Shown here: piece by piece, positions 1 to 55,922 of the stretch
Layout of the letters: every line of letters starts with the position of its first letter
Position numbering within the stretch: position 1 is the first letter of the stretch
From: Actinomycetota bacterium
GTDB lineage: Bacteria > Actinomycetota > Actinomycetes > Actinomycetales > Dermatophilaceae
Length of the DNA: 55,922 bases
Assembly: GCA_020161845.1 (NCBI GenBank)
Contig: JAIUNK010000030.1
Coordinates: 1-55,922 of the forward strand
Reading direction: 5' to 3'
Notes under the pieces: model-generated
The model's database searches: none
What the model was told of the DNA's origin: nothing
What the model saw: the letters and a program-made list of their open reading frames with translations, nothing else
Translations under genes and position numbers: made by a program

Positions 1-142
1 GGTCGAAGGGCTACAGATCAGCCTCGTCGCCGCCCGGACCAAGATCGCCCAACTCAACCAGATCGCTCCTGAAGGACCCCATGATCACGGCGCCGCCGTG
101 CCGACCTGCCCCCGCTGAACACGAAGTACAGAGAACAAGCGC

Positions 143-1024
143 GGGTACGGCTTCCACCCCCTGTGCGCGTTCGTCGATCACGGCCCCGACGGGACCGGGG
201 AGCCGCTGTCGATGCTCCTGCGGGCCGGGAACGCCGGCTCGAACACGGCCGCCGAGCACGAGAGCCCCATCAAGGCCGCTCTCAAGGGCGTGCCCGGGAT
301 CAACCCGACACGACCGGGCAAGAAGGTTCTCATCAGGACCGATGGTGCTGGCGGCAGCCGGGAAATCCTGCAATTCCTGCACCGCCGTGGCGTCTCGTAC
401 TCGATCGGGTGGACCCTGCCCGCGAACACCCCCGACCTGTACCGGCTCGTCCCCGAACAGGTCTGGCAGCCCGCCTACAACGCCGACGGTCAGGCCCGAC
501 CCGGCGCGGACGTGGCCGACTTCACCGGCCTGCTCACGTTGAAGAACTACCCACCGGGGATGCGGGTCATCGTCCGTCGGGAACACCCTCACCCTGGCGC
601 CCAGCTGCGGTTCGACGACGTCGACGGCTATCGGCTGACCGCGTTCGCCACCAACACCACCCGGGGGCAGCTCGCCGACCTCGAGCTGCGCCACCGCCGA
701 CGCGCCCGCTGCGAGGACCGCATCCGCATCGCCAAAGACACCGGCCTGAACAACCTCCCCCTGCACGACTTCGCGGCCAACCGCGTCTGGCTACTCATCG
801 TGCAGATCGCGAACGACCTGCTCGCCTGGATGGCCATGCTCGCCCTGACCGGGCACGACGCCCGACGATGGGAACCCAAGACCCTGCGCCACCGCCTCTT
901 CACTGCCGCAGCCACGCTCGCCCGGACCGCCCGCCAACGCCTCCTCCACGTCAAGAAGACCGGGCCATGGGCGGGCCTGTTCACCACCGCCTGGACCACT
1001 CTGACCAAGCTCTCACCACCCTGA
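143..1024 (+). pseudogene. IS1380-family transposase, 5'-truncated
   Basis: This is the C-terminal two-thirds of an IS1380-type DDE transposase. The frame reads GYGFHPLCAFVDHG at 143 and continues through RAGNAGSNTAAEH, the second catalytic Asp region (LIRTDGAG) and the catalytic Glu region (RCEDRIRIAKDTG), as in this family. The N-terminal part with the first catalytic Asp is missing: an in-frame TGA lies at 116-118, and the short open frame entering from the left edge (2-118) shows no convincing IS1380 homology by eye. The first ATG inside the homologous region is at 212, but homology extends upstream of it, so that start is not biological. The element is probably inactive. It is the leftmost of three IS remnants or elements packed into 3.7 kb. 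Confidence 0.8.
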
Positions 1025-1432
1025 CCAGCTCATCTCGCCCAACAACCCGACGACCCGAGGCAGTATCCCTTCGTGCGTGGAACACGACGCCCACCGGAAC
1101 CGACATCCGGACCACTGTCGTACCCACCCGCAAGAATTGACCCCGTACAGACGGCAACGGCGCCGGCTACACCAGCGCCGCCACCTCATGAAACATCCGG
1201 GCTAGTCATCCTCGCCCTGTCGGGCGGCCCGTTCCGGGCGGAAAATGGGGGTCGTCCGCTCGGTGACGTCGTTGCGCTATGACCGGTGAGGTCGTGGGCT
1301 AGTCGGGCGCTGGGACCGTGTTGTTGGGCCTTTCCGTGGTGCTTCGAGCCCGAGGATTAGCTTCGTGTTACCCGAACGGTTCCCCGGGCGGACGGTTCGA
1401 CGTGGATGTGCCGGATCGAGCGGGAGGTGCCG
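1025..1432. other. Gene-free stretch between IS1380 remnant and IS110 transposase
   Basis: There is no credible gene in these 408 bases. The first part is probably the right end of the IS1380 element; the text TCATGAAACATCCGGGCTAG near 1185-1205 looks like such an end, with low confidence. The second part, from about 1205 to 1432, should be the left non-coding end of the IS110 element. In IS110-group elements this region encodes the bridge RNA. A possible hairpin with CGAAC/GTTCG arms lies around 1373-1400. I could not define the element boundary, because IS110 elements usually lack terminal inverted repeats. Confidence 0.4.
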
Positions 1433-2701
1433 ATGCTCAACGATGTCATCGACGATGGAGTGATTATCGAGCGGGTCGCTGCGATCGATGTCGGGAAGGC
1501 CGAGATCGTGGTCTGTGCCCGGGTGCCCTCGCCCACCGGGCGGCGCAGCCGGGCTCAGGAGGTGCGTAAGTTCGCCACGATGACCCCGGCGCTGATGGAG
1601 TGCAGCGACTGGCTGTCCCAGCTGCAGGTCACCCGGGTGGTCATGGAGGCCACCAGCGATTACTGGAAGCCGGTGTTCTACCTGCTCGAAGCCGCTGGGT
1701 TCGAGACGTGGCTGGTCAACGCCAAAGATGTCAAACACCTGCCCGGTCGTCCCAAGACGGACACCTTGGACGCGGTGTGGCTGTGCAAGGTCGCCGAACG
1801 GCAGATGCTGCGGCCCTCGTTCGTACCACCCGAACCGATCCGCAAGCTGCGAGACCTGACCCGCTACCGGGTCGACCTGATCAACGAACGGAGCCGGGAG
1901 AAGAACCGCGTCGAGAAACTCCTGGAAGACGCCGGGATCAAACTGTCCGTGGTCGCCTCGGACATCTTCGGCGTCTCCGGGCGGGCGATGCTGGCCTCCC
2001 TGGTCGCCGGCGAACGCGATCCCAAGATGCTGGCGGGACTGGCCCGTACCCGGATGCGGACCAAGATCCCCGCCCTGCAGGAGGCCTTCGTCGGCCGTTT
2101 CACCGATCATCACGCCTTCCTGCTGGGCAAGATGCTCGCCCGGATCGACCGGATCGACGCCGACCTGACCGACCTCGACACTCAGATCGAGGCGATGATC
2201 AGCCCTTTCGCTGAGGCTGTCGACCGGTTGGACACCATCCCCGGCATCGGCGCTACGGCGGCCCAGGCGATCATCGCCGAGATCGGGGTGGAAATGACCC
2301 GCTTCCCCACCCCGGCGCATTTGGCCTCCTGGGCCCGGTTCGCCCCCGGGGTCAACCAGTCCGCCGGCAAAACCAAGGGCAACGGCTCCACCGGCCACGG
2401 CAACCCCTACCTCGCCCGCGCCCTGGGCGAGGCCGCCCTCGCGGCCTCCAAGACGGACACCTTCCTCGGCGAGCGCTACCGGCGGATCGCCCGCCGCCGC
2501 GGCAAGAAGAAGGCCCTGGTCGCCGTCGGACGCTCCATCCTGGTGATCCTCTGGCACCTACTCAACGATCCCGACGCGGTCTTCATCGACCTCGGCCCCG
2601 ACCACTACACCAACCGCGTCGGCACCCAACGCGCCGTCCGCAACCACATCCGCGGCCTGAACGCCCTGGGCTACACCGTCACCCTCAACCCGGCCGCCTG
2701 A
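1433..2701 (+). CDS. IS110-family transposase (DEDD), apparently intact
   Basis: This is a 422-residue recombinase-type transposase of the IS110 family. The N-terminal RuvC-like domain shows the four acidic positions: D19 (AIDVGK), E72 (VVMEATSDYW), and D110 and D113 (KTDTLDAVWL). The C-terminal Tnp_20 domain has the helix-hairpin-helix text IPGIGATAAQAIIAEIG and the serine-bearing segment PGVNQSAGKTKGN. The ATG at 1433 is preferred over the upstream in-frame ATG at 1406, because GGGAGG at 1422-1427 sits 5 nt before it. Length and motifs look full, so the protein could be functional. Family members excise and insert with an RNA guide (bridge RNA) encoded next to the gene, here most likely upstream. 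Confidence 0.93.
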   Translation: MLNDVIDDGVIIERVAAIDVGKAEIVVCARVPSPTGRRSRAQEVRKFATMTPALMECSDWLSQLQVTRVVMEATSDYWKPVFYLLEAAGFETWLVNAKDVKHLPGRPKTDTLDAVWLCKVAERQMLRPSFVPPEPIRKLRDLTRYRVDLINERSREKNRVEKLLEDAGIKLSVVASDIFGVSGRAMLASLVAGERDPKMLAGLARTRMRTKIPALQEAFVGRFTDHHAFLLGKMLARIDRIDADLTDLDTQIEAMISPFAEAVDRLDTIPGIGATAAQAIIAEIGVEMTRFPTPAHLASWARFAPGVNQSAGKTKGNGSTGHGNPYLARALGEAALAASKTDTFLGERYRRIARRRGKKKALVAVGRSILVILWHLLNDPDAVFIDLGPDHYTNRVGTQRAVRNHIRGLNALGYTVTLNPAA

Positions 2702-2760
2702 CCACGAACCCGCACCTCACGACGTGGCCAACCGTGTGGTCACCTTCCATTTTCGGATTA

Positions 2761-3703
2761 GGGCGTGTCTCCCAATGGTGAGGGTGTTGATGGGCGATTG
2801 TGGGTGGCATGTCGCGTATGCGGGTGCTTTCGGACGCCGAGTGGGAGCTGATCGAGCCGTTCATGCCGTCTTCGGAGGGCAAGCGCGGCAGGCGTTTTCG
2901 TGATCACCGGGCAGTGGTCGAGGGGATCATCTACCGGTACCGGACTGGGATCGCCTGGCGGGACCTGCCCGGGGAGTTTGGTCCGTGGCAAACGGTGTGG
3001 AAGCGGCACCGCCGCTTCGCCGGGGACGGGACCTGGGATGCGGTCTTGACCGCGCTGCTGAGCAGGGCGGACGCGGCCGGGGTCATCGACTGGGACGTCG
3101 CGGTGGACTCCACGGTCAACCGGGCGCATCAGCACGCGACGAACACCACCCGGGACACGGGGGGCTCTGTCGAATCACAAGAATCTGCTCATCGAGCCGC
3201 CTGACCACGCGATCGGGCGGTCGCGTGGGGGCCTGTCGACCAAGGTCCACCAGCTCTGCGACGGCCACGGCCGCCCGATGGTGGTGCTGCTGGGACCCGG
3301 GCAGGGCAGCGACTCCACGATGTTCACCCACGTGCTGTCCGCGGTACGAGTCCCGCGCCAGGGGCCAGGACGGCCTCGCACCACCCCGGACGCAGTGCTG
3401 GCCGACAAGGCGTACTCCTCGCGTGGTCACCGAAAATTGTTGCGGGCCCGTGGGGTCAAGGCCGCCATCGCCGAGCCCCGTGACCAGCAAGGCCACCGCA
3501 AACGTCGGGGGTCCAAGGGCGGGCGACCCCCGAAGACCGACCCCACGTTGTACGCCAAGCGCCACGTCGTGGAGAACGGCTTCGAGCGGTTCAAGCAGTG
3601 GCGCGCCATCGCCACCCGCTACGACAAACTCGCTCTGACCTATCGCTCGGGCATCGTTCTGCGGGCGGTCACCCTCTGGCTACCAGCATTGGGAGACACG
3701 CCC
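2761..3703 (+). mobile_element. Complete IS5-family element (IS427-like), 943 bp
   Basis: Terminal inverted repeats are perfect over 17 bp: GGGCGTGTCTCCCAATG at 2761-2777 and its reverse complement at 3687-3703. The dinucleotide TA flanks both ends (2759-2760 and 3704-3705), matching the TA target duplication of this group. The element carries one transposase in two reading frames. It lies 59 bp after the IS110 transposase stop, so it probably inserted into or next to the right end of that element. Confidence 0.93.
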
Positions 3704-3706
3704 TAG
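2809..3706 (+). CDS. IS5-family transposase in two frames (frameshift near 3159-3167)
   Basis: OrfA starts at ATG 2809 (MSRMRVLSDAEWELIEPFMP) and stays open to 3204. OrfB continues in the +1 frame from about 3167 (LSNHKNLLIEPPDHAIGRSRGGLS) to the stop at 3704-3706. The DDE residues are split between them: D in DVAVDST (OrfA), D in LADKAYSSRGH and E in HVVENGFERFKQW (OrfB). The switch lies at a run of six Gs (3159-3164), a plausible slippery site; a simple inactivating indel is the alternative. The final TAG stop uses TA from the target duplication plus the next flanking base, so the element has no complete stop of its own in this frame. Confidence 0.85.
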
Positions 3707-4022
3707 GGGGATCCTCCCCCTGACGGATCCCCTTGCCAGGGTGCAGGATTCGCCCCATGGGCCCGGCGCAGGCCATACGCCGAGGCCACCCGAGATCGAA
3801 CGTTCCCGTGGGGCCAGCGCGTCGAGCGCGCGCCGGGGCGGGTACGTCGTGGGCTGCGGCGTACTCGCCCCTCGTCACCCACCGGACCGGTCCCCTCGCT
3901 AGCGCTCCTCCGTCGCAGCCGGCGTTGGCCGGCCCAGGTCGGCCCGCTCTGCTGCTGTCGACGCGCGAATCGCTTTGCGTCATAATGAAAGATCACCCAC
4001 CCGACCTCGTCGGAGGGACGAC
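3707..4022. other. Gene-free stretch with IS-adjacent hairpin and candidate promoter
   Basis: There is no supported gene in these 316 bases. A perfect 8-bp inverted repeat (GGGGATCC at 3707-3714 and GGATCCCC at 3725-3732, 10-nt loop) abuts the IS5-family element and could be an old terminator into which it inserted. A -10-like CATAAT at about 3981-3986 and the Shine-Dalgarno sequence CGGAGGG near 4011-4017 precede the crotonase start at 4023. Open frames seen in this stretch lack start signals and recognisable content. Confidence 0.5.
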
Positions 4023-5153
4023 ATGCACACCATTGCCCTGCACGACCTGTTGCACATGCTGCAGTTGCGGCACAGTCCGGCCGGGGCGGCGAGCCAGCCC
4101 ATCGTTCTGGTCGATCTCGACGAACTCGAATCCCTCTCGCCCCGCGAGGCCAGCCTCCTAGCCCACCGGCTCCCGGACGACCTGCGCATCTACGTCGGCG
4201 TCCGCACTCGACCGCTGCCGGTCCCCCTGATCGGACCCGGCCAGCAGATCCTCGAACGACTCACCACCACCATCAGCCCCACGGTGGGCGCCCTGGCCGA
4301 CGGCACACCGGAGGGTCCCGCATCGGCGACCTCGGCGGTCGTCCGCGTGGACGACCCGCTGGAAACGGCGGCGCGGATCGCGGAACAGGGCCGTCGCACC
4401 CCCGACGCCGTCCACGTGATGGACACCGTGCTGCGGATCGCCGAACGGGCCACCGCCCGGGAAACGCTCATCTCGGAGTCGTACGGCTACGCCGCCCTGC
4501 TCGACGGCCCCGAATACGGGGCGTGGCGCACCGTCGCGGGGGCGCCCGTGGGCCCGCCCGCGCAGATTCGCCGCGACCGGCACGGCGACACCAACGTCGT
4601 CACCATCGACTGGACCACCCCCGAGAGCGGCATGGATCATGCGCTGCGCCTGGCGGTGGCGCAGGCGCTGCTGGACGCCCGGCACGAGGGGGCGGACGAG
4701 ATCGAGCTGCGCGCCGAGGGACCCGACTTCTGCGCCCAACCCATTCCCGACGATGACCCGGCCCGCCGCGGTGACGCCCGCGCCCACCTGAACCGGCTGC
4801 AGCGACACCCCGGCGTGGCGGCCTGGCTCGTGCACCGCCGACTGACCGTGCGGGTGCAGGGCCGGTGCTGCAGCGCTGGCCTGGAACTCGCCGCCTTCGC
4901 GCATACCGTCATCGCCGACCGGGACGCTCGGTTCTGGGTGCCCCATCTGCCTTACGGGCTGTGCTTCGGCGCCGGGGGCTCGGTGAGCCTGACGAGTCGG
5001 ATCGGGCGGTGGCGCACGGCGTACCTGGCCCTGTCCGGCGCCTCGATCGACGCCGCCACGGCCCTGCGGTGGGGACTGGTCGACGTCATCGCCGACGCGC
5101 ACGCGCCGTCGCGCCCGCCGTACGAACTGGTGGGGGCCCCGTCCAGAGCCTGA
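4023..5153 (+). CDS. Enoyl-CoA hydratase/isomerase (crotonase)-superfamily protein, divergent
   Basis: The product has 376 residues, longer than the usual 250-290 of crotonases. The last half fits the fold: NVVTIDW near residue 195, GADEIELRAEGPDFCA, the oxyanion-hole-like text VQGRCCSAGLELAAFAHTVIAD, FWVPHLPYGLCFGAGGSVSL and the typical C-terminal LSGASIDAATALRWGLVDVIAD. The first 180 residues are not recognisable to me and contain an Asp/Arg-rich segment without obvious membrane helices. The general acid/base glutamates of true hydratases are not evident, so activity may be different or absent. Start ATG 4023 follows CGGAGGG at a good distance. The gene stands alone between the IS cluster and a convergent DinB-like gene. 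Confidence 0.7.
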   Translation: MHTIALHDLLHMLQLRHSPAGAASQPIVLVDLDELESLSPREASLLAHRLPDDLRIYVGVRTRPLPVPLIGPGQQILERLTTTISPTVGALADGTPEGPASATSAVVRVDDPLETAARIAEQGRRTPDAVHVMDTVLRIAERATARETLISESYGYAALLDGPEYGAWRTVAGAPVGPPAQIRRDRHGDTNVVTIDWTTPESGMDHALRLAVAQALLDARHEGADEIELRAEGPDFCAQPIPDDDPARRGDARAHLNRLQRHPGVAAWLVHRRLTVRVQGRCCSAGLELAAFAHTVIADRDARFWVPHLPYGLCFGAGGSVSLTSRIGRWRTAYLALSGASIDAATALRWGLVDVIADAHAPSRPPYELVGAPSRA

Positions 5154-5195
5154 GTGGCTGGACGGTGGCGCGGGTTTTGGCCGGGTAGCCGCGGT

Positions 5196-5921
5196 TCAGG
5201 CGGCGTAACTGCGCAGCCGCGCCAGCACCTCGGCGCCGCGGTCACCGGTCGCGCGCAGCTCGGCCTGCGCCACGTCGAGGCGCTGGGCGGCCACCCGGCA
5301 GAAGTCCGCCCCGCTGCCTCGGATGGTCACCTCGGCCTGGCTCGGTCCGAACTCCCAGGCAGCACCGCTGGGCCCGGTCAGTTCGCAGCGGAGGCTGGGT
5401 GCGGTCTCGCCGCGCAGCCTGTAGGCATAGGGCAGGGTGGCGTGCGCCAACCACGCGACGTGCCGCAGCCGCTCCGTGGCCGGGTAGGGCAGGCCGAGCG
5501 GGTCGGCGATGTCGAGGCCGTGCGTCCAGTGTTCGGCCAGCCGGGTGGTGGCCAGGGACGCCGGGCGCATGGTGCCCTCGACCCAGGTGATGCGGCTGCT
5601 CGGGTCGGCCGCGCGGAACGCCGCCAACGCCGGGACGCGAGCTGCCTGCCAGCGCGCCACCACGGTTTCGCCCGAGGCGCGCTCGGCCCCGACGTACGCA
5701 TCCATCGCCGACTCGACCGTGCCGCCGAAGGCGCGCCAGTCGAACGGCCGCCCCGCCAGCGTCGCGACGACCGCCTCCTCGCACTGGGCCAGGTGCAGGA
5801 CGACGTCTGCGACGCTCCATCCGCCGCAGGCCGAGTCCCGGTGCCAGTCCGCGGGGCTCAGCCGCGACAGCAGGTCATCGAAGGCGGCCTCCTCGGCGGC
5901 CAGGGCGTCGTAGATCTCCAC
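5196..5921 (-). CDS. DinB/MDMPI-type protein (TIGR03084-like, mycothiol-dependent enzyme family)
   Basis: The product has 241 residues. The N-terminal four-helix DinB/MDMPI domain begins YDALAAEEAAFDDLLSRLSPADW, with the family landmark CGGWSVADVVLHLAQCEE (His as likely metal ligand) and TRLAEHWTHGLDIADPLGLP (second His pair). The C-terminal part, with GPSGAAWEFGPSQAEVTIRGSGADFCRVAAQR, matches the SCP2-like tail of the TIGR03084 group. GTG 5921 is chosen as the start because CAGACT (minus strand, 5929-5934) lies 7 nt upstream, a leaderless layout; an in-frame ATG at 5981 is possible but has no ribosome-binding site. Family members use mycothiol as a thiol cofactor; the substrate is unknown. 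Confidence 0.8.
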   Translation of the reverse strand: MEIYDALAAEEAAFDDLLSRLSPADWHRDSACGGWSVADVVLHLAQCEEAVVATLAGRPFDWRAFGGTVESAMDAYVGAERASGETVVARWQAARVPALAAFRAADPSSRITWVEGTMRPASLATTRLAEHWTHGLDIADPLGLPYPATERLRHVAWLAHATLPYAYRLRGETAPSLRCELTGPSGAAWEFGPSQAEVTIRGSGADFCRVAAQRLDVAQAELRATGDRGAEVLARLRSYAA

Positions 5922-6019
5922 CCGCGGCAGTCTGTCAGTCCGTCGAGTCCCGCGCACGGGCGGCGAGAACCCAGCCGGCATCCCAGCATCACTGCGTCCT
6001 TGTGGGCCACCGTGAGCGA

Positions 6020-6060
6020 CCGATAGTCTTTATGTACACGATGTACATCGAGACTATCGG
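6020..6060. promoter_or_regulatory. Palindromic operator of the toxin-antitoxin operon
   Basis: A perfect 10-bp inverted repeat CCGATAGTCT (6020-6029) / AGACTATCGG (6051-6060) encloses a second motif, ATGTACACG followed by ATGTACATCG, whose right copy is part of the palindrome GATGTACATC. It lies 58 bp before the antitoxin ATG, in an AT-richer patch that also offers -10-like text. Nested symmetry fits autorepression by the antitoxin dimer or by the toxin-antitoxin complex; this is inference. Confidence 0.75.
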
Positions 6061-6118
6061 GATGCGCCGAGAGGGCCGCCGGAGCGGAACTCCGACCCCG
6101 AACACCAAGGAGAGGCCC

Positions 6119-6529
6119 ATGCCTGTCGCCACTTTCGAGACGATCGCCGCTGCGCGCAGCGGCTTCAAGGATCTGATCGACGCAGCCCACTCCGGCGGTG
6201 CTGGCGTCGTCCGCCGCTCCAGCGAAACCTACGCCGTCGTGCCGCTGGAGCTGATCCGGGAAAGCCTGCTGCCCTCTCTCGGCACCACCCCCGAGGTTTT
6301 CCGCGAGGACGATGGAGTGGGCCTGGTCCTGCCCGGGATGCCCTTTGCCACCGAGGGAAACACGCTGGAGGAGGCTGCTGCCGACATGGTGGCGGCCCTG
6401 CGCGAATACGCCGAGGACTGGCCACGCCTGCGTCAGGCCGCCAACCACCGCAAGATGCGGTTGCTGGTTCCTTTCATCGACCTGTCCACCGACGAGCAAC
6501 TCCTCGCCTGGCTCACCGGACTCCCCTGA
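6119..6529 (+). CDS. Antitoxin with Phd/YefM-like N-terminus and HicB-like C-terminus
   Basis: The product has 136 residues. The N-terminal part (residues 1-45, FETIAAARSGFKDLIDAAHSG then VVRRSSETYAVVPLE) resembles the Phd/YefM DNA-binding fold. The middle and end (GLVLPGMPFATEGNTLEEAAADMVAALREYAEDW) resemble HicB, the RNase-H-like antitoxin domain that covers HicA toxins. Start ATG 6119 follows AAGGAGAGG at a normal distance; the longer in-frame start at 6002 would run through the operator and is rejected. The stop is 2 nt from the toxin start, so the genes are translationally coupled. The protein is expected to neutralise the toxin and to repress the operon at 6020-6060. Confidence 0.8.
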   Translation: MPVATFETIAAARSGFKDLIDAAHSGGAGVVRRSSETYAVVPLELIRESLLPSLGTTPEVFREDDGVGLVLPGMPFATEGNTLEEAAADMVAALREYAEDWPRLRQAANHRKMRLLVPFIDLSTDEQLLAWLTGLP

Positions 6530-6531
6530 GA

Positions 6532-6981
6532 ATGCCTGCCTTTCCCGCGCCCACCCGGAACGATCACCGCTCGTTCTGCGAGATCGACGGGTGGACTCTC
6601 GTGCGCGACGCCAAGGGCAAAAACGTCAACCACCACCTCACCTACGAGCTTGGCCTGCCCGACGGGCGCATCCTGCGAACCCGGATCTCGCAACCGCCCG
6701 ACAAGACGACCTACGGCCGGCGCCTATGGGGGCACATCCTGCGCGATCAGCTCGACGTCAGCCAGGAGGACTTCTGGGCTTGCGTGCAGAACGGGGCCCG
6801 CCCACTGCGTGGCACCGAGCCGCCGCCACAGCAAACCGTCCCCACCGAGCTGTTCCAGCTGCTCGTCACCCGGGCCGGGATCGCCGAGGCCCGGGTGCTA
6901 TCGATGACCAAGGAGGAGGCCATCGCGGCCGCCGTCGCCTATTGGTCCCGGGCGACTCCTGAAACGAACGGAGCGCAGTAG
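6532..6981 (+). CDS. HicA-like toxin of a type II toxin-antitoxin pair
   Basis: The product has 149 residues and is often annotated as a cytotoxic translational repressor in actinobacteria. The core IDGWTLVRDAKGKNVNHHLTYEL, PDGRILRTRIS and YGRRLWGHILRDQLDVSQEDFWACV follows the HicA layout: G/W near the start, a basic strand, a conserved His (here NHH), a basic strand and a terminal helix ending in a dsRBD-like motif. It is longer than classic HicA (about 60-90 residues) and has a 60-residue C-terminal extension without clear features. The ATG lies 2 nt after the antitoxin stop. The predicted role is mRNA interferase activity; this assignment is from pattern, not experiment. Confidence 0.65.
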   Translation: MPAFPAPTRNDHRSFCEIDGWTLVRDAKGKNVNHHLTYELGLPDGRILRTRISQPPDKTTYGRRLWGHILRDQLDVSQEDFWACVQNGARPLRGTEPPPQQTVPTELFQLLVTRAGIAEARVLSMTKEEAIAAAVAYWSRATPETNGAQ

Positions 6982-7046
6982 TGGCCAGGGTCGGCGCAGG
7001 AGCCCGTGTTCCGGGGGCTGGACGACCGGCCACCTAGACTGCCGTC

Positions 7047-9104
<2,058 letters not shown>

Positions 9105-9174
9105 CGGGTCCCGACCAATCCCCGCGATCTGATCCCGGGCCGCCCGACAGCCGGCGCCGCGAGTTATCCACAAC

Positions 9175-9238
9175 CCGACCGTTCACGACCAGGCCTTTTA
9201 GCACCATGGTGCCAAATGTGCAGGTCACGAACGGTCGG
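9175..9238. terminator. Long imperfect inverted repeat between convergent nadE and ACBP genes
   Basis: The arms CCGACCGTTCACGACC (9175-9190) and GGTCACGAACGGTCGG (9223-9238) pair at 14 of 16 positions. Inside lies a perfect 12-bp palindrome GCACCATGGTGC (9201-9212), flanked by TTT and AAA. It is placed between two convergent stops, so a bidirectional terminator is the simplest role. A small palindromic mobile element would look similar. Confidence 0.55.
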
Positions 9239-9244
9239 TTCGCC

Positions 9245-9499
9245 TCAGCGGCCGAGGATCGTGGCGACCTCGGCGATGTAGGCCTGCTCGGCCTGCTCGG
9301 TGGTCATGCCGGTGCGGCCGGCCCACGCGTCGTACTTGGCCCGGCCGACGAAGTCGGTCAGGCCAGGGCGTTTGCCGCTGACGTCGCCGACCGTGGCCTG
9401 CTTGAACAGGCCGTAGAGGGCGAGTTTCTGCATGTTGTCGGGCTGGGCGTCGGAGGCTTCGAGTTCGGCCTTCGCGGCCTCGAATTCTGGGCTGGCCAT
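9245..9499 (-). CDS. Acyl-CoA-binding protein (ACBP family)
   Basis: The product has 84 residues, the usual ACBP size. The signature is clear: FEAAKAELEASDAQPDNMQKLALYGLFKQATVGDVSGKRPGLTDFVGRAKYDAWAGRTG (read in segments), with the Y-x-L-[YF]-K-Q-A-T-x-G-D ligand motif and the lysine and tryptophan that contact CoA. The ATG at 9499 gives MASPEFEAAK and the expected length; an upstream in-frame ATG would add 22 residues without homology. It binds medium- and long-chain acyl-CoA esters in the cytosol. Three acyl-CoA ligase genes occur elsewhere in the window, but none is adjacent. Confidence 0.93.
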   Translation of the reverse strand: MASPEFEAAKAELEASDAQPDNMQKLALYGLFKQATVGDVSGKRPGLTDFVGRAKYDAWAGRTGMTTEQAEQAYIAEVATILGR

Positions 9500-9622
9500 G
9501 GCCCTCAACGTAGCCGCCTCGGCCGCGCCGTACGGCATGTTCAGCACCCGCCGTCGCGCACGCACACCCCGCCAGGCCGGCCCGGCTGGGGCGATAGGCG
9601 GGGATGTAGTCCGGCGGGGCGC

Positions 9623-11062
9623 TCAGCGGGGCGCCGCCACCGAGCCGTGGGTGGTCTCGGCCAGGCCCGAGTCGGCCGGGTAGATCATGGCCTCGGGCGG
9701 GCGCTGGGTGCGCTTGGCCACGGGGTAGTACACGGCGGCGGTCAGCAGCAGCCCGACGATCCAGGAGATGTCGGTGCCGCCGAGGGCCTTCGTGAAGGGG
9801 CCGGTGTACATGGTCTGCGCCAGGAACGGGATCTGCGCCAGCACGCCCAGCACGTAAATGGCCAGGGTGGGCCAGTTCCAGGCGCCGTACCGGCCGGACG
9901 CGTCGTACAGCGCCGGCACGTCCACCCGCTCTCGGCTGATCAGGTAATAGTCCACGAGGTTGATCGCACTCCACGGGGTGAACACCATCAGCAGCACCAG
10001 GACGAAGTTCTTGAAATTGTTCAGGAAGTCCGCGCTGGCCAGCAGAGCCACCAACACCGAGGCGACGATGAAGACGCAGACCCACAGCGCCCGCAACATC
10101 GGCGGGATGACGGCGGACTTCTGGAACGCCGAGACCGTGGTGAGCATGGTCATCGAGCCGCCGTAGGCGTTGAGCGTGTTGACCGTGAGCTTGCCGATGA
10201 CGATGACCAGGTAGAGCACGATCGCGATCGCACCACCCCCGGAGAGGTCGCCGATGAAGCCGACCTGGTTCTTCAGGAAGCCGGACTTCGGGATCGACGC
10301 GATCAGCGCCCCGAGCGCCATCGACCACGACGATCCGAGCACAGAGCCGCCGAAGGTGGCCCAGAAGGTGGTCCGGCCCGGCGTATCGGCCGGCAGATAG
10401 CGCGAGTAGTCGGCGACATAGGGGCCATAGGTCAACTGCCATCCAGCGCCGAGGGAGACGGCCAACAGGAACGTCACCACGTCGAAGTGCGGCTCGGCGA
10501 AGAAGGCCGCCACGTCATAGCCGGTGAACAGCTTGTAGGCGAGCCACAGCCAACCGAGGATGCCGGTGACGGTGGCGATCCGGCCCAGGGCGTGGATCCA
10601 TCGGTACCCGACGATCGCCACCAGCGCCGTGAGGGCCCCGAACACCATGATGCCGACGGCGGGCGCGCTGATCCCGAACATGCGGTTGATGGCCTGCCCG
10701 GACAGGACCGTGCCGGTAGAGGCGAATCCCAGGTACATGAGCACGACCAGCACCAGCGGCACGATCGCCCCGACGACCCCGAACTGGGCCCGGCTGGAGA
10801 TCATCTGCGGCAACCCGAGCCGCGGGCCCTGCGCGGAGTGCAGGGCCATGACGATGCCGCCGAGGATGTTCCCCAGGGTCAGGCCGACGATCGCCCACAG
10901 CGCGTCCGCGCCGAAGACCACCGCGAGCGCCCCGTCGACCAGGGCCGTGATCTGCATGTTCGCGCCGAACCACAGGGTGAACTGGTTGGCCGGGCTGCCG
11001 TGTCGTTCATGAGCGGGGACGACGTCGATGCTGCGCCGTTCGACGCCGGGCGATGCATTCAT
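9623..11062 (-). CDS. NCS1-family nucleobase:cation symporter (cytosine/purine/allantoin permease type)
   Basis: The product has 479 residues and about 12 membrane helices. Family marks are NQFTLWFGANMQITALVDGALAV near residue 30, LGNILGGIVMALHSAQGPRLGLPQMISSRAQFG, and YGPYVADYSRYLPADT in the middle. The ATG at 11062 is preceded by GGAGGAG on the minus strand (11068-11074), while longer in-frame starts run through an inverted-repeat region. NCS1 proteins import cytosine, purines, hydantoins, allantoin or thiamine-like compounds; the substrate here cannot be read. The nearby hut genes make a nitrogenous catabolic role plausible but not shown. A 25-bp inverted repeat upstream (11125-11241) suggests specific regulation. 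Confidence 0.92.
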   Translation of the reverse strand: MNASPGVERRSIDVVPAHERHGSPANQFTLWFGANMQITALVDGALAVVFGADALWAIVGLTLGNILGGIVMALHSAQGPRLGLPQMISSRAQFGVVGAIVPLVLVVLMYLGFASTGTVLSGQAINRMFGISAPAVGIMVFGALTALVAIVGYRWIHALGRIATVTGILGWLWLAYKLFTGYDVAAFFAEPHFDVVTFLLAVSLGAGWQLTYGPYVADYSRYLPADTPGRTTFWATFGGSVLGSSWSMALGALIASIPKSGFLKNQVGFIGDLSGGGAIAIVLYLVIVIGKLTVNTLNAYGGSMTMLTTVSAFQKSAVIPPMLRALWVCVFIVASVLVALLASADFLNNFKNFVLVLLMVFTPWSAINLVDYYLISRERVDVPALYDASGRYGAWNWPTLAIYVLGVLAQIPFLAQTMYTGPFTKALGGTDISWIVGLLLTAAVYYPVAKRTQRPPEAMIYPADSGLAETTHGSVAAPR

Positions 11063-11432
11063 GGCTACTCCTCCAGGAGACGTCGGGGTCGCGGCACTGG
11101 TCGCGGCACAGGTCACGACGGCGGGTGTCGGCGCGCGACGTACAGTACTCCGCTGGAGCGTGGCTGGGGCCGCACGCGACCAGGGACGATGCCGCGGCGG
11201 GGGGCCCGGCGCGGGCAGTACTGTACGTCGCCAGCCGACACCGGCGCCCCCGGGCCTGCCCACCGGCGACGTCACCCAGCCATCGTCCAGGCAGGCCTAC
11301 TAGGCTCAAGGCTGTCGGCCGTTCCTGCAGGGGTGCATCTCGCGCCTTGGGAGCGGCCGTTGCCATGCACGAGCCGATGGTCAGCACGGAGCTGACCGGG
11401 ACCGACGACAGAACAGGACGACAGGCAGCACC
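11063..11432. promoter_or_regulatory. Divergent control region with a 25-bp inverted repeat
   Basis: There is no gene in these 370 bases. The arms 11125-11149 and 11217-11241 are inverted copies matching at 23 of 25 positions. Each holds the odd palindrome GTACAGTAC (or GTACTGTAC), the kind of half-site symmetry bound by a dimeric repressor. The spacing between arm centres is 92 bp, close to nine helical turns, so both dimers could face the same side and loop DNA. The left arm lies about 60-90 bp upstream of the permease start, and the right arm lies farther from it. Confidence 0.6.
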
Positions 11433-12215
11433 ATGCGGACGCGTACCCCACCGACCGTCCCCCACCGTTCCGACGTGACCGACGTGACCGACGTGACCGA
11501 CCCGGACTTCCCCACCCACCCGATGGGCCCGGCTGATCTGCGGACCGGGGACCCCGAGCCTGCACCCGACGGCGAGGCGTTGGAGCGGGTCGGCCCGTCC
11601 GCGCCGCAAGTCGTGGGAAGTGCAGCCGCCGCGGTGAGCGCTGCCCTAGTGGCGTCGCAGTTGGGTGTCGCCGGCACGCTGATCGGGGCCGCCGTGGCCT
11701 CGATCGTGTCCACGGTCTGCGCCGCGTACTACACCAGCATCGTCACCAAGACCCACCAGCGGGTGCGGGGTCTGGGCGGCGTCACCCGCCCGGCCAGGGT
11801 GCCACCGAACCCGAACCCGAACCCGAACCCGAACCCGTCCCGGGCGCGGCAGTGGTGGCTGGGTGCCGTCGCCGCCTTTGTCCTGGCCGTCGCGGGCATC
11901 ACGGCCCTCGAGCTGGGCCTGGGACACCCGGTCTCCGCCACCGAGAAATCGGGGACGAGTGTCGGCACGGTGGTGAATCCGGCTCCGCGACAGGCCGACC
12001 CGACGACGCCAGCGACCTCCCCCGCTGCGACGCCCGGCGCCACGGCTTCGCCGGCCACGACGCCGACGACCGGTGCGCCCACCTCGTCACCCGGCGCGAC
12101 GGCAGGTCACACGGGCTCGCCGGCACCCGGCGCAGCTACGGCGCCGCCGGCGCCACCCACCGCGCCACCCACGAAGCCGGTCACGGCGCCGGCAGAGCCT
12201 CCACGAGCGAGCTGA
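11433..12215 (+). CDS. Membrane protein with low-complexity repeats, function unknown
   Basis: The product has 260 residues and I do not recognise it. The N-terminus has a VTD VTD VTD run encoded by three copies of a 9-bp unit. A hydrophobic stretch at about residues 60-100 (AAVSAALVASQLGVAGTLIG, then AAVASIVSTVCAAYY) and another at 140-160 (WWLGAVAAFVLAVAGITALEL) suggest two or three membrane segments. Between them lies an Asn-Pro run encoded by a hexamer repeat of AACCCG (about 11812-11840). The last 95 residues are Pro/Thr/Ala-rich, probably extracytoplasmic. The 3' end overlaps the convergent hutG gene by 35 bp. Codon usage looks normal, so it is probably real. Confidence 0.6.
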   Translation: MRTRTPPTVPHRSDVTDVTDVTDPDFPTHPMGPADLRTGDPEPAPDGEALERVGPSAPQVVGSAAAAVSAALVASQLGVAGTLIGAAVASIVSTVCAAYYTSIVTKTHQRVRGLGGVTRPARVPPNPNPNPNPNPSRARQWWLGAVAAFVLAVAGITALELGLGHPVSATEKSGTSVGTVVNPAPRQADPTTPATSPAATPGATASPATTPTTGAPTSSPGATAGHTGSPAPGAATAPPAPPTAPPTKPVTAPAEPPRAS

Positions 12216-13179
12216 CCAGTCGGGCGGCGGCCCGCGCGGTACGGCCGTCGAGGTCATACGGCGGCGCCACTTCGACGACGTCCACCACGGCGAGTTTGCC
12301 GCTGGCCGCGATGTGTTCGCACACGGCGAGCGCGGTCTCCATCGGCACGCCATAACCGGCCGGCGCGCTCACCCCGGGGGCCACCGCAGCGGGCAACACG
12401 TCCATGTCGATCGACAGGTGCAGGACGTCGGCGTCCGCGATGGCGGCGTCGACGACCTCCAGCACATGCGCGAGCCGGTGGGGCTGGCAGTCACGATCGA
12501 GCAGGTACGTCGCGTCCAGCGCATCGGCCCGCTCGAAGAGGGCCCTGGTGTTGGCCGAGGCCGCGATGCCGAGCACGGTGTAGTCGAACGCGCGGCCGTG
12601 CTCCGCGTCGTCGCGGGCCATCTGCAGGAACGGCGTGCCGGACGAGGCCAGCGGTGCATCGCGCAGGTCGAAGTGCGCGTCGAGGTTGATGACGCCGGTA
12701 TGGGCGTCGCGGGTCCGGGGGCAGCGACGGCGGCCGAGGAAGGAGCCGTACGCCGTCTCGTGGCCGCCGCCCAGCACCACCACCAGGCGATGCCGGTCCA
12801 ACGCCCAGGCCACCGCCTCGGCGAGGGCCGACTGCGCCCCTTCCAGGTCCTGCCCCACGACGCGAATCGTCCCGGCGTCGCGCAGCGCGGGACCGCCGGC
12901 GCACAGCGGGCGATGCACGGCGAGCGGGGCCAACGCCCGGCGGATCGCGTCGGGGGCCGCGGCGGCGCCGGGGCGGCCGTGATTGCGGCGGACGCCCTCG
13001 TCGCTGGCGAACCCGATCAGCGCAACATCGCGGGCGACATCGCCCGGGACGTCGCCCGTCGGGGCCGGCTGCGGCACGATCGACGCCACGACCTGATGCC
13101 AGCGGGCGTGTTCCGGGCCGTCGCCATCGACTCGGCCGACCCATACGTCCTCCGGCGTCGACAGCCACCGCGCGTCCAT
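12181..13179 (-). CDS. hutG: Formimidoylglutamase (arginase/agmatinase superfamily)
   Basis: The product has 332 residues. It hydrolyses N-formimidoyl-L-glutamate to glutamate and formamide, the last step of one histidine-degradation route. Mn-binding motifs of the ureohydrolase fold are visible in order: [22 protein letters not shown] and [23 protein letters not shown]. The ATG at 13179 ([13 protein letters not shown]) is preferred; GATGAT lies 7 nt upstream on the minus strand, a leaderless layout, although an ATG four codons earlier is also open. The gene is divergent from hutU-hutI across a 20-bp perfect palindrome. Presence of hutU and hutI next door fixes the assignment over agmatinase. 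Confidence 0.92.
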
Positions 13180-13272
13180 GGCCACGATCATCCCCGATGC
13201 GCCCGCCGGATGTCCGGCACTCGACGCCGAGCCGAAGCCGCCGGGACGCCGCCGGGCCGTCTCGCGGGCGCC

Positions 13273-13292
13273 GAGTCTCGGATCCGAGACTC
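13273..13292. promoter_or_regulatory. Perfect 20-bp palindrome between hutG and hutU (operator)
   Basis: GAGTCTCGGATCCGAGACTC is fully self-complementary. It lies 94 bp before the hutG start and 107 bp before the hutU start, in the only intergenic space of the divergent hut cluster. This is where one dimeric regulator could control both directions. No regulator gene sits beside it in the window. Confidence 0.7.
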
Positions 13293-13399
13293 CGCGTGCG
13301 GGGCCCCTGTGGCGACCACCCGCCCCGGCACGGTTGCATGGAGACCCACCACCCAGCGGCCCAGCCCACCCAGCGGCCCCGCCGAATCAGGAGGCACTC

Positions 13400-15163
13400 A
13401 TGGCGCTACCCGGCGCGCGCCCGGTCCGAGCCCCCCGCGGAACCGAGATCTCCGCCAAGTCGTGGCAGACCGAGGCTCCCCTGCGGATGCTCATGAACAA
13501 CCTCGATCCCGAGGTGGCCGAGCGGCCGGACGACCTGGTGGTATACGGCGGGACCGGCCGGGCCTGCCGATCCTGGGCCGCCTTCGACGCGATCGTCGAG
13601 ACGCTGCGCGACCTGGAGCCGGACGAGACGCTGCTGGTGCAAAGCGGCAAGCCGGTCGGGGTGCTGCGCACCCACGAGTGGGCGCCCCGCGTGCTCATCG
13701 CCAACTCCAACCTGGTCGGCGACTGGGCGACCTGGGAGGAGTTCCGTCGGCTGGAGGCGGAGGGCCTGATGATGTACGGCCAGATGACCGCCGGATCCTG
13801 GATCTACATCGCCACCCAGGGGATCCTGCAGGGGACCTACGAGACCTTCCATGCCGTCGCCCGCAAGATGGCGCAGGAGGGACGGCTCCCGGGTGCCGCC
13901 GGCGCCGGTGTCGCCGGCGCGGGTGTCGCCGGCGGCGAGGCCGCGGACGACGGTACGGCGTCGCTGGCGGGCACCCTGACCCTGACCGGCGGCTGCGGCG
14001 GGATGGGCGGGGCGCAGCCGTTGGCCGTGACCCTGAACGGCGGCACCGTGCTGGTGGTCGACGTCGACCGAGCCCGCCTGGAGCGCCGAGTCGCCAAGCG
14101 CTATCTGCACGGGGTCGCCGCGGACCTCGACGAGGCCGTCGAGCGGCTGCGGGCCGCCAAGGACGCGCGTCAGCCGCTGTCGGTCGGCGTGGTCGGCAAT
14201 GCCGCCGAGGTCTTCCCGGAGATGCTGCGCCGGCATCGGGCGGGCCAGATCCGCGTCGACATCGTCACCGACCAAACCAGCGCGCACGACCCGCTGAGCT
14301 ATCTGCCTGCCGAGATCCCGGTCGAGCAGTGGGCGGCCGAGGCGCAGGCCGATCCGGTCGGCTTCACCAAGAAGGCCCGCGAGTCGATGGCCGCCCAGGT
14401 GGCGGCGATGGTCGAGTTCCAGGACGCGGGGGCCGAGGTCTTCGACTACGGCAACTCGATTCGTGACGAGGCGCGGCATGCCGGCTACACCCGCGCGTTC
14501 GACTTCCCGGGGTTCGTCCCGGCGTACATCCGCCCGCTCTTCTGCGAGGGCCTCGGCCCGTTCCGCTGGGCGGCGCTGTCGGGTGACCCGGCCGACATCG
14601 CGGTCACCGACGCGGCCATCAAGGAGCTCTTCCCCGACAACGCGCACCTGCACCGGTGGCTGGACGCGGCGGCCGAATACGTCGAGTTCGAGGGCCTGCC
14701 GGCCCGGATCTGCTGGCTGGGCTATGGGGAGCGGCATCGCGCCGGGCTGCGCTTCAACGAGTTGGTCCGAGACGGACTCGTCAAGGCCCCGATCGTCATC
14801 GGCCGCGACCACCTCGACTCCGGCTCGGTCGCCAGCCCCTACCGGGAGACCGAGGCGATGGCCGACGGCTCGGACGCGATCGCGGATTGGCCGCTGCTCA
14901 ACGCCTTGGTGGCGGCGAGTTCCGGCGCGACGTGGGTCTCGATCCATCACGGCGGCGGCGTCGGCATCGGGCGCTCGATCCACGCCGGCCAGGTCGGGGT
15001 CGCCGACGGAACGGAACTGGCGGCGCAGAAACTGTCCCGGTTGCTGAGCAACGACCCCGCCATGGGGGTGATCCGGCACGTCGACGCCGGCTACGCCCGG
15101 GCGGCCGAGGTGGCCGCCGAGCGCGGCGTACGCATCCCCATGGCCCCCACCACGCGCGCCTGA
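13400..15163 (+). CDS. hutU: Urocanate hydratase (urocanase)
   Basis: The product has 587 residues and converts urocanate to imidazolonepropionate with tightly bound NAD. Landmarks are [33 protein letters not shown], the dinucleotide-binding [22 protein letters not shown], and [20 protein letters not shown] followed by [19 protein letters not shown], whose Cys is residue 382. ATG 13400 follows AGGAGG at 13389-13394. A low-complexity insert of about 25 residues (Gly/Ala/Val repeats, near residue 165-190) separates the substrate region from the NAD motif and is unusual for the family. HutI starts 1 nt after the stop, so the two genes form an operon. Confidence 0.97.
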
Positions 15164-15164
15164 C

Positions 15165-16415
15165 ATGGCGAGCGAGCTGATCACGGGCATCGGCGAGCTG
15201 TGGACGGTCGATCCGGAGGTGCTCGAGGACCCGGATCTGGGCTACGGCGCCGGGGTACTGGCGCAGGCGGCCGTCGTCGTCGAGGACGACCGCTTCGCCT
15301 GGGTGGGACCGGCGGCGCGGGCCCCGGCGGCGGACCGCCGCACCGATCTGGCCGGCCGCGCCGCGCTGCCCGGCTGGGTCGACAGCCATTCCCACCTGGT
15401 GTTCGCCGGGGATCGGGCCGCGGAGTTCGCGGCCCGGATGGCGGGGCGGGGCTATGCCGCCGGCGGCATCGGCGTGACGACCACGGCGACGCGGCAGGCC
15501 ACGGACGACGAGCTGCGGGCGCTGGTGCGGCGGCGGGTCGATGACGCCGTGCGCGGCGGCACGACCTACCTGGAGACCAAGACCGGCTATGGCCTGTCCG
15601 TCGACCAGGAGGCGCGGGCGGCGCGGCTCGCGCGCGAGTTCGTCGACGAGGTCACCTTCCTCGGGGCCCACCTCGTGCCGAGCGAGTACGCCGGGGGCCA
15701 GGGGGGCCCGCCGGATTCGGCCGAGAACGGCAGGACGGCGTACGTCGATCTGGTCTGCGGTCCGATGCTTGCTGCCGTACGCACCGACGTGACCTGGGCG
15801 GATGTCTTCTGCGAGGAGGGCGCCTTCGACGTGGCGGAGTCCCGGCGCGTTCTGCTGGCCTGCCGGGAGGCGGGGTTGGGGCTGCGGGTGCACGGCAACC
15901 AGCTGGGTCACTCCGGTGGTGTGGCGCTGGCCGTCGAGGTCGGCGCGGCGAGCGTGGACCACTGCAACTTCCTGGCCGAGGCGGACGTCGCGGCGCTGGC
16001 CGAGGCCCGCGACCACACGGTCGCCACGGTGTTGCCCGCCTGTGACCTGTCCACCCGGGCGCCGCTGGCGCCGGCCCGGACGCTGCTGGACGCCGGCGCG
16101 ACGGTCGCGATCGCCAGCAACTGCAACCCGGGCACGAGCTACACCAGCTCGATCAACTATTGCGTCGCCACCGCCGTCCTGCAGATGCGGCTGTCGGTGG
16201 CCGAGGCGGTACGGGCGGCGACGTACGGCGGGGCCCGCGCCCTGCGGCGTTCGGTGCACGACACCGACGGGGCGCGGCCGGCGGTGGGCACCGTGCGCGT
16301 CGGCGCGCGAGCCGATCTGCACGTCCTGGACGCGCCCTCGGCGACCCACCTCGCCTATCGGCCGGGGATGCCACTGACCTGGGCGGTGTGGCGGGCGGGC
16401 CACCGGAGTCGGTGA
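15165..16415 (+). CDS. hutI: Imidazolonepropionase
   Basis: The product has 416 residues. It opens the imidazolone ring to give N-formimidoyl-L-glutamate, the substrate of HutG. Amidohydrolase metal-site text is present: LPGWVDSHSHLVFAGDRAAEF with the HxH pair, TYLETKTGYGLSVDQEARAARL, LRVHGNQLGHSGGVALAVEVGAASVDHCN with two further His, and IASNCNPGTSYTSSINYCVATA with the terminal metal/substrate residues. The start lies 1 nt after the hutU stop, so translation is coupled. HutH (histidine ammonia-lyase) is not in the window and must lie elsewhere for a complete pathway. Confidence 0.96.
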   Translation: MASELITGIGELWTVDPEVLEDPDLGYGAGVLAQAAVVVEDDRFAWVGPAARAPAADRRTDLAGRAALPGWVDSHSHLVFAGDRAAEFAARMAGRGYAAGGIGVTTTATRQATDDELRALVRRRVDDAVRGGTTYLETKTGYGLSVDQEARAARLAREFVDEVTFLGAHLVPSEYAGGQGGPPDSAENGRTAYVDLVCGPMLAAVRTDVTWADVFCEEGAFDVAESRRVLLACREAGLGLRVHGNQLGHSGGVALAVEVGAASVDHCNFLAEADVAALAEARDHTVATVLPACDLSTRAPLAPARTLLDAGATVAIASNCNPGTSYTSSINYCVATAVLQMRLSVAEAVRAATYGGARALRRSVHDTDGARPAVGTVRVGARADLHVLDAPSATHLAYRPGMPLTWAVWRAGHRSR

Positions 16416-16523
16416 GCGCGTGCGAGATCGGCGCCATGGATACGTCGGTGCCGGCCTGTCGCTGGGAGCCCGGCGTCGCGGCACTTACCATGGAGTTGAA
16501 CGACCGCACAGGTGGAGGGTCGC

Positions 16524-18179
16524 GTGGAATATCGCAGCCAGGACCCCGACATCGACGTCCCGCGGCTACGGCTGGATGAAGTCGTCCTCGCCGCCGCAGC
16601 CCGGGTCGACCCGGACCGGGTCGCGATCCACGACGACCTGACCGGGGAACGGCTGCGCTATGGCGACATCGCCGACCGGGTGCGGCGCGTCGCCGCCGCA
16701 CTGGCCGACCGGGGCATCGGCCCCGGCGACGTGGTGGCGCTGCACCTGCCCAACGGCGTCGAGTTCCCGATCCTGCTGCTCGCCGTGAGCGCCTGCGGCG
16801 CGACGAGCACGTTGGTCTCGAGCGCCGAGTCCGCGACCGGGCTGCACCACCAGCTGCGCATGGTCGGGGCCGCGATGCTCATCGCCCACGCCGACCTGAC
16901 GGGTGTGAGCGGCCGGGTCGCCGCGGCCCTGGGACTGGAGGAGGACCGGTACGTCGTGGTCGGCGCCGCCGACGCGAACCTCGGATCCGCCGGCTCTTGC
17001 CCTGCGGGAGCCACCTCCTACGGCGATCTCCTGGCTCACCCTCCGGAGCGCCTCGACGTGGCCGTCGACCCCGAGATTCACCCGGTCTGCCTGCCGTTCT
17101 CCTCGGGTACGACCGGGCTGCCCAAGCCGGTGATCCTGCCGCATCGGGCGCTGGTCGCGAACGCGCTGCAGGTCGCGTCGGCGGTGGGGATGCGGCGCGG
17201 GCAACGGACCCTGGCGGTGCTGCCGTTCAGTCACGTGTACGCGCTCACGACCAGCCTGCTCGGCAGCCTCGTCCGCGGCGACACGATCGTGACGATGCCC
17301 CGGTTCTCGGTGGCCGGGGCGGTGCGCTTGCTCGCGCGGGAGCGGATCACGCTGGCGTACGTCGTCCCGCCCGTCGTCACCCTCCTCGGCACCCACCCAG
17401 CGGTCGACCCGGCGGACCTGAGCGAGCTGCGCGTGCTGGTCTCCGGGGCCGCGGCGCTCGACCCGGCGATCGCTCGGGCCGTGGCCGACCGTTTGGGGGT
17501 GGAGCTGCTGCAGGGTTATGGCCTGTCGGAGATGGCGCCGGTCACCCACATGATGCGGCTCGGCGCGCGGATGCCGGTGGAGACGGTCGGCACGGCGCTG
17601 CCGGGGATCAGTTTCCGGGTCGTCGACCCCCAGACCGGCCGGGACGTCGCTCCCCCGCCGCCCGGCGGGATGACCGCCCGGGGTGAGCTGCTGGTCCGCG
17701 GTCCCAACGCGATGCTCGGCTATCTGAACATGCCGGCGGCGACGGCGGAGGTGCTGGGCGAGGACGGCTGGGTGCACACCGGTGATCTGGTGACCGTCGA
17801 TGATCGGGGCCGGGTCCGCATCGTCGATCGGCTCAAGGAGGTCCTGAAGAATCGCGGTTTTCAGGTGCCGCCGGCGGAGTTGGAGGCGTTGTTGCAGGAG
17901 TACCCGGGCGTCGCCGACGCGGCCGTGACCGGAGTGGTCGGTGAGGATGTCAGCGACGAGCGTCCGTTCGCGCTGGTGGTGCGGAACGTCAGCGCCGGCC
18001 CCGGGCCGAGTGAGGAGGGCCTGCTGCGGTACGTCGCGGACCGCACCGCCGACTACAAGCACCTGGTCGGGGTGGCCTTCGTGGCCGGCGTGCCCCGTTC
18101 GGACGCGGGCAAGATCATGCGCCGCCAGCTGGGCGGCCTGCTGCCCGCGGATCGAGTGCCCTCCCGGGTCGGCGCCTGA
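16524..18179 (+). CDS. AMP-dependent acyl-CoA synthetase/ligase (4-coumarate:CoA ligase-like)
   Basis: The product has 551 residues and belongs to the ANL superfamily, activating a carboxylic acid to its acyl-adenylate and then to the CoA thioester. Motifs in order are the P-loop FSSGTTGLPKPVILPHRAL, AVLPFSHVYALTTSL, LVSGAAALDPAIARAVADRLG, GYGLSEMAPVTHMMRLG, DGWVHTGDLVTVDDRGRVRIVDRLKE and the C-terminal catalytic lysine in RSDAGKIMRRQL. GTG 16524 is chosen because GGTGGAGGG (16511-16519) lies 4 nt before it; an in-frame GTG at 16512 falls inside that ribosome-binding site. The acid substrate cannot be read. It is not obviously linked to the hut genes upstream. Confidence 0.92.
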   Translation: MEYRSQDPDIDVPRLRLDEVVLAAAARVDPDRVAIHDDLTGERLRYGDIADRVRRVAAALADRGIGPGDVVALHLPNGVEFPILLLAVSACGATSTLVSSAESATGLHHQLRMVGAAMLIAHADLTGVSGRVAAALGLEEDRYVVVGAADANLGSAGSCPAGATSYGDLLAHPPERLDVAVDPEIHPVCLPFSSGTTGLPKPVILPHRALVANALQVASAVGMRRGQRTLAVLPFSHVYALTTSLLGSLVRGDTIVTMPRFSVAGAVRLLARERITLAYVVPPVVTLLGTHPAVDPADLSELRVLVSGAAALDPAIARAVADRLGVELLQGYGLSEMAPVTHMMRLGARMPVETVGTALPGISFRVVDPQTGRDVAPPPPGGMTARGELLVRGPNAMLGYLNMPAATAEVLGEDGWVHTGDLVTVDDRGRVRIVDRLKEVLKNRGFQVPPAELEALLQEYPGVADAAVTGVVGEDVSDERPFALVVRNVSAGPGPSEEGLLRYVADRTADYKHLVGVAFVAGVPRSDAGKIMRRQLGGLLPADRVPSRVGA

Positions 18180-18190
18180 GCCCGGCACGG

Positions 18191-18302
18191 GGCAGCCCGG
18201 GCACACGTGGGCGCGAACCTACGTGGGCGGGCAACCCACGTGGGCGGGCAGCCCGGGGACACGTGGGCGCGACCTACCTGGGCGGGCAACCCGGGAAGGC
18301 GT
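18191..18302. repeat. Two tandem 56-bp repeats between convergent genes
   Basis: Unit 1 (18191-18246) and unit 2 (18247-18302) are close copies, both with GGCAGCCCGGG near the start, ACACGTGGGCGCGA, CCTAC and GGGCGGGCAACCC. CACGTG palindromes recur through the block. The array fills the space between the acyl-CoA ligase stop and the SbcC-like stop, so it may help terminate transcription from both sides. Copy number could vary between strains. Confidence 0.85.
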
Positions 18303-18327
18303 GAGGCAAGCAGCCCGGGCCCGACGA

Positions 18328-21237
18328 TCAGCCCGCGACGCGCGTCGGGCCGCCGGGCTCGTCCCCCAGTCGCCGGGCGTGTGCGCCGACGATCCCGTCG
18401 TAGCGACCCGGGGTGCAGGTCAGCAGGAGCACCTGGGCGTCGGCACCCACCAGCGAGAACGCCGCGGCCATCCGGCGCAGCCGGCGCGGGTCGGTGTAGC
18501 CGAGCGCATCGTCGATGACGACGGGCACGCCCTGGTCGGGGTCGACGAGCGTCGCGACCGCGAGCCTCGTGAGGATCGCGAGTTGTTCCTTGGCCCCGGT
18601 CGACAACGCGTCGTAGGTGATCCGCTCGCCACCGAGAATCCGGGCCTCGATGGCCAGGGCGTCGTCGACCTCGATATCCAGGTCTGGACCGTAGACCACT
18701 CGTCCCAGGCGGCGCACGGCGTCGGCGAACGGCGCGACGTATCGGCGCTGAGCCGCCGCACGGTGGCTCTGCAGGGTCTCGTGCAGAAGTCGGGCCGCCT
18801 CGGCGCGGCGTTCCACCGAGGCGAGGCGCCGCTGCGCGTGGTCCAGGTCGGTGCGCGTGGCCTCGAGTGCCTCATAACGGCCCTGCCGACCGCTCTGCTC
18901 CAGGCGCGCCTCGATGGCCAGCCGTTGGTCCCGCAGGTCGGCGACGCGGTCGCCGGCGGTGGCGACGGCCGATCTCGCGGCGTCGAGGCGGAGCTGCAGC
19001 TCGGTCACCTCGACATGACCGAGCGCCGCCATGGCGGCGGCGAGCCGCGCCCGGGCTGCGGTCCGCGTCGCGTCGACCGCCTCGACCGCAGCCGTGAGGG
19101 ACTCGTCGGGGTCGGTCCCGCGGAGTCGCTCGAGTCGGTCGCGGGCCGCGTGGAGTTCGCGGCGGGTAGCCACCAGCAGCGAGTCGGCCCGGGCATGCGC
19201 CGTCCGAGCTTGTTCCACCGCTGCGCGCAACGCTTCGTGGCGAGCCGTGCTGCCGGCCAGGTCGTCGGTCGCCGCAGCGAGAGCCTCCCGCGCGGCGGCC
19301 GGGTCGCCAGGCTCGGCGCCTTCGATGTCCGGCTCGGCGCCAGGCTCGGCGCCGTCGACGCCAGGCTCGGAGCCTTCGACGCCCGGCCCGATGTCAGCAC
19401 GCCCGGGCGGCGTTGCCCGGTCGGCCCGCGGGAGAGCCGCGAGCGCCTCCCGATCAGCGGCGAGCCGCGCTTCGGCGGCGGCCAGGTCGTCGCGGAGCCG
19501 GTCGAGGGTCGCGCCGGCGAGCAGGTCGTCGAGGCGATCCGCGGCCCGGTCCGCCCGATGCTGGGCAGCGGTTCGCTGGTCCAGCAAGGCGCGGGCCTCG
19601 ACGGCGTCGGCGGCACCGGCCGCTGCGAGCGCGTCGTCGAGCTCGCGCTGGGCCTGGGCGACGGCCTCGCCGCGAACGGCAGCACCGGCCTCCGGGTGCA
19701 CGGTCAGCGTCAGTTGCCCGGGCAGCACCAGCTGCACGGTCTCGGTCAGGCTGCGTTCATAGTCCGCCCCCGCGTCCAGGGTGAGCTCGGCCCCGTCGAT
19801 CGTGACGCGCTGGGCGCCCTCCAGGGCCCGCAGGGTCAGCCGGGCGCTGTCCGCGTCGCACTGGGATCGCGCAAGGTCCAGGCCCGTGACGGCCCGCTCC
19901 ACCCGGCGTACCGCCGCCTCGTCGAGGGAATAGCGGGCCAGCTCCGCCGCGGCCTCGCGGCGATCGATGTCGGCGCGAGCAGCCCGCTCCAGGCGTTCGG
20001 TCATGGCCGTCACCTGCGCGGCCGTCCGATCGGCCCGGTCGACGAGGTCGGCCTGCCGCACGGCGGCGGTCAGCAACTCGACCCGCGTGGCGGCCACCTG
20101 GCGCTGCGCGGCCAGGTCGGCAAGCCGCAGCTCGTCGAGCCGCAGTTCGCCGGCGAGCTCCGCGACCGCCTCGGCGTGGGCCTGCACCGTCGCGGTTCGG
20201 GTGTCGATGTCGGCGATCAGCTCCGCCCGTTCCTCGCAGCGCTCCCGCGCCCGGGCGGCGTCCCGATCGGCGGCCTCGGCCGCACCGGCAGCTTCGGCGC
20301 GCTCCGTCTCGAGGGCGGCCACGTCGACCCACCGCGCCTCCAGATCGGTCAGCTCGTCTTGGGCGTCCGCGAGGACGCGCGCCGAATCCCGAGCCCTCTC
20401 GGCGACCTGTTCGTGGGCCCGCACATCGGCGTCCACCTCGGCGACCGCGGCCTCAGCGGCGGCGGCCGCGGTCGTCGCGGCGGTCACGGCATCGAGCGCC
20501 GCGCGGTATTCACCTGTCGGCTGCCCGCGCGCGGCGGTCAGATAGCGCGCCACTTCGGCCTCGACGGCCGCTATCAGGCTCTCCGGTCCGACGGCCGGGG
20601 CGCCGGGGTCACCGTCGCCGGATAGGTCGCGGGGCGGCCGCGTCCGGTCCGCCACCCGACGCTCGGCCCGCTCGCTCGCATCGGCCGCACCCTGGTCCTG
20701 GTCCAGGCCCGTGTCGTGGTCCAGATCCAGGATCGAACCATCCGCCAGGGCGGCTTGGGCGGCGGCGTCGAGGGCCGCGGCCAGGGCGGCGCTGCCGCCT
20801 AGCTCGACCTGTGCCAGGGGCGCGGCCTGCATCAGGCGCAGGGCTCGCCACAGGGGGACATCGGTGGTCTGCGCGATGATCTCGCCGACCCGCTCGTGGG
20901 CGGCGACCCCGGTGAGCTGCTCGATCCGCGGCGCGGTCACGTGCAGCTCGGTCGCCGGCTGCCGGAACCATTGCTTGCGGTAGCGGAACCGATAGGGGCC
21001 GAAGGACAGCTCGGCCTCGATGGTGGTGGGCACGTCCCGGCCGACCGGCCGCAGCGCCAGGACGTGACGCTTGCGGCTGCTGTCCTTCTCCTCCAGGAGC
21101 ACGTCCAGCGCCTCGATCATCGTGGTCTTGCCGATCTCGTTCGGGCCCTCCAGCACGATCACGCCGTGATCGGGGAAGGCGACCTCACGATCCGTCACGC
21201 CCTTGACGTTGCTCAGCCGCAGCCGGTGGATCCTCAT
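18328..21237 (-). CDS. SbcC/Rad50-like AAA ATPase
   Basis: The product has 969 residues. Residues 31-39 are GPNEIGKTT, a Walker A loop in the context IRLSNVKG-type N-terminus (here IHRLRLSNVKGVTDREVAF). The C-terminal lobe has LSTGAKEQLAILTRLA (ABC signature) and VPVVIDDALGYTDP (Walker B). Between them lies a long Ala/Arg/Glu/Asp-rich coiled coil, interrupted near the middle by Gly/Pro/Glu repeats (GVEGSEPGVDGAEPGAEPD). I do not see a clear zinc-hook CxxC, so it is an SbcC-like SMC-family protein rather than canonical SbcC. The start ATG at 21237 overlaps the SbcD-like stop by 4 nt (ATGA), so the pair is an operon and probably one complex for DNA end processing. Confidence 0.85.
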   Translation of the reverse strand: MRIHRLRLSNVKGVTDREVAFPDHGVIVLEGPNEIGKTTMIEALDVLLEEKDSSRKRHVLALRPVGRDVPTTIEAELSFGPYRFRYRKQWFRQPATELHVTAPRIEQLTGVAAHERVGEIIAQTTDVPLWRALRLMQAAPLAQVELGGSAALAAALDAAAQAALADGSILDLDHDTGLDQDQGAADASERAERRVADRTRPPRDLSGDGDPGAPAVGPESLIAAVEAEVARYLTAARGQPTGEYRAALDAVTAATTAAAAAEAAVAEVDADVRAHEQVAERARDSARVLADAQDELTDLEARWVDVAALETERAEAAGAAEAADRDAARARERCEERAELIADIDTRTATVQAHAEAVAELAGELRLDELRLADLAAQRQVAATRVELLTAAVRQADLVDRADRTAAQVTAMTERLERAARADIDRREAAAELARYSLDEAAVRRVERAVTGLDLARSQCDADSARLTLRALEGAQRVTIDGAELTLDAGADYERSLTETVQLVLPGQLTLTVHPEAGAAVRGEAVAQAQRELDDALAAAGAADAVEARALLDQRTAAQHRADRAADRLDDLLAGATLDRLRDDLAAAEARLAADREALAALPRADRATPPGRADIGPGVEGSEPGVDGAEPGAEPDIEGAEPGDPAAAREALAAATDDLAGSTARHEALRAAVEQARTAHARADSLLVATRRELHAARDRLERLRGTDPDESLTAAVEAVDATRTAARARLAAAMAALGHVEVTELQLRLDAARSAVATAGDRVADLRDQRLAIEARLEQSGRQGRYEALEATRTDLDHAQRRLASVERRAEAARLLHETLQSHRAAAQRRYVAPFADAVRRLGRVVYGPDLDIEVDDALAIEARILGGERITYDALSTGAKEQLAILTRLAVATLVDPDQGVPVVIDDALGYTDPRRLRRMAAAFSLVGADAQVLLLTCTPGRYDGIVGAHARRLGDEPGGPTRVAG

Positions 21238-22376
21238 CGAGCCTCCGTCCGCGCCAGCCGGTAGAGCAGGGCCAGCGCATCCCCCGCGGTGGCATCGGCC
21301 GCGGCGTCGCGGCGTAGCTGGGCGACCGCGGCGCCCAGGTATCCGCCCGCGGGCAATGCCGCGAGGTCGTCCTCGCCGCAAAACACGACCAGATCCGTAT
21401 AGGCGTCCCAGGGGAAGCACCCGGCCAGCCGGTCGGCGTGCCGGTTCAAGACGTCATACAGGGCGGCGTTGTCGGCGAGCGAGAGGGTGCCGACCAGCGC
21501 GTGCCGCACCACCGTGCGATCCGCATCGGCGACGGCCGCCAGTTCGGTGTCCAGCGTGGCGATGTCGTCGCCGTTGGCGATGTCGTGCGTCCAGTCCAGG
21601 AACCGCCACCGACCGACGCGCACCGCCTCGGTGCTCACCGAGCCGTCGGCGGCCAGATCCACCACCAGCACCTCGCCCGCGGCGGTGTCCCGGAAATCGG
21701 TCACCTCGGGGGAACCGCTGTAATGCACCCGCCCGGTGCCCCCGACGGACAGCCGCGAGTGTCGGTCGCCGAGCGCGACATAGTGCACGCTGCCTGCCTC
21801 GATCGCCGCTTCCAGCGCGGCCAGCCGGATCGCCGAGGGCCCCGGCGACTCCGGCGCCAGCACGTCGATCTGGCCGTGGCCAACGAGGATGCGGCGGGTT
21901 CCGTCCGCCGCCAGGTCGGCCAGGACCTCGGCGGTCGGATCCGTCAGCGGGGCATTGGACAACAGGGGAGCCGCCAGCAACTCGACGCCAGGGGCCACCG
22001 GCGTGCCGCCCGTGACGGCGAGCACGTGCACGTTCGGGGGGCATTCCCGGCGGAACACCGGGCTGCGATAGATGGTCGCCGCGTTGTAGGCGTCATGGTT
22101 GCCCGGCAGCAGGTAGACCGGGGCCTCGATCGCGCCCAGCACGTCGAGGGTGCGCCGCACCGTCTGCGAGCTGAGCAGGTTGGAGTCGAACACGTCACCG
22201 GCGACCAGCACGAAGTCGCAGCGCCGCTCACGGGCCAGGGCGCCGAGCGCCCGGACCGCGTCCAGCCTCGCCCCGGCATAACGCGCCTGGGCCTCCCCCT
22301 GCAGGAAGTGCCGCGTCATGCCCAGCTGCCAGTCGCTGGTGTGCAGGAACCGCACTCCGGTCGCGCTCGGCGCCAC
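21234..22376 (-). CDS. SbcD/Mre11-like metallophosphoesterase (DNA repair exonuclease)
   Basis: The product has 380 residues. Calcineurin-type metal motifs appear in order: RFLHTSDWQLG, LVAGDVFDSN, LLPGNHDAYN, LVGHGQIDVL and ALGDRHSRL, the last replacing the usual GHxH with DRH. GTG 22376 gives VAPSATGVRFLHTSDW; GGAGG on the minus strand (22381-22385) lies 4 nt upstream. Longer open frame upstream is Arg/Pro-rich without homology. With the overlapping SbcC-like ATPase it should form a nuclease that opens or resects blocked DNA ends. It is transcribed divergently from the crcB pair. Confidence 0.88.
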   Translation of the reverse strand: MAPSATGVRFLHTSDWQLGMTRHFLQGEAQARYAGARLDAVRALGALARERRCDFVLVAGDVFDSNLLSSQTVRRTLDVLGAIEAPVYLLPGNHDAYNAATIYRSPVFRRECPPNVHVLAVTGGTPVAPGVELLAAPLLSNAPLTDPTAEVLADLAADGTRRILVGHGQIDVLAPESPGPSAIRLAALEAAIEAGSVHYVALGDRHSRLSVGGTGRVHYSGSPEVTDFRDTAAGEVLVVDLAADGSVSTEAVRVGRWRFLDWTHDIANGDDIATLDTELAAVADADRTVVRHALVGTLSLADNAALYDVLNRHADRLAGCFPWDAYTDLVVFCGEDDLAALPAGGYLGAAVAQLRRDAAADATAGDALALLYRLARTEAR

Positions 22377-22587
22377 GGTCCCTCCCCTCGGTCGCGTCGT
22401 CGGCGCAGCCCCACCAGCGGGTCCGTTCGATCCGATCAACGTTTTCAGGCTAGTAGGCACCTCCGACAACGCTCCGGCACGACGCACGGGCGGCGCGTCA
22501 CCGCAGGTCGCGATCGGTGCTGCCGGACTCGGCGTACGATGCCTCCAGCCGCGCCCGGCCCCTCGCCCACCCCGCCGGAAGACCCTG

Positions 22588-23061
22588 ATGCCGCCCCGAC
22601 CCCGCCCAGCGCACCCCTCGCTTCGGGGCCGCCTGAGCCCAGCCCTCCTGCTCGCCGTCGCCGCCGGGGGCACGCTAGGCACCCTGGTGCGTGCCACGGT
22701 GGCGGCCACGCTGACCGCCGCAGGCCCGCCCGTGGGCGCCGGCTGGCCGTGGGCGACCTTCGCCGTCAACATCACCGGATCCGCCCTGCTGGGTGCGCTG
22801 GTGCAGGCTCTCGCGCTGCGTGGACCCGACGAGGGGCGCCGGCGGCTGCTGCGGCTGGGCCTGGGCACGGGCCTGCTCGGGGGCTACACGACCTATAGCT
22901 CCTTCGCCGTGGAGACCGCCACCCTGGGCAGCGGCGGTCACCTGGCGCTCGCGGCGACGTACGACGCGGTGAGCCTGGCGGTCGGGTACCTCGCCGCGGC
23001 GCTGGGATTCCTGATCGCCGACGCCCACGCCCGGCGGTCTGGCCGGAGCACCACACCGTGA
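22588..23061 (+). CDS. crcB: Fluoride ion channel subunit CrcB/FluC (first of pair)
   Basis: The product has 157 residues and four membrane helices, with an N-terminal basic extension. Family text: VAAGGTLGTLVRATVAATL, WPWATFAVNITGSALLGALVQ, GTGLLGGYTTYSSFAVETATL. The ATG at 22588 gives MPPRPRPAHPSLRG; longer starts overlap the divergent sbcD promoter. The stop overlaps the second crcB start (GTGA), and in many actinobacteria two half-size genes make the dual-topology heterodimer that exports fluoride. I looked for a fluoride riboswitch between 22377 and 22587 and did not find its conserved core. Confidence 0.93.
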   Translation: MPPRPRPAHPSLRGRLSPALLLAVAAGGTLGTLVRATVAATLTAAGPPVGAGWPWATFAVNITGSALLGALVQALALRGPDEGRRRLLRLGLGTGLLGGYTTYSSFAVETATLGSGGHLALAATYDAVSLAVGYLAAALGFLIADAHARRSGRSTTP

Positions 23062-23426
23062 TCGTCCTCGTCGCACTCGCCGGCGGCCTCGGCGCGGCCT
23101 GCCGCTTCCTGATCGACTCCGCGCTGGCGGCGCGCACCCGGCGCAATTTCCCGGTGGGCACCCTGGTCATCAACGTGACCGGCTCGTTCCTGCTCGGGCT
23201 CCTCGTCGGCTGGGCGCAGCAGCACGGTCCGGGCGCCGAGCCGGCCCGCGCGGTGCTGGGCACGGGTTTTCTCGGTGGCTACACGACGTTCAGCACGGCC
23301 AGCGTCGAGCTGGTCCGGCTGACCCGAGCCGGCCGCCGGGCCGCGGCACTGGGCCTGGCCTGCGGGATGCTGGGATTCAGCGTCGCGGCAGCCGCCGCGG
23401 GCGTGGCCTGCGGCACCCGTCTGTGA
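23058..23426 (+). CDS. crcB: Fluoride ion channel subunit CrcB/FluC (second of pair)
   Basis: The product has 122 residues and four helices. Motifs are ALAGGLGAACRFLIDSAL, VGTLVINVTGSFLLGLLVG and GTGFLGGYTTFSTASVELVRL. The GTG start overlaps the previous stop by 4 nt, so the two subunits are translationally coupled at similar amounts, as expected for a heterodimeric channel. Confidence 0.94.
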   Translation: MIVLVALAGGLGAACRFLIDSALAARTRRNFPVGTLVINVTGSFLLGLLVGWAQQHGPGAEPARAVLGTGFLGGYTTFSTASVELVRLTRAGRRAAALGLACGMLGFSVAAAAAGVACGTRL

Positions 23427-23522
23427 TCCCTGCACCACTGCCCGCTCTGGTCCGCCCCGGGACAGCGGACGGCCCCGACGCCGGTGGGCGTCGGGGCCGT
23501 CGGGGGGAGGCGCCGAGGACGA

Positions 23523-24287
23523 TCAGGCCCGGCCGTAGGTGACCGCGGAACTCCAGATGCGGTGCAGGCCGGTGGTGCCGCCCGAGGACGGCGCGTCGTA
23601 CATCATCCCGTTTCCGGCGTAGATGCCGACGTGGTAGGTGCCGAAGAAGACCAGGTCTCCCGGCACCGGGTTGGAGACGTACGCCGTGGCGGCGCGCTGC
23701 GCGCCGGCCGTCCGCGGCAGGGACACACCGGCCTGGCGGAACACGTATTGCGTGTAACCGGAGCAGTCGAAGCCGCCGGTGCTGGTGCCGCCCCAGACGT
23801 AGGGGATGCCGGAGAGACCGGCCGCGATGCCGAGGACGCCGCCGGTGGCCGGGCGGTTCACGGTGGCGGGCTTGGGGGCGGGGGCGGCGTACGTCGCAGC
23901 CAGGGACGTACGCGTCGGCGTCGTCGTGGCCGCGCGAGCGGCGGTGGTCGACTGAGCAGCGGGGCGCACCCGGTTGGCCACGGCGACCGTCGTGAAGGTG
24001 CTCTTCGTCGCGGTGGCGGCGGGGGTGGCGTTGACGACCTGCATCCCGTAGGTGACCCGGGTCGTGCTGGTTCCCGAGAGGATGACGGACTCAGCGGCCG
24101 GGGCCTGGGGTGCTGCGGGGGCGGCGTTCGCGGGACCGGACAGCGCCGCCACCATGCCGCCAGCGGCGGCGACCGACGCGGTGGCCGTCACGGCCGGCCG
24201 GGCGCTGCGCGCCGCGGCGGCGGACAGGGAACGGAAGGGATTCAGGCGACCAACGGCGCGGTGGCGCCCGGCAGCGGAAGCAGACAC
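23523..24287 (-). CDS. Secreted NlpC/P60 cell-wall hydrolase
   Basis: The product has 254 residues and cleaves peptidoglycan stem peptides outside the cell. The N-terminus (basic to residue about 33, then VTATASVAAAGGMVAALSG and PANAAPA) is a signal peptide with a cleavage site near residue 55. A Thr/Ala-rich linker follows, then the NlpC/P60 domain with catalytic C175 (GGFDCSGYTQYVF) and H219 (YHVGIYAG); H242 (GLHRIW) may complete the triad. GTG 24287 is the start: GGAGAGG (24297-24303) lies 9 nt upstream, and longer frames would run into the riboswitch at 24300-24480. Expression is likely shut off by high c-di-AMP and responsive to Crp/GlxR. Confidence 0.92.
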   Translation of the reverse strand: MSASAAGRHRAVGRLNPFRSLSAAAARSARPAVTATASVAAAGGMVAALSGPANAAPAAPQAPAAESVILSGTSTTRVTYGMQVVNATPAATATKSTFTTVAVANRVRPAAQSTTAARAATTTPTRTSLAATYAAPAPKPATVNRPATGGVLGIAAGLSGIPYVWGGTSTGGFDCSGYTQYVFRQAGVSLPRTAGAQRAATAYVSNPVPGDLVFFGTYHVGIYAGNGMMYDAPSSGGTTGLHRIWSSAVTYGRA

Positions 24288-24299
24288 AGGGAATAACCT

Positions 24300-24480
24300 C
24301 TCCAGCCGCCTGCGAGGTGAGCTGTCGGGTTCGGGCTGGAGATTACTGCCCGGCCGCGGTGTGTAGGGCCGCGACTTCACCCCATGGGTCTCGCCAGAGA
24401 CCCGGGTGGGTCCCCCGCTCCTGCCGATTGCGTGGACGATATTCGAGATCCTTCAGCGGCCGGCAGGACTCGGCGCTCCG
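24300..24480 (-). promoter_or_regulatory. c-di-AMP riboswitch (ydaO/yuaA type)
   Basis: The minus strand carries the conserved core in the right order: CCGAGTCCTGCC (about 24464-24475), AGGAGCGGGGGACCCAC (24409-24425), GGGGTGAAG (24375-24383), CCGAACCCGACAGCTCACC (about 24315-24333) and TCGCAGGCGG just before the Shine-Dalgarno. These are the signature blocks of the c-di-AMP riboswitch, which in actinobacteria often precedes Rpf and NlpC/P60 wall hydrolases. The last conserved block runs into the region holding the ribosome-binding site, so ligand binding could block translation or stop transcription. The end coordinates are approximate. Confidence 0.9.
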
Positions 24481-24632
24481 CTCCAGGAGCCGCCCCAGGG
24501 GTGGGCGACGAGGTGACGCTATCCGTTCATTCGGCGCAATGTCACGTTCCCATCACGAAAGGCGTAAGGAATGGTCACGGCCGACCCAACGAACCGGCAA
24601 TCACCGCAGTTCAGGACCGTTACCCAACATGC

Positions 24633-24648
24633 TGTGAATTGAGTCACA
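24633..24648. promoter_or_regulatory. Crp/GlxR (cAMP receptor) binding site
   Basis: TGTGAATTGAGTCACA is a perfect match to TGTGA-N6-TCACA. It lies about 150 bp upstream of the riboswitch on the path of the NlpC/P60 transcript, and 51 bp from the stop of the upstream ideR-type gene. In mycobacteria and corynebacteria, Crp/GlxR controls rpf-type genes, so the pairing with a c-di-AMP riboswitch is coherent. Confidence 0.75.
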
Positions 24649-24698
24649 ACCGTGACCTTGCGGGGCTTGAGACCCGAAGAACGGGGTAGTCGGCCGGG

Positions 24699-25400
24699 TC
24701 AGATGTCCCCGTGTCGCCGGGGCACCGTCACCCAGACCTGGCCGGCGATCTCCTTGCCGACCTCTACCGCCGCGTCGCCGCTCCCGATGCGCCAGCGACC
24801 ATCCACCACCACGACATCCACCGACCGGCCCGGCACCGCACCGGCCGCCTGCAACAGCGTGAGCACCTCGCCGTCGTGCTGCACGGGTTCACCGAGCCGG
24901 CGAACCTCCACCCGGCAGGGCTCCGGCCCCGCCAACTCGGCCAGCGGGATCACCACCGAGCGCATCTCCCGCTCGGCCGTCACCCCCAACTCGTCAAGCC
25001 CGGGGATCGGGTTGCCATAGGGACTCTGCGCCCGTTCGTCGAGCAGCGCCAGGATCTTGCGCTCGACGCGGTCGCTCATCACGTGCTCCCAGCGGCACGC
25101 CTCGGCGTGCACGTGTTCGTATTCGAGTCCGATCACGTCGACCAGCAGCCGCTCCGCCAGCCGGTGCTTGCGCATCACGCGGGTGGCCCGGAGCCGGCCT
25201 TCGGGTGAGAGCAGCAGACTGCGGTCGGGCTGGACGGCGAGTAGACCGTCCCGCTCCATCCGCGCCACGGTCTGGGACACGGTCGGTCCGGAGTGCCCCA
25301 GGCGCTCGACGATGCGGGCACGCAGCACCGCCGTGCCCTCCTCTTCGAGCTCGAAGATGATCCGCAGGTACATCTCCGTCGTGTCGATCAGCTCCGTCAC
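24699..25400 (-). CDS. ideR: Iron-dependent repressor, DtxR/IdeR type
   Basis: The product has 233 residues. The N-terminal winged helix reads ELIDTTEMYLRIIFELEEEG, then SGPTVSQTVARMERDGLL. All metal ligands of DtxR are at their standard numbers: M10, C102, E105 and H106 for the primary site and H79, E83 and H98 for the ancillary site. The C-terminal SH3-like domain is present. GTG 25400 is preceded by GAGGAT (minus strand, 25407-25412) at 6 nt, a leaderless layout. It senses Fe(II) and represses iron uptake. I saw no IdeR box in its own promoter. Confidence 0.93.
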   Translation of the reverse strand: MTELIDTTEMYLRIIFELEEEGTAVLRARIVERLGHSGPTVSQTVARMERDGLLAVQPDRSLLLSPEGRLRATRVMRKHRLAERLLVDVIGLEYEHVHAEACRWEHVMSDRVERKILALLDERAQSPYGNPIPGLDELGVTAEREMRSVVIPLAELAGPEPCRVEVRRLGEPVQHDGEVLTLLQAAGAVPGRSVDVVVVDGRWRIGSGDAAVEVGKEIAGQVWVTVPRRHGDI

Positions 25401-25530
25401 CCCGACATCCTCTCAGCTCCTGCACCGTCGGTCTCCCCGGTCCGGGCGCGACCGGATCTGCCCCTCGACGGCGGCGAACTGCTCTGCTGAAGAGCCTTGC
25501 TGGGGAAAACCTTTCACTTTGGGCAAAGAC

Positions 25531-25560
25531 TTGAACTTCTGGTCGGACGTGCTTTAGCCT
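25531..25560 (+). promoter_or_regulatory. Candidate sigma-70-type promoter of a small RNA
   Basis: TTGAAC (25531-25536) and TAGCCT (25555-25560) are spaced by 18 nt in an AT-rich patch that stands out from its GC-rich surroundings. CTTTGGGCAAAG (25518-25529), with CTTTG/CAAAG arms, lies just upstream and could be a regulator site. No start codon with a ribosome-binding site follows closely. Confidence 0.5.
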
Positions 25561-25566
25561 TCAATC

Positions 25567-25722
25567 ACGCCGCGCGGACGTGGCCTAGGACCCCCGAGCT
25601 GGGTCACGCCCGCCGGTTTTGTGAAGAGGACGCTGGCGCACCCCCTGGCTGCCGGCGTCCGGACCGGGCTCACCCTGGCACCGGTCGCCGAAGGGCCGGG
25701 TCGATCATCGACCCGGCCCTTC
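25567..25722 (+). ncRNA. Candidate small RNA with two C-rich hairpins and a terminator
   Basis: Downstream of the promoter the + strand can fold GGACCC...GGGTC (about 25590-25611, with CCCCC) and GACGCTGGC...GCCGGCGTC (about 25629-25660, with CCCCC in the loop), then the perfect terminator hairpin at 25690-25722. Two C-loop hairpins plus a terminator recall the actinobacterial 6C RNA, but the C runs here are five long, so the family is not established. Citrate synthase downstream has its own leaderless promoter, which argues that this is a separate transcript. A short open frame from 25621 runs through the hairpin and lacks a ribosome-binding site. Confidence 0.45.
25690..25722 (+). terminator. 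Perfect 16-bp hairpin terminator
   Basis: The arms GAAGGGCCGGGTCGAT (25690-25705) and ATCGACCCGGCCCTTC (25707-25722) pair at all 16 positions with a single central base. There is no U tract, as is common for actinobacterial terminators. It lies 104 bp before the citrate synthase start and ends the candidate small RNA. Confidence 0.75.
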
Positions 25723-25825
25723 CGCATGTCCAGGCCCAGTACGCCCGCCGTACGACGCGCCGCGGCAGGCTCGTTGCGGTCAACCCGATACCAGAGCATC
25801 CCGCCGCGTCGGACACAATGACGAC

Positions 25826-26932
25826 ATGCCCCCCGCACCCCACGAGGACGCGCTGCCGACCGCGATCGCCGAGGCCGACCGCGCCTCGGGGCGGCTGCGC
25901 TACCGCGGCGTCGATGTGGCGGATCTGGTCCGCCAGGTGACCTTCGGGGAGGTCTGGGGTCTGCTCGTGGACGGACGCTTCGGGGCCGGCCTGCCGCCCG
26001 CCGAACGATTCCCGCTGCCGATCCGCACCGGGGATGTCCGGGTCGATGTGCAGAGCGCCCTGGCCATGCTCTCCCCGGTGTGGGGCTTCCGCCCGCTGCA
26101 GGACATCGACCTGGCGACCGCCCGCGAGCAGTTGGGCCGGGCCTCCACGATGGCGATGTCGTTCATCGCCCAGTCCGCCCGTGGCGTCGACGTACCCGTC
26201 ATCCCCGAGCACGAGGTCAGCCGCGCGGACACGGTCGTGGGCCGGTTCCTGACCCGATGGCGCGGGGCCGCCGACCCCGACCACCAGCAGGCCCTGGACG
26301 GCTATTTCACGGTCGCGGCCGAACACGGTCTGAACGCCTCCACGTTGACCGCCAGGGTGATCGCCTCGACCGGCGCAGACGTCGCGGCCTGCCTGTCCGG
26401 AGCGGTCGGCGCGATCAGTGGTCCCCTGCACGGTGGGGCCCCGGCGCGGGTGCTCCGGATGATCCAGGAGGCCGAGGCGCACGGCGATCCGACCTCCTAT
26501 GTGCGCGGTCTGCTCGACTCCGGCGCTCGCCTGATGGGATTCGGACACCGGGTGTACGACGGCGAGGATCCGCGCGCCGCGGCGGTCCGCGCGTTGGCGC
26601 TGCGGCTCGGAGCGCCCCTGTGCGATGTGGCCCTGGCCACCGAACGCGCGGCGCTGGACGCACTGGCCGAGCGCCGCCCCGACCGTCCGCTGGGGGTCAA
26701 CATGGAGTATTGGGCCGCAGTTCTGCTGCACGGTGCGCGGGTCCCCCCGCGGCTGTTCACCCCGTTGTTCGTCTGCGCCCGCGCCGCGGGGTGGTCGGCG
26801 CACATCCTCGAGCAGAAGGCGCAGGGCCGCCCGATCCGGCCGGTGGCCCGCTATGTCGGCGAGACCACCCGGGCCCTGGAGGCCGTGCCGGGCTGGGCCG
26901 ATATCCCGCCGGCGCACCGGCTCGCCGGCTGA
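25826..26932 (+). CDS. Citrate synthase-family protein (CitA / citrate synthase 2 type)
   Basis: The product has 368 residues, about the size of M. tuberculosis CitA (Rv0889c). Active-site text: ISGPLHGGAPARVLRM and MGFGHRVYDGEDPRA supply the two catalytic His and the substrate arginine. The segment that normally holds the catalytic Asp (NVDFYSG) reads VNMEYWAAVLL, with Glu instead of Asp, as I recall for CitA-type enzymes. It probably condenses oxaloacetate with acetyl-CoA, but a 2-methylcitrate or regulatory role is possible. ATG 25826 follows CACAAT at 6 nt (leaderless). Confidence 0.88.
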   Translation: MPPAPHEDALPTAIAEADRASGRLRYRGVDVADLVRQVTFGEVWGLLVDGRFGAGLPPAERFPLPIRTGDVRVDVQSALAMLSPVWGFRPLQDIDLATAREQLGRASTMAMSFIAQSARGVDVPVIPEHEVSRADTVVGRFLTRWRGAADPDHQQALDGYFTVAAEHGLNASTLTARVIASTGADVAACLSGAVGAISGPLHGGAPARVLRMIQEAEAHGDPTSYVRGLLDSGARLMGFGHRVYDGEDPRAAAVRALALRLGAPLCDVALATERAALDALAERRPDRPLGVNMEYWAAVLLHGARVPPRLFTPLFVCARAAGWSAHILEQKAQGRPIRPVARYVGETTRALEAVPGWADIPPAHRLAG

Positions 26933-27000
26933 GCCCGGTCGCCGGCTGAGCCCGGGTCGCCGGGTCGCCGAGTCGCCGAGTCGTCGGCTGAGCCGGTCCC
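26925..27000. repeat. Short GC-rich tandem repeats at the citrate synthase stop
   Basis: CGCCGGCTGAGCCCGGT occurs twice in tandem, the first copy containing the gene's stop codon, and is followed by CGCCGAGT-type 8-bp repeats and a last GGCTGAGCC. The block separates citrate synthase from the convergent small membrane peptide and MFS genes. Confidence 0.7.
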
Positions 27001-27017
27001 GGCACCGCCGGGCGGGG

Positions 27018-27107
27018 CTAGCGCGGCAGCAGGGGCGCGACCAGCACCGCCACGAGCAGGCCGAACAGGGCGACGAGCACGATCACGCGGCGGGTGTGCG
27101 GCGTCAT
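27018..27107 (-). CDS. Putative 29-residue single-pass membrane peptide
   Basis: The sequence is MTPHTRRVIVLVALFG followed by LLVAVLVAPLLPR: a short basic head, one hydrophobic helix of about 18 residues and a basic end. It starts at ATG 27107, with GGAAGG about 9 nt upstream on the minus strand, and lies 39 bp downstream of the MFS gene stop on the same strand, so it may be the last gene of the MarR-MFS operon. I know no family for it. Its length makes chance possible, but the clean helix and the position support it. Confidence 0.45.
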   Translation of the reverse strand: MTPHTRRVIVLVALFGLLVAVLVAPLLPR

Positions 27108-27145
27108 GACCACGGTCCTTCCGGGAAGCCGCGAGCGCCCGCCGG

Positions 27146-28444
27146 TCAGGGCGTGATCTCGGGCAACGGGGTAGGCGGCGCCGCCCGGCGGACGTCGACC
27201 ACCAAGCGGGGGCTTCGATCGCGACGGTATCGCAGCCGGACTCCGCCATAGACCATCAGGTAGACCAGCGCACCCGCCAGGGACAGGACCGCCGCCGCGG
27301 ACCCCACCGCCAGCGTCCAGCGCGCCCCCCAGGCGTCGCCGATCCAGCCGATCAACGGCGACCCGAGCGGGGTGCCCCCCAGGAAGATCGCCAGATAGAG
27401 CGCCATCACCCGGCCGCGCAGCTGCGGCTCGACGCTCAGCTGAACGATGGAATTGCAGGTGGGCAGGATCGTCAGCGCGCTCAACCCCACCGGAACGAGC
27501 AGCACGGCGAAGAGCTCGTACGTCGGGGCCAGGGCAGCGGCCAGCATCGACGCGGCGAAGCCGGCCAGCGCCAGCAGCACCGTCCGCAGCCGGGGCCGGG
27601 CCTGACGGGCGACGAGCAGCGCCGCCGTCAGCGAGCCGATCGCCATGATCGAGCCCAGCAGCCCGAACTCCCCCGGGCCCTTGCCGAACACCGTGGTCGC
27701 CATCAGCGCGGTGGTCATCTGGAAGTTCATGCCGAAGGTGCCCTGGACGAAGACGATGGCCAGGATCAGCAGGATGTCGGGCCGGCGCGCGACGTACGAC
27801 CATCCGGCGCGCAGCTGGCCGCGTCCGCGAGCCAGGCGCACCGGGACCAACCGGCGGCCGTCCATCGCCGTCAGGGAGGCGACGATCGCGGCGTAGGACA
27901 GGGCATTGGCGGCAAGCACCCACCCGGTGCCCACGACGGCGATCAGCAGGCCCGCCGCGCCCGGACCGAGAAGCCGCGCCAGGTTGAAGTTGGCGCTGTT
28001 GAGGCCGACCGCGTTCGGGACCAGCTCCGGGCCGACCACCTCGGCGACGAACGCCTGCCGGGTCGGGGCGTCGAGCGCGGCGAAGGCGCCGGTGAGGAAG
28101 GCCAACAGGTAGACCTGGGCCAGCGTCACCGCGCCGGAGAGCACGAGCGCCGCGAGCACCGCCTGGGCCAGGGCCATCCCCAGCTGGGTGATGACGAGAA
28201 CCCGGCGCTTGGGGTAGCGGTCCGCGAGCAGCCCGGCCCAGGGCGCGAACAGCAGCATGGGCAGGAATTGCGCGGCCGTGACATATCCCAGCGCGGTCGA
28301 GGAATGGTCCGTGAGCTCCACGAGGACCAGCCAGCTCTGGGCCGTCCGGGCCATCCAGGTGCCCACGTTGGAGACGAGGGCGCCGACGAAGAACAGCCGA
28401 TAATTACGCTCGACGAGCGAGGCGAACGTCGCGCCGGCCCTCAC
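27146..28444 (-). CDS. MFS transporter (EntS/MFS_3-like exporter)
   Basis: The product has 432 residues and about 12 membrane helices. Typical text: RLFFVGALVSNVGTWMARTAQSWLV in helix 1, FAPWAGLLADRYPKRRVLV as the loop 2-3 motif, and FAALDAPTRQAFVAEVV and NSANFNLARLLGPGAAGLL as in EntS-like exporters. GTG 28444 overlaps the MarR stop by 4 nt (GTGA), which favours it over upstream starts inside marR. It probably exports a drug, siderophore or metabolite sensed by the co-transcribed MarR protein. Confidence 0.9.
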   Translation of the reverse strand: MRAGATFASLVERNYRLFFVGALVSNVGTWMARTAQSWLVLVELTDHSSTALGYVTAAQFLPMLLFAPWAGLLADRYPKRRVLVITQLGMALAQAVLAALVLSGAVTLAQVYLLAFLTGAFAALDAPTRQAFVAEVVGPELVPNAVGLNSANFNLARLLGPGAAGLLIAVVGTGWVLAANALSYAAIVASLTAMDGRRLVPVRLARGRGQLRAGWSYVARRPDILLILAIVFVQGTFGMNFQMTTALMATTVFGKGPGEFGLLGSIMAIGSLTAALLVARQARPRLRTVLLALAGFAASMLAAALAPTYELFAVLLVPVGLSALTILPTCNSIVQLSVEPQLRGRVMALYLAIFLGGTPLGSPLIGWIGDAWGARWTLAVGSAAAVLSLAGALVYLMVYGGVRLRYRRDRSPRLVVDVRRAAPPTPLPEITP

Positions 28445-28935
28445 AGGGCGGCGACACGGGACAGGATGCGCACGACCTGGGGGATCGCCGCGACGTCGTC
28501 CTGCGCGAGTTGGCGCAGCCGCGAGGTCACCCACAGGTCCTGCCGGTGGCGCGCCTCCTCGATCAACGCCCGGCCGGTCTCCGACAGCCCGATCAGCACG
28601 ACCCGGCCGTCGGTCGGGTGCTTGTGTCGCTCCAGGTAGCCGGCGTCGACCAGCCCGTTCACGGTGCGCGTCATGCTGGGGGCACTGACCGACTCGCGCT
28701 CGGCGATCTCCCCCAGCGGCAACGGGCCGTCCACCAGGCGGGCCAGGACGGCCAGCTGGTGAGGCGCCACCGAGAAGGGCGCCGCCTCGTAGCGAACCCG
28801 CCGGGCGATGCGCTGGCAGGCCGACCGCAGGTCGAGACCCAGCCGGGCCAGCTCGTCCGGGTCGGCGGCGGGGTCTCCCCCCGGCTGCGTCCCCAGCTCC
28901 GACCGACCGACCGGGTCACCCATTGCGCCAGCCAT
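28441..28935 (-). CDS. MarR-family transcriptional regulator
   Basis: The product has 164 residues. The winged helix is clear: PHQLAVLARLVDGPLPLGEIAERESVSAPSMTRTVNGLVDAGYLERHKHPTDGRVVLIGLSETG (read in segments), with the DGR turn of the wing. ATG 28935 is favoured by GGAGG (minus strand, 28943-28947) 7 nt upstream; an ATG at 28989 is open but has no such site. It overlaps the MFS gene downstream and probably represses the operon in the absence of its ligand. Confidence 0.92.
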   Translation of the reverse strand: MAGAMGDPVGRSELGTQPGGDPAADPDELARLGLDLRSACQRIARRVRYEAAPFSVAPHQLAVLARLVDGPLPLGEIAERESVSAPSMTRTVNGLVDAGYLERHKHPTDGRVVLIGLSETGRALIEEARHRQDLWVTSRLRQLAQDDVAAIPQVVRILSRVAAL

Positions 28936-29082
28936 GCCCAAACCTCCGGACCCTTCCGTGCCATCGGTGCCGTGGAATGCCACCACCATCGAACACCTGA
29001 TGCCGATCCCACGGTACGCCGACGGCCCGCCCCGGCGTCATCCGCCCCCGGGGCCCGACCCGCCGGCCGGTAAGCTCGCCCC

Positions 29083-29325
29083 ATGGGCCAGCGCGAACGT
29101 CGTCAGTGGCGGCCCGATCCCGAGCCGTTGCGATGGCCGGCGACGCTCCTGCTGGGACCCCTGATGGGACTGTGGGCGCTCGCCCTGATCGTGACCCTGC
29201 TCGTGCCCGCCCTGCACACCGGCGAGCGGTCCTGGTGGCCGTGGTGCTGCATCATCGGGCTCGCGCTGGGCGCGCTCGGCTACGGCTACCTGCGCCGCGG
29301 TCGAGGCAACGCCGCCGACGCCTGA
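29083..29325 (+). CDS. DUF2530 small membrane protein
   Basis: The product has 80 residues, with two helices: PATLLLGPLMGLWALALIVTLLV and WCCIIGLALGALGYGYL. The pattern PDPEPLRWP then ERSWWPWCC is that of the actinobacterial DUF2530 family, often next to a marR gene as here. TAAGCT (29071-29076) lies 6 nt before the ATG (leaderless). Function is unknown. Confidence 0.85.
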   Translation: MGQRERRQWRPDPEPLRWPATLLLGPLMGLWALALIVTLLVPALHTGERSWWPWCCIIGLALGALGYGYLRRGRGNAADA

Positions 29326-29412
29326 GCGCCGGGCGGGCATCGGGCAGGCGATCGGGCAGGACCTGCAGGCGGCAGGCTCGCACCGGCTCGCGGCCGGCTC
29401 GCCGCGCGCGGG

Positions 29413-30162
29413 TCAGACCGGCTCGTCGGCCAGGACGTCCCAGGTCATCTCGTCCATGACGGGCGGGCCGACCGGGACCGGGGAGGGTGGCACGACGTCG
29501 GTCTCGCTGTGCGCTCCGCAGCCGTGGTCGAGACTGACGACCTGACCGTCGCTGGGCGACCACGCGTTGGCGCAGACCCCGAACAGGGCCCGCAGCGCGC
29601 CGGCCATCGGCACGTAATAGCCGCAGGTCGTGCACCGTTCCTCGGCCTTCTCGGCGATCGGGCCCAGGGGCCCGTGCGGCCCGTCGTACCACCGTTGCGC
29701 GGCCTTGTCGCGGCCCTCCGCGGACAGCACCCGGGGCCGGCCCAGGCCGAGTTCGAAGATCGCGAGTTGGTCGACGTCCTCCGCACCGGTGGCCTCATAC
29801 CCCGGCTCCAGATTCTGGTCATCGGCGAGATAGGGCAGCACGTCACCGGCGCCGAGGTCCCCCGGGGCCAGGCGCTGGGCATACGGCAGCCAGTCCGGCG
29901 CGAGCAGGGCCCCCTCGCCCGGCAGCAGGTGCGTCTCGCAGACCGTGACGTGCTTCGCGCGCGGCACGCGCGCCACCGTCACGGCCCAGGTCCAGCCGCG
30001 GTAGGCCGGGGCGGTGCAGGCGAACAGGTGCGTGGCCAGGCGTTCGGCCTCCATCCGCACGCCCAGGTGGTCCCCGACGGTGCCCGGCTCGGCGATCTCG
30101 GTCGCGGCGGTGCGCGCCTCCTCGATCGCGGCGGCGAGTACGGCGTCCTGCTTGGTCACCAT
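29413..30162 (-). CDS. DUF3027 protein
   Basis: The product has 249 residues. Recognisable blocks of this actinobacterial family are MEAERLATHLFACTAPAYRGWTWAVTVARVPRAKHVTVCE, LLPGEGALLAPDWLPYAQRLAPGDLG, and the C-terminal CTTCGYYVPMAGALRALFGVCANAWSPSDGQVVSLDHGCGAHSE (each read in segments), where four Cys and a His could bind a metal. ATG 30162 follows GAGGACA. It lies 10 nt downstream of the CspB-like gene stop on the same strand, the order I recall from the mycobacterial Rv0871-Rv0883 area. Function is unknown. Confidence 0.85.
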   Translation of the reverse strand: MVTKQDAVLAAAIEEARTAATEIAEPGTVGDHLGVRMEAERLATHLFACTAPAYRGWTWAVTVARVPRAKHVTVCETHLLPGEGALLAPDWLPYAQRLAPGDLGAGDVLPYLADDQNLEPGYEATGAEDVDQLAIFELGLGRPRVLSAEGRDKAAQRWYDGPHGPLGPIAEKAEERCTTCGYYVPMAGALRALFGVCANAWSPSDGQVVSLDHGCGAHSETDVVPPSPVPVGPPVMDEMTWDVLADEPV

Positions 30163-30172
30163 GGTCGTGTCC

Positions 30173-30574
30173 TCACGCGCCGTCGAGATGGCCGGCGACC
30201 GCCCGCAACACGGCGGCGACCTTCTCGGCCTCCTTGCGGTCCGGGTGGTGGCCACGGCGGAAGCTGTTGCCGACGCGGTCGAGCATCTTGATCAGGTCCT
30301 CGGTGATGACGGCCATCTCCTCGGCCGACTTGCGGTGTTTCGCGTGCTGCGCCGCAGCCACCGACACCGGCGCCTCGAGGATCGACACGCTCATCGCTTG
30401 GGTGCCGCGCTTGCCCGCGGCGATGCTGTATTCGAGCTTGGTCCCCGGCTTCAGGCTCGTCACGCCGTCCGGCAGCGACTTTGCGGGCACGAAGACGTCC
30501 TCGCCGCCCGACTCATCGGACACGAAACCGAAGCCCTTCTGCTCGTCGAAGAACTTCACCTTGCCTGTGGGCAC
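30173..30574 (-). CDS. Cold-shock-domain protein, long CspB type
   Basis: The product has 133 residues. Residues 1-65 are a cold shock domain: VPTGKVKFFDEQKGFGFVSDE with the RNP1-like KGFGFV and DVFVPAKSLPDGV with the RNP2-like DVFV. A helical, basic C-terminal half of about 65 residues follows (HAKHRKSAEEMAVITEDLIKMLDR), as in the mycobacterial CspB-type protein, and is absent from classic 67-residue Csps. GTG 30574 matches the PTGKVKW-type family N-terminus; TGTGAT lies 7 nt upstream. It probably binds single-stranded nucleic acid. Confidence 0.9.
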   Translation of the reverse strand: MPTGKVKFFDEQKGFGFVSDESGGEDVFVPAKSLPDGVTSLKPGTKLEYSIAAGKRGTQAMSVSILEAPVSVAAAQHAKHRKSAEEMAVITEDLIKMLDRVGNSFRRGHHPDRKEAEKVAAVLRAVAGHLDGA

Positions 30575-30788
30575 GTCGCCGATCACACCTTCTGCCGCGT
30601 CACGGAAAACCGCCGCCCGTTCGGACGGTGTTGCCAAAGGCTATCCGTTCCGGTACGTCGGCGCCGACCGCAATCGACGTACGGTCGCCGCCGGGACCCG
30701 ACGCCGAGCCCGCGCCCGACCCGCCTGCTGTGCGCCGACCCGTTGCTGCCGATAGGCACGGGAAGTCCCCGAGCCGCCAGGAGCCACC

Positions 30789-32924
30789 GTGCCGCACCCC
30801 CTCACCCGACGTCAGCTGCTGCAGCTCGGCGCCGGCGCCGGCCTGCTGATGGGTGTCGCGGCCTGTGGGCCGCTGGGCGGGTCGGGCTCGCCGTCCGGAG
30901 CCGAGTCCACAGCCGCCACCCGGTCACCCGCCCGGCGCCGGGTCGGCAAGGGTCCGCGCGCGCCGAGGCCGCTGCGCACCCCAGCCGGCCTGAGCATGCT
31001 GGCGCACCAGGACGGCGATCGGCTGCTGCTGCACACCACCGGAGGCGACCTGGACTATTGGGCCGGGGTCAACCTCGGCAGCACCACGCCGGGCCACCAG
31101 CCGGGCGAGCTGGCCATGACCGAGCAGGATTACCGGCGCTGGTTGCCGATGATGCGGAGCCAGGGCGTGCGGGTGCTGCGCATCTACACGATCCTCCCGC
31201 CGGCCTTTTATGCCGAGCTGAAGCGCTACAACGAGGCCAACGCGGACGACCCGATCTATCTCGTGCACGGCATCTACCTGCCGGACGAGTCCTACCTGGA
31301 CAGCGGCGACCTCTTCGCGGCGGGCCCGACCAACGCGATGATCGCCGAGGTGCGCGACGCCAGCGCCGCGGTGCACGGCCGGCTCCGCCGCGATCGCACC
31401 CCCGGGCGGGCGTCCGGGCAGTGGACGGCCGACGTCTCGCCGTGGACCGCGGCGTGGCTGCTCGGCGTCGAGTGGGATCCGGTCGCCGGGCTGGCCAGCG
31501 ACGCCGCCAACGCGCGCCAGCCGGCCTATGCGGGGCGCTACTTCACGGCCGGCCCGGACTCCACGCCCACCGAGCGCTGGATCGCGGCCCGCATGGACGA
31601 GCTGGCCACCGCGGAGGCGGCGGCCGGGTGCTGCGTGCCGATCGCGCTGGTCAACTGGCCCACCGCCGACCCGCTGAAGCACCCGCAGGAGCCGCTGCCC
31701 CGCGAGGACCAGCTCTCGGTCGACGCCAACCACGTGCGCCCCACCGCGCAATGGCCGGCCGGCACGTTTGCGTCCTATCACGCCTACCCCTACTACCCCG
31801 ACTTCCAGCGGCTGCAGCCCAGCTACACCTCGGCGGCCGATGCCTACCTGGCCTATCTGCTCGACCTGAAGCGGCACCACGCCGGCATGCCGCTGATGAT
31901 CACCGAGCTCGGCGTACCGGGTTCCCTCGGCTCGGCCCACCTCGGCACCCGCGGTCGCGACCAGGGCCACCACGACGAGGTCGACCAGATGCGGATCAAC
32001 GCCGACCTGGTGCGGCTGGTCGCGGACGCCGACCTGGCCGGGGCGCTGCTGTTCGGCTGGGCCGACGAGTGGTTTAAGTTCACCTGGAACACGCTGCCGC
32101 GCCACCAGGCCGTCGTCGCCGACCGGCGGGCCCTGTGGCACGACGCGCTCACCAACGAGCAATGGTTCGGCCTGCTGGCCACCGACCCCGTGCCCGCGGG
32201 GCGCCGCGTCGTGCACGAGGCCGGGCAGGGCATCCGCAGCGTCGCGCTCGACCACGACGCGGCGTACGTCTATCTCACGATCGAATGCGACGGCCGGCCC
32301 GCGACGTACGAGCTGGGTTTCGACGTCATCCCGGGCACCGGCGGCACGCTGCCCTCCGGCGGCGGCGACGGGCACGACGACGTGGCGGTGCTGATCGACG
32401 TGGCGGCCGGCACGGCGGATTGCCTGGTCCGCGCCGAACTCGACCCGGTGGCCCTCGACGGTCTACCGGCCGGCACCGAACCCAAGCCGCGCCCGGACGG
32501 CTGGCAGCTGCACCGGCTGACCCTGAACCGGCCCTATACGGTGCCGGGCACCACGACCTATCGGCCCCCGGAGATGCAGGACGTCGGGCGGCTGATCCGC
32601 GGCCATTGGGAGCCGGACGCCCGCGAGCGCGACTCGCGGGCGACGTGGCGGATCGAGCCGGGCGACACGATCACCACGGTGCGGCTGCGGCTGCCATGGG
32701 GCCTGCTGATGTTCGCCGACCCGTCCTCGCACAGCGCCTACGTCCCCACCAACGGCGTCGCGCGCGCCGTCACCGTCACCGGCGTGGCCGCGACGGTGCT
32801 CGCCGACGGCGCCGCCGCGCGCTTCCCGATCCGCTGGGACGAATGGAACGCCGCGCGCCACACCGAACGCCTCAAGCGCGGGGTCGAGCAGGTGGCCGGC
32901 GAGCTGAGCCAGTACGCCGGCTGA
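30789..32924 (+). CDS. Tat-exported lipoprotein with a glycoside-hydrolase-like TIM barrel
   Basis: The product has 711 residues. The N-terminus PLTRRQLLQLGAGAGLLMGVAACG has a twin-arginine motif and a lipobox ending at C26. After a Pro/Arg linker, residues 75-450 look like a TIM-barrel hydrolase: WAGVNLGSTTPGH, YRRWLPMMRSQGVRVLRIYTI, GVEWDPVAG, SYHAYPYYPDF, and MPLMITELGVPGSLG, whose Glu is a good nucleophile candidate. The acid Glu might be in LLGVEWDP. The C-terminal third is beta-rich and repeats no family I know. GTG 30789 follows AGGAG (30779-30783). The substrate, probably a polysaccharide, is unknown. Confidence 0.7.
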   Translation: MPHPLTRRQLLQLGAGAGLLMGVAACGPLGGSGSPSGAESTAATRSPARRRVGKGPRAPRPLRTPAGLSMLAHQDGDRLLLHTTGGDLDYWAGVNLGSTTPGHQPGELAMTEQDYRRWLPMMRSQGVRVLRIYTILPPAFYAELKRYNEANADDPIYLVHGIYLPDESYLDSGDLFAAGPTNAMIAEVRDASAAVHGRLRRDRTPGRASGQWTADVSPWTAAWLLGVEWDPVAGLASDAANARQPAYAGRYFTAGPDSTPTERWIAARMDELATAEAAAGCCVPIALVNWPTADPLKHPQEPLPREDQLSVDANHVRPTAQWPAGTFASYHAYPYYPDFQRLQPSYTSAADAYLAYLLDLKRHHAGMPLMITELGVPGSLGSAHLGTRGRDQGHHDEVDQMRINADLVRLVADADLAGALLFGWADEWFKFTWNTLPRHQAVVADRRALWHDALTNEQWFGLLATDPVPAGRRVVHEAGQGIRSVALDHDAAYVYLTIECDGRPATYELGFDVIPGTGGTLPSGGGDGHDDVAVLIDVAAGTADCLVRAELDPVALDGLPAGTEPKPRPDGWQLHRLTLNRPYTVPGTTTYRPPEMQDVGRLIRGHWEPDARERDSRATWRIEPGDTITTVRLRLPWGLLMFADPSSHSAYVPTNGVARAVTVTGVAATVLADGAAARFPIRWDEWNAARHTERLKRGVEQVAGELSQYAG

Positions 32925-32968
32925 GCGAACCCGCCCGCGCCACCGCCCGCCGGTCGAGGGGCCGGCCC

Positions 32969-34630
32969 TCAGGCGTGCTTGATCGCCGCCGCCTGTTCCA
33001 GGTGCAGCAGCCGCACGGCCTCCTCGCGCATCTCGATCTTGCGGATCTTGCCGGTCACCGTCATCGGGAAGCTCTCCACCACATGCACATACCGGGGCAC
33101 CTTGTAGTGCGCCAGCTTGCCCGTGCAGAACTCCTTGATGTCCTCCTTGGTGGGCGCCTGGTGGCCCTCCCGCACGATGATCCAGGCCATCAGCTCCTCG
33201 CCGTACTTCTCGTCCGGGACCCCGATGACCTGCACGTCCGCGACATCCGGGTGCAGATAGAGGAACTCTTCAATCTCGCGCGGATAGATGTTCTCCCCAC
33301 CGCGGATCACCATGTCCTTGATCCGGCCCACGATGGAGCAGTAGCCGGCCTCGTCCATCACCGCGAGGTCGCCGGTGTGCATCCAGCCGTCGGCATCGAT
33401 AGCCTCCTGGGTCTTCTCGACGTCATTCCAGTAGCCGAGCATCACCGAATAGCCCTTGGTGCAGAACTCCCCGGTCATGCCACGCTCGACCGGTTCGCCG
33501 GTGGTCGGGTCGACGACCTTGATCTCCAGGTGCGGCATGACCCGGCCGACCGTCTCGGTGCGCAGCCGCAGGTCGTCGTCGCGCCGGGTCGACGTCGAGA
33601 CCGGCGAGGTCTCCGTCATCCCGTAGTTGATCGCCACCTCGCCCATGTGCATCTCGGCGATGACCCGCTTCATGACCTCGATGGGGCACGGCGAGCCGGC
33701 CATGATGCCGGTGCGCAGGCTGGACAGGTCGTACTCCGCGAAGTTCGGCAGGCTCAGCTCGGCGATGAACATCGTCGGCACGCCGTACAGGCTCGTGCAG
33801 CGCTCCTGCGCGACCGCCTCCATCGTGGCGGCCGGCTCGAACGTCGGCGCCGGGATGACCATGGTCGAGCCGTGCGAGGTGCACGCGAGATTGCCCATGA
33901 CCATGCCGAAGCAGTGGTAGAAGGGCACCGGGATGCAGACCCGGTCGGCCTGCGTGTAATGCAACATCTCGCCCACGAAGAAGCCGTTGTTCAAGATGTT
34001 GCGGTGGCTCAGGGTGGCGCCCTTGGGGAAGCCCGTGGTGCCCGAGGTGTATTGGATGTTGATCGCGTCCGCCGCCGAGAGGCCGGCGGAGCGCTCCCGC
34101 AGCTGCTCCTCGCTGACCTCGGCGGCGGCGGCCAGGATCGCGTCGTAGGACTCGTCGTCGAAGAACGCCACCCACTCCAGGCTGGCGATCTTCGGCGCCA
34201 CGGTCTCCACCATCGCGCGGTATTGGCTGGTCTTGTACGACGTCGCGGACAGCAGCGCCCGCATCCCGGACTGCGCGACCACATATTCGAGCTCGTGGGT
34301 CCGGTACGCCGGGTTGACGTTGACCAGGATCGCCCCGATCTTGGCGGTGGCGTATTGGAAGATGGTCCACTCCGCGCGGTTCGGCGACCAGACGCCGACC
34401 CGGTCGCCGACCTCGATGCCGCGGGCCATCAGGCCTCGCGCCAGGATGTTCACGTCCCGGTCGAACTCGGCCCAGGTCCAACGGCGTCCACTCCACGCCT
34501 CCACCAGGGCCGCACCGTCCGGGAAAGCGGCGACGGTCCGCTCCAGGTTGGCGCCGATCGTCTCCTCCAGCAGGGGCGTCTCGGCGTCACCGCGGGAGGA
34601 GGAGAGCTGGGCTGCGATCTGGTCCGACAT
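32969..34630 (-). CDS. AMP-dependent fatty-acyl-CoA ligase (FadD-like)
   Basis: The product has 553 residues. ANL motifs are complete: [87 protein letters not shown] and the catalytic lysine [17 protein letters not shown] (long blocks read in segments). It resembles the group annotated as AMP-binding FadD35 or fatty-acid-CoA ligase, which uses medium- to long-chain acids. ATG 34630 follows GAAGGA. It is divergent from the helicase-associated gene, with 123 bp between starts. Confidence 0.93.
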
Positions 34631-34753
34631 CGTGGTCCTTCGTCCTTCGGAGGTTCCCGGCGACGGGCGGCCGGTTAAGCCAGCAGTTTTCCCCAGGCGC
34701 CGAGCGGGCGCCAGTCCCTGACCGACCAGGGGGACGCCCGCGAGAGGAACCGG

Positions 34754-36826
34754 GTGCCAGCGGCGTTCGGCGCAGCGCCGTACGGTGGAGCGGTGCTCGC
34801 CCATCCCCGCCGCGGTTCCTCGGGTCCGCCGGTGCGCAGTCTCGCCGACGATCTGCGCGCCCGCAGCGACGCCGAGCTGGCCGAACTGCTGGCGGCCCGA
34901 CCGGACCTCTCCCGGCCGCTGCCCGGCGACCTGACGGCGCTGGCGGCCCGCGCCGCGACTCCGGCGAGCCTGTCCCGGGCCGTGGACGCCCTCGACGCGG
35001 GCGCTCTCAGCGTGCTCCACGCCCTGGTCGGGGCGGGCGATCCGGTGCAGGAGGCGCAGCTGCGCCGGGACCTGGGGCTCACCGCCGCAGCCCTGCGCGC
35101 GGCCGTGACCGATCTCTGGCGGGTGGCGCTGGTCTGGCGGGGCGGGGACGGCTGGCACGTGCCGCGGGGGGTCGCCGACATCCTCGGACCGTCGCAGGCG
35201 CCGGCGGTCGTCCTGGACCAGCCGCCGCTGCCGGCTCGCGAGGTGGGCCCCGAGCCGGTGGACTCCGCGGCGGGGGCTGCGACGGCGGACCTGCTCGAGA
35301 TGGTCGACGAGCTGGCCGACCTGTGGGGGCCCACGCCGCCTCGGGTGCTGCGCGCCGGTGGCCTGGCGGTCGCCGATCTCAAGACCGTCGCCGAGGCGCT
35401 GGACCTGCCCCCCGCGCATGCCGCGTTCGTGGTCGAGATCGCCTATGCCGCCGGTCTTGTCGACGACGACGGCGCACTGGATCCGGTGTGGGCACCGACC
35501 GCGGCGTACGACGACTGGCAGCAATCCGGACCGGCCGGTCGCTGGCTGAGCCTGGCGCAGGCGTGGCTGGCCACGACCCGCGCGCCCTCCCTGGTCGGAC
35601 GGCGGCACCAGGAGAAGGGCCCGGCGATCAATGCCCTCGCCGAGGGCGCCGCCACCGCACTGGGCCGGTCCGTGCGGCACGACGTCCTGTCCCTGCTCGC
35701 GGCGGTTCCCCCCGGCGCGGCGCCGGACGTTGCGGCGATCCAGGCCCGGCTGGCCTGGCTGCGGCCGCGCCGGCCCGCGGCGGTGCTGGCGGAACTGGCT
35801 GCTGCCGCGCTGGCGGAGGCGGCGTGGCTGGGGATGACGGGGTACGGCGCGCTCGCGTCGGCCGGGCGGGCCCTGCTGCGCGGGGCTGCCGAGGAGGAGA
35901 TCATCGCCGCCCTGACGCTGCCCGATCCGGTCGACCACGTCCTGCTGCAGGCCGATCTCACCGCGGTGGCGCCCGGCCGGTTGGAGGGCCGGCTCGCGGC
36001 GTTTCTGCGGCTCGCGGCCGACGTCGAGTCCCGGGGCGGGGCGACCGTCTACCGGTTCACGCCGGGCAGCCTGCGCCGCCCGCTGGATGCCGGGTGGGAC
36101 GCCCAACAGGTGCTCGACGCCCTCGACGGCGCCAGCAGCACCGGCGTACCGCAGCCGCTGGCCTATCTCGTCGGCGACGTGGCGCGCCGGCATGGCGGCT
36201 TGCGGGTGGGGGCGGCCACGGCGTACGTGCGCAGCGACGACCACGTGGCCATCGAGGACCTGGTGGAGCGGCCGGACCTGGGGGCGTACCGGCTGCGCCG
36301 CCTCGCCCCCGGCGTGGCCGTCGCCCAGGTCGCGCCCAATGTGCTGCTCAGCGCGCTGCGCCAGGCCGGGCTGTTGCCCGTCGCGGAGGGTCCCGAGGGC
36401 GCGGTCGTGGTCCCGCCGACGACCCATCACCGGGCCCGGACCCGGCGCGGGGCCCACTCGCTGCCGGGTGCGGGCCGCGCCGGGGCTTCGCGGCCGGCGC
36501 CCCAGGCGGATCCGCCGCTGAGCGCGGCGGTGCACCGCCTGCGCGACGGCGAGGAGCGGCTGCGCTCGGCCGAGGTGCACCGCGCCGACCTGGCGCGCAG
36601 CCCGCTGCAGGAGCTCGACCCGGGCCGGCTCGCCGCGCACCTGCGCGATGCCGCGGCGGCCGAGCGCGCGGTCTGGATCGCCGTGGTCGACGCGACCGGC
36701 TCGCCGCGTCGCCTGCGGCTGCGCCCCGACCGGATCGAGGGCGGCCGGGTGTACGGCGCGGTCGACGCGGGACCCGGCCGGTCGTTCTCGCTGCACCGGA
36801 TCAGCGCGGTCGGGCCCGCCGAATGA
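34754..36826 (+). CDS. XPB/Ssl2 helicase-associated protein (Rv0862c-like)
   Basis: The product has 690 residues. It starts with [41 protein letters not shown], a pattern of the actinobacterial helicase-associated family, then winged-helix-like repeats ([32 protein letters not shown]). The middle ([26 protein letters not shown] and [25 protein letters not shown]) matches the XPB/Ssl2-associated domain. The C-terminus resembles a WYL-like module ([29 protein letters not shown]). In mycobacteria the XPB helicase gene is adjacent, but here the next gene is a VOC protein. GTG 34754 follows AGAGG at 6 nt. Confidence 0.85.
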
Positions 36827-36851
36827 GCCGCCCGCCTCCTAGGGTGGTGCC

Positions 36852-37202
36852 GTGGTGAGGATCTCGACCGTCGTCGTCGACTGCTACGACGCGCCCGGGC
36901 TCGCGCAGTTCTGGGCCGCCGTGCTGAACTGCCCGACGCGTTTCGAGGCCGAGGAGTACGTCGTGCTGATGAGCGCCCCCGAGGTCGCTTTTCAGGCGGT
37001 CCCCGATCCCACCCCGGGCAAGAACCGTTGGCATGTCGACCTGGCCGTCGAGGATCTGGCGGCCGAGACCGCGCGCCTGCTGGAGCTCGGCGCGACCCTC
37101 GTGGAACGCGTGTCGATGCGCGGCGGCGAATGGTCCGTGCTGGCCGACCCGGAGGGCAACCAGTTCTGCGTCGTGGGTCCGTTCGACCTCGACAACGCGT
37201 AG
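36852..37202 (+). CDS. VOC (glyoxalase/bleomycin resistance) family protein
   Basis: The product has 116 residues, one VOC unit: ISTVVVDCYDAPGLAQFWAAVLNC at the start, FQAVPDPTPGKNRWHVDLAVEDLAAETARLLELGA in the centre and WSVLADPEGNQFCVVGP at the end. The usual first metal His is replaced (VVDCYD), and H61 in RWHVDL is kept, so metal binding is uncertain. GTG 36852 is preceded by TAGGGT (36840-36845) at 6 nt, a leaderless layout. The substrate is unknown. Confidence 0.87.
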   Translation: MVRISTVVVDCYDAPGLAQFWAAVLNCPTRFEAEEYVVLMSAPEVAFQAVPDPTPGKNRWHVDLAVEDLAAETARLLELGATLVERVSMRGGEWSVLADPEGNQFCVVGPFDLDNA

Positions 37203-37233
37203 CTCCGGCGGGGCCGACTGGACTGGTGGCGGC

Positions 37234-38187
37234 TCAGCGCAACCGCAGCCGCGCCCACACGCCGAGGTGGTCGGTCCGGGGCACGGCCACGGTGCCGGCG
37301 TCGACCACCTGGAATCCGCTGGACAACACGTGGTCGATCTGGGTGAACGCCGGCAGCCGCCGGCTGGACGGCCAGGTCGGGGTCCATGCTTGACCGGTGA
37401 CGCGGAGGGCATCGTCCATGCCGGCGGCCAGCTCGCGGAACGCCGGATGCGGCCAGCCGGAGTTGAAGTCGCCGGCCACGATGAGCGGGCCGGTCGTCTC
37501 CTGGCGCCACCGCGCCAGGGCAGCCAGGTCCGAGCGCCACGCGGGGAGCTTCGCCTCCGAGGTCGGGGACCGCGGGTGGACACCCCGCAGCGTCACCGGG
37601 TGGCCCGCCACGTCCAGCCGTACGATCGGCTGCTGCGGCTTGGTCGGATCGTCCTCGTGGTCCGCGTGGTCGTCGCGCTGCAGCACGGTCATCGGGAGCC
37701 GGGACAGCACGGCCGTGCCGGCGGATTCGGGGAGGCTGCGGCCGGAGTCGTACGGCAGCTCGGCGCGGATCCCGGTGCGACCGCTCAACCGGGCCACAAA
37801 CCGCTGGTCGGCCTCGGTGAGCACGAGGACGTCGATGCGCCGCTGCGCCACGATCGTGGCGATGCTGGCGACGTCGGCCATGCCGTATTGCACATTCAGG
37901 GCCAGCACGGTGAGCTCCGGGCCGTCGGCGGGCCGCTGCGGTGCCGGGCGCAGGACCGGCACCATGGCGACCGCGCTGACCAGCAGGGCGATCAGCGCAA
38001 TCAGGACCGCGCGGCGGGCGCGCAGCAGCGCGGCGAGCCCGGCCACCGCCAGGGCGGCGGCCGGGACCACCAGGTAGAGCGCCTGGGCCATCGGGGCCGG
38101 GCCGGTGAGGTCCCACCACCACACGGTGGCGGCCAGCAGCGCGATGACGGCGAGAACCTGCAGCGCCCGGCCAACGCGGGACTTCAC
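37234..38187 (-). CDS. Membrane endonuclease/exonuclease/phosphatase (EEP) family protein
   Basis: The product has 317 residues. Three N-terminal helices (VLAVIALLAATVWWW, ALYLVVPAAALAVAGLAALL, VLIALIALLVSAVAMVPVL) are followed by an EEP domain outside or at the membrane: LTVLALNVQYGMAD, VLVLTEADQRF, LRGVHPRSP, VAGDFNSGWPHPAF, TQIDHVLSS and RTDHLGVWARL, holding the expected Asn, Glu, Asp, Asn, Asp and His. GTG 38187 overlaps the peptidase stop by 4 nt. Similar proteins are annotated as VanJ-like; the substrate is unknown. Confidence 0.88.
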   Translation of the reverse strand: MKSRVGRALQVLAVIALLAATVWWWDLTGPAPMAQALYLVVPAAALAVAGLAALLRARRAVLIALIALLVSAVAMVPVLRPAPQRPADGPELTVLALNVQYGMADVASIATIVAQRRIDVLVLTEADQRFVARLSGRTGIRAELPYDSGRSLPESAGTAVLSRLPMTVLQRDDHADHEDDPTKPQQPIVRLDVAGHPVTLRGVHPRSPTSEAKLPAWRSDLAALARWRQETTGPLIVAGDFNSGWPHPAFRELAAGMDDALRVTGQAWTPTWPSSRRLPAFTQIDHVLSSGFQVVDAGTVAVPRTDHLGVWARLRLR

Positions 38188-40178
38188 CAGATCCGGACCC
38201 GCTCCTGCTCGGGCAGCCACAGGGCGTCGCCCTCGCGGACGTCGAAGGCGTCGTAGAACTCCGTCAGGTTGCGCACGATGTTCGCGCGGAACTCCCCCGG
38301 CGAATGCGGATCGACCGCGAGCAGCCGCCGGGCTTCCTCGGGGCGGGCCGCCATCCGCCAGATCTGCGCCCAGCCGGCGAAGAACCTCTGGTCGCCGGTG
38401 AGATCGTCGATGATCGGGGCGTCGGCGTCGCCGCGGGCGATCCGGTAGGCCAGGTGCGCGATGGTCACCCCGCCGAGGTCGCCGATGTTCTCCCCCACGG
38501 TGAGGGCGCCGTTGACCTGCTCCTGGGGCAGGTCGCGCGGGTGGAAGCCGTCGTACTGCGTGATGAGCCGGCCGGCGCGCTCGTCGAAGGCCGCCCGGTC
38601 CGCCTCGGTCCACCAGTCGAGCAGGGCGCCCGCGCCGTCGTACCGGCTGCCCTGGTCATCGAAGCCGTGCCCGATCTCGTGCCCGATGACCGAGCCGATC
38701 GCGCCGTAGTTGACGGCGTCGTCGGCGTCGACGTCGAAGAACGGCGGCTGCAGGATCGCGGCGGGGAAGACGATCTCGTTCATCCCCGGGTTGTAGTAGG
38801 CGTTGACCGTCTGGGCGTTCATGAACCACTCGTCCCGGTCGATCGGGGCGCCCAGCTTGCGCCACATCCGATCGGTCTCGAAGGCATACCCCGCCCGCAC
38901 GTTGCCGAGCAGGTCGTCCTCGCTGAACGTCAGACCCGTGTAGTCCCGCCACCGGGCCGGGCAGCCGATCTTCGGGGTGAACGCGTCGAGCTTGGCCAGG
39001 GCCTTCTCGCGGGTCGCGGGCGTCATCCAGGCCAGCTCACCGATGTCGCGGCGGTAGGCCTCGACCAGGTTGCCGACGAGTTCGGCCATCCGCTCGCTGG
39101 CGTGCGGCGGGTAGTGGCGCTCGACGTACAGCCGTCCCGCGTCCTCCCCCACCAGCTGGTCGACCAGCGCCACGCCGCGCTTCCAGCGGTCGCGCTGCTG
39201 CGGGGTGCCGGACAGCGTGCGTCCGTAGAAGTCGAAGTTCTCCGCGACGAGCGCGTCGTGCAGGTAGGGGGCGTAGGCGTGCAGGATCGCCGAGCGCAGC
39301 CACGCCCGCCACGACGCGACGTCAGCTTCCTGGAGCTGCTCGGACAGGGCCGCCAGGAAGGAGGGCTGCCGCATGACGAGGGCGTCGTACGCCGTGTCGG
39401 GGGCGCCGGTCGCCGCGAGCCACTCCCGCCACGGCACGTGTGGCGCCTGCTCGGTCAGGCCGGCGAGGTCGGTGAGCGTGTAGCTCTTGACGGCGTCGCG
39501 TCGGGTCACCCGGTCCCAGTGGCCGGCGGCGAGCCGGGTCTCCAGGCCCATCACGCGCTCGGCGTCGGCGGCGGCGGTGGCCTCGTCGGCGCCGCCGATG
39601 GCGAACACCTTGGTCAGATGCGCCAGGTACGCCGTGCGGATCGGCGCATAGGCGTCCTCGCGGTAGTACGCCTCGTCGGGCAGCCCGATCCCGGACTGCT
39701 CCAGGAAGGTGACATAGCGGTCGGGCTGGCCGGGGTCGGTGTTGACGTAGGCCTCGACGAGTCCGCCGACGCCCTCCCGCTGCAGCCGCCCGAGCAGCAC
39801 CATCGCGGCCGCGCCATCCTCGACGCCGGCCGCCTCGGCCAGCAGCGGGGCGATGGGGGCCAGGCCCTCGGCCTCGGCCCGGGCCTGGTCGAGGAAGGAC
39901 GCGCAAAGGGTGCGGGCCAGGGCGCCGGGCCGGCGCGCGTCGGCGGTGACCGGATCTGCGGCGCTGTCGCCGTTTGCTGCGACATCGTCGCGGTTCTCGG
40001 TCAACAGCGTCCGCATGTCCTCCTCGGCGCGCTCGCGCAGGATGTCGAACGTGCCATAGCGGCCACGGTCGGGCGGCACCGGGGTGGCGGCGATCCACGC
40101 GGCGTTGACAAACCCGAACAGGTCGTCCTGCGGCCGGATCGTGGTGTCGATTCCCGCCAGGTCGATCCCTGAGCGCAT
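38184..40178 (-). CDS. M13-family zinc metallopeptidase (neprilysin/PepO/Zmp1-like)
   Basis: The product has 664 residues, close to the roughly 663 of mycobacterial Zmp1. The zinc site is H500-E-I-G-H504 (GHEIGHGFDDQG) with the third ligand E563 (GENIGDLGG), and NAYYNPGMNEIVFPAAILQPPFF precedes it, a substrate-binding landmark of M13. ATG 40178 gives MRSGIDLAGIDTTIRPQDDLFGFVN and lies 6 nt after AGGAGG on the minus strand (40185-40190). No signal peptide is visible. The stop overlaps the EEP gene start. Confidence 0.95.
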   Translation of the reverse strand: MRSGIDLAGIDTTIRPQDDLFGFVNAAWIAATPVPPDRGRYGTFDILRERAEEDMRTLLTENRDDVAANGDSAADPVTADARRPGALARTLCASFLDQARAEAEGLAPIAPLLAEAAGVEDGAAAMVLLGRLQREGVGGLVEAYVNTDPGQPDRYVTFLEQSGIGLPDEAYYREDAYAPIRTAYLAHLTKVFAIGGADEATAAADAERVMGLETRLAAGHWDRVTRRDAVKSYTLTDLAGLTEQAPHVPWREWLAATGAPDTAYDALVMRQPSFLAALSEQLQEADVASWRAWLRSAILHAYAPYLHDALVAENFDFYGRTLSGTPQQRDRWKRGVALVDQLVGEDAGRLYVERHYPPHASERMAELVGNLVEAYRRDIGELAWMTPATREKALAKLDAFTPKIGCPARWRDYTGLTFSEDDLLGNVRAGYAFETDRMWRKLGAPIDRDEWFMNAQTVNAYYNPGMNEIVFPAAILQPPFFDVDADDAVNYGAIGSVIGHEIGHGFDDQGSRYDGAGALLDWWTEADRAAFDERAGRLITQYDGFHPRDLPQEQVNGALTVGENIGDLGGVTIAHLAYRIARGDADAPIIDDLTGDQRFFAGWAQIWRMAARPEEARRLLAVDPHSPGEFRANIVRNLTEFYDAFDVREGDALWLPEQERVRIW

Positions 40179-40283
40179 GAGGAACCTCCTTCGTCGTCTC
40201 GAGGGACAACCTACGTGGCGGTACCGACAGCCCCCAAGCGAGCAAGGGCGACACCGGACGTCGTCCGCCGACGCCCTTCGACA

Positions 40284-40327
40284 AGCTGTGGCAAAGGGCG
40301 GTGCCGGCACCGCCCTTTGCCACAGCT
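40284..40327. repeat. Perfect 44-bp palindromic element, copy 1
   Basis: All 22 bp on each side of the centre at 40305/40306 are complementary; the core is GGTGCCGGCACC and the outer end AGCTGTGGC / GCCACAGCT. It is followed by AAGGAC. It lies between the methyltransferase stop (40396) and the peptidase start (40178), both minus strand. See copy 2 at 41099-41134. Confidence 0.95.
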
Positions 40328-40395
40328 AAGGACACCGGCCGACGGGAAGGCACCGGCCGACGCCAGCGCGCGGCCACGCTCCAGGTGGGCCGGAG

Positions 40396-40998
40396 TCACG
40401 GAGCGGGTTTCTCCCACGTCACGAGGTAGCGACCGAGCCACAGCCGGCGATACGAGCGGCCGGGCCACTCGTCCGCGGTCATCCGATTGACCTCGCCGTA
40501 GGTGTGCGGTGGGGGCCAGACGATCGGGGCGGAGTGCTCCCATGTCCGTCGGACGCCGGTCGCGACGGCGATGCCGACAGCCGAGAGCAGCGACATCGGC
40601 CAGTCCAGCGGGCCGGCCTTCGCCAACCCGACGACGCCCACCGTTCCGCCGGGCCGGGTCAGGTCGCCCAGCCGACGAAGGGCCGCCACCGTGTCGGGCA
40701 TGTGGTGCAGGGTCGCGTTCGACACGACGACGTCGAAGCTGCCGGGCTGCAGCGAATGGGTGTGGAGGTCGCCCTGGGTCCAGTCGACGGGTTTCTTCGG
40801 CCACCGCGCGCGGGCTCGGAGTACGACGCCTTCGTCCGCGTCGAGGGCGACTACATGGCAGCCGGCATCTGCGAGCCGGGCGCTCAGGAACCCATCGCCG
40901 CAGCCCACGTCGAGAACGCGCTGGCCGGGGCGGGTCAGCCTGACGAGGAGTCGGTCGTAGTGGATATTGAGGTTCCACGGCTCCCGGGTCCGATCCAC
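40396..40998 (-). CDS. Class I SAM-dependent methyltransferase
   Basis: The product has 200 residues. The SAM site reads RVLDVGCGDGFLSARLADAGCHVVALDAD, then DVVVSNATLHHMPDTVAALRRLGDLTRPGG (both in segments), typical of Methyltransf_11/25 proteins. The C-terminal part (HTYGEVNRMTADEWPGRSYRRLWLGRYLVTW) is as in small uncharacterised actinobacterial methyltransferases. GTG 40998 (VDRTREPWNLNIHYDRLLV) is chosen because TAGCCT (minus strand, 41006-41011) lies 7 nt upstream; the longer frame to 41121 would translate the palindromic repeat. The substrate is unknown. Confidence 0.85.
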   Translation of the reverse strand: MDRTREPWNLNIHYDRLLVRLTRPGQRVLDVGCGDGFLSARLADAGCHVVALDADEGVVLRARARWPKKPVDWTQGDLHTHSLQPGSFDVVVSNATLHHMPDTVAALRRLGDLTRPGGTVGVVGLAKAGPLDWPMSLLSAVGIAVATGVRRTWEHSAPIVWPPPHTYGEVNRMTADEWPGRSYRRLWLGRYLVTWEKPAP

Positions 40999-41051
40999 GC
41001 TGGCGAGGCTACCGGCGTCACAACCGGCCACCGTCGCGAACCATTGTCGTC

Positions 41052-41134
41052 GAGTGCGGCAAAGGGCGGCGCCTGTGCCCGATGTTGACGTGCTGAGTGC
41101 GGCGAAAGGCGGTGCCGGCACCGCCTTTCGCCGC
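41052..41134. repeat. Palindromic element copy 2 (41099-41134) with a preceding half copy
   Basis: 41099-41134 is a perfect 36-bp palindrome starting GCGGCGAAAGG with core GGTGCCGGCACC. It is followed by AGCTAAGGAC, the same tail as copy 1. A half copy, GAGTGCGGCAAAGGGCGG at 41052-41069, lies 43 bp before the matching GAGTGCGGCGAAAGGCGG of copy 2. Copy 1 and copy 2 differ at three stem positions, each matched by the complementary change in the other arm. Confidence 0.92.
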
Positions 41135-41198
41135 AGCTAAGGACTCGAGTGTCAGCCCTTCCGGGGTGGGAGTGGGGCGTGCAGCCGAGGGGGCGCGG

Positions 41199-42968
41199 TT
41201 ATTGGCGGCGGCTCCAGCGGATGGCGCCGTCGACCAGGCGCCCGGCGAGGCCGCGGGTGTGGACGTCGGTGTGGTGTCGGGTACACAGCAGCGCAAGGTT
41301 GTCGACGTTGGTCTCGCCGAGGTCTGTGGTCCATTCGCGCAGATGGTGGGCCTCGCACCAGGACGATGGTCGGTCACAGCCGGGGAAGGTGCAGCACCCG
41401 TCCCGTAGCCGCAGGTAGCGGACCTGATCCGGGGAGGCGAGCCGGGATGCCCGGCCCAGGTCGAGGACCGCGCCGTCGGTGCCGAGTACCGCTGGGATGA
41501 TCCGGGCATCACACGCCAACCGCCGAACCGTGGCCGGGGTCAGCGGAGTGCCGAACCCGTCCAGCCCGTACCCCCGCCCCGCCCCTCGACCCGTCGACTC
41601 ATTTAACCTGGCCGACCCCGCTGTCCCCGCACTGCCCGTTGACCTGGCCGACCCCGTCGACCCCGCGCTGCTCGCCGACCCCGCGCTGCCCGTCGACCCG
41701 GCGCCGCCCCTCGATGCCTGCACGCCGCACGAGTCCTCCCGGGCGCCGTCTTGGCCTCGGGGCTGAGCGCAGTCGTCGCCGGCGCTCTCGGTGTGGTCGT
41801 CGCCGTCGCTCTCGGTGTGGTCGTGGCCGGCGCTCTCGGCGCAGTCCTGGCCGGCGCGCTGAGCGCGGTCCTGGCTGGTGCGCTGGGCGTAATAGGCGCG
41901 GACCTTCTCGGCCAGCAGGTCGTGGTCGATCGTGATGATGATCTGGGCCTTGGCCGCCGAGCCCGGCCGGACGTGGCCGCTCAACGTCGGGTCGGTTGCC
42001 ACGATGCGGGCCATCTCGATGATCGCGTCCAGGTTGCGCTGCTCCGCGGTCCGAGTATCGACTTCGCCGTCCGCGGTCGGGGTCGGTGCGGCCAGCGCAT
42101 CCAGCGCGGCTTTGAGGGCGGCGTAGTCGTCGTTGGTCATCGCGTACCGACCGACCCACATCCCGGTGCCGTCCTTGACCGGGGTGGTGAACCGCCGCTG
42201 GCGGTGCAGCTCCTTCTGCTGCTCCTCGAAGTCACCCTCGTCGCCGTAGCTGGCGATCAGCGCTTCTTTGAGGCTGCCCAACTGGGACGCGGAGGCCCCG
42301 GTGGCGGCGTGCGCGATCAATTCTCCCGCCGCCGCCTCCCACCAGTCGGTGGGGATTTTGACGGCCAACGTCGACAAGTCAGCCCCGAGTCGGGCGCCGA
42401 CCGTCAGGGAGATCCGACCGTCCCGGACCGCCGCGGTCAGCGGCGCCAGCTCGGGCCGGCGGGACTGCTCCCAGCACGTGCGGTAGGTCCCCGCTACCCC
42501 GGCCGTGACTGGCGCACCGGCCGCGGCGGCCTGGTCCTGCACCCACGCGGTGATCCTCGGACCGATCGGCCGCGGCGAATCATCCGAGGCGGCGACCACC
42601 CCACGGGCGACGGCCTCGGCCAGCACGGCCGCCGAGGCCCCTTCTGCCAACGCCCGCAGCGCCACCAAGTCCCCGAACAACCCCGCCAGCTCGTCCGTCG
42701 GCACCAACGCCAACACGTCGCCCAGCGCGAGAGGCCCAGCCGTTCCACCCCTGATCGAGCCGGCACCCGTGCCGATAGAGTCAGCTGCTGCGCCGTCGTT
42801 GGGGTCGGGTGCTCCGCCGCTGATGGGGTCGGCCGAACTCAATGCCCCGCCCGTCAAGGTGCCTAATCCGGCTTGCACCCGACGTACCGTCTCCCGCATC
42901 CAGCACGCCGCCTCGTACGACGACAACCCAGCCACCGGAGCCGGCGCGAAGGTGTCCGTCGAGCTCAT
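41199..42968 (-). CDS. DUF222 / HNH endonuclease-domain protein (13E12 repeat family)
   Basis: The product has 589 residues. The DUF222 region covers residues about 75-340 (LAGLFGDLVALRALAEGASAAVLAEAV, LTVGARLGADLSTLAVKIPTDWW). The C-terminal HNH nuclease reads LRLRDGCCTFPGCDRPSSWCEAHHLREWTTDLGETNVDNLALLCTRHHTDVH (in segments), with two Cys and the His-Asn-His residues. Between them lie two low-complexity blocks: a DD-HTES-type repeat near residue 390 and a Gly/Ser/Ala/Thr repeat near 430-455. ATG 42968 lies 5 nt from TATAAT (leaderless) and an inverted repeat flanks the promoter. Family members are numerous in actinobacteria and often DNA-damage induced. Confidence 0.93.
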   Translation of the reverse strand: MSSTDTFAPAPVAGLSSYEAACWMRETVRRVQAGLGTLTGGALSSADPISGGAPDPNDGAAADSIGTGAGSIRGGTAGPLALGDVLALVPTDELAGLFGDLVALRALAEGASAAVLAEAVARGVVAASDDSPRPIGPRITAWVQDQAAAAGAPVTAGVAGTYRTCWEQSRRPELAPLTAAVRDGRISLTVGARLGADLSTLAVKIPTDWWEAAAGELIAHAATGASASQLGSLKEALIASYGDEGDFEEQQKELHRQRRFTTPVKDGTGMWVGRYAMTNDDYAALKAALDALAAPTPTADGEVDTRTAEQRNLDAIIEMARIVATDPTLSGHVRPGSAAKAQIIITIDHDLLAEKVRAYYAQRTSQDRAQRAGQDCAESAGHDHTESDGDDHTESAGDDCAQPRGQDGAREDSCGVQASRGGAGSTGSAGSASSAGSTGSARSTGSAGTAGSARLNESTGRGAGRGYGLDGFGTPLTPATVRRLACDARIIPAVLGTDGAVLDLGRASRLASPDQVRYLRLRDGCCTFPGCDRPSSWCEAHHLREWTTDLGETNVDNLALLCTRHHTDVHTRGLAGRLVDGAIRWSRRQ

Positions 42969-42973
42969 AGCCC

Positions 42974-43030
42974 ATTATATCGAACACATCACCGATCACG
43001 CAAGCACGAGGTGCCCGTTATGTTCGATAT
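42974..43030 (-). promoter_or_regulatory. Near-consensus promoter of the HNH gene with flanking inverted repeat
   Basis: On the minus strand TTGCGT (42998-43003) and TATAAT (42974-42979) are spaced by 18 nt and the ATG follows 5 nt after TATAAT. ATATCGAACA (42977-42986) overlaps the -10, and its inverted copy TGTTCGATAT lies at 43021-43030, just upstream of the -35. Each arm contains TCGAAC/GTTCGA, the half-site of the actinobacterial LexA box, but the spacing is not the canonical 4 nt. Confidence 0.65.
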
Positions 43031-43169
43031 TAAATACGGACTCACTCGGCAGACGCCACGAGCGGCGCTGAGTGGCACACGAATTCGACCCGCATAGAAC
43101 TGTCATCCAGATCACAAGTCGGGTTATGACATTAGTGGTGGTGAGTTGAGGCCTCCCAGCGCGCCGCCG

Positions 43170-45704
43170 TCAGTTGGTGGCTGTCGGCTCCTGGGCCAGC
43201 CGTCCGGGCCAGGCGCTGACGCGGCCCACGAGGGCGATCAGCGCCGGCATCAGCACCGACCGCGCCACGAACGTGTCCAGCAGGATGCCCACGGCCATCG
43301 CGAACGCCAGTTCCCGGAACGCCGCCAGCGGGATCGAACCGAGCATCCCAAAGCTCACCGCCAGCACGATCCCGGCCGTGGTGATCGCGCGCGAGGTCTC
43401 GGGCATGGCCCGCAGGATGGCCTCCCGCAGCGGCAGGCGCCGGGCCTCCTCCCATACCCGGCCCGCGCCGAAGATCGTGTAGTCCGATCCGAGGGAGACC
43501 AACAGCACGGCGGCCGCGAAGGGGATGTAGAAGGTGATCCCGTCCTCGCCGCGCACCGTCTGGAATACCCAGGTCGTCAGGCCCAAGGCGGCGCCGAGGG
43601 TCAGCACGTTCGCAGCCATGAGATAGAGCGGGGCGATCACGGCGCGCAGGAACACCATGAGGATCAGCAGGTTGACCGCGACGCTGGCGATGGCGATCCG
43701 GCCGAGGTCACCGGTGGTGTCGCGCACCAGGCCCTCCGCCAGGGGCGTGTCGCCGGCGAAGGCTGCGGTGACCTCGCCCAGACCCGCCGCACCGGAGAGC
43801 GCGGGCAGCGCCGTGCGGAGCTGCGCCATGCTCGTGATGGCGCGGGCCCCGAGGGGATCACTATCGAAGACCACGAGCATCCGCGCCGCATCACCGTCGC
43901 GCGAGACCATGACCCCCGTCGGCGTACCAGAGGGGATCTGGGCCGGGCCGATCACCGCGGCCACACCCTGCTGCTTCTCGATCTGCTGCTGCAGCCGGAC
44001 CAGCGCGCCGAGATCGCGGCCGACCCCCGGGGCCTCCAGGAGCAGCGTCGTGGGCGAGGTGATCCCCGGGGCGTAGGCCTGGGCGGCGGCCGAGCTGGCG
44101 CGGACGACGGGGTTGTCCGCCGGCAGGGAGGCGGTGAACTTGGCGCCGAGCGACAGGTTCGTCAGGGCTGTGGTGGCCAGGCCGAGCAGGAGCGTGGTGA
44201 TCACGAGTGCCGTGACGGCGCCCGGGCGGCTCACCAGGATCCGGGTCAGGCGGGTGCCGGGTCGACGGCGGGCGTCGCCACCGCCGGTGGCCTCCAGGAG
44301 GGTACGGCGTACGGCGGCATCCCGCGCGCTCGCCGCACCCGCCCCGGCGTCGGCGTCGGCGCGCGGCTCGGCATCCTGACGAGGGTCGCGCTCCCGGGTC
44401 AACGCCTGGCCCGCGACTCGGCGCGGCCAGAAGATCCGCGGACCCAGGATCGCCAGCAGCGCCGGGATCAGCGTGATCGAGACGCTCAGCCCGATCAGGA
44501 TGGTGATGGCCATCGAGGGCCCGAACGCCCGATAGAACGGTGTCTCCGCGACCATCATGGTCAGCGTTCCGGCCGCGACCGTGAATCCGGCGGCCAGGAC
44601 GATGTGGGTGTGCGACAGGACGGCGCGGCGGACCGTGGCGCGTCGGCCGCCGCCCTCGGCGAGCGCGGTCGCATATCCCGTCACGTAGAAGATCGTGTAG
44701 TCGGTGACCACCCCCAACAGCAGCGCCACCAGCAGGGGTTGCAACTCCGCCGGAGCACTGACGCCGACCTGCGCGGCCGCGACTGCGGCGAGCCGGAGGG
44801 TCACCACGACGGCGACGCCCGAGGCCCCGAGCGCGAGCAGGGGTACGACGAGAGAGCGGAAGGCGACCCCGACCAGGACGAAGATGGCGAGCAAGGTGAG
44901 GATCTCCACCCGATGCAGGTGGTCGGTGAGGATCCGGGCCTGCTCCGCCCGGGCCGGCACCGACCCCGCCACGCCCACGACCCGGTCGACGTCCCGGTCG
45001 AGGTAGCGGTCGATGTAGCGCTGCGCCGCGGCCTGCTGATCGCCAAAACTGCTGATCGGATCCATGAACAGGTAGGTGAGGACCGCCGTGCCCTGCTCTG
45101 GCCCGGTGGGCGTCAACCGGACGGCGTTGGGATAGGGCAAGGCGCCCAACAACGGCCACGGCTGCCGATTCTGCACCGTGCCGACCGCGTCGAGCACCGA
45201 CTCGGCCTGCACGAACGGGTCCATCCCGGCGGGGTCGTGCTGCACGATCGAGGTGCGGCTGGACAACGGGTATCCGAAGATCTCGACCGAGCGGATCTCC
45301 GCGCGGATGGCCGGGCTGTTCGCGGGGATCAAAGCGGCCGTCTCATCGGCGGTGGGCGCGGGAGCAGGCGTGAGCAGGCAGAATGCGCACACCAGCAGCC
45401 AGGCTGCGACGATCGGCCAGCGGCCCACATAGGTTGCCGCGGCGAGGAAGCGGCTGAACGGCGCCTGCGGCCGACCGGCGGCGGGGCTGGACCGCGGTCC
45501 GGCGCCGCGGGCCGAGCCGCGGACCGATCCGCGGGTCGAGTCGCGGGTCGAGTCGCGGGTCGAGCCGGACCGGCCGGTGAGGTGTCGGCGGCGCTGTAGC
45601 GGTCGCAGCCGCGACGGCGGGCGCCGCCCCGAGTCGGCTTCGGACCCGGCCACCCGCATCCGTCGCCCGACGCCCCCGCGCTGCGACTCTGCGTCGGCGT
45701 TCAT
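43170..45704 (-). CDS. MMPL-family RND transporter
   Basis: The product has 844 residues with 11-12 helices in two halves. Typical MMPL text: IPANSPAIRAEIRSVEIFG, LLALGASGVAVVVTLRLAA, LLGVVTDYTIFYVTGYATAL with the GxxxDY proton-relay motif, then ASLPADNPVVRASSAAAQAYAPG and VSLGSDYTIFGAGRVWEEAR in the second half. ATG 45704 (MNADAESQR) is preferred, with CGGAGG (minus strand) 9 nt upstream; an ATG at 45731 is also open. The N-terminal tail has a repeat of RDST units encoded by a 12-bp repeat. It exports a lipid or amphiphile across the membrane; the cargo is unknown. Confidence 0.93.
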   Translation of the reverse strand: MNADAESQRGGVGRRMRVAGSEADSGRRPPSRLRPLQRRRHLTGRSGSTRDSTRDSTRGSVRGSARGAGPRSSPAAGRPQAPFSRFLAAATYVGRWPIVAAWLLVCAFCLLTPAPAPTADETAALIPANSPAIRAEIRSVEIFGYPLSSRTSIVQHDPAGMDPFVQAESVLDAVGTVQNRQPWPLLGALPYPNAVRLTPTGPEQGTAVLTYLFMDPISSFGDQQAAAQRYIDRYLDRDVDRVVGVAGSVPARAEQARILTDHLHRVEILTLLAIFVLVGVAFRSLVVPLLALGASGVAVVVTLRLAAVAAAQVGVSAPAELQPLLVALLLGVVTDYTIFYVTGYATALAEGGGRRATVRRAVLSHTHIVLAAGFTVAAGTLTMMVAETPFYRAFGPSMAITILIGLSVSITLIPALLAILGPRIFWPRRVAGQALTRERDPRQDAEPRADADAGAGAASARDAAVRRTLLEATGGGDARRRPGTRLTRILVSRPGAVTALVITTLLLGLATTALTNLSLGAKFTASLPADNPVVRASSAAAQAYAPGITSPTTLLLEAPGVGRDLGALVRLQQQIEKQQGVAAVIGPAQIPSGTPTGVMVSRDGDAARMLVVFDSDPLGARAITSMAQLRTALPALSGAAGLGEVTAAFAGDTPLAEGLVRDTTGDLGRIAIASVAVNLLILMVFLRAVIAPLYLMAANVLTLGAALGLTTWVFQTVRGEDGITFYIPFAAAVLLVSLGSDYTIFGAGRVWEEARRLPLREAILRAMPETSRAITTAGIVLAVSFGMLGSIPLAAFRELAFAMAVGILLDTFVARSVLMPALIALVGRVSAWPGRLAQEPTATN

Positions 45705-45937
45705 CGCCCCCGGCCTCCGCTGCTCACCCATGTGTCATCCGAGTCGGCTCGTGCCGAGCCTCCACCCGTCCAGACCTGCTGGTCCGACGGCATGTCGGGG
45801 TCAACCTATCCCTCGGGCCCGGGACACGCCATCGATCGGCAGATGCCCGGCCACGCCTGGTTCCCAGCAAGACAGCCCCGACGAGCTTCGGAATACTGGT
45901 GCGGGACCGGCACCCTGGCACGGAAGGAACGATCGTC

Positions 45938-46447
45938 ATGACCGACTCCACGGGACCCTCAGCGCCGCGACCGGACGGTGTCCCGCGGGACGACCGGCCC
46001 GGTGCCGCCGATTCTCGCCCGGCGCAGCAACAGACCCGGAACTCGTGGGCCCTCCCGTTCGGCGCGCTCGTGGTGGGATTGCTGCTCGGTGGATTGGGGA
46101 TGTATCTGGCCCGCGGCTCGGGCACCCCGGCGGCGACCTCGACACCAGCCCCTACGACGGTGACCGTGACAGCGTCACCGACGGCCCCCGCGACCACGAC
46201 GCCGACCACGACGCCGATGACCGGTGCCGCCACCGCCGCAGTCACGGTGCCGCCGACGTGCTTGCGGCTGGCGGATGAGGCGTCCGCGATGCGGGAGGTC
46301 TCGGAGCAGGCGGCCCGAGCCGCGCAAAACCTGGACGCGACGGCGCTCAGTGAGGCCGTGCGGCGGCTCGGTGAGGCGCAGGACCGGCTGAACCGCACGG
46401 CCGACCAGTGCCGTGCGTCCGGCGTGACGGTGACGACGACGCGCTGA
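45938..46447 (+). CDS. Single-pass membrane protein with Thr/Pro-rich linker, unknown function
   Basis: The product has 169 residues. A Pro/Arg-rich cytoplasmic head is followed by one helix at residues 38-57 (ALPFGALVVGLLLGGLGMYL), a Thr/Pro/Ala linker of about 45 residues (TTTPTTTPMTG) and a helical end (LADEASAMREVSEQAARAAQNLDATALSEAVRRLG, in segments), with single Cys residues on either side of it. ATG 45938 follows GGAAGGA. I recognise no family. It is divergent from the MMPL transporter, 233 bp between starts, so joint control is possible. Confidence 0.75.
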   Translation: MTDSTGPSAPRPDGVPRDDRPGAADSRPAQQQTRNSWALPFGALVVGLLLGGLGMYLARGSGTPAATSTPAPTTVTVTASPTAPATTTPTTTPMTGAATAAVTVPPTCLRLADEASAMREVSEQAARAAQNLDATALSEAVRRLGEAQDRLNRTADQCRASGVTVTTTR

Positions 46448-46537
46448 CCCTGCCGCGGGCAACTCCCCAGCTGGAGACGTTTTGGGGCGGTGTCATCGCG
46501 GCGACTGTCCTGCTGGCGGCGGGCTGCTGGGCGGCTC

Positions 46538-46628
46538 GGCCGGTCAGCGTGCCGGGCCGGTCAGCGCGCTCGGCCGGTCAGCGCGCCGGGCCGGTCAGCG
46601 CGCCGGGCGGGTCAACGCGCCTGGCCGG
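46538..46628. repeat. 17-bp tandem repeats between convergent genes
   Basis: Five units of about 17 bp with consensus GGCCGGTCAGCGCGCCG and a partial sixth run through the 3' end of the minus-strand membrane protein gene (46612-47016). A run of GC-rich repeats at a convergent junction could aid termination; it also makes the C-terminus of that gene variable. Confidence 0.85.
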
Positions 46629-47016
46629 CCGGGGCGGAGCGCGCGTAGCGGAACAGCCGCAGCGCGCCCAGCGCGATGACGGCGGCGACCACGAACTGGC
46701 CCACCGAGATGGCCGTGTTGCCGGTCCCGGGGTCCGCTCCCATGAGTCCGGTCACGCCGAGCACGGCGATGAGGATCGCTTCCAGGAGCAGCAGCCGACT
46801 GGTGCGGGCGGCGCTGTCGGGCGGCAACGCCACGGCCGGCCGCCGGTAGGTCAGACTCACGACGAACCCCATCGCCACGATGGCGAGTCCGACCAGCCAC
46901 CGCGCGAACCCGTCCGAGCTGCGCAGGAGCAGCGGAACCACGATCGCAACCATGGCCACCAGCGTGAGAGTGGCGGTGGTTCGCGTCGTGGGGACCGCGG
47001 TGGGTGCAGTGTTCAT
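46612..47016 (-). CDS. Four-helix membrane protein, unknown function
   Basis: The product has 134 residues, with helices at about 15-31 (ATLTLVAMVAIVVPLLL), 38-56, 74-93 (RLLLLEAILIAVLGVTGL) and 104-122. ATG 47016 is preceded by CAGAAT (minus strand, 47024-47029) at 7 nt, a leaderless layout. The last residues are encoded by the tandem repeat at 46538-46628. I recognise no family. It is divergent from the SDR gene, 102 bp between starts. Confidence 0.75.
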   Translation of the reverse strand: MNTAPTAVPTTRTTATLTLVAMVAIVVPLLLRSSDGFARWLVGLAIVAMGFVVSLTYRRPAVALPPDSAARTSRLLLLEAILIAVLGVTGLMGADPGTGNTAISVGQFVVAAVIALGALRLFRYARSAPAGQAR

Positions 47017-47118
47017 TCCCCGGATTCTGCCGCAGCCCGGACCGCCGCGACCGTTCGGCGCACCCCTCTCCATGCCGTGGTATGAGGAGGGGGTGGGGTG
47101 AGCGGGGACAATGGCCGC

Positions 47119-47913
47119 ATGACCGCACTCACCTCGCCGCGCGTCGTCGTCGTGACCGGCGCCGGTTCCGGGCTCGGCCGGGCCATGACCACCGAACTGG
47201 TCTTCGGGGGGCACAGCGTGGTCCTCGCCGGCCGACGCGAGGGCCCCCTGCAGGAGAGCATCGCGCTCGCCGCGCAACAGGCCGCCGACCGGGCGGTGCC
47301 GCTCGACCTCGCGGACCGGATGCTTGCGGTGCCGACCGACGTGACCGACCCGCTGGCCGTTGCTGACCTCTTCGAGGCGACCGTGAGTCGCTTCGGCCGC
47401 ATCGACGTGCTGATCAACAACGCCGGCGGCTGGGCCGCCCCCGGTGCGGCGGACGAGCTGAGCCCCGCGGACTGGGACGCGGCGGTCGCCGGCAACCTGA
47501 CCGGCTCGTTCCTGGCCGCCGCGGAGGCGATGCGACGCATGAAACGCCAGGACCCCCAGGGCGGCCGCATCGTCAACAACGGCTCGATCTCGGCGCACGT
47601 GCCGCGGCCGCGCAGCGTCGCGTACACCACCACCAAGCACGCCATCACCGGCCTGACCCGCTCGATCGAGCTCGACGGTCGCGGGTTCGGGATCCGCTGC
47701 ACCCAGCTCGACATCGGCAACGCCGCGACCCCGATGACCGAGCGGATGGCCGACGGCGTGCCGCAGCCCGACGGCTCGACCCGGCCCGAACCCACCTTCG
47801 ACCCGGCGCACGTCGGCCGGCTGGTCCGCTATGTCGCGGAGTTGCCGTTGGAGGTGACGCTGCCGTACGTCACGATCGCCGCCGCCGAGATGCCCTGGAT
47901 CGCGCGCGGCTGA
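47119..47913 (+). CDS. Short-chain dehydrogenase/reductase (SDR)
   Basis: The product has 264 residues. The Rossmann motif TGAGSGLG is at 13-20, followed by LINNAGG and the active-site Ser-Tyr-Lys in NNGSISAHVPRPRSVAYTTTKHAITGLTRSIELDG. GRREG at the end of beta-2 suggests NADP. ATG 47119 is chosen: GACAAT (47107-47112) lies 6 nt upstream (leaderless). An in-frame GTG at 47098 would add 7 residues. The substrate cannot be read. Confidence 0.92.
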   Translation: MTALTSPRVVVVTGAGSGLGRAMTTELVFGGHSVVLAGRREGPLQESIALAAQQAADRAVPLDLADRMLAVPTDVTDPLAVADLFEATVSRFGRIDVLINNAGGWAAPGAADELSPADWDAAVAGNLTGSFLAAAEAMRRMKRQDPQGGRIVNNGSISAHVPRPRSVAYTTTKHAITGLTRSIELDGRGFGIRCTQLDIGNAATPMTERMADGVPQPDGSTRPEPTFDPAHVGRLVRYVAELPLEVTLPYVTIAAAEMPWIARG

Positions 47914-48020
47914 TCGCAGGGGGCGCCGCCGGCACGTCGTACCGGCCGCGTTAGCGTGGGCGCACACGAACAGCTCGATGACGGCGTCGACGGCGGCTGC
48001 GCCGCGCAAGGAGGGACACG

Positions 48021-48356
48021 ATGACAGGGCATGTCGGCGAGCATCCCTACCGTGGCTTCGCCCCCCGCGCGGGCATCTACAGCATCACCTGTCAACGAAC
48101 CGGCAAGACGTACGTCGGGTGCACGGACCATCTGGTGGGAGCCATGAACGGCCATCGGTTCAAGCTCGCCAACGGCATGCATCCCAACCGCGTGATGCAG
48201 GCGGATTACGACGCGTACGGCGACACGGCGTTCGACTTCAGCATCCACGACGAGATCGCGGCGGAGGAGTACGCCGACACGAGCAGCGCCGACCTCGACG
48301 CGTTGCGCGACCTGTGGGTCGACCAGCTGGGCCTCGACGAGGGCCGAACCTACTGA
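48021..48356 (+). CDS. GIY-YIG-fold protein with degenerate active site
   Basis: The product has 111 residues. GIY is at 18-20 and YVG at 31-33, followed by a helix-and-strand pattern as in stand-alone GIY-YIG proteins (NGMHPNRVMQADYDAYGDTAFDFSIHDEI). The Arg expected about eight residues after YVG is not there (DHLVGAMNGH), and the Glu expected three residues before the Trp of the final helix is Arg (ALRDLWVDQL). Nuclease activity is therefore doubtful. ATG 48021 follows AAGGAGGG (48008-48015). Confidence 0.8.
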   Translation: MTGHVGEHPYRGFAPRAGIYSITCQRTGKTYVGCTDHLVGAMNGHRFKLANGMHPNRVMQADYDAYGDTAFDFSIHDEIAAEEYADTSSADLDALRDLWVDQLGLDEGRTY

Positions 48357-48476
48357 CCCGGCCACACCCCGCCATGCCCCGGGCTCCTAGCCCCGCCTCC
48401 CATCGAAGCCGGATGGCACGATCCGTGGGATAGGCGTCATTGCGCCATCGGGGGGTATGCCGTCAGGATGGTCGCC

Positions 48477-49511
48477 ATGGAGCGGGTGGTCATCGTCGCG
48501 TACGACGGGGTGCAGCCCATCGACGTCGCCGGGCCGCACGAGGCCTTCTCCTTCGCCAACGACGCCCTGGCCGAGCGCGGCCGGCCCCCGGCGTACGAGC
48601 TCGCCGTCGTCGCCGCCACACCCGAGGTGACCAGCGGATCCGGACTGCGGCTCGGGGCGACGACGCTGGCCGAGCACGGGCCGGTCCGCGGTGGCAGCCT
48701 GGTGATCCCCGGCGGTCGCGGGGCGCGTCGGCCGGTGGCCGCACCGCTACGGGCCTGGCTCGCCGACGCCCGCCCGGACCGGCTCCTGCTCGCCTGCACG
48801 GGCTCCTTCCTCGCCGCCGCGGTCGGCCTGATCGGCACCCCCACCCCGGGGGTCGCGGACGGCGCGGCACCGACCCCGGCCGGGCGGTCTCCGTTCGGGC
48901 GGCGGCGGGTCACGACCCATTGGCGGTACGCCGACAACCTTGCCGCCACCCATCCCGGCCTGGACGTCGACCCCGACCCGGTGTGGCTGCAGGACGGTCC
49001 CGTGTGGAGTTCCGGCGGGGTCACCGCGGGCATCGACCTGGCGCTGGCCGTCGTCGCCGCCGACCTCGGCGGGGCAATCGCCCAGGAGGTGGCCCGCACC
49101 CTGGTCATGTACGTCCACCGCCCCGGCAACCAGTCCCAGTTCGCCGCCCCGGTCTGGCGGGAACGCGCCACCGACGACCGGATCCGCGGGATCGAACGCG
49201 CCCTGGCCGCCGATCCCGGCGGGGACCACTCGGTCGACTCGCTCGCGGCCCGGGCGGGCATGTCGCCCCGCCACTTCCAGCGGCTGTTCGCCCAGCAGAC
49301 CGGTCGCCCGGTCGGCACCTATCTCGCCGAGCTGCGGATCACCACGGCGCAGCGGCTGCTGGCCCAGACCGACCACCCGACCGCCACGGTGGCGCGGCTC
49401 GCCGGGTTCGGCTCGCAGGAATCGATGCGTCGGACGTTCGGCTCCCAATTGGGGGTCTCGCCCACGGCGTACCGGTCGGCCTTCGCCCGCCCCGACCCCG
49501 CGCTCGCCTGA
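48477..49511 (+). CDS. GlxA-type AraC regulator with DJ-1/PfpI domain
   Basis: The product has 344 residues. The N-terminal DJ-1/PfpI domain (RVVIVAYDGVQPIDVAGPHEAF, LVIPGGRGAR, LLLACTGSFLAAAVGLI) carries the nucleophile-elbow Cys in ACTGS and is interrupted near residue 125 by a Pro/Gly/Ala stretch. The C-terminal AraC DNA-binding domain reads HSVDSLAARAGMSPRHFQRLFAQQTGRPVGTYLAELRI and ATVARLAGFGSQESMRRTF. ATG 48477 lies 7 nt after CAGGAT; an ATG at 48468 is also open. It may control the MFS gene that follows 78 bp downstream. Confidence 0.9.
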   Translation: MERVVIVAYDGVQPIDVAGPHEAFSFANDALAERGRPPAYELAVVAATPEVTSGSGLRLGATTLAEHGPVRGGSLVIPGGRGARRPVAAPLRAWLADARPDRLLLACTGSFLAAAVGLIGTPTPGVADGAAPTPAGRSPFGRRRVTTHWRYADNLAATHPGLDVDPDPVWLQDGPVWSSGGVTAGIDLALAVVAADLGGAIAQEVARTLVMYVHRPGNQSQFAAPVWRERATDDRIRGIERALAADPGGDHSVDSLAARAGMSPRHFQRLFAQQTGRPVGTYLAELRITTAQRLLAQTDHPTATVARLAGFGSQESMRRTFGSQLGVSPTAYRSAFARPDPALA

Positions 49512-49530
49512 CTCCGCCCTCCCGCTCGGC

Positions 49531-49578
49531 CCCGAACAGCCCGAACAGCCCGAACAGCCCCGAACAGCCCTGAACAGC
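49531..49578 (+). repeat. Five tandem 9-10 bp repeats (CCCGAACAG)
   Basis: Five copies of CCCGAACAG or CCTGAACAG with 9-10 bp period lie between the GlxA-type regulator stop and the MFS start, ending at the AAGGA ribosome-binding site. A repeat in this position could affect spacing or mRNA structure ahead of the transporter. Confidence 0.85.
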
Positions 49579-49589
49579 AAGGACGTGAC

Positions 49590-50981
49590 ATGCGCCCCGA
49601 CCCCCCGCACCGCCCGTCGACCGGATGGCGGCACCGCGCCTGGATCGTGGCCGCCGTCACGCTCGGCGCGCTCGTGGCCGGATCGTCGTTCCGGTCCTCG
49701 ACGGGGGTGCTGATGGAGCCGCTGGAGGCCGAGTACGGCTGGTCCCGCACCGTCACCTCCGGCGCCGTCACCGTGAACCTGCTCCTTTATGGGCTGACCG
49801 CGCCGTTCGCGGCGGCGATCATGGAGCGCTTCGGGGTACGCCGGGTGGTCACCGCGGCGCTGGTCTGCGTCGGGCTGGGCAGTGCCCTGACGACCGTGAT
49901 GACCGCGGCCTGGCAGCTGTGGTTGCTGTGGGGCCTGTTCATCGGCGCGGGCACGGGGTGCATGGCGCTGGTCTTCGGCGCGATCGTGGCGAACCGCTGG
50001 TTCGACACCCACCGTGGCCTGGTGACCGGCCTCTTCTCGGCCGCCAACGCGCTGGGCCAGCTCGCCTTCCTGCCGCTGATCGCCGCGGCCGTGACCGGGC
50101 CCGGGTGGCGGTTCGCGGCGGGCGTCGTGGCGGTCCTGGCGCTGGTGCTGGCGCCGCTGGTGTACTTCCTGCTGCACGACCACCCGCACGAGGTGGGCAC
50201 GACGCCGTACGGCGCGAGCCCGCCCGACCCGGCGTCCGACGCTGCGTCCGACCCGGCGTCCGACTCCGCCGATGTCAGCCTGGACGCCCTCGGGGTGACC
50301 ACCGATCTGCCGGCGGTGCCCCAGGCCGATCCGTCGCCCGGGCCGGCCGCACTCGCGCTGCGTACCCTGCGCGAGGCCAGCGGCTCGTGGGCGTTCTGGG
50401 TGCTGGCCGGCACCTTCTTCGTCTGCGGCTGGAGCACGAACGGCCTGATCCAGACGCACTTCGTGCCCGCCGCGCACGACCACGGGATGCCCGCGACCAC
50501 GGCCGCCGGACTGCTCGCGGTCGTCGGCCTCTTCGACGTCGTCGGCACGGTCGCCTCGGGCTGGCTCAGCGACCGGGTGGACGCGCGGCTGCTGCTGTGG
50601 GCGTACTACGGGCTGCGTGGCCTCTCCCTCATCGCCCTGCCGTGGCTCTGGGCGCCGGACGTGCAGCCCGGCATGTGGGCGTTCATCATCTTCTACGGCC
50701 TGGACTGGGTGGCCACCGTGCCGCCGACGGTCGCGCTGTGCCGCCAGCACTTCGGGCTGGAACGCTCGGGGATCGTGTTCGGCTGGGTGTTCGCCGCGCA
50801 CATGGTCGGCGCCGGGGCCGGGGCCAGCGTGGCCGGCTGGATCCGGCAGAGCCAGGGCGACTACCGGCTGGCGTGGTGGGCGGCCGGGCTGCTGTGCGCG
50901 GCGGCCGCGGCCAGCGTCTTCACCATTCGGCGCCCCGAGGTCCCGGCTGCGCAGCGGGATCGGGTTCCCGAACCGGTCTGA
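49590..50981 (+). CDS. MFS transporter (oxalate/formate antiporter-like group)
   Basis: The product has 463 residues and 12 helices. Typical text of this MFS group: SSFRSSTGVLMEPLEAEYGWSR in helix 1, NLLLYGLTAPFAAAIMERFGVRR with the loop 2-3 motif, GLVTGLFSAANALGQLAFLP, and WSTNGLIQTHFVPAAHDHG at the start of the second half. A long cytoplasmic loop of about 60 residues in the middle holds a PASDAASDPASDSAD repeat. AAGGA lies 9 nt before the ATG. It probably moves a monocarboxylate-like solute; the GlxA-type regulator upstream is the likely controller. Confidence 0.9.
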   Translation: MRPDPPHRPSTGWRHRAWIVAAVTLGALVAGSSFRSSTGVLMEPLEAEYGWSRTVTSGAVTVNLLLYGLTAPFAAAIMERFGVRRVVTAALVCVGLGSALTTVMTAAWQLWLLWGLFIGAGTGCMALVFGAIVANRWFDTHRGLVTGLFSAANALGQLAFLPLIAAAVTGPGWRFAAGVVAVLALVLAPLVYFLLHDHPHEVGTTPYGASPPDPASDAASDPASDSADVSLDALGVTTDLPAVPQADPSPGPAALALRTLREASGSWAFWVLAGTFFVCGWSTNGLIQTHFVPAAHDHGMPATTAAGLLAVVGLFDVVGTVASGWLSDRVDARLLLWAYYGLRGLSLIALPWLWAPDVQPGMWAFIIFYGLDWVATVPPTVALCRQHFGLERSGIVFGWVFAAHMVGAGAGASVAGWIRQSQGDYRLAWWAAGLLCAAAAASVFTIRRPEVPAAQRDRVPEPV

Positions 50982-51082
50982 ACCGGCCTCCCCGGCCGCC
51001 GGGCACAATGGGGAGTGATGGAGGCCGAGAACCGGTGGCCATCGCTCCCCATGAAGCGTCGGCGCCGGGCGGTGCGTCCCGG

Positions 51083-51544
51083 CTACCGGGATCGGACCGT
51101 ACGCGGCCCCACCACCGCCACACCGAGCCCGCGCACCCGGGCGATCAGCCCCCGATCGGCCGACGCCAGCGTGACGGCCGCACCCTCCCGGGTCAGGGCA
51201 GCGCATTGCGCCACGATCTCGTCGTCGCCCGAGGCGGTGGCGTGCACGGTGCGTACGCCGTACGTTTCGCCCGGCCCCACCCCGGCGCGGGCCTGGCCCT
51301 CGAGGACGAGCACGATCTCGTCGTACGGCCAGTCGTACGCCGTCACCGAGTCAAGCGCGTCGGTCGCTGGGCGCTGCGCGCTTGGCGCCGTATCGCCCGC
51401 TGCCCGGCCGCCGGCCGTGACCAGGCTGGCATGCAGTCGGGCCGCCGCGCCGGCTCGATCCCGCCACCAGCCATCGGGCACCGACCCGACAACATTCGCG
51501 CCGTCGACGACCAGCACGCGCCGGCCCACCTCGGTGTTCCCCAT
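51083..51544 (-). CDS. NYN-domain (PIN-like) RNA-binding nuclease family protein
   Basis: The product has 153 residues. The N-terminal VGRRVLVVDGANVVGSVPDGWWRDR carries the first acidic residue and the Asn of the PIN/NYN fold; EIVLVLEGQAR, ASGDDEIVAQC and VTLASADRGLIARVRGLG carry the others. ATG 51544 lies 7 nt from AAGACT (minus strand, 51552-51557), a leaderless layout. Longer open frames upstream translate the 20-bp repeats and are rejected. The likely role is RNA cleavage or processing. The promoter abuts a 20-bp repeat array. Confidence 0.85.
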   Translation of the reverse strand: MGNTEVGRRVLVVDGANVVGSVPDGWWRDRAGAAARLHASLVTAGGRAAGDTAPSAQRPATDALDSVTAYDWPYDEIVLVLEGQARAGVGPGETYGVRTVHATASGDDEIVAQCAALTREGAAVTLASADRGLIARVRGLGVAVVGPRTVRSR

Positions 51545-51587
51545 CTGGACAAGTCTTGCAGCACTTCTTTCCCGTGCTTCTTCCCCC

Positions 51588-51739
51588 ACTGGCGCCCCGT
51601 TTCCCGCACTGGCGCCCCGTTTCCCGCACCACCTCTCGCACTGGCGCCCTCTTTGTCGCACTGGCGCCCTTCTTCATTGAGGGCGGCAGTCACACGAAGA
51701 GGGCGGCAGTCGGAGGAGGGGTCGGCAGTCGCGTGAAGC
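51588..51739. repeat. Array of 20-bp repeats in two opposed clusters
   Basis: On the + strand the left cluster starts units at 51588, 51608, 51640 and 51660 with ACTGGCGCCC and a Y-rich tail (one 12-bp defective unit at 51628). The right cluster starts units at 51680, 51700 and 51720 with AGGGCGGCAGTC or a close variant. The right core, read on the minus strand as GACTGCCGCCC, matches the left core CACTGGCGCCC at 9 of 11 positions. The array fills the divergent space between the NYN and DUF2277 genes. Confidence 0.85.
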
Positions 51740-51823
51740 GGGTGGGCGTCCGGTCATCGGGGGGCCGGGGCATGCGGGGGTGCGGCGTAGCGCGCCACGG
51801 CGGCATCGAGGAGCATGGATCGC

Positions 51824-52090
51824 ATGTGTCGCAGCATCAAGCCCCTGCACAATCTGACGCCGCCCGCGACCGCCGAGGAGGTGCATGACGCCGCGCTGCA
51901 ATATGTCCGCAAGATCGCCGGATCGCGCACCCCGGGCCGGGCGAACCAGGCGGCGTACGACGAGGCCGTGGCCGCCATCACCGCCGCCAGCCAGGCGCTG
52001 CTGGCCAGCCTCACCACCAGCGCGCCGGCCCGGACCCGCGAGCACCTCGCTGAGCAGGCCAGGGCCCGGTACGCGCGCCGAGCCGGCTGA
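51824..52090 (+). CDS. DUF2277 protein
   Basis: The product has 88 residues. The N-terminus MCRSIKPLHNLTPPATAEEVHDAALQYVRKIAG (read in segments) is the hallmark of DUF2277, a widespread small helical family; the rest is AAYDEAVAAITAASQALLASL. ATG 51824 gives the family start and has GAGGAG about 10 nt upstream; an ATG at 51815 would add three residues. Function is unknown. Confidence 0.9.
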   Translation: MCRSIKPLHNLTPPATAEEVHDAALQYVRKIAGSRTPGRANQAAYDEAVAAITAASQALLASLTTSAPARTREHLAEQARARYARRAG

Positions 52091-52225
52091 ACACCCCGGA
52101 TCCCGGCCGCGCAACACCTCCCGCGTGCCCGAGCTCGGAGACCCGCGCCAGCGGGCCCAGCAGTGTGGCCCGAGACTCATCCCTGATCGGGTGAACGTAC
52201 GTACATAGCCATCTACGCTCGTTAC

Positions 52226-52429
52226 ATGAGGCAACGATCCGAGACCGACGCGATCCGAGACGTGCTGGAGCAACTCAGGACGCGCTTCCCCGAGATCCCC
52301 GCCGAGGTGGTCGAGGCCTGTGTCCGCACCGAGCATCAGGCCCTGGACGGGCCGATCCGCGACTTCATCCCGTTGCTCGTCCAGAAGCACGCCGGGCGAC
52401 GACTGGCGACTCTCGCCCTCACCGCCTAA
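52226..52429 (+). CDS. Small helical protein (three-helix-bundle domain type)
   Basis: The product has 67 residues, mostly helical: AIRDVLEQLRTRFPEIPAEVVEACVRTEHQALDGPIRDFIPLLVQKHAGRRLATL in three helices (read in segments). It matches the actinobacterial three-helix-bundle dimerisation proteins (DUF3562-like). TACGCT (52214-52219) lies 6 nt before the ATG (leaderless), and GAACGTACGTAC upstream near 52193-52204 is partly palindromic. Function is unknown. Confidence 0.78.
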   Translation: MRQRSETDAIRDVLEQLRTRFPEIPAEVVEACVRTEHQALDGPIRDFIPLLVQKHAGRRLATLALTA

Positions 52430-52552
52430 CTGCCGAACCGCCTAACTGCCTAACGGCCGCACCGCCGAACGGTCGCACCGCCTGACCAGCCGCCGGGAAT
52501 CGCCCGCTGCCCGGCGGATTGCCGGTGACCGACCGGCAGCTAGGTTGCCTCC

Positions 52553-53104
52553 ATGAGCGCTGCCGATTACGACCGAGCCAATGCCCCCTTCATGGCCGTC
52601 GTGGACGCCCTGGCCCCCCAGGACTGGTCGCGGCCGTCCCCGTGTGACGGCTGGACGGCCCGCGACGTGCTGTTTCACGTCGTCGACACCCAACGTGACG
52701 TGATGATGCGCGCGGGCCACGATCTCGGGATGCCGCCCGACCTCGACGACCCGCCGCTCGGTTGGCGGGCCCACGCGGAATCCGTCGCGCGGCTGCTCGC
52801 CGACCCGGTCATCGCCGATCAGCAGGTCCCCGCGATGGGCGGCACGGCCGCGCTCGGCGAGGTGATGACGCGGTTCTACGGCTTCGACCTGCTCGTCCAC
52901 CGCTGGGACCTGGCCCGTTCCGCCGGGCTGACGGCCGACTGGACCGACGCCGAGCTCGACGAGATCGAGGCTGCGCTGGACGGGTTCGGGGAGCAGCTGT
53001 ACGGCGAGGGCATCTGCCGACCCGCCGTGCCCGTGCCGGCGGACGCGCCCCGGCCCGACCGACTGCTGGCCCGGATGGGCCGCGACCCGCACTGGGGCCG
53101 GTGA
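52553..53104 (+). CDS. DinB/MDMPI-type protein (TIGR03086-like)
   Basis: The product has 183 residues. Family marks are SPCDGWTARDVLFHVVDTQRDVM with the first His, AALGEVMTRFYGFDLLVHRWDLARSAGL with the second His and ACLDxF-like helix. Such proteins are mycothiol-dependent DinB-fold enzymes of unknown substrate. TAGGTT (52541-52546) lies 6 nt before ATG (leaderless). The stop overlaps the acyl-CoA ligase start by 4 nt, so the two genes form an operon. Confidence 0.85.
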   Translation: MSAADYDRANAPFMAVVDALAPQDWSRPSPCDGWTARDVLFHVVDTQRDVMMRAGHDLGMPPDLDDPPLGWRAHAESVARLLADPVIADQQVPAMGGTAALGEVMTRFYGFDLLVHRWDLARSAGLTADWTDAELDEIEAALDGFGEQLYGEGICRPAVPVPADAPRPDRLLARMGRDPHWGR

Positions 53105-54666
53105 TCCCGCCGGTGAACGCGCCGGGTCCCGATGGGGTGGACACGCCGGACCCGCTGACGACGCTGCTGCCGGGGCTGGCGGCGCGGCCGGACGCGCGGC
53201 TCACGGTGGCGGGGGAGACGACGACGTACGCCGAGGTCGCGGCGGCCGCCCGCGCCCTGGGCACCCGACTCGGCGAACTGGGCACGACCCGGGTCGCGGT
53301 GCTGGCCCAGCCGACGCTCGACACGGTGCTGGCCGTCGTCGGGGCGCTCGCCGCGGGGGTCACGGTGGTGCCCGTCCCGAAGGACGCCGGCGCGACCGAG
53401 CTGGCCCACATCCTGACCGATTCGGCGGTCACCCACTGGGTGGGCCCCGCCCCGGAGGCGGGCTCACCCGCCGCGGCCGCGGGCGCGGCCCGACCCGTCG
53501 TACCGCTCGCCCTCCCCGACCCGGCCAACCCCCAGCCGACCAACCCCGAATCCGGTGGGCGCACAACGGACCCCGAGGACATCGCGATGATCCTCTACAC
53601 CTCGGGGACCACGGGACTGCCCAAGGGCGTGCAGCTGTCCCACCGGGCGATCGCCGCCGGTCTCGACGGACTCGCCGACGCCTGGGCCTGGACGGCGGCG
53701 GACACCCTCGTGCACGCGCTGCCGCTGTTCCACGTGCACGGCCTGATCATCGGCTGCCTCGGCCCGATGCGGGTGGGCGGTTCGCTGATCCATCCGGGAC
53801 GGCCGACCCCGCAGGCGTACGCCGACGCGGTGACCGCCGCCCTCGCAGCGCCGGAACGCGACGTCGACGAGCCGGCACCCGGGCCGACGCCGAGCGTGAT
53901 GTGCTTCGGCGTACCGACCATCTGGTCCCGCATCGCCGCCGACCCGGACCAGGCCTGCCGGCTCGCCCCGGCCCGGCTGCTGGTCAGCGGGTCGGCCCCG
54001 CTGCCCGTCCCGGTGTTCACCCGGATGCGGGAGCTGACCGGCCAGGACATGGTGGAGCGGTACGGGATGACCGAGACCCTGCTCACCGTCAGCGCCCGCC
54101 ACGACGGTCCGCGGGTGGCCGGTCACGTCGGCTGGCCCATTGTCGGGGTGCAGACCCGGCTGCGCGGCGAGGACGGCGCCGAGGTCCCGCACGACGGCCA
54201 GTCGGTGGGGCGGTTGGAGGTGCGCGGCCCGACGCTGTTCAGCGGCTACCTCAACCGGCCGGACGCGACCGCCGAATCCTTCACCGCCGATGGGTGGTTC
54301 GTCACCGGAGATGTCGCCACGATCGGCCCGGACGGCAACCACCGCATCGTCGGGCGCGAGTCCGTGGACCTGATCAAGTCGGGCGGCTACCGGATCGGCG
54401 CCGGTGAGATCGAGACCTTCCTGCTCGGGCTGCCGGGTGTCGCCGAGGTCGCCGTCGTGGGGGAGCCGGACGACGACCTGGGGCAGCGGATCGTGGCGTA
54501 CGTCGTGCCGGGCGACCCCGCCCAGCGGCCCGACCCCGACGCCTTATGTCAGGCCGTGGCCGACGGGCTGAGCGTGCACAAACGGCCCCGGCAGGTGCGA
54601 TTCGTGGCGTCCCTGCCCCGCAACGAGATGGGCAAGGTCCAGAAGAAGCGGCTGCTCGACGGGTGA
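53101..54666 (+). CDS. Acyl-CoA synthetase (malonyl/fatty-acid CoA ligase-like)
   Basis: The product has 521 residues. ANL motifs: MILYTSGTTGLPKGVQLSHRAI, LPLFHVHGLIIGCL, RYGMTETLLTVSARHDG, DGWFVTGDVATIGPDGNHRIVGRESVDLIKSGGYRIGAGEIE and the C-terminal catalytic Lys RNEMGKVQKKRL (long blocks read in segments). The HVHGL text is as in malonyl-CoA synthetases (MatB), and NGP-type fatty-acid ligases are the alternative. GTG 53101 overlaps the previous stop by 4 nt. The N-terminal lobe lacks some usual spacer residues and is short. Confidence 0.9.
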   Translation: MIPPVNAPGPDGVDTPDPLTTLLPGLAARPDARLTVAGETTTYAEVAAAARALGTRLGELGTTRVAVLAQPTLDTVLAVVGALAAGVTVVPVPKDAGATELAHILTDSAVTHWVGPAPEAGSPAAAAGAARPVVPLALPDPANPQPTNPESGGRTTDPEDIAMILYTSGTTGLPKGVQLSHRAIAAGLDGLADAWAWTAADTLVHALPLFHVHGLIIGCLGPMRVGGSLIHPGRPTPQAYADAVTAALAAPERDVDEPAPGPTPSVMCFGVPTIWSRIAADPDQACRLAPARLLVSGSAPLPVPVFTRMRELTGQDMVERYGMTETLLTVSARHDGPRVAGHVGWPIVGVQTRLRGEDGAEVPHDGQSVGRLEVRGPTLFSGYLNRPDATAESFTADGWFVTGDVATIGPDGNHRIVGRESVDLIKSGGYRIGAGEIETFLLGLPGVAEVAVVGEPDDDLGQRIVAYVVPGDPAQRPDPDALCQAVADGLSVHKRPRQVRFVASLPRNEMGKVQKKRLLDG

Positions 54667-54763
54667 CCCCTGCACTGGGGGCGACGAGCAGGGGCGATCG
54701 TGGCCATCCCGTGGCAATCCCGTGGCGGCGCTGCGGAGTCTCGGCCCCGCGGGGGCACGCCGG

Positions 54764-55768
54764 TCAGCACACGGGGCGATCCAACCAGCCGGCGTCGGCG
54801 CGCTCCAGGAGGTCCACCGCCGTCATCGGGCGGCCGAGGTGGTAGCCCTGCGCGTGGGTGAAGCCCAGCCCGGCCACGTAGTCCAACAGCTCGGCGGACT
54901 CGATGCCTTCGGCGACGGTATGCACGTTGAGTTCCCCGAGCAGGGCGGCGATGTGACGCAGCAGCAGCCGGCCGTGATCGTTGCGCGCGCGGACGAGGTC
55001 GCGATCGACCTTCACCTCGGCCCAGTCCCAGGCCTCGAGGAAGCGATACGTGGCGTAGCCGGTGCCGAAGTCGTCCACCGCCAGGGTGATGCCGTGCCGG
55101 GCCAGGCCGCGGGCCACATTCGCATGCGCGGCAGTCCAACGCATGGTGTGCCGCTCGGTGATCTCCAGGATGAGGTCGATCGTCGCCTCGGTGAACTCAT
55201 CGACCAGCCAGGACAAGGTGACATTGTCGCTGCGCAGCTGTTCGAACTCCAGGTTCAGCGACAGGCTCAACCGGCGCGAGGTCAGCGTGCTCAGCGACTG
55301 CATCAACTCCAAGGCCTGCTCGCTGACCAGCAGCGTCAGCTCGTCCAGCAGGCGCACCCGGCTCGCGGAGTCCACCAACACCTCGGGAGAGATCACGCCC
55401 AGTTCCTTGTCGGTGACCCGCAATAGGGCCTCGAAGCCGACCGGCAGCCGCGTGTCGATGGCCACGATGGGTTGGTACTCGACGCGGATCTCCTTCTCGT
55501 CCAACAGCGCTCGGACGCGCTGGCGTTCATCGGCCCAGCGCGGCGGGCCGTGGGTCGTCGAGGTGGACTTGGCCATCCGCATGGCCGCCTCGGCCTGCTT
55601 GATCACCGCGTCGATCTGGTCGCCGGCGTCGCCGCGCGCCGCGCCGACGCTCACGTTCACCTGCAGCAGCTGACCGCCGACGCGCATCGGCCGACTGATG
55701 CTCCCGGTCAGTCGTGCGATGACCCGGTCCAGCCGGTCGGTCTCGGCCGTGACCGGGAACGCCACCAA
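54764..55768 (-). pseudogene. GGDEF-EAL cyclic-di-GMP gene, 5' part cut off by an IS5-family element
   Basis: The remaining 334 codons encode the end of a GGDEF domain (VAFPVTAETDRLDRVIARL then VNVSVGAARGD) and a complete EAL domain: VEYQPIVAIDTRLPVGFEALLRV with the EAL motif, SLNLEFEQL, ILEITERH, LAVDDFGTGYATYRFLEAW with the DDFGTG loop, VKVDRDLV, TVAEGIES and AQGYHLGRP. The frame is cut at VAFP, just where GGDEF text would precede, and the IS5-family end starts at 55769. A TTG at 55768 is the only start at the boundary. Without its promoter and N-terminus, the gene is probably silent. Confidence 0.88.
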
Positions 55769-55922
55769 GGGAAGTGCTGATTTTCTTGCTGCCTCGGGGT
55801 GGTGTCTGGCTCGGGCGCGGGGACGGCGAAATGATGGGGTGTGGATCGCGACCAGCCCAGTTTCACTGATGTGGAGTACAGCCAGCGGCGCCGGGTCTCC
55901 CGCCGGGAGCAGTTCTTGGCCA
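55769..55922 (+). mobile_element. IS5-family element, left end only (continues past the window)
   Basis: GGGAAGTGCTGATTTTC at 55769-55785 resembles the GGAAGGTGC ends of IS5-subgroup elements. A transposase gene in the + orientation follows. The right end and target duplication are outside the window. It is not a copy of the element at 2761-3703, whose ends and protein differ. Confidence 0.8.
55841..55922 (+). CDS. IS5-family transposase, N-terminal fragment
   Basis: From GTG 55841 the frame reads DRDQPSFTDVEYSQRRR and VSRREQFLA and runs off the window. The PSFxDxEY then RRxxFL pattern is the standard N-terminus of IS5-subgroup transposases. The start codon choice is tentative. Confidence 0.75.
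   Translation, partial: MDRDQPSFTDVEYSQRRRVSRREQFLA

Follow-up and report, generated by a model that had tools for sequence, protein, structure and literature searches.

A dispersed, loop-less palindrome family in one actinobacterial genome, probably mobile and linked to an expanded set of DUF222 genes

The DNA analysed here (the window, 55,922 nt) contains palindromes that belong to a real dispersed repeat family, so far observed in one genome only. The repeat is approximately 40–52 bp long and consists of two inverted arms (consensus about CGTTAACTGYGGCRAARGGCGGTGCC; outward arm consensus GGCACCGCCTTTCGCCGCAGTTAACG) which abut without a spacer. The family is probably mobile and tied to rearranged junctions, and the explanation that we favour, with moderate confidence, is that of a lineage-specific, non-autonomous palindromic mobile repeat which also marks rearranged junctions. 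Its tie to the expansion of a DUF222 gene in the same genome is unexpected and constitutes a new link.

Two full copies and a half copy lie in the window (Table 1). In a palindrome scan of all 55.9 kb, copy 1 scores 22 and copy 2 scores 19, with the runner-up at 15.5, and palindromes in five simulated windows (second-order Markov) score at most 12. A sequence-only reading of this region had described both copies as perfect palindromes which differ at three stem positions, each difference being matched in the opposite arm. Both statements hold, and copy 2 is slightly longer than the 41099–41134 given to it. The half copy of that reading is also present, as a single arm, and runs beyond the 41052–41069 first assigned; it precedes the left arm in copy 2 by 43 nt. 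The reading had further seen a common right-hand tail, and AGCTAAGGAC does occur at both copies (which are 87% identical across 47 nt, tail included), but as the outer portion of the arm and not as a separate signal. This outer part has the outward consensus CAGTTAACG, reads CAGCTAAGG in copies 1 and 2, and occurs on the opposite side too in some copies of the family. Other strong hairpins in the window, at 6020–6060, 23468–23501 and 25690–25722, are perhaps ordinary terminators or regulatory sites.

Table 1. Features in the window and, in the last row, the second palindrome found elsewhere in the host genome
Feature	Coordinates	Strand	Remarks
M13 peptidase gene	38184..40178	-	Peptidase_M13_N 6.7e-108; conserved in three congeners
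Copy 1 (C15a)	40284..40327	.	Perfect 44-nt palindrome, loop-less; arms AGCTGTGGCAAAGGGCGGTGCC and GGCACCGCCCTTTGCCACAGCT
AGCTAAGGAC tail of copy 1	40324..40333	+	Outer end of the right arm
SAM-dependent methyltransferase ORF	40396..41121	-	Methyltransf_11 2.6e-21; between copies 1 and 2
Half copy	41052..41073	+	Lone left arm, 22 nt; 86% identity to the left arm of copy 2
Copy 2 (C15b)	41098..41135	.	Perfect 38-nt palindrome; three paired differences versus copy 1
AGCTAAGGAC tail of copy 2	41135..41144	+	
DUF222 gene, 589 aa	41199..42968	-	Subfamily A1; copy 2 starts 63 nt past the stop codon
Second palindrome	L112:about 1985-2046		Also L113, L114 and L116; L108 with one core change

In the host draft genome (G000; 4.39 Mb, completeness 100, contamination 4.4), the window forms contig C15. 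A genome-wide count, which the sequence-only reading had called for, gives 24 full copies and two half copies, one on C24 and the other in the window, so the window copies are not the only ones. The copies were gathered by BLAST and by core and half-arm searches, with the addition of the copy behind the C56 gene; core matches at C38:48820, C57:12528 and C74:25000 were excluded because their flanks are unlike those of the palindrome family. When the genome is searched for a 30-nt stem with up to three mismatches, 23 places are found, compared with zero for a reversed-pattern control. Many of the 24 full copies have unrelated flanks, and 21 of 40 alignment columns are invariant across all 24. 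Two near-duplicate pairs (C17/C49b and C20/C56a) may be strain variants, the assembly being a draft with the contamination given above. The C20 and C56 contigs (L099 and L103) carry diverged copies of one segment (DUF222 gene, palindrome and neighbours), possibly reflecting a mixture of strains in the assembly.

Searches beyond the host were negative. The stem (up to three mismatches) has no match in the 57 relatives searched, which include three congeners, and an exact scan of an 84,980-species collection (which may not include the host) with a degenerate pattern gives no matches. Plasmid and phage records yield no palindrome match at E up to 1. A lone IMG/VR match was rejected: it is a 22-mer within reading frames of a viral contig and comes without the outer arms. 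Among the titles and abstract starts listed from an open-access library, none describes this palindrome family.

Most sites are intergenic, i.e., 20 of 25 (the 24 full copies and the C24 half copy) fall outside ORFs as called by a crude GC-frame ORF caller. For the 22 sites with genes called on both sides, the arrangement is convergent in 7, tandem in 11 and divergent in 4, on rough strand calls. The flanking genes are unrelated to each other and include those for superoxide dismutase, an ABC transporter, MTHFR, alanine racemases, der/EngA and cytidylate kinase, among others. The methyltransferase beside the window palindromes is probably incidental, the recurrent neighbour being a DUF222 gene; its start is uncertain, and its longest ORF extends into copy 2.

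Comparison with congeners shows extra DNA at several of the junctions that hold a copy. For example, nnr and alr are neighbours at most 300 bp apart in 7 of 10 relatives searched, and in the host copy C55 lies between them: the span between the same anchors is 381 nt, versus 229 nt in G001 and 220 nt in G003, a difference of approximately 150–160 nt which exceeds the palindrome alone. The der–cmk junction, which holds C38c within a larger repeat, is 627 nt long in the host and 91 nt in G001 and G003. Elsewhere this gap measures 139–204 nt in three genomes, 224 nt in G002 and 790–991 nt in 4 of 10 genomes, and because these last exceed the host's value, extra DNA at der–cmk is not unusual per se. 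On contig C28, the ABC–PNP spacing is approximately 1.3 kb in the host versus approximately 21 nt in G001 and G003 (in G002, an ABC match was not found at the equivalent place). This insert has a palindrome near either end and, between the two, an ORF of 340 aa (L117:2838-3860) without a Pfam or NCBIfam match, whose end region may resemble Vsr/DUF559-like nucleases. The superoxide dismutase gene by the third C28 copy has its congener matches at other places.

In the window itself, the similarity of the DNA to congeners breaks off before copy 1 is reached, a little upstream of where the M13 peptidase starts. The congener stretches compared give no tblastn match to the methyltransferase, the DUF222 protein or the MMPL protein. 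The congeners are only approximately 65–80% identical to the host in DNA sequence, so insertion points cannot be placed exactly at any of these junctions. With no match in 57 relatives and with junctions that are shorter in congeners, the repeat looks mobile.

Some copies (C5, C38b, C38c, C50a and C65a) lie inside a larger repeat of approximately 285 nt. It carries a second near-perfect palindrome, approximately 62 nt long, with a core (TTTTGGCACCATGGTGCCAAAA) that is exact in four of the five copies. As read from the alignment, this second palindrome has a G/C stem difference that forms a pair in three copies and a mismatch in the other two.

DUF222 genes occupy 15 loci in the host genome (21 matches), and nine of these form one close subfamily, with 82–89% protein identity to the window member in the five that were aligned. 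The subfamily is absent from three congeners at E up to 1e-20, and the best match in other relatives scores 143 bits versus at least 347 for each of the nine; in a wider scan, 127 stretches fit the peptide pattern and none was confirmed. A palindrome lies 1–126 nt beyond the stop codon in six of the nine members (those on C15, C20, C31, C56, C63 and C65), the members without one being C12, C74a and C77. A 5' fragment of a subfamily gene at the edge of contig C30 was not counted because its 3' end is out of view. With 24 copies placed at random among an assumed 4000 or so genes, 0.054 such placements are expected, giving a Poisson P of approximately 3e-11 for six placements, or 2.5e-5 if they are counted as three independent junctions. 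C15b, C65b, C20 and C56a have flanks in common and may be one event.

This association could mean that a DUF222 unit has its right end, or a cleavage or recombination site, at the palindrome, with break repair copying gene and palindrome elsewhere; solo palindromes would then be sites left or seeded by DUF222/HNH-like activity. We consider this unlikely, although several observations fit it besides the placement statistics. Subfamily and palindrome are both missing from the three congeners, and on the far side, the units at C15, C65 and C20 are similar only as far as the palindrome. From the AGCTAAGGAC tail onward into the DUF222 gene, the flank of copy 2 is 96% identical to that of C65b over 302 nt. 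C65b has its DUF222-side flank in common with C15b and its opposite flank in common with C31, so the palindrome joins flanks in differing combinations. The C-terminus of the window protein is likely HNH-like, judging by its sequence, but its HNH match of 16.1 bits is below the Pfam cut-off of 21.4, and cleavage is putative. When a structure database was searched by sequence with the subfamily, ten matches fell in the low-complexity linker and a single weak one at the C-terminus.

Other counts weigh against a DUF222 site. As many as 18 of the 24 palindrome copies have no directly adjoining DUF222 gene, one third of the subfamily (three of nine) has no palindrome, and the link is partly accounted for by common descent of the unit. 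A terminal palindrome is not a general property of DUF222 genes: none of 40 genes from six other genomes is followed by one of this kind, the best palindrome score behind them being 10 versus 13–20 in the host. These scores overlap with background, as 1 of 134 background windows reached 15.5, beating three of the six DUF222-linked copies (13–15). A more ambitious version makes the DUF222/HNH-like protein and the palindrome a new mobile system, in which the protein would nick or cut dispersed palindromes and break repair would spread gene, palindrome and neighbours, shuffle flanks and keep the arms alike; we give this somewhat less credence still.

The DUF222 genes have further features of their own. 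In the window member, the variable linker (41603–41935) contains tandem repeats with units of 18–36 and 24 nt, and linker length varies among paralogues. An upstream block with CGAACATAAC, at 42969–43130 in the window, is common to the window gene and the other subfamily genes, some of which also have TGTTCGATA or TGTTCGAGA 40 nt later, and it may control DUF222 genes. Upstream of the C77 gene is TGTGATCTGTATCACA, which we take to be CRP-like. A LexA-type box (in the form that we assumed for this motif) could not be established upstream of the subfamily, where the best candidate has 2 mismatches in 12; a box with one mismatch occurs at a non-subfamily gene, C28a.

The sequence-only reading had proposed that the fold of these elements, rather than their sequence, is kept. 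A corresponding functional account is that they are RNA hairpins retained because they terminate transcription or protect mRNA 3' ends, with pairing under selection. The window copies suit it well: their predicted RNA folds on the + strand are very stable (-42.4 kcal/mol, z -9.2 for copy 1; -36.6 kcal/mol, z about -6 for copy 2), and both lie 63–68 nt beyond a minus-strand stop codon. Most of the family does not. Across the inner 19 pairs, only C15a, C15b and C20 are fully paired, which leaves 21 of 24 copies with one or more mismatches between the arms; with G-U pairs allowed, full pairing is seen on at least one strand in 8 copies and on neither strand in 16. Uncompensated stem changes are therefore present in most other copies and, by the rule that the sequence-only reading set for itself, weigh against a structure-selected family. 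Between C20 and C56a, whose surroundings are duplicated, there are four changes, two of them compensated and two not.

Other results do not help this account either. Promoter and terminator scans of 40150–41250 call no sites, four of the 22 sites are (by crude calls) between divergent genes, and there is no match in relatives. Given the lack of a called terminator and the divergent and unrelated gene settings, it is unlikely that every copy acts as a terminator, and we regard selected RNA hairpins in general as improbable. An Rfam search of 38000–43500 gives four matches, all below their gathering scores (e.g., MIR158 with 32.6 versus 67 bits).

Within a copy, one arm is related to the other, though not through strict compensation. 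In a 40-column alignment with 21 distinct rows, standard pairs make up 92.1% of 420 cells versus 90.5% after shuffling, and 33 of the 420 remain unpaired even with G-U allowed. The stem covariation test suggested by the sequence-only reading does find paired changes in excess, with 14 double-changed cells versus 6.5 (sd 2.3) in shuffles, a value reached by none of 500. However, 80 of 500 shuffles reach the observed count of pairs with a double change (5 of 20), and the pair types are not unusual either (105 of 500 shuffles), so two of five covariation measures are unremarkable; kin sequences can also outdo such shuffles without any structure. Among 17 non-redundant copies (omitting C38b, C38c, C50a, C65a, C49b, C65b and C28y), 303 of 340 pairs match versus 290.9 (sd 3.8, p 0.0014), with no excess at outer positions 21–26 (39 of 102 versus 46.3 shuffled). 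Over positions 1–26 in all 24 copies, arms match at 480 of 624 positions versus 471.1 (p 0.14), which is not significant. The C24 half copy was omitted from all covariation counts.

The paired changes thus amount to a weak general signal that falls short of proving a conserved fold. The arms of inverted repeats are homogenised when template switching occurs between them (according to the available portions of PMC8604942 and PMC7202029), so selection on the fold is not needed for the arms to match. Arm homogenisation accounts for the covariation as well as selection does.

A candidate site for a dimeric DNA-binding protein (a regulator or nucleoid protein), spread by duplication, is very unlikely: it would agree with the perfect loop-less dyad symmetry and the 21 invariant columns, but the flanking genes are unrelated and in all orientations, congeners have no match, and symmetry of up to 44 nt exceeds the usual need of one dimer.

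We therefore return to the mobile repeat as the preferred explanation. Such a repeat would spread in a MITE-like manner, with its arms serving as ends for a transposase or recombinase, and its copies may then act as sites of DNA breakage and rejoining. Arm matching would arise by copying one arm from the other, through hairpin or template-switch correction or through conversion between copies, which most simply accounts for it without selection on an RNA or single-stranded DNA fold. Some findings sit less well with a mobile repeat: no transposase with matching ends is seen, no target-site duplication is consistent among the 24 copies, and simple segmental duplication could account for the flanks that DUF222-linked copies have in common.

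Bacterial dispersed palindromes are often attributed to RAYT transposases. This family, however, is loop-less, resides in a RAYT-less genome and is tied to an expanded gene whose product carries a domain of unknown function, DUF222. If the DUF222 link is causal, DUF222 proteins gain a directly testable substrate. If it is hitch-hiking, the family shows compensatory-looking palindrome changes arising without strict selection on a fold.

The sequence-only reading likened the elements to REP-like or mobile palindromic repeats, and in the loose sense of a REP (a dispersed, mostly extragenic palindrome) the family is one. It is dispersed, palindromic, mostly intergenic and found in junctions that are shorter in congeners, but no linked transposase was found: Y1_Tnp (PF01797) has no hits in the G000 draft assembly, and the same control search is positive in 5 of 14 genomes. 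With REPs and REPINs mobilised by RAYT (TnpA-REP), the family shares being short, palindromic, dispersed and mostly intergenic, with some paired stem changes. It differs in that its arms abut with no loop and form 19–22 pairs in the best copies; stems of GTAG-family REPs are 6–13 bp in the part of PMC3733652 that was available. It also has about two dozen copies, whereas REPs usually have more than 100, as stated in the accessible text of PMC2817692. GTAG is beside 1 of 24 copies (C31) and CGTC near 1 of 24 (C55). A RAYT-type REP is thus ruled out by the lack of Y1_Tnp, the abutting loop-less arms and GTAG at only one foot of 24.

MITEs and other IS-derived miniature elements resemble the family in their inverted arms, non-autonomous look and dispersal, and the outer ends here are often YTAA. 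The family looks like a MITE reduced to its two ends. Unlike such elements, the host palindrome lacks an internal spacer, and neither a source IS sharing its ends nor a clear target duplication was found. TTAA, which is self-complementary, is on both sides of C28z, C49b and C17, and other copies differ. A half-arm search (up to two mismatches) showed no other element evidently flanked by two such arms, in an assembly whose contig breaks may lose repeats.

Palindrome-bearing transposon ends and attC sites offer another likeness, in that a long hairpin follows the gene at a unit boundary, and one insert in the host has a palindrome near either end. The bulges of attC sites confer polarity, whereas the host palindromes are near-perfectly symmetric and without bulges. 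The copies examined have neither an integrase nor an HUH transposase next to them.

The remaining comparison is with REP13E12 of mycobacteria. In the portion of PMC10589994 that we could consult, REP13E12/HNH endonuclease/DUF222 is listed among repetitive elements in mycobacterial reads, and the likeness is that of a DUF222 gene multiplied in an actinobacterium. What may set the host apart is the frequent presence of a palindrome from a dispersed family at the end of its DUF222 unit.
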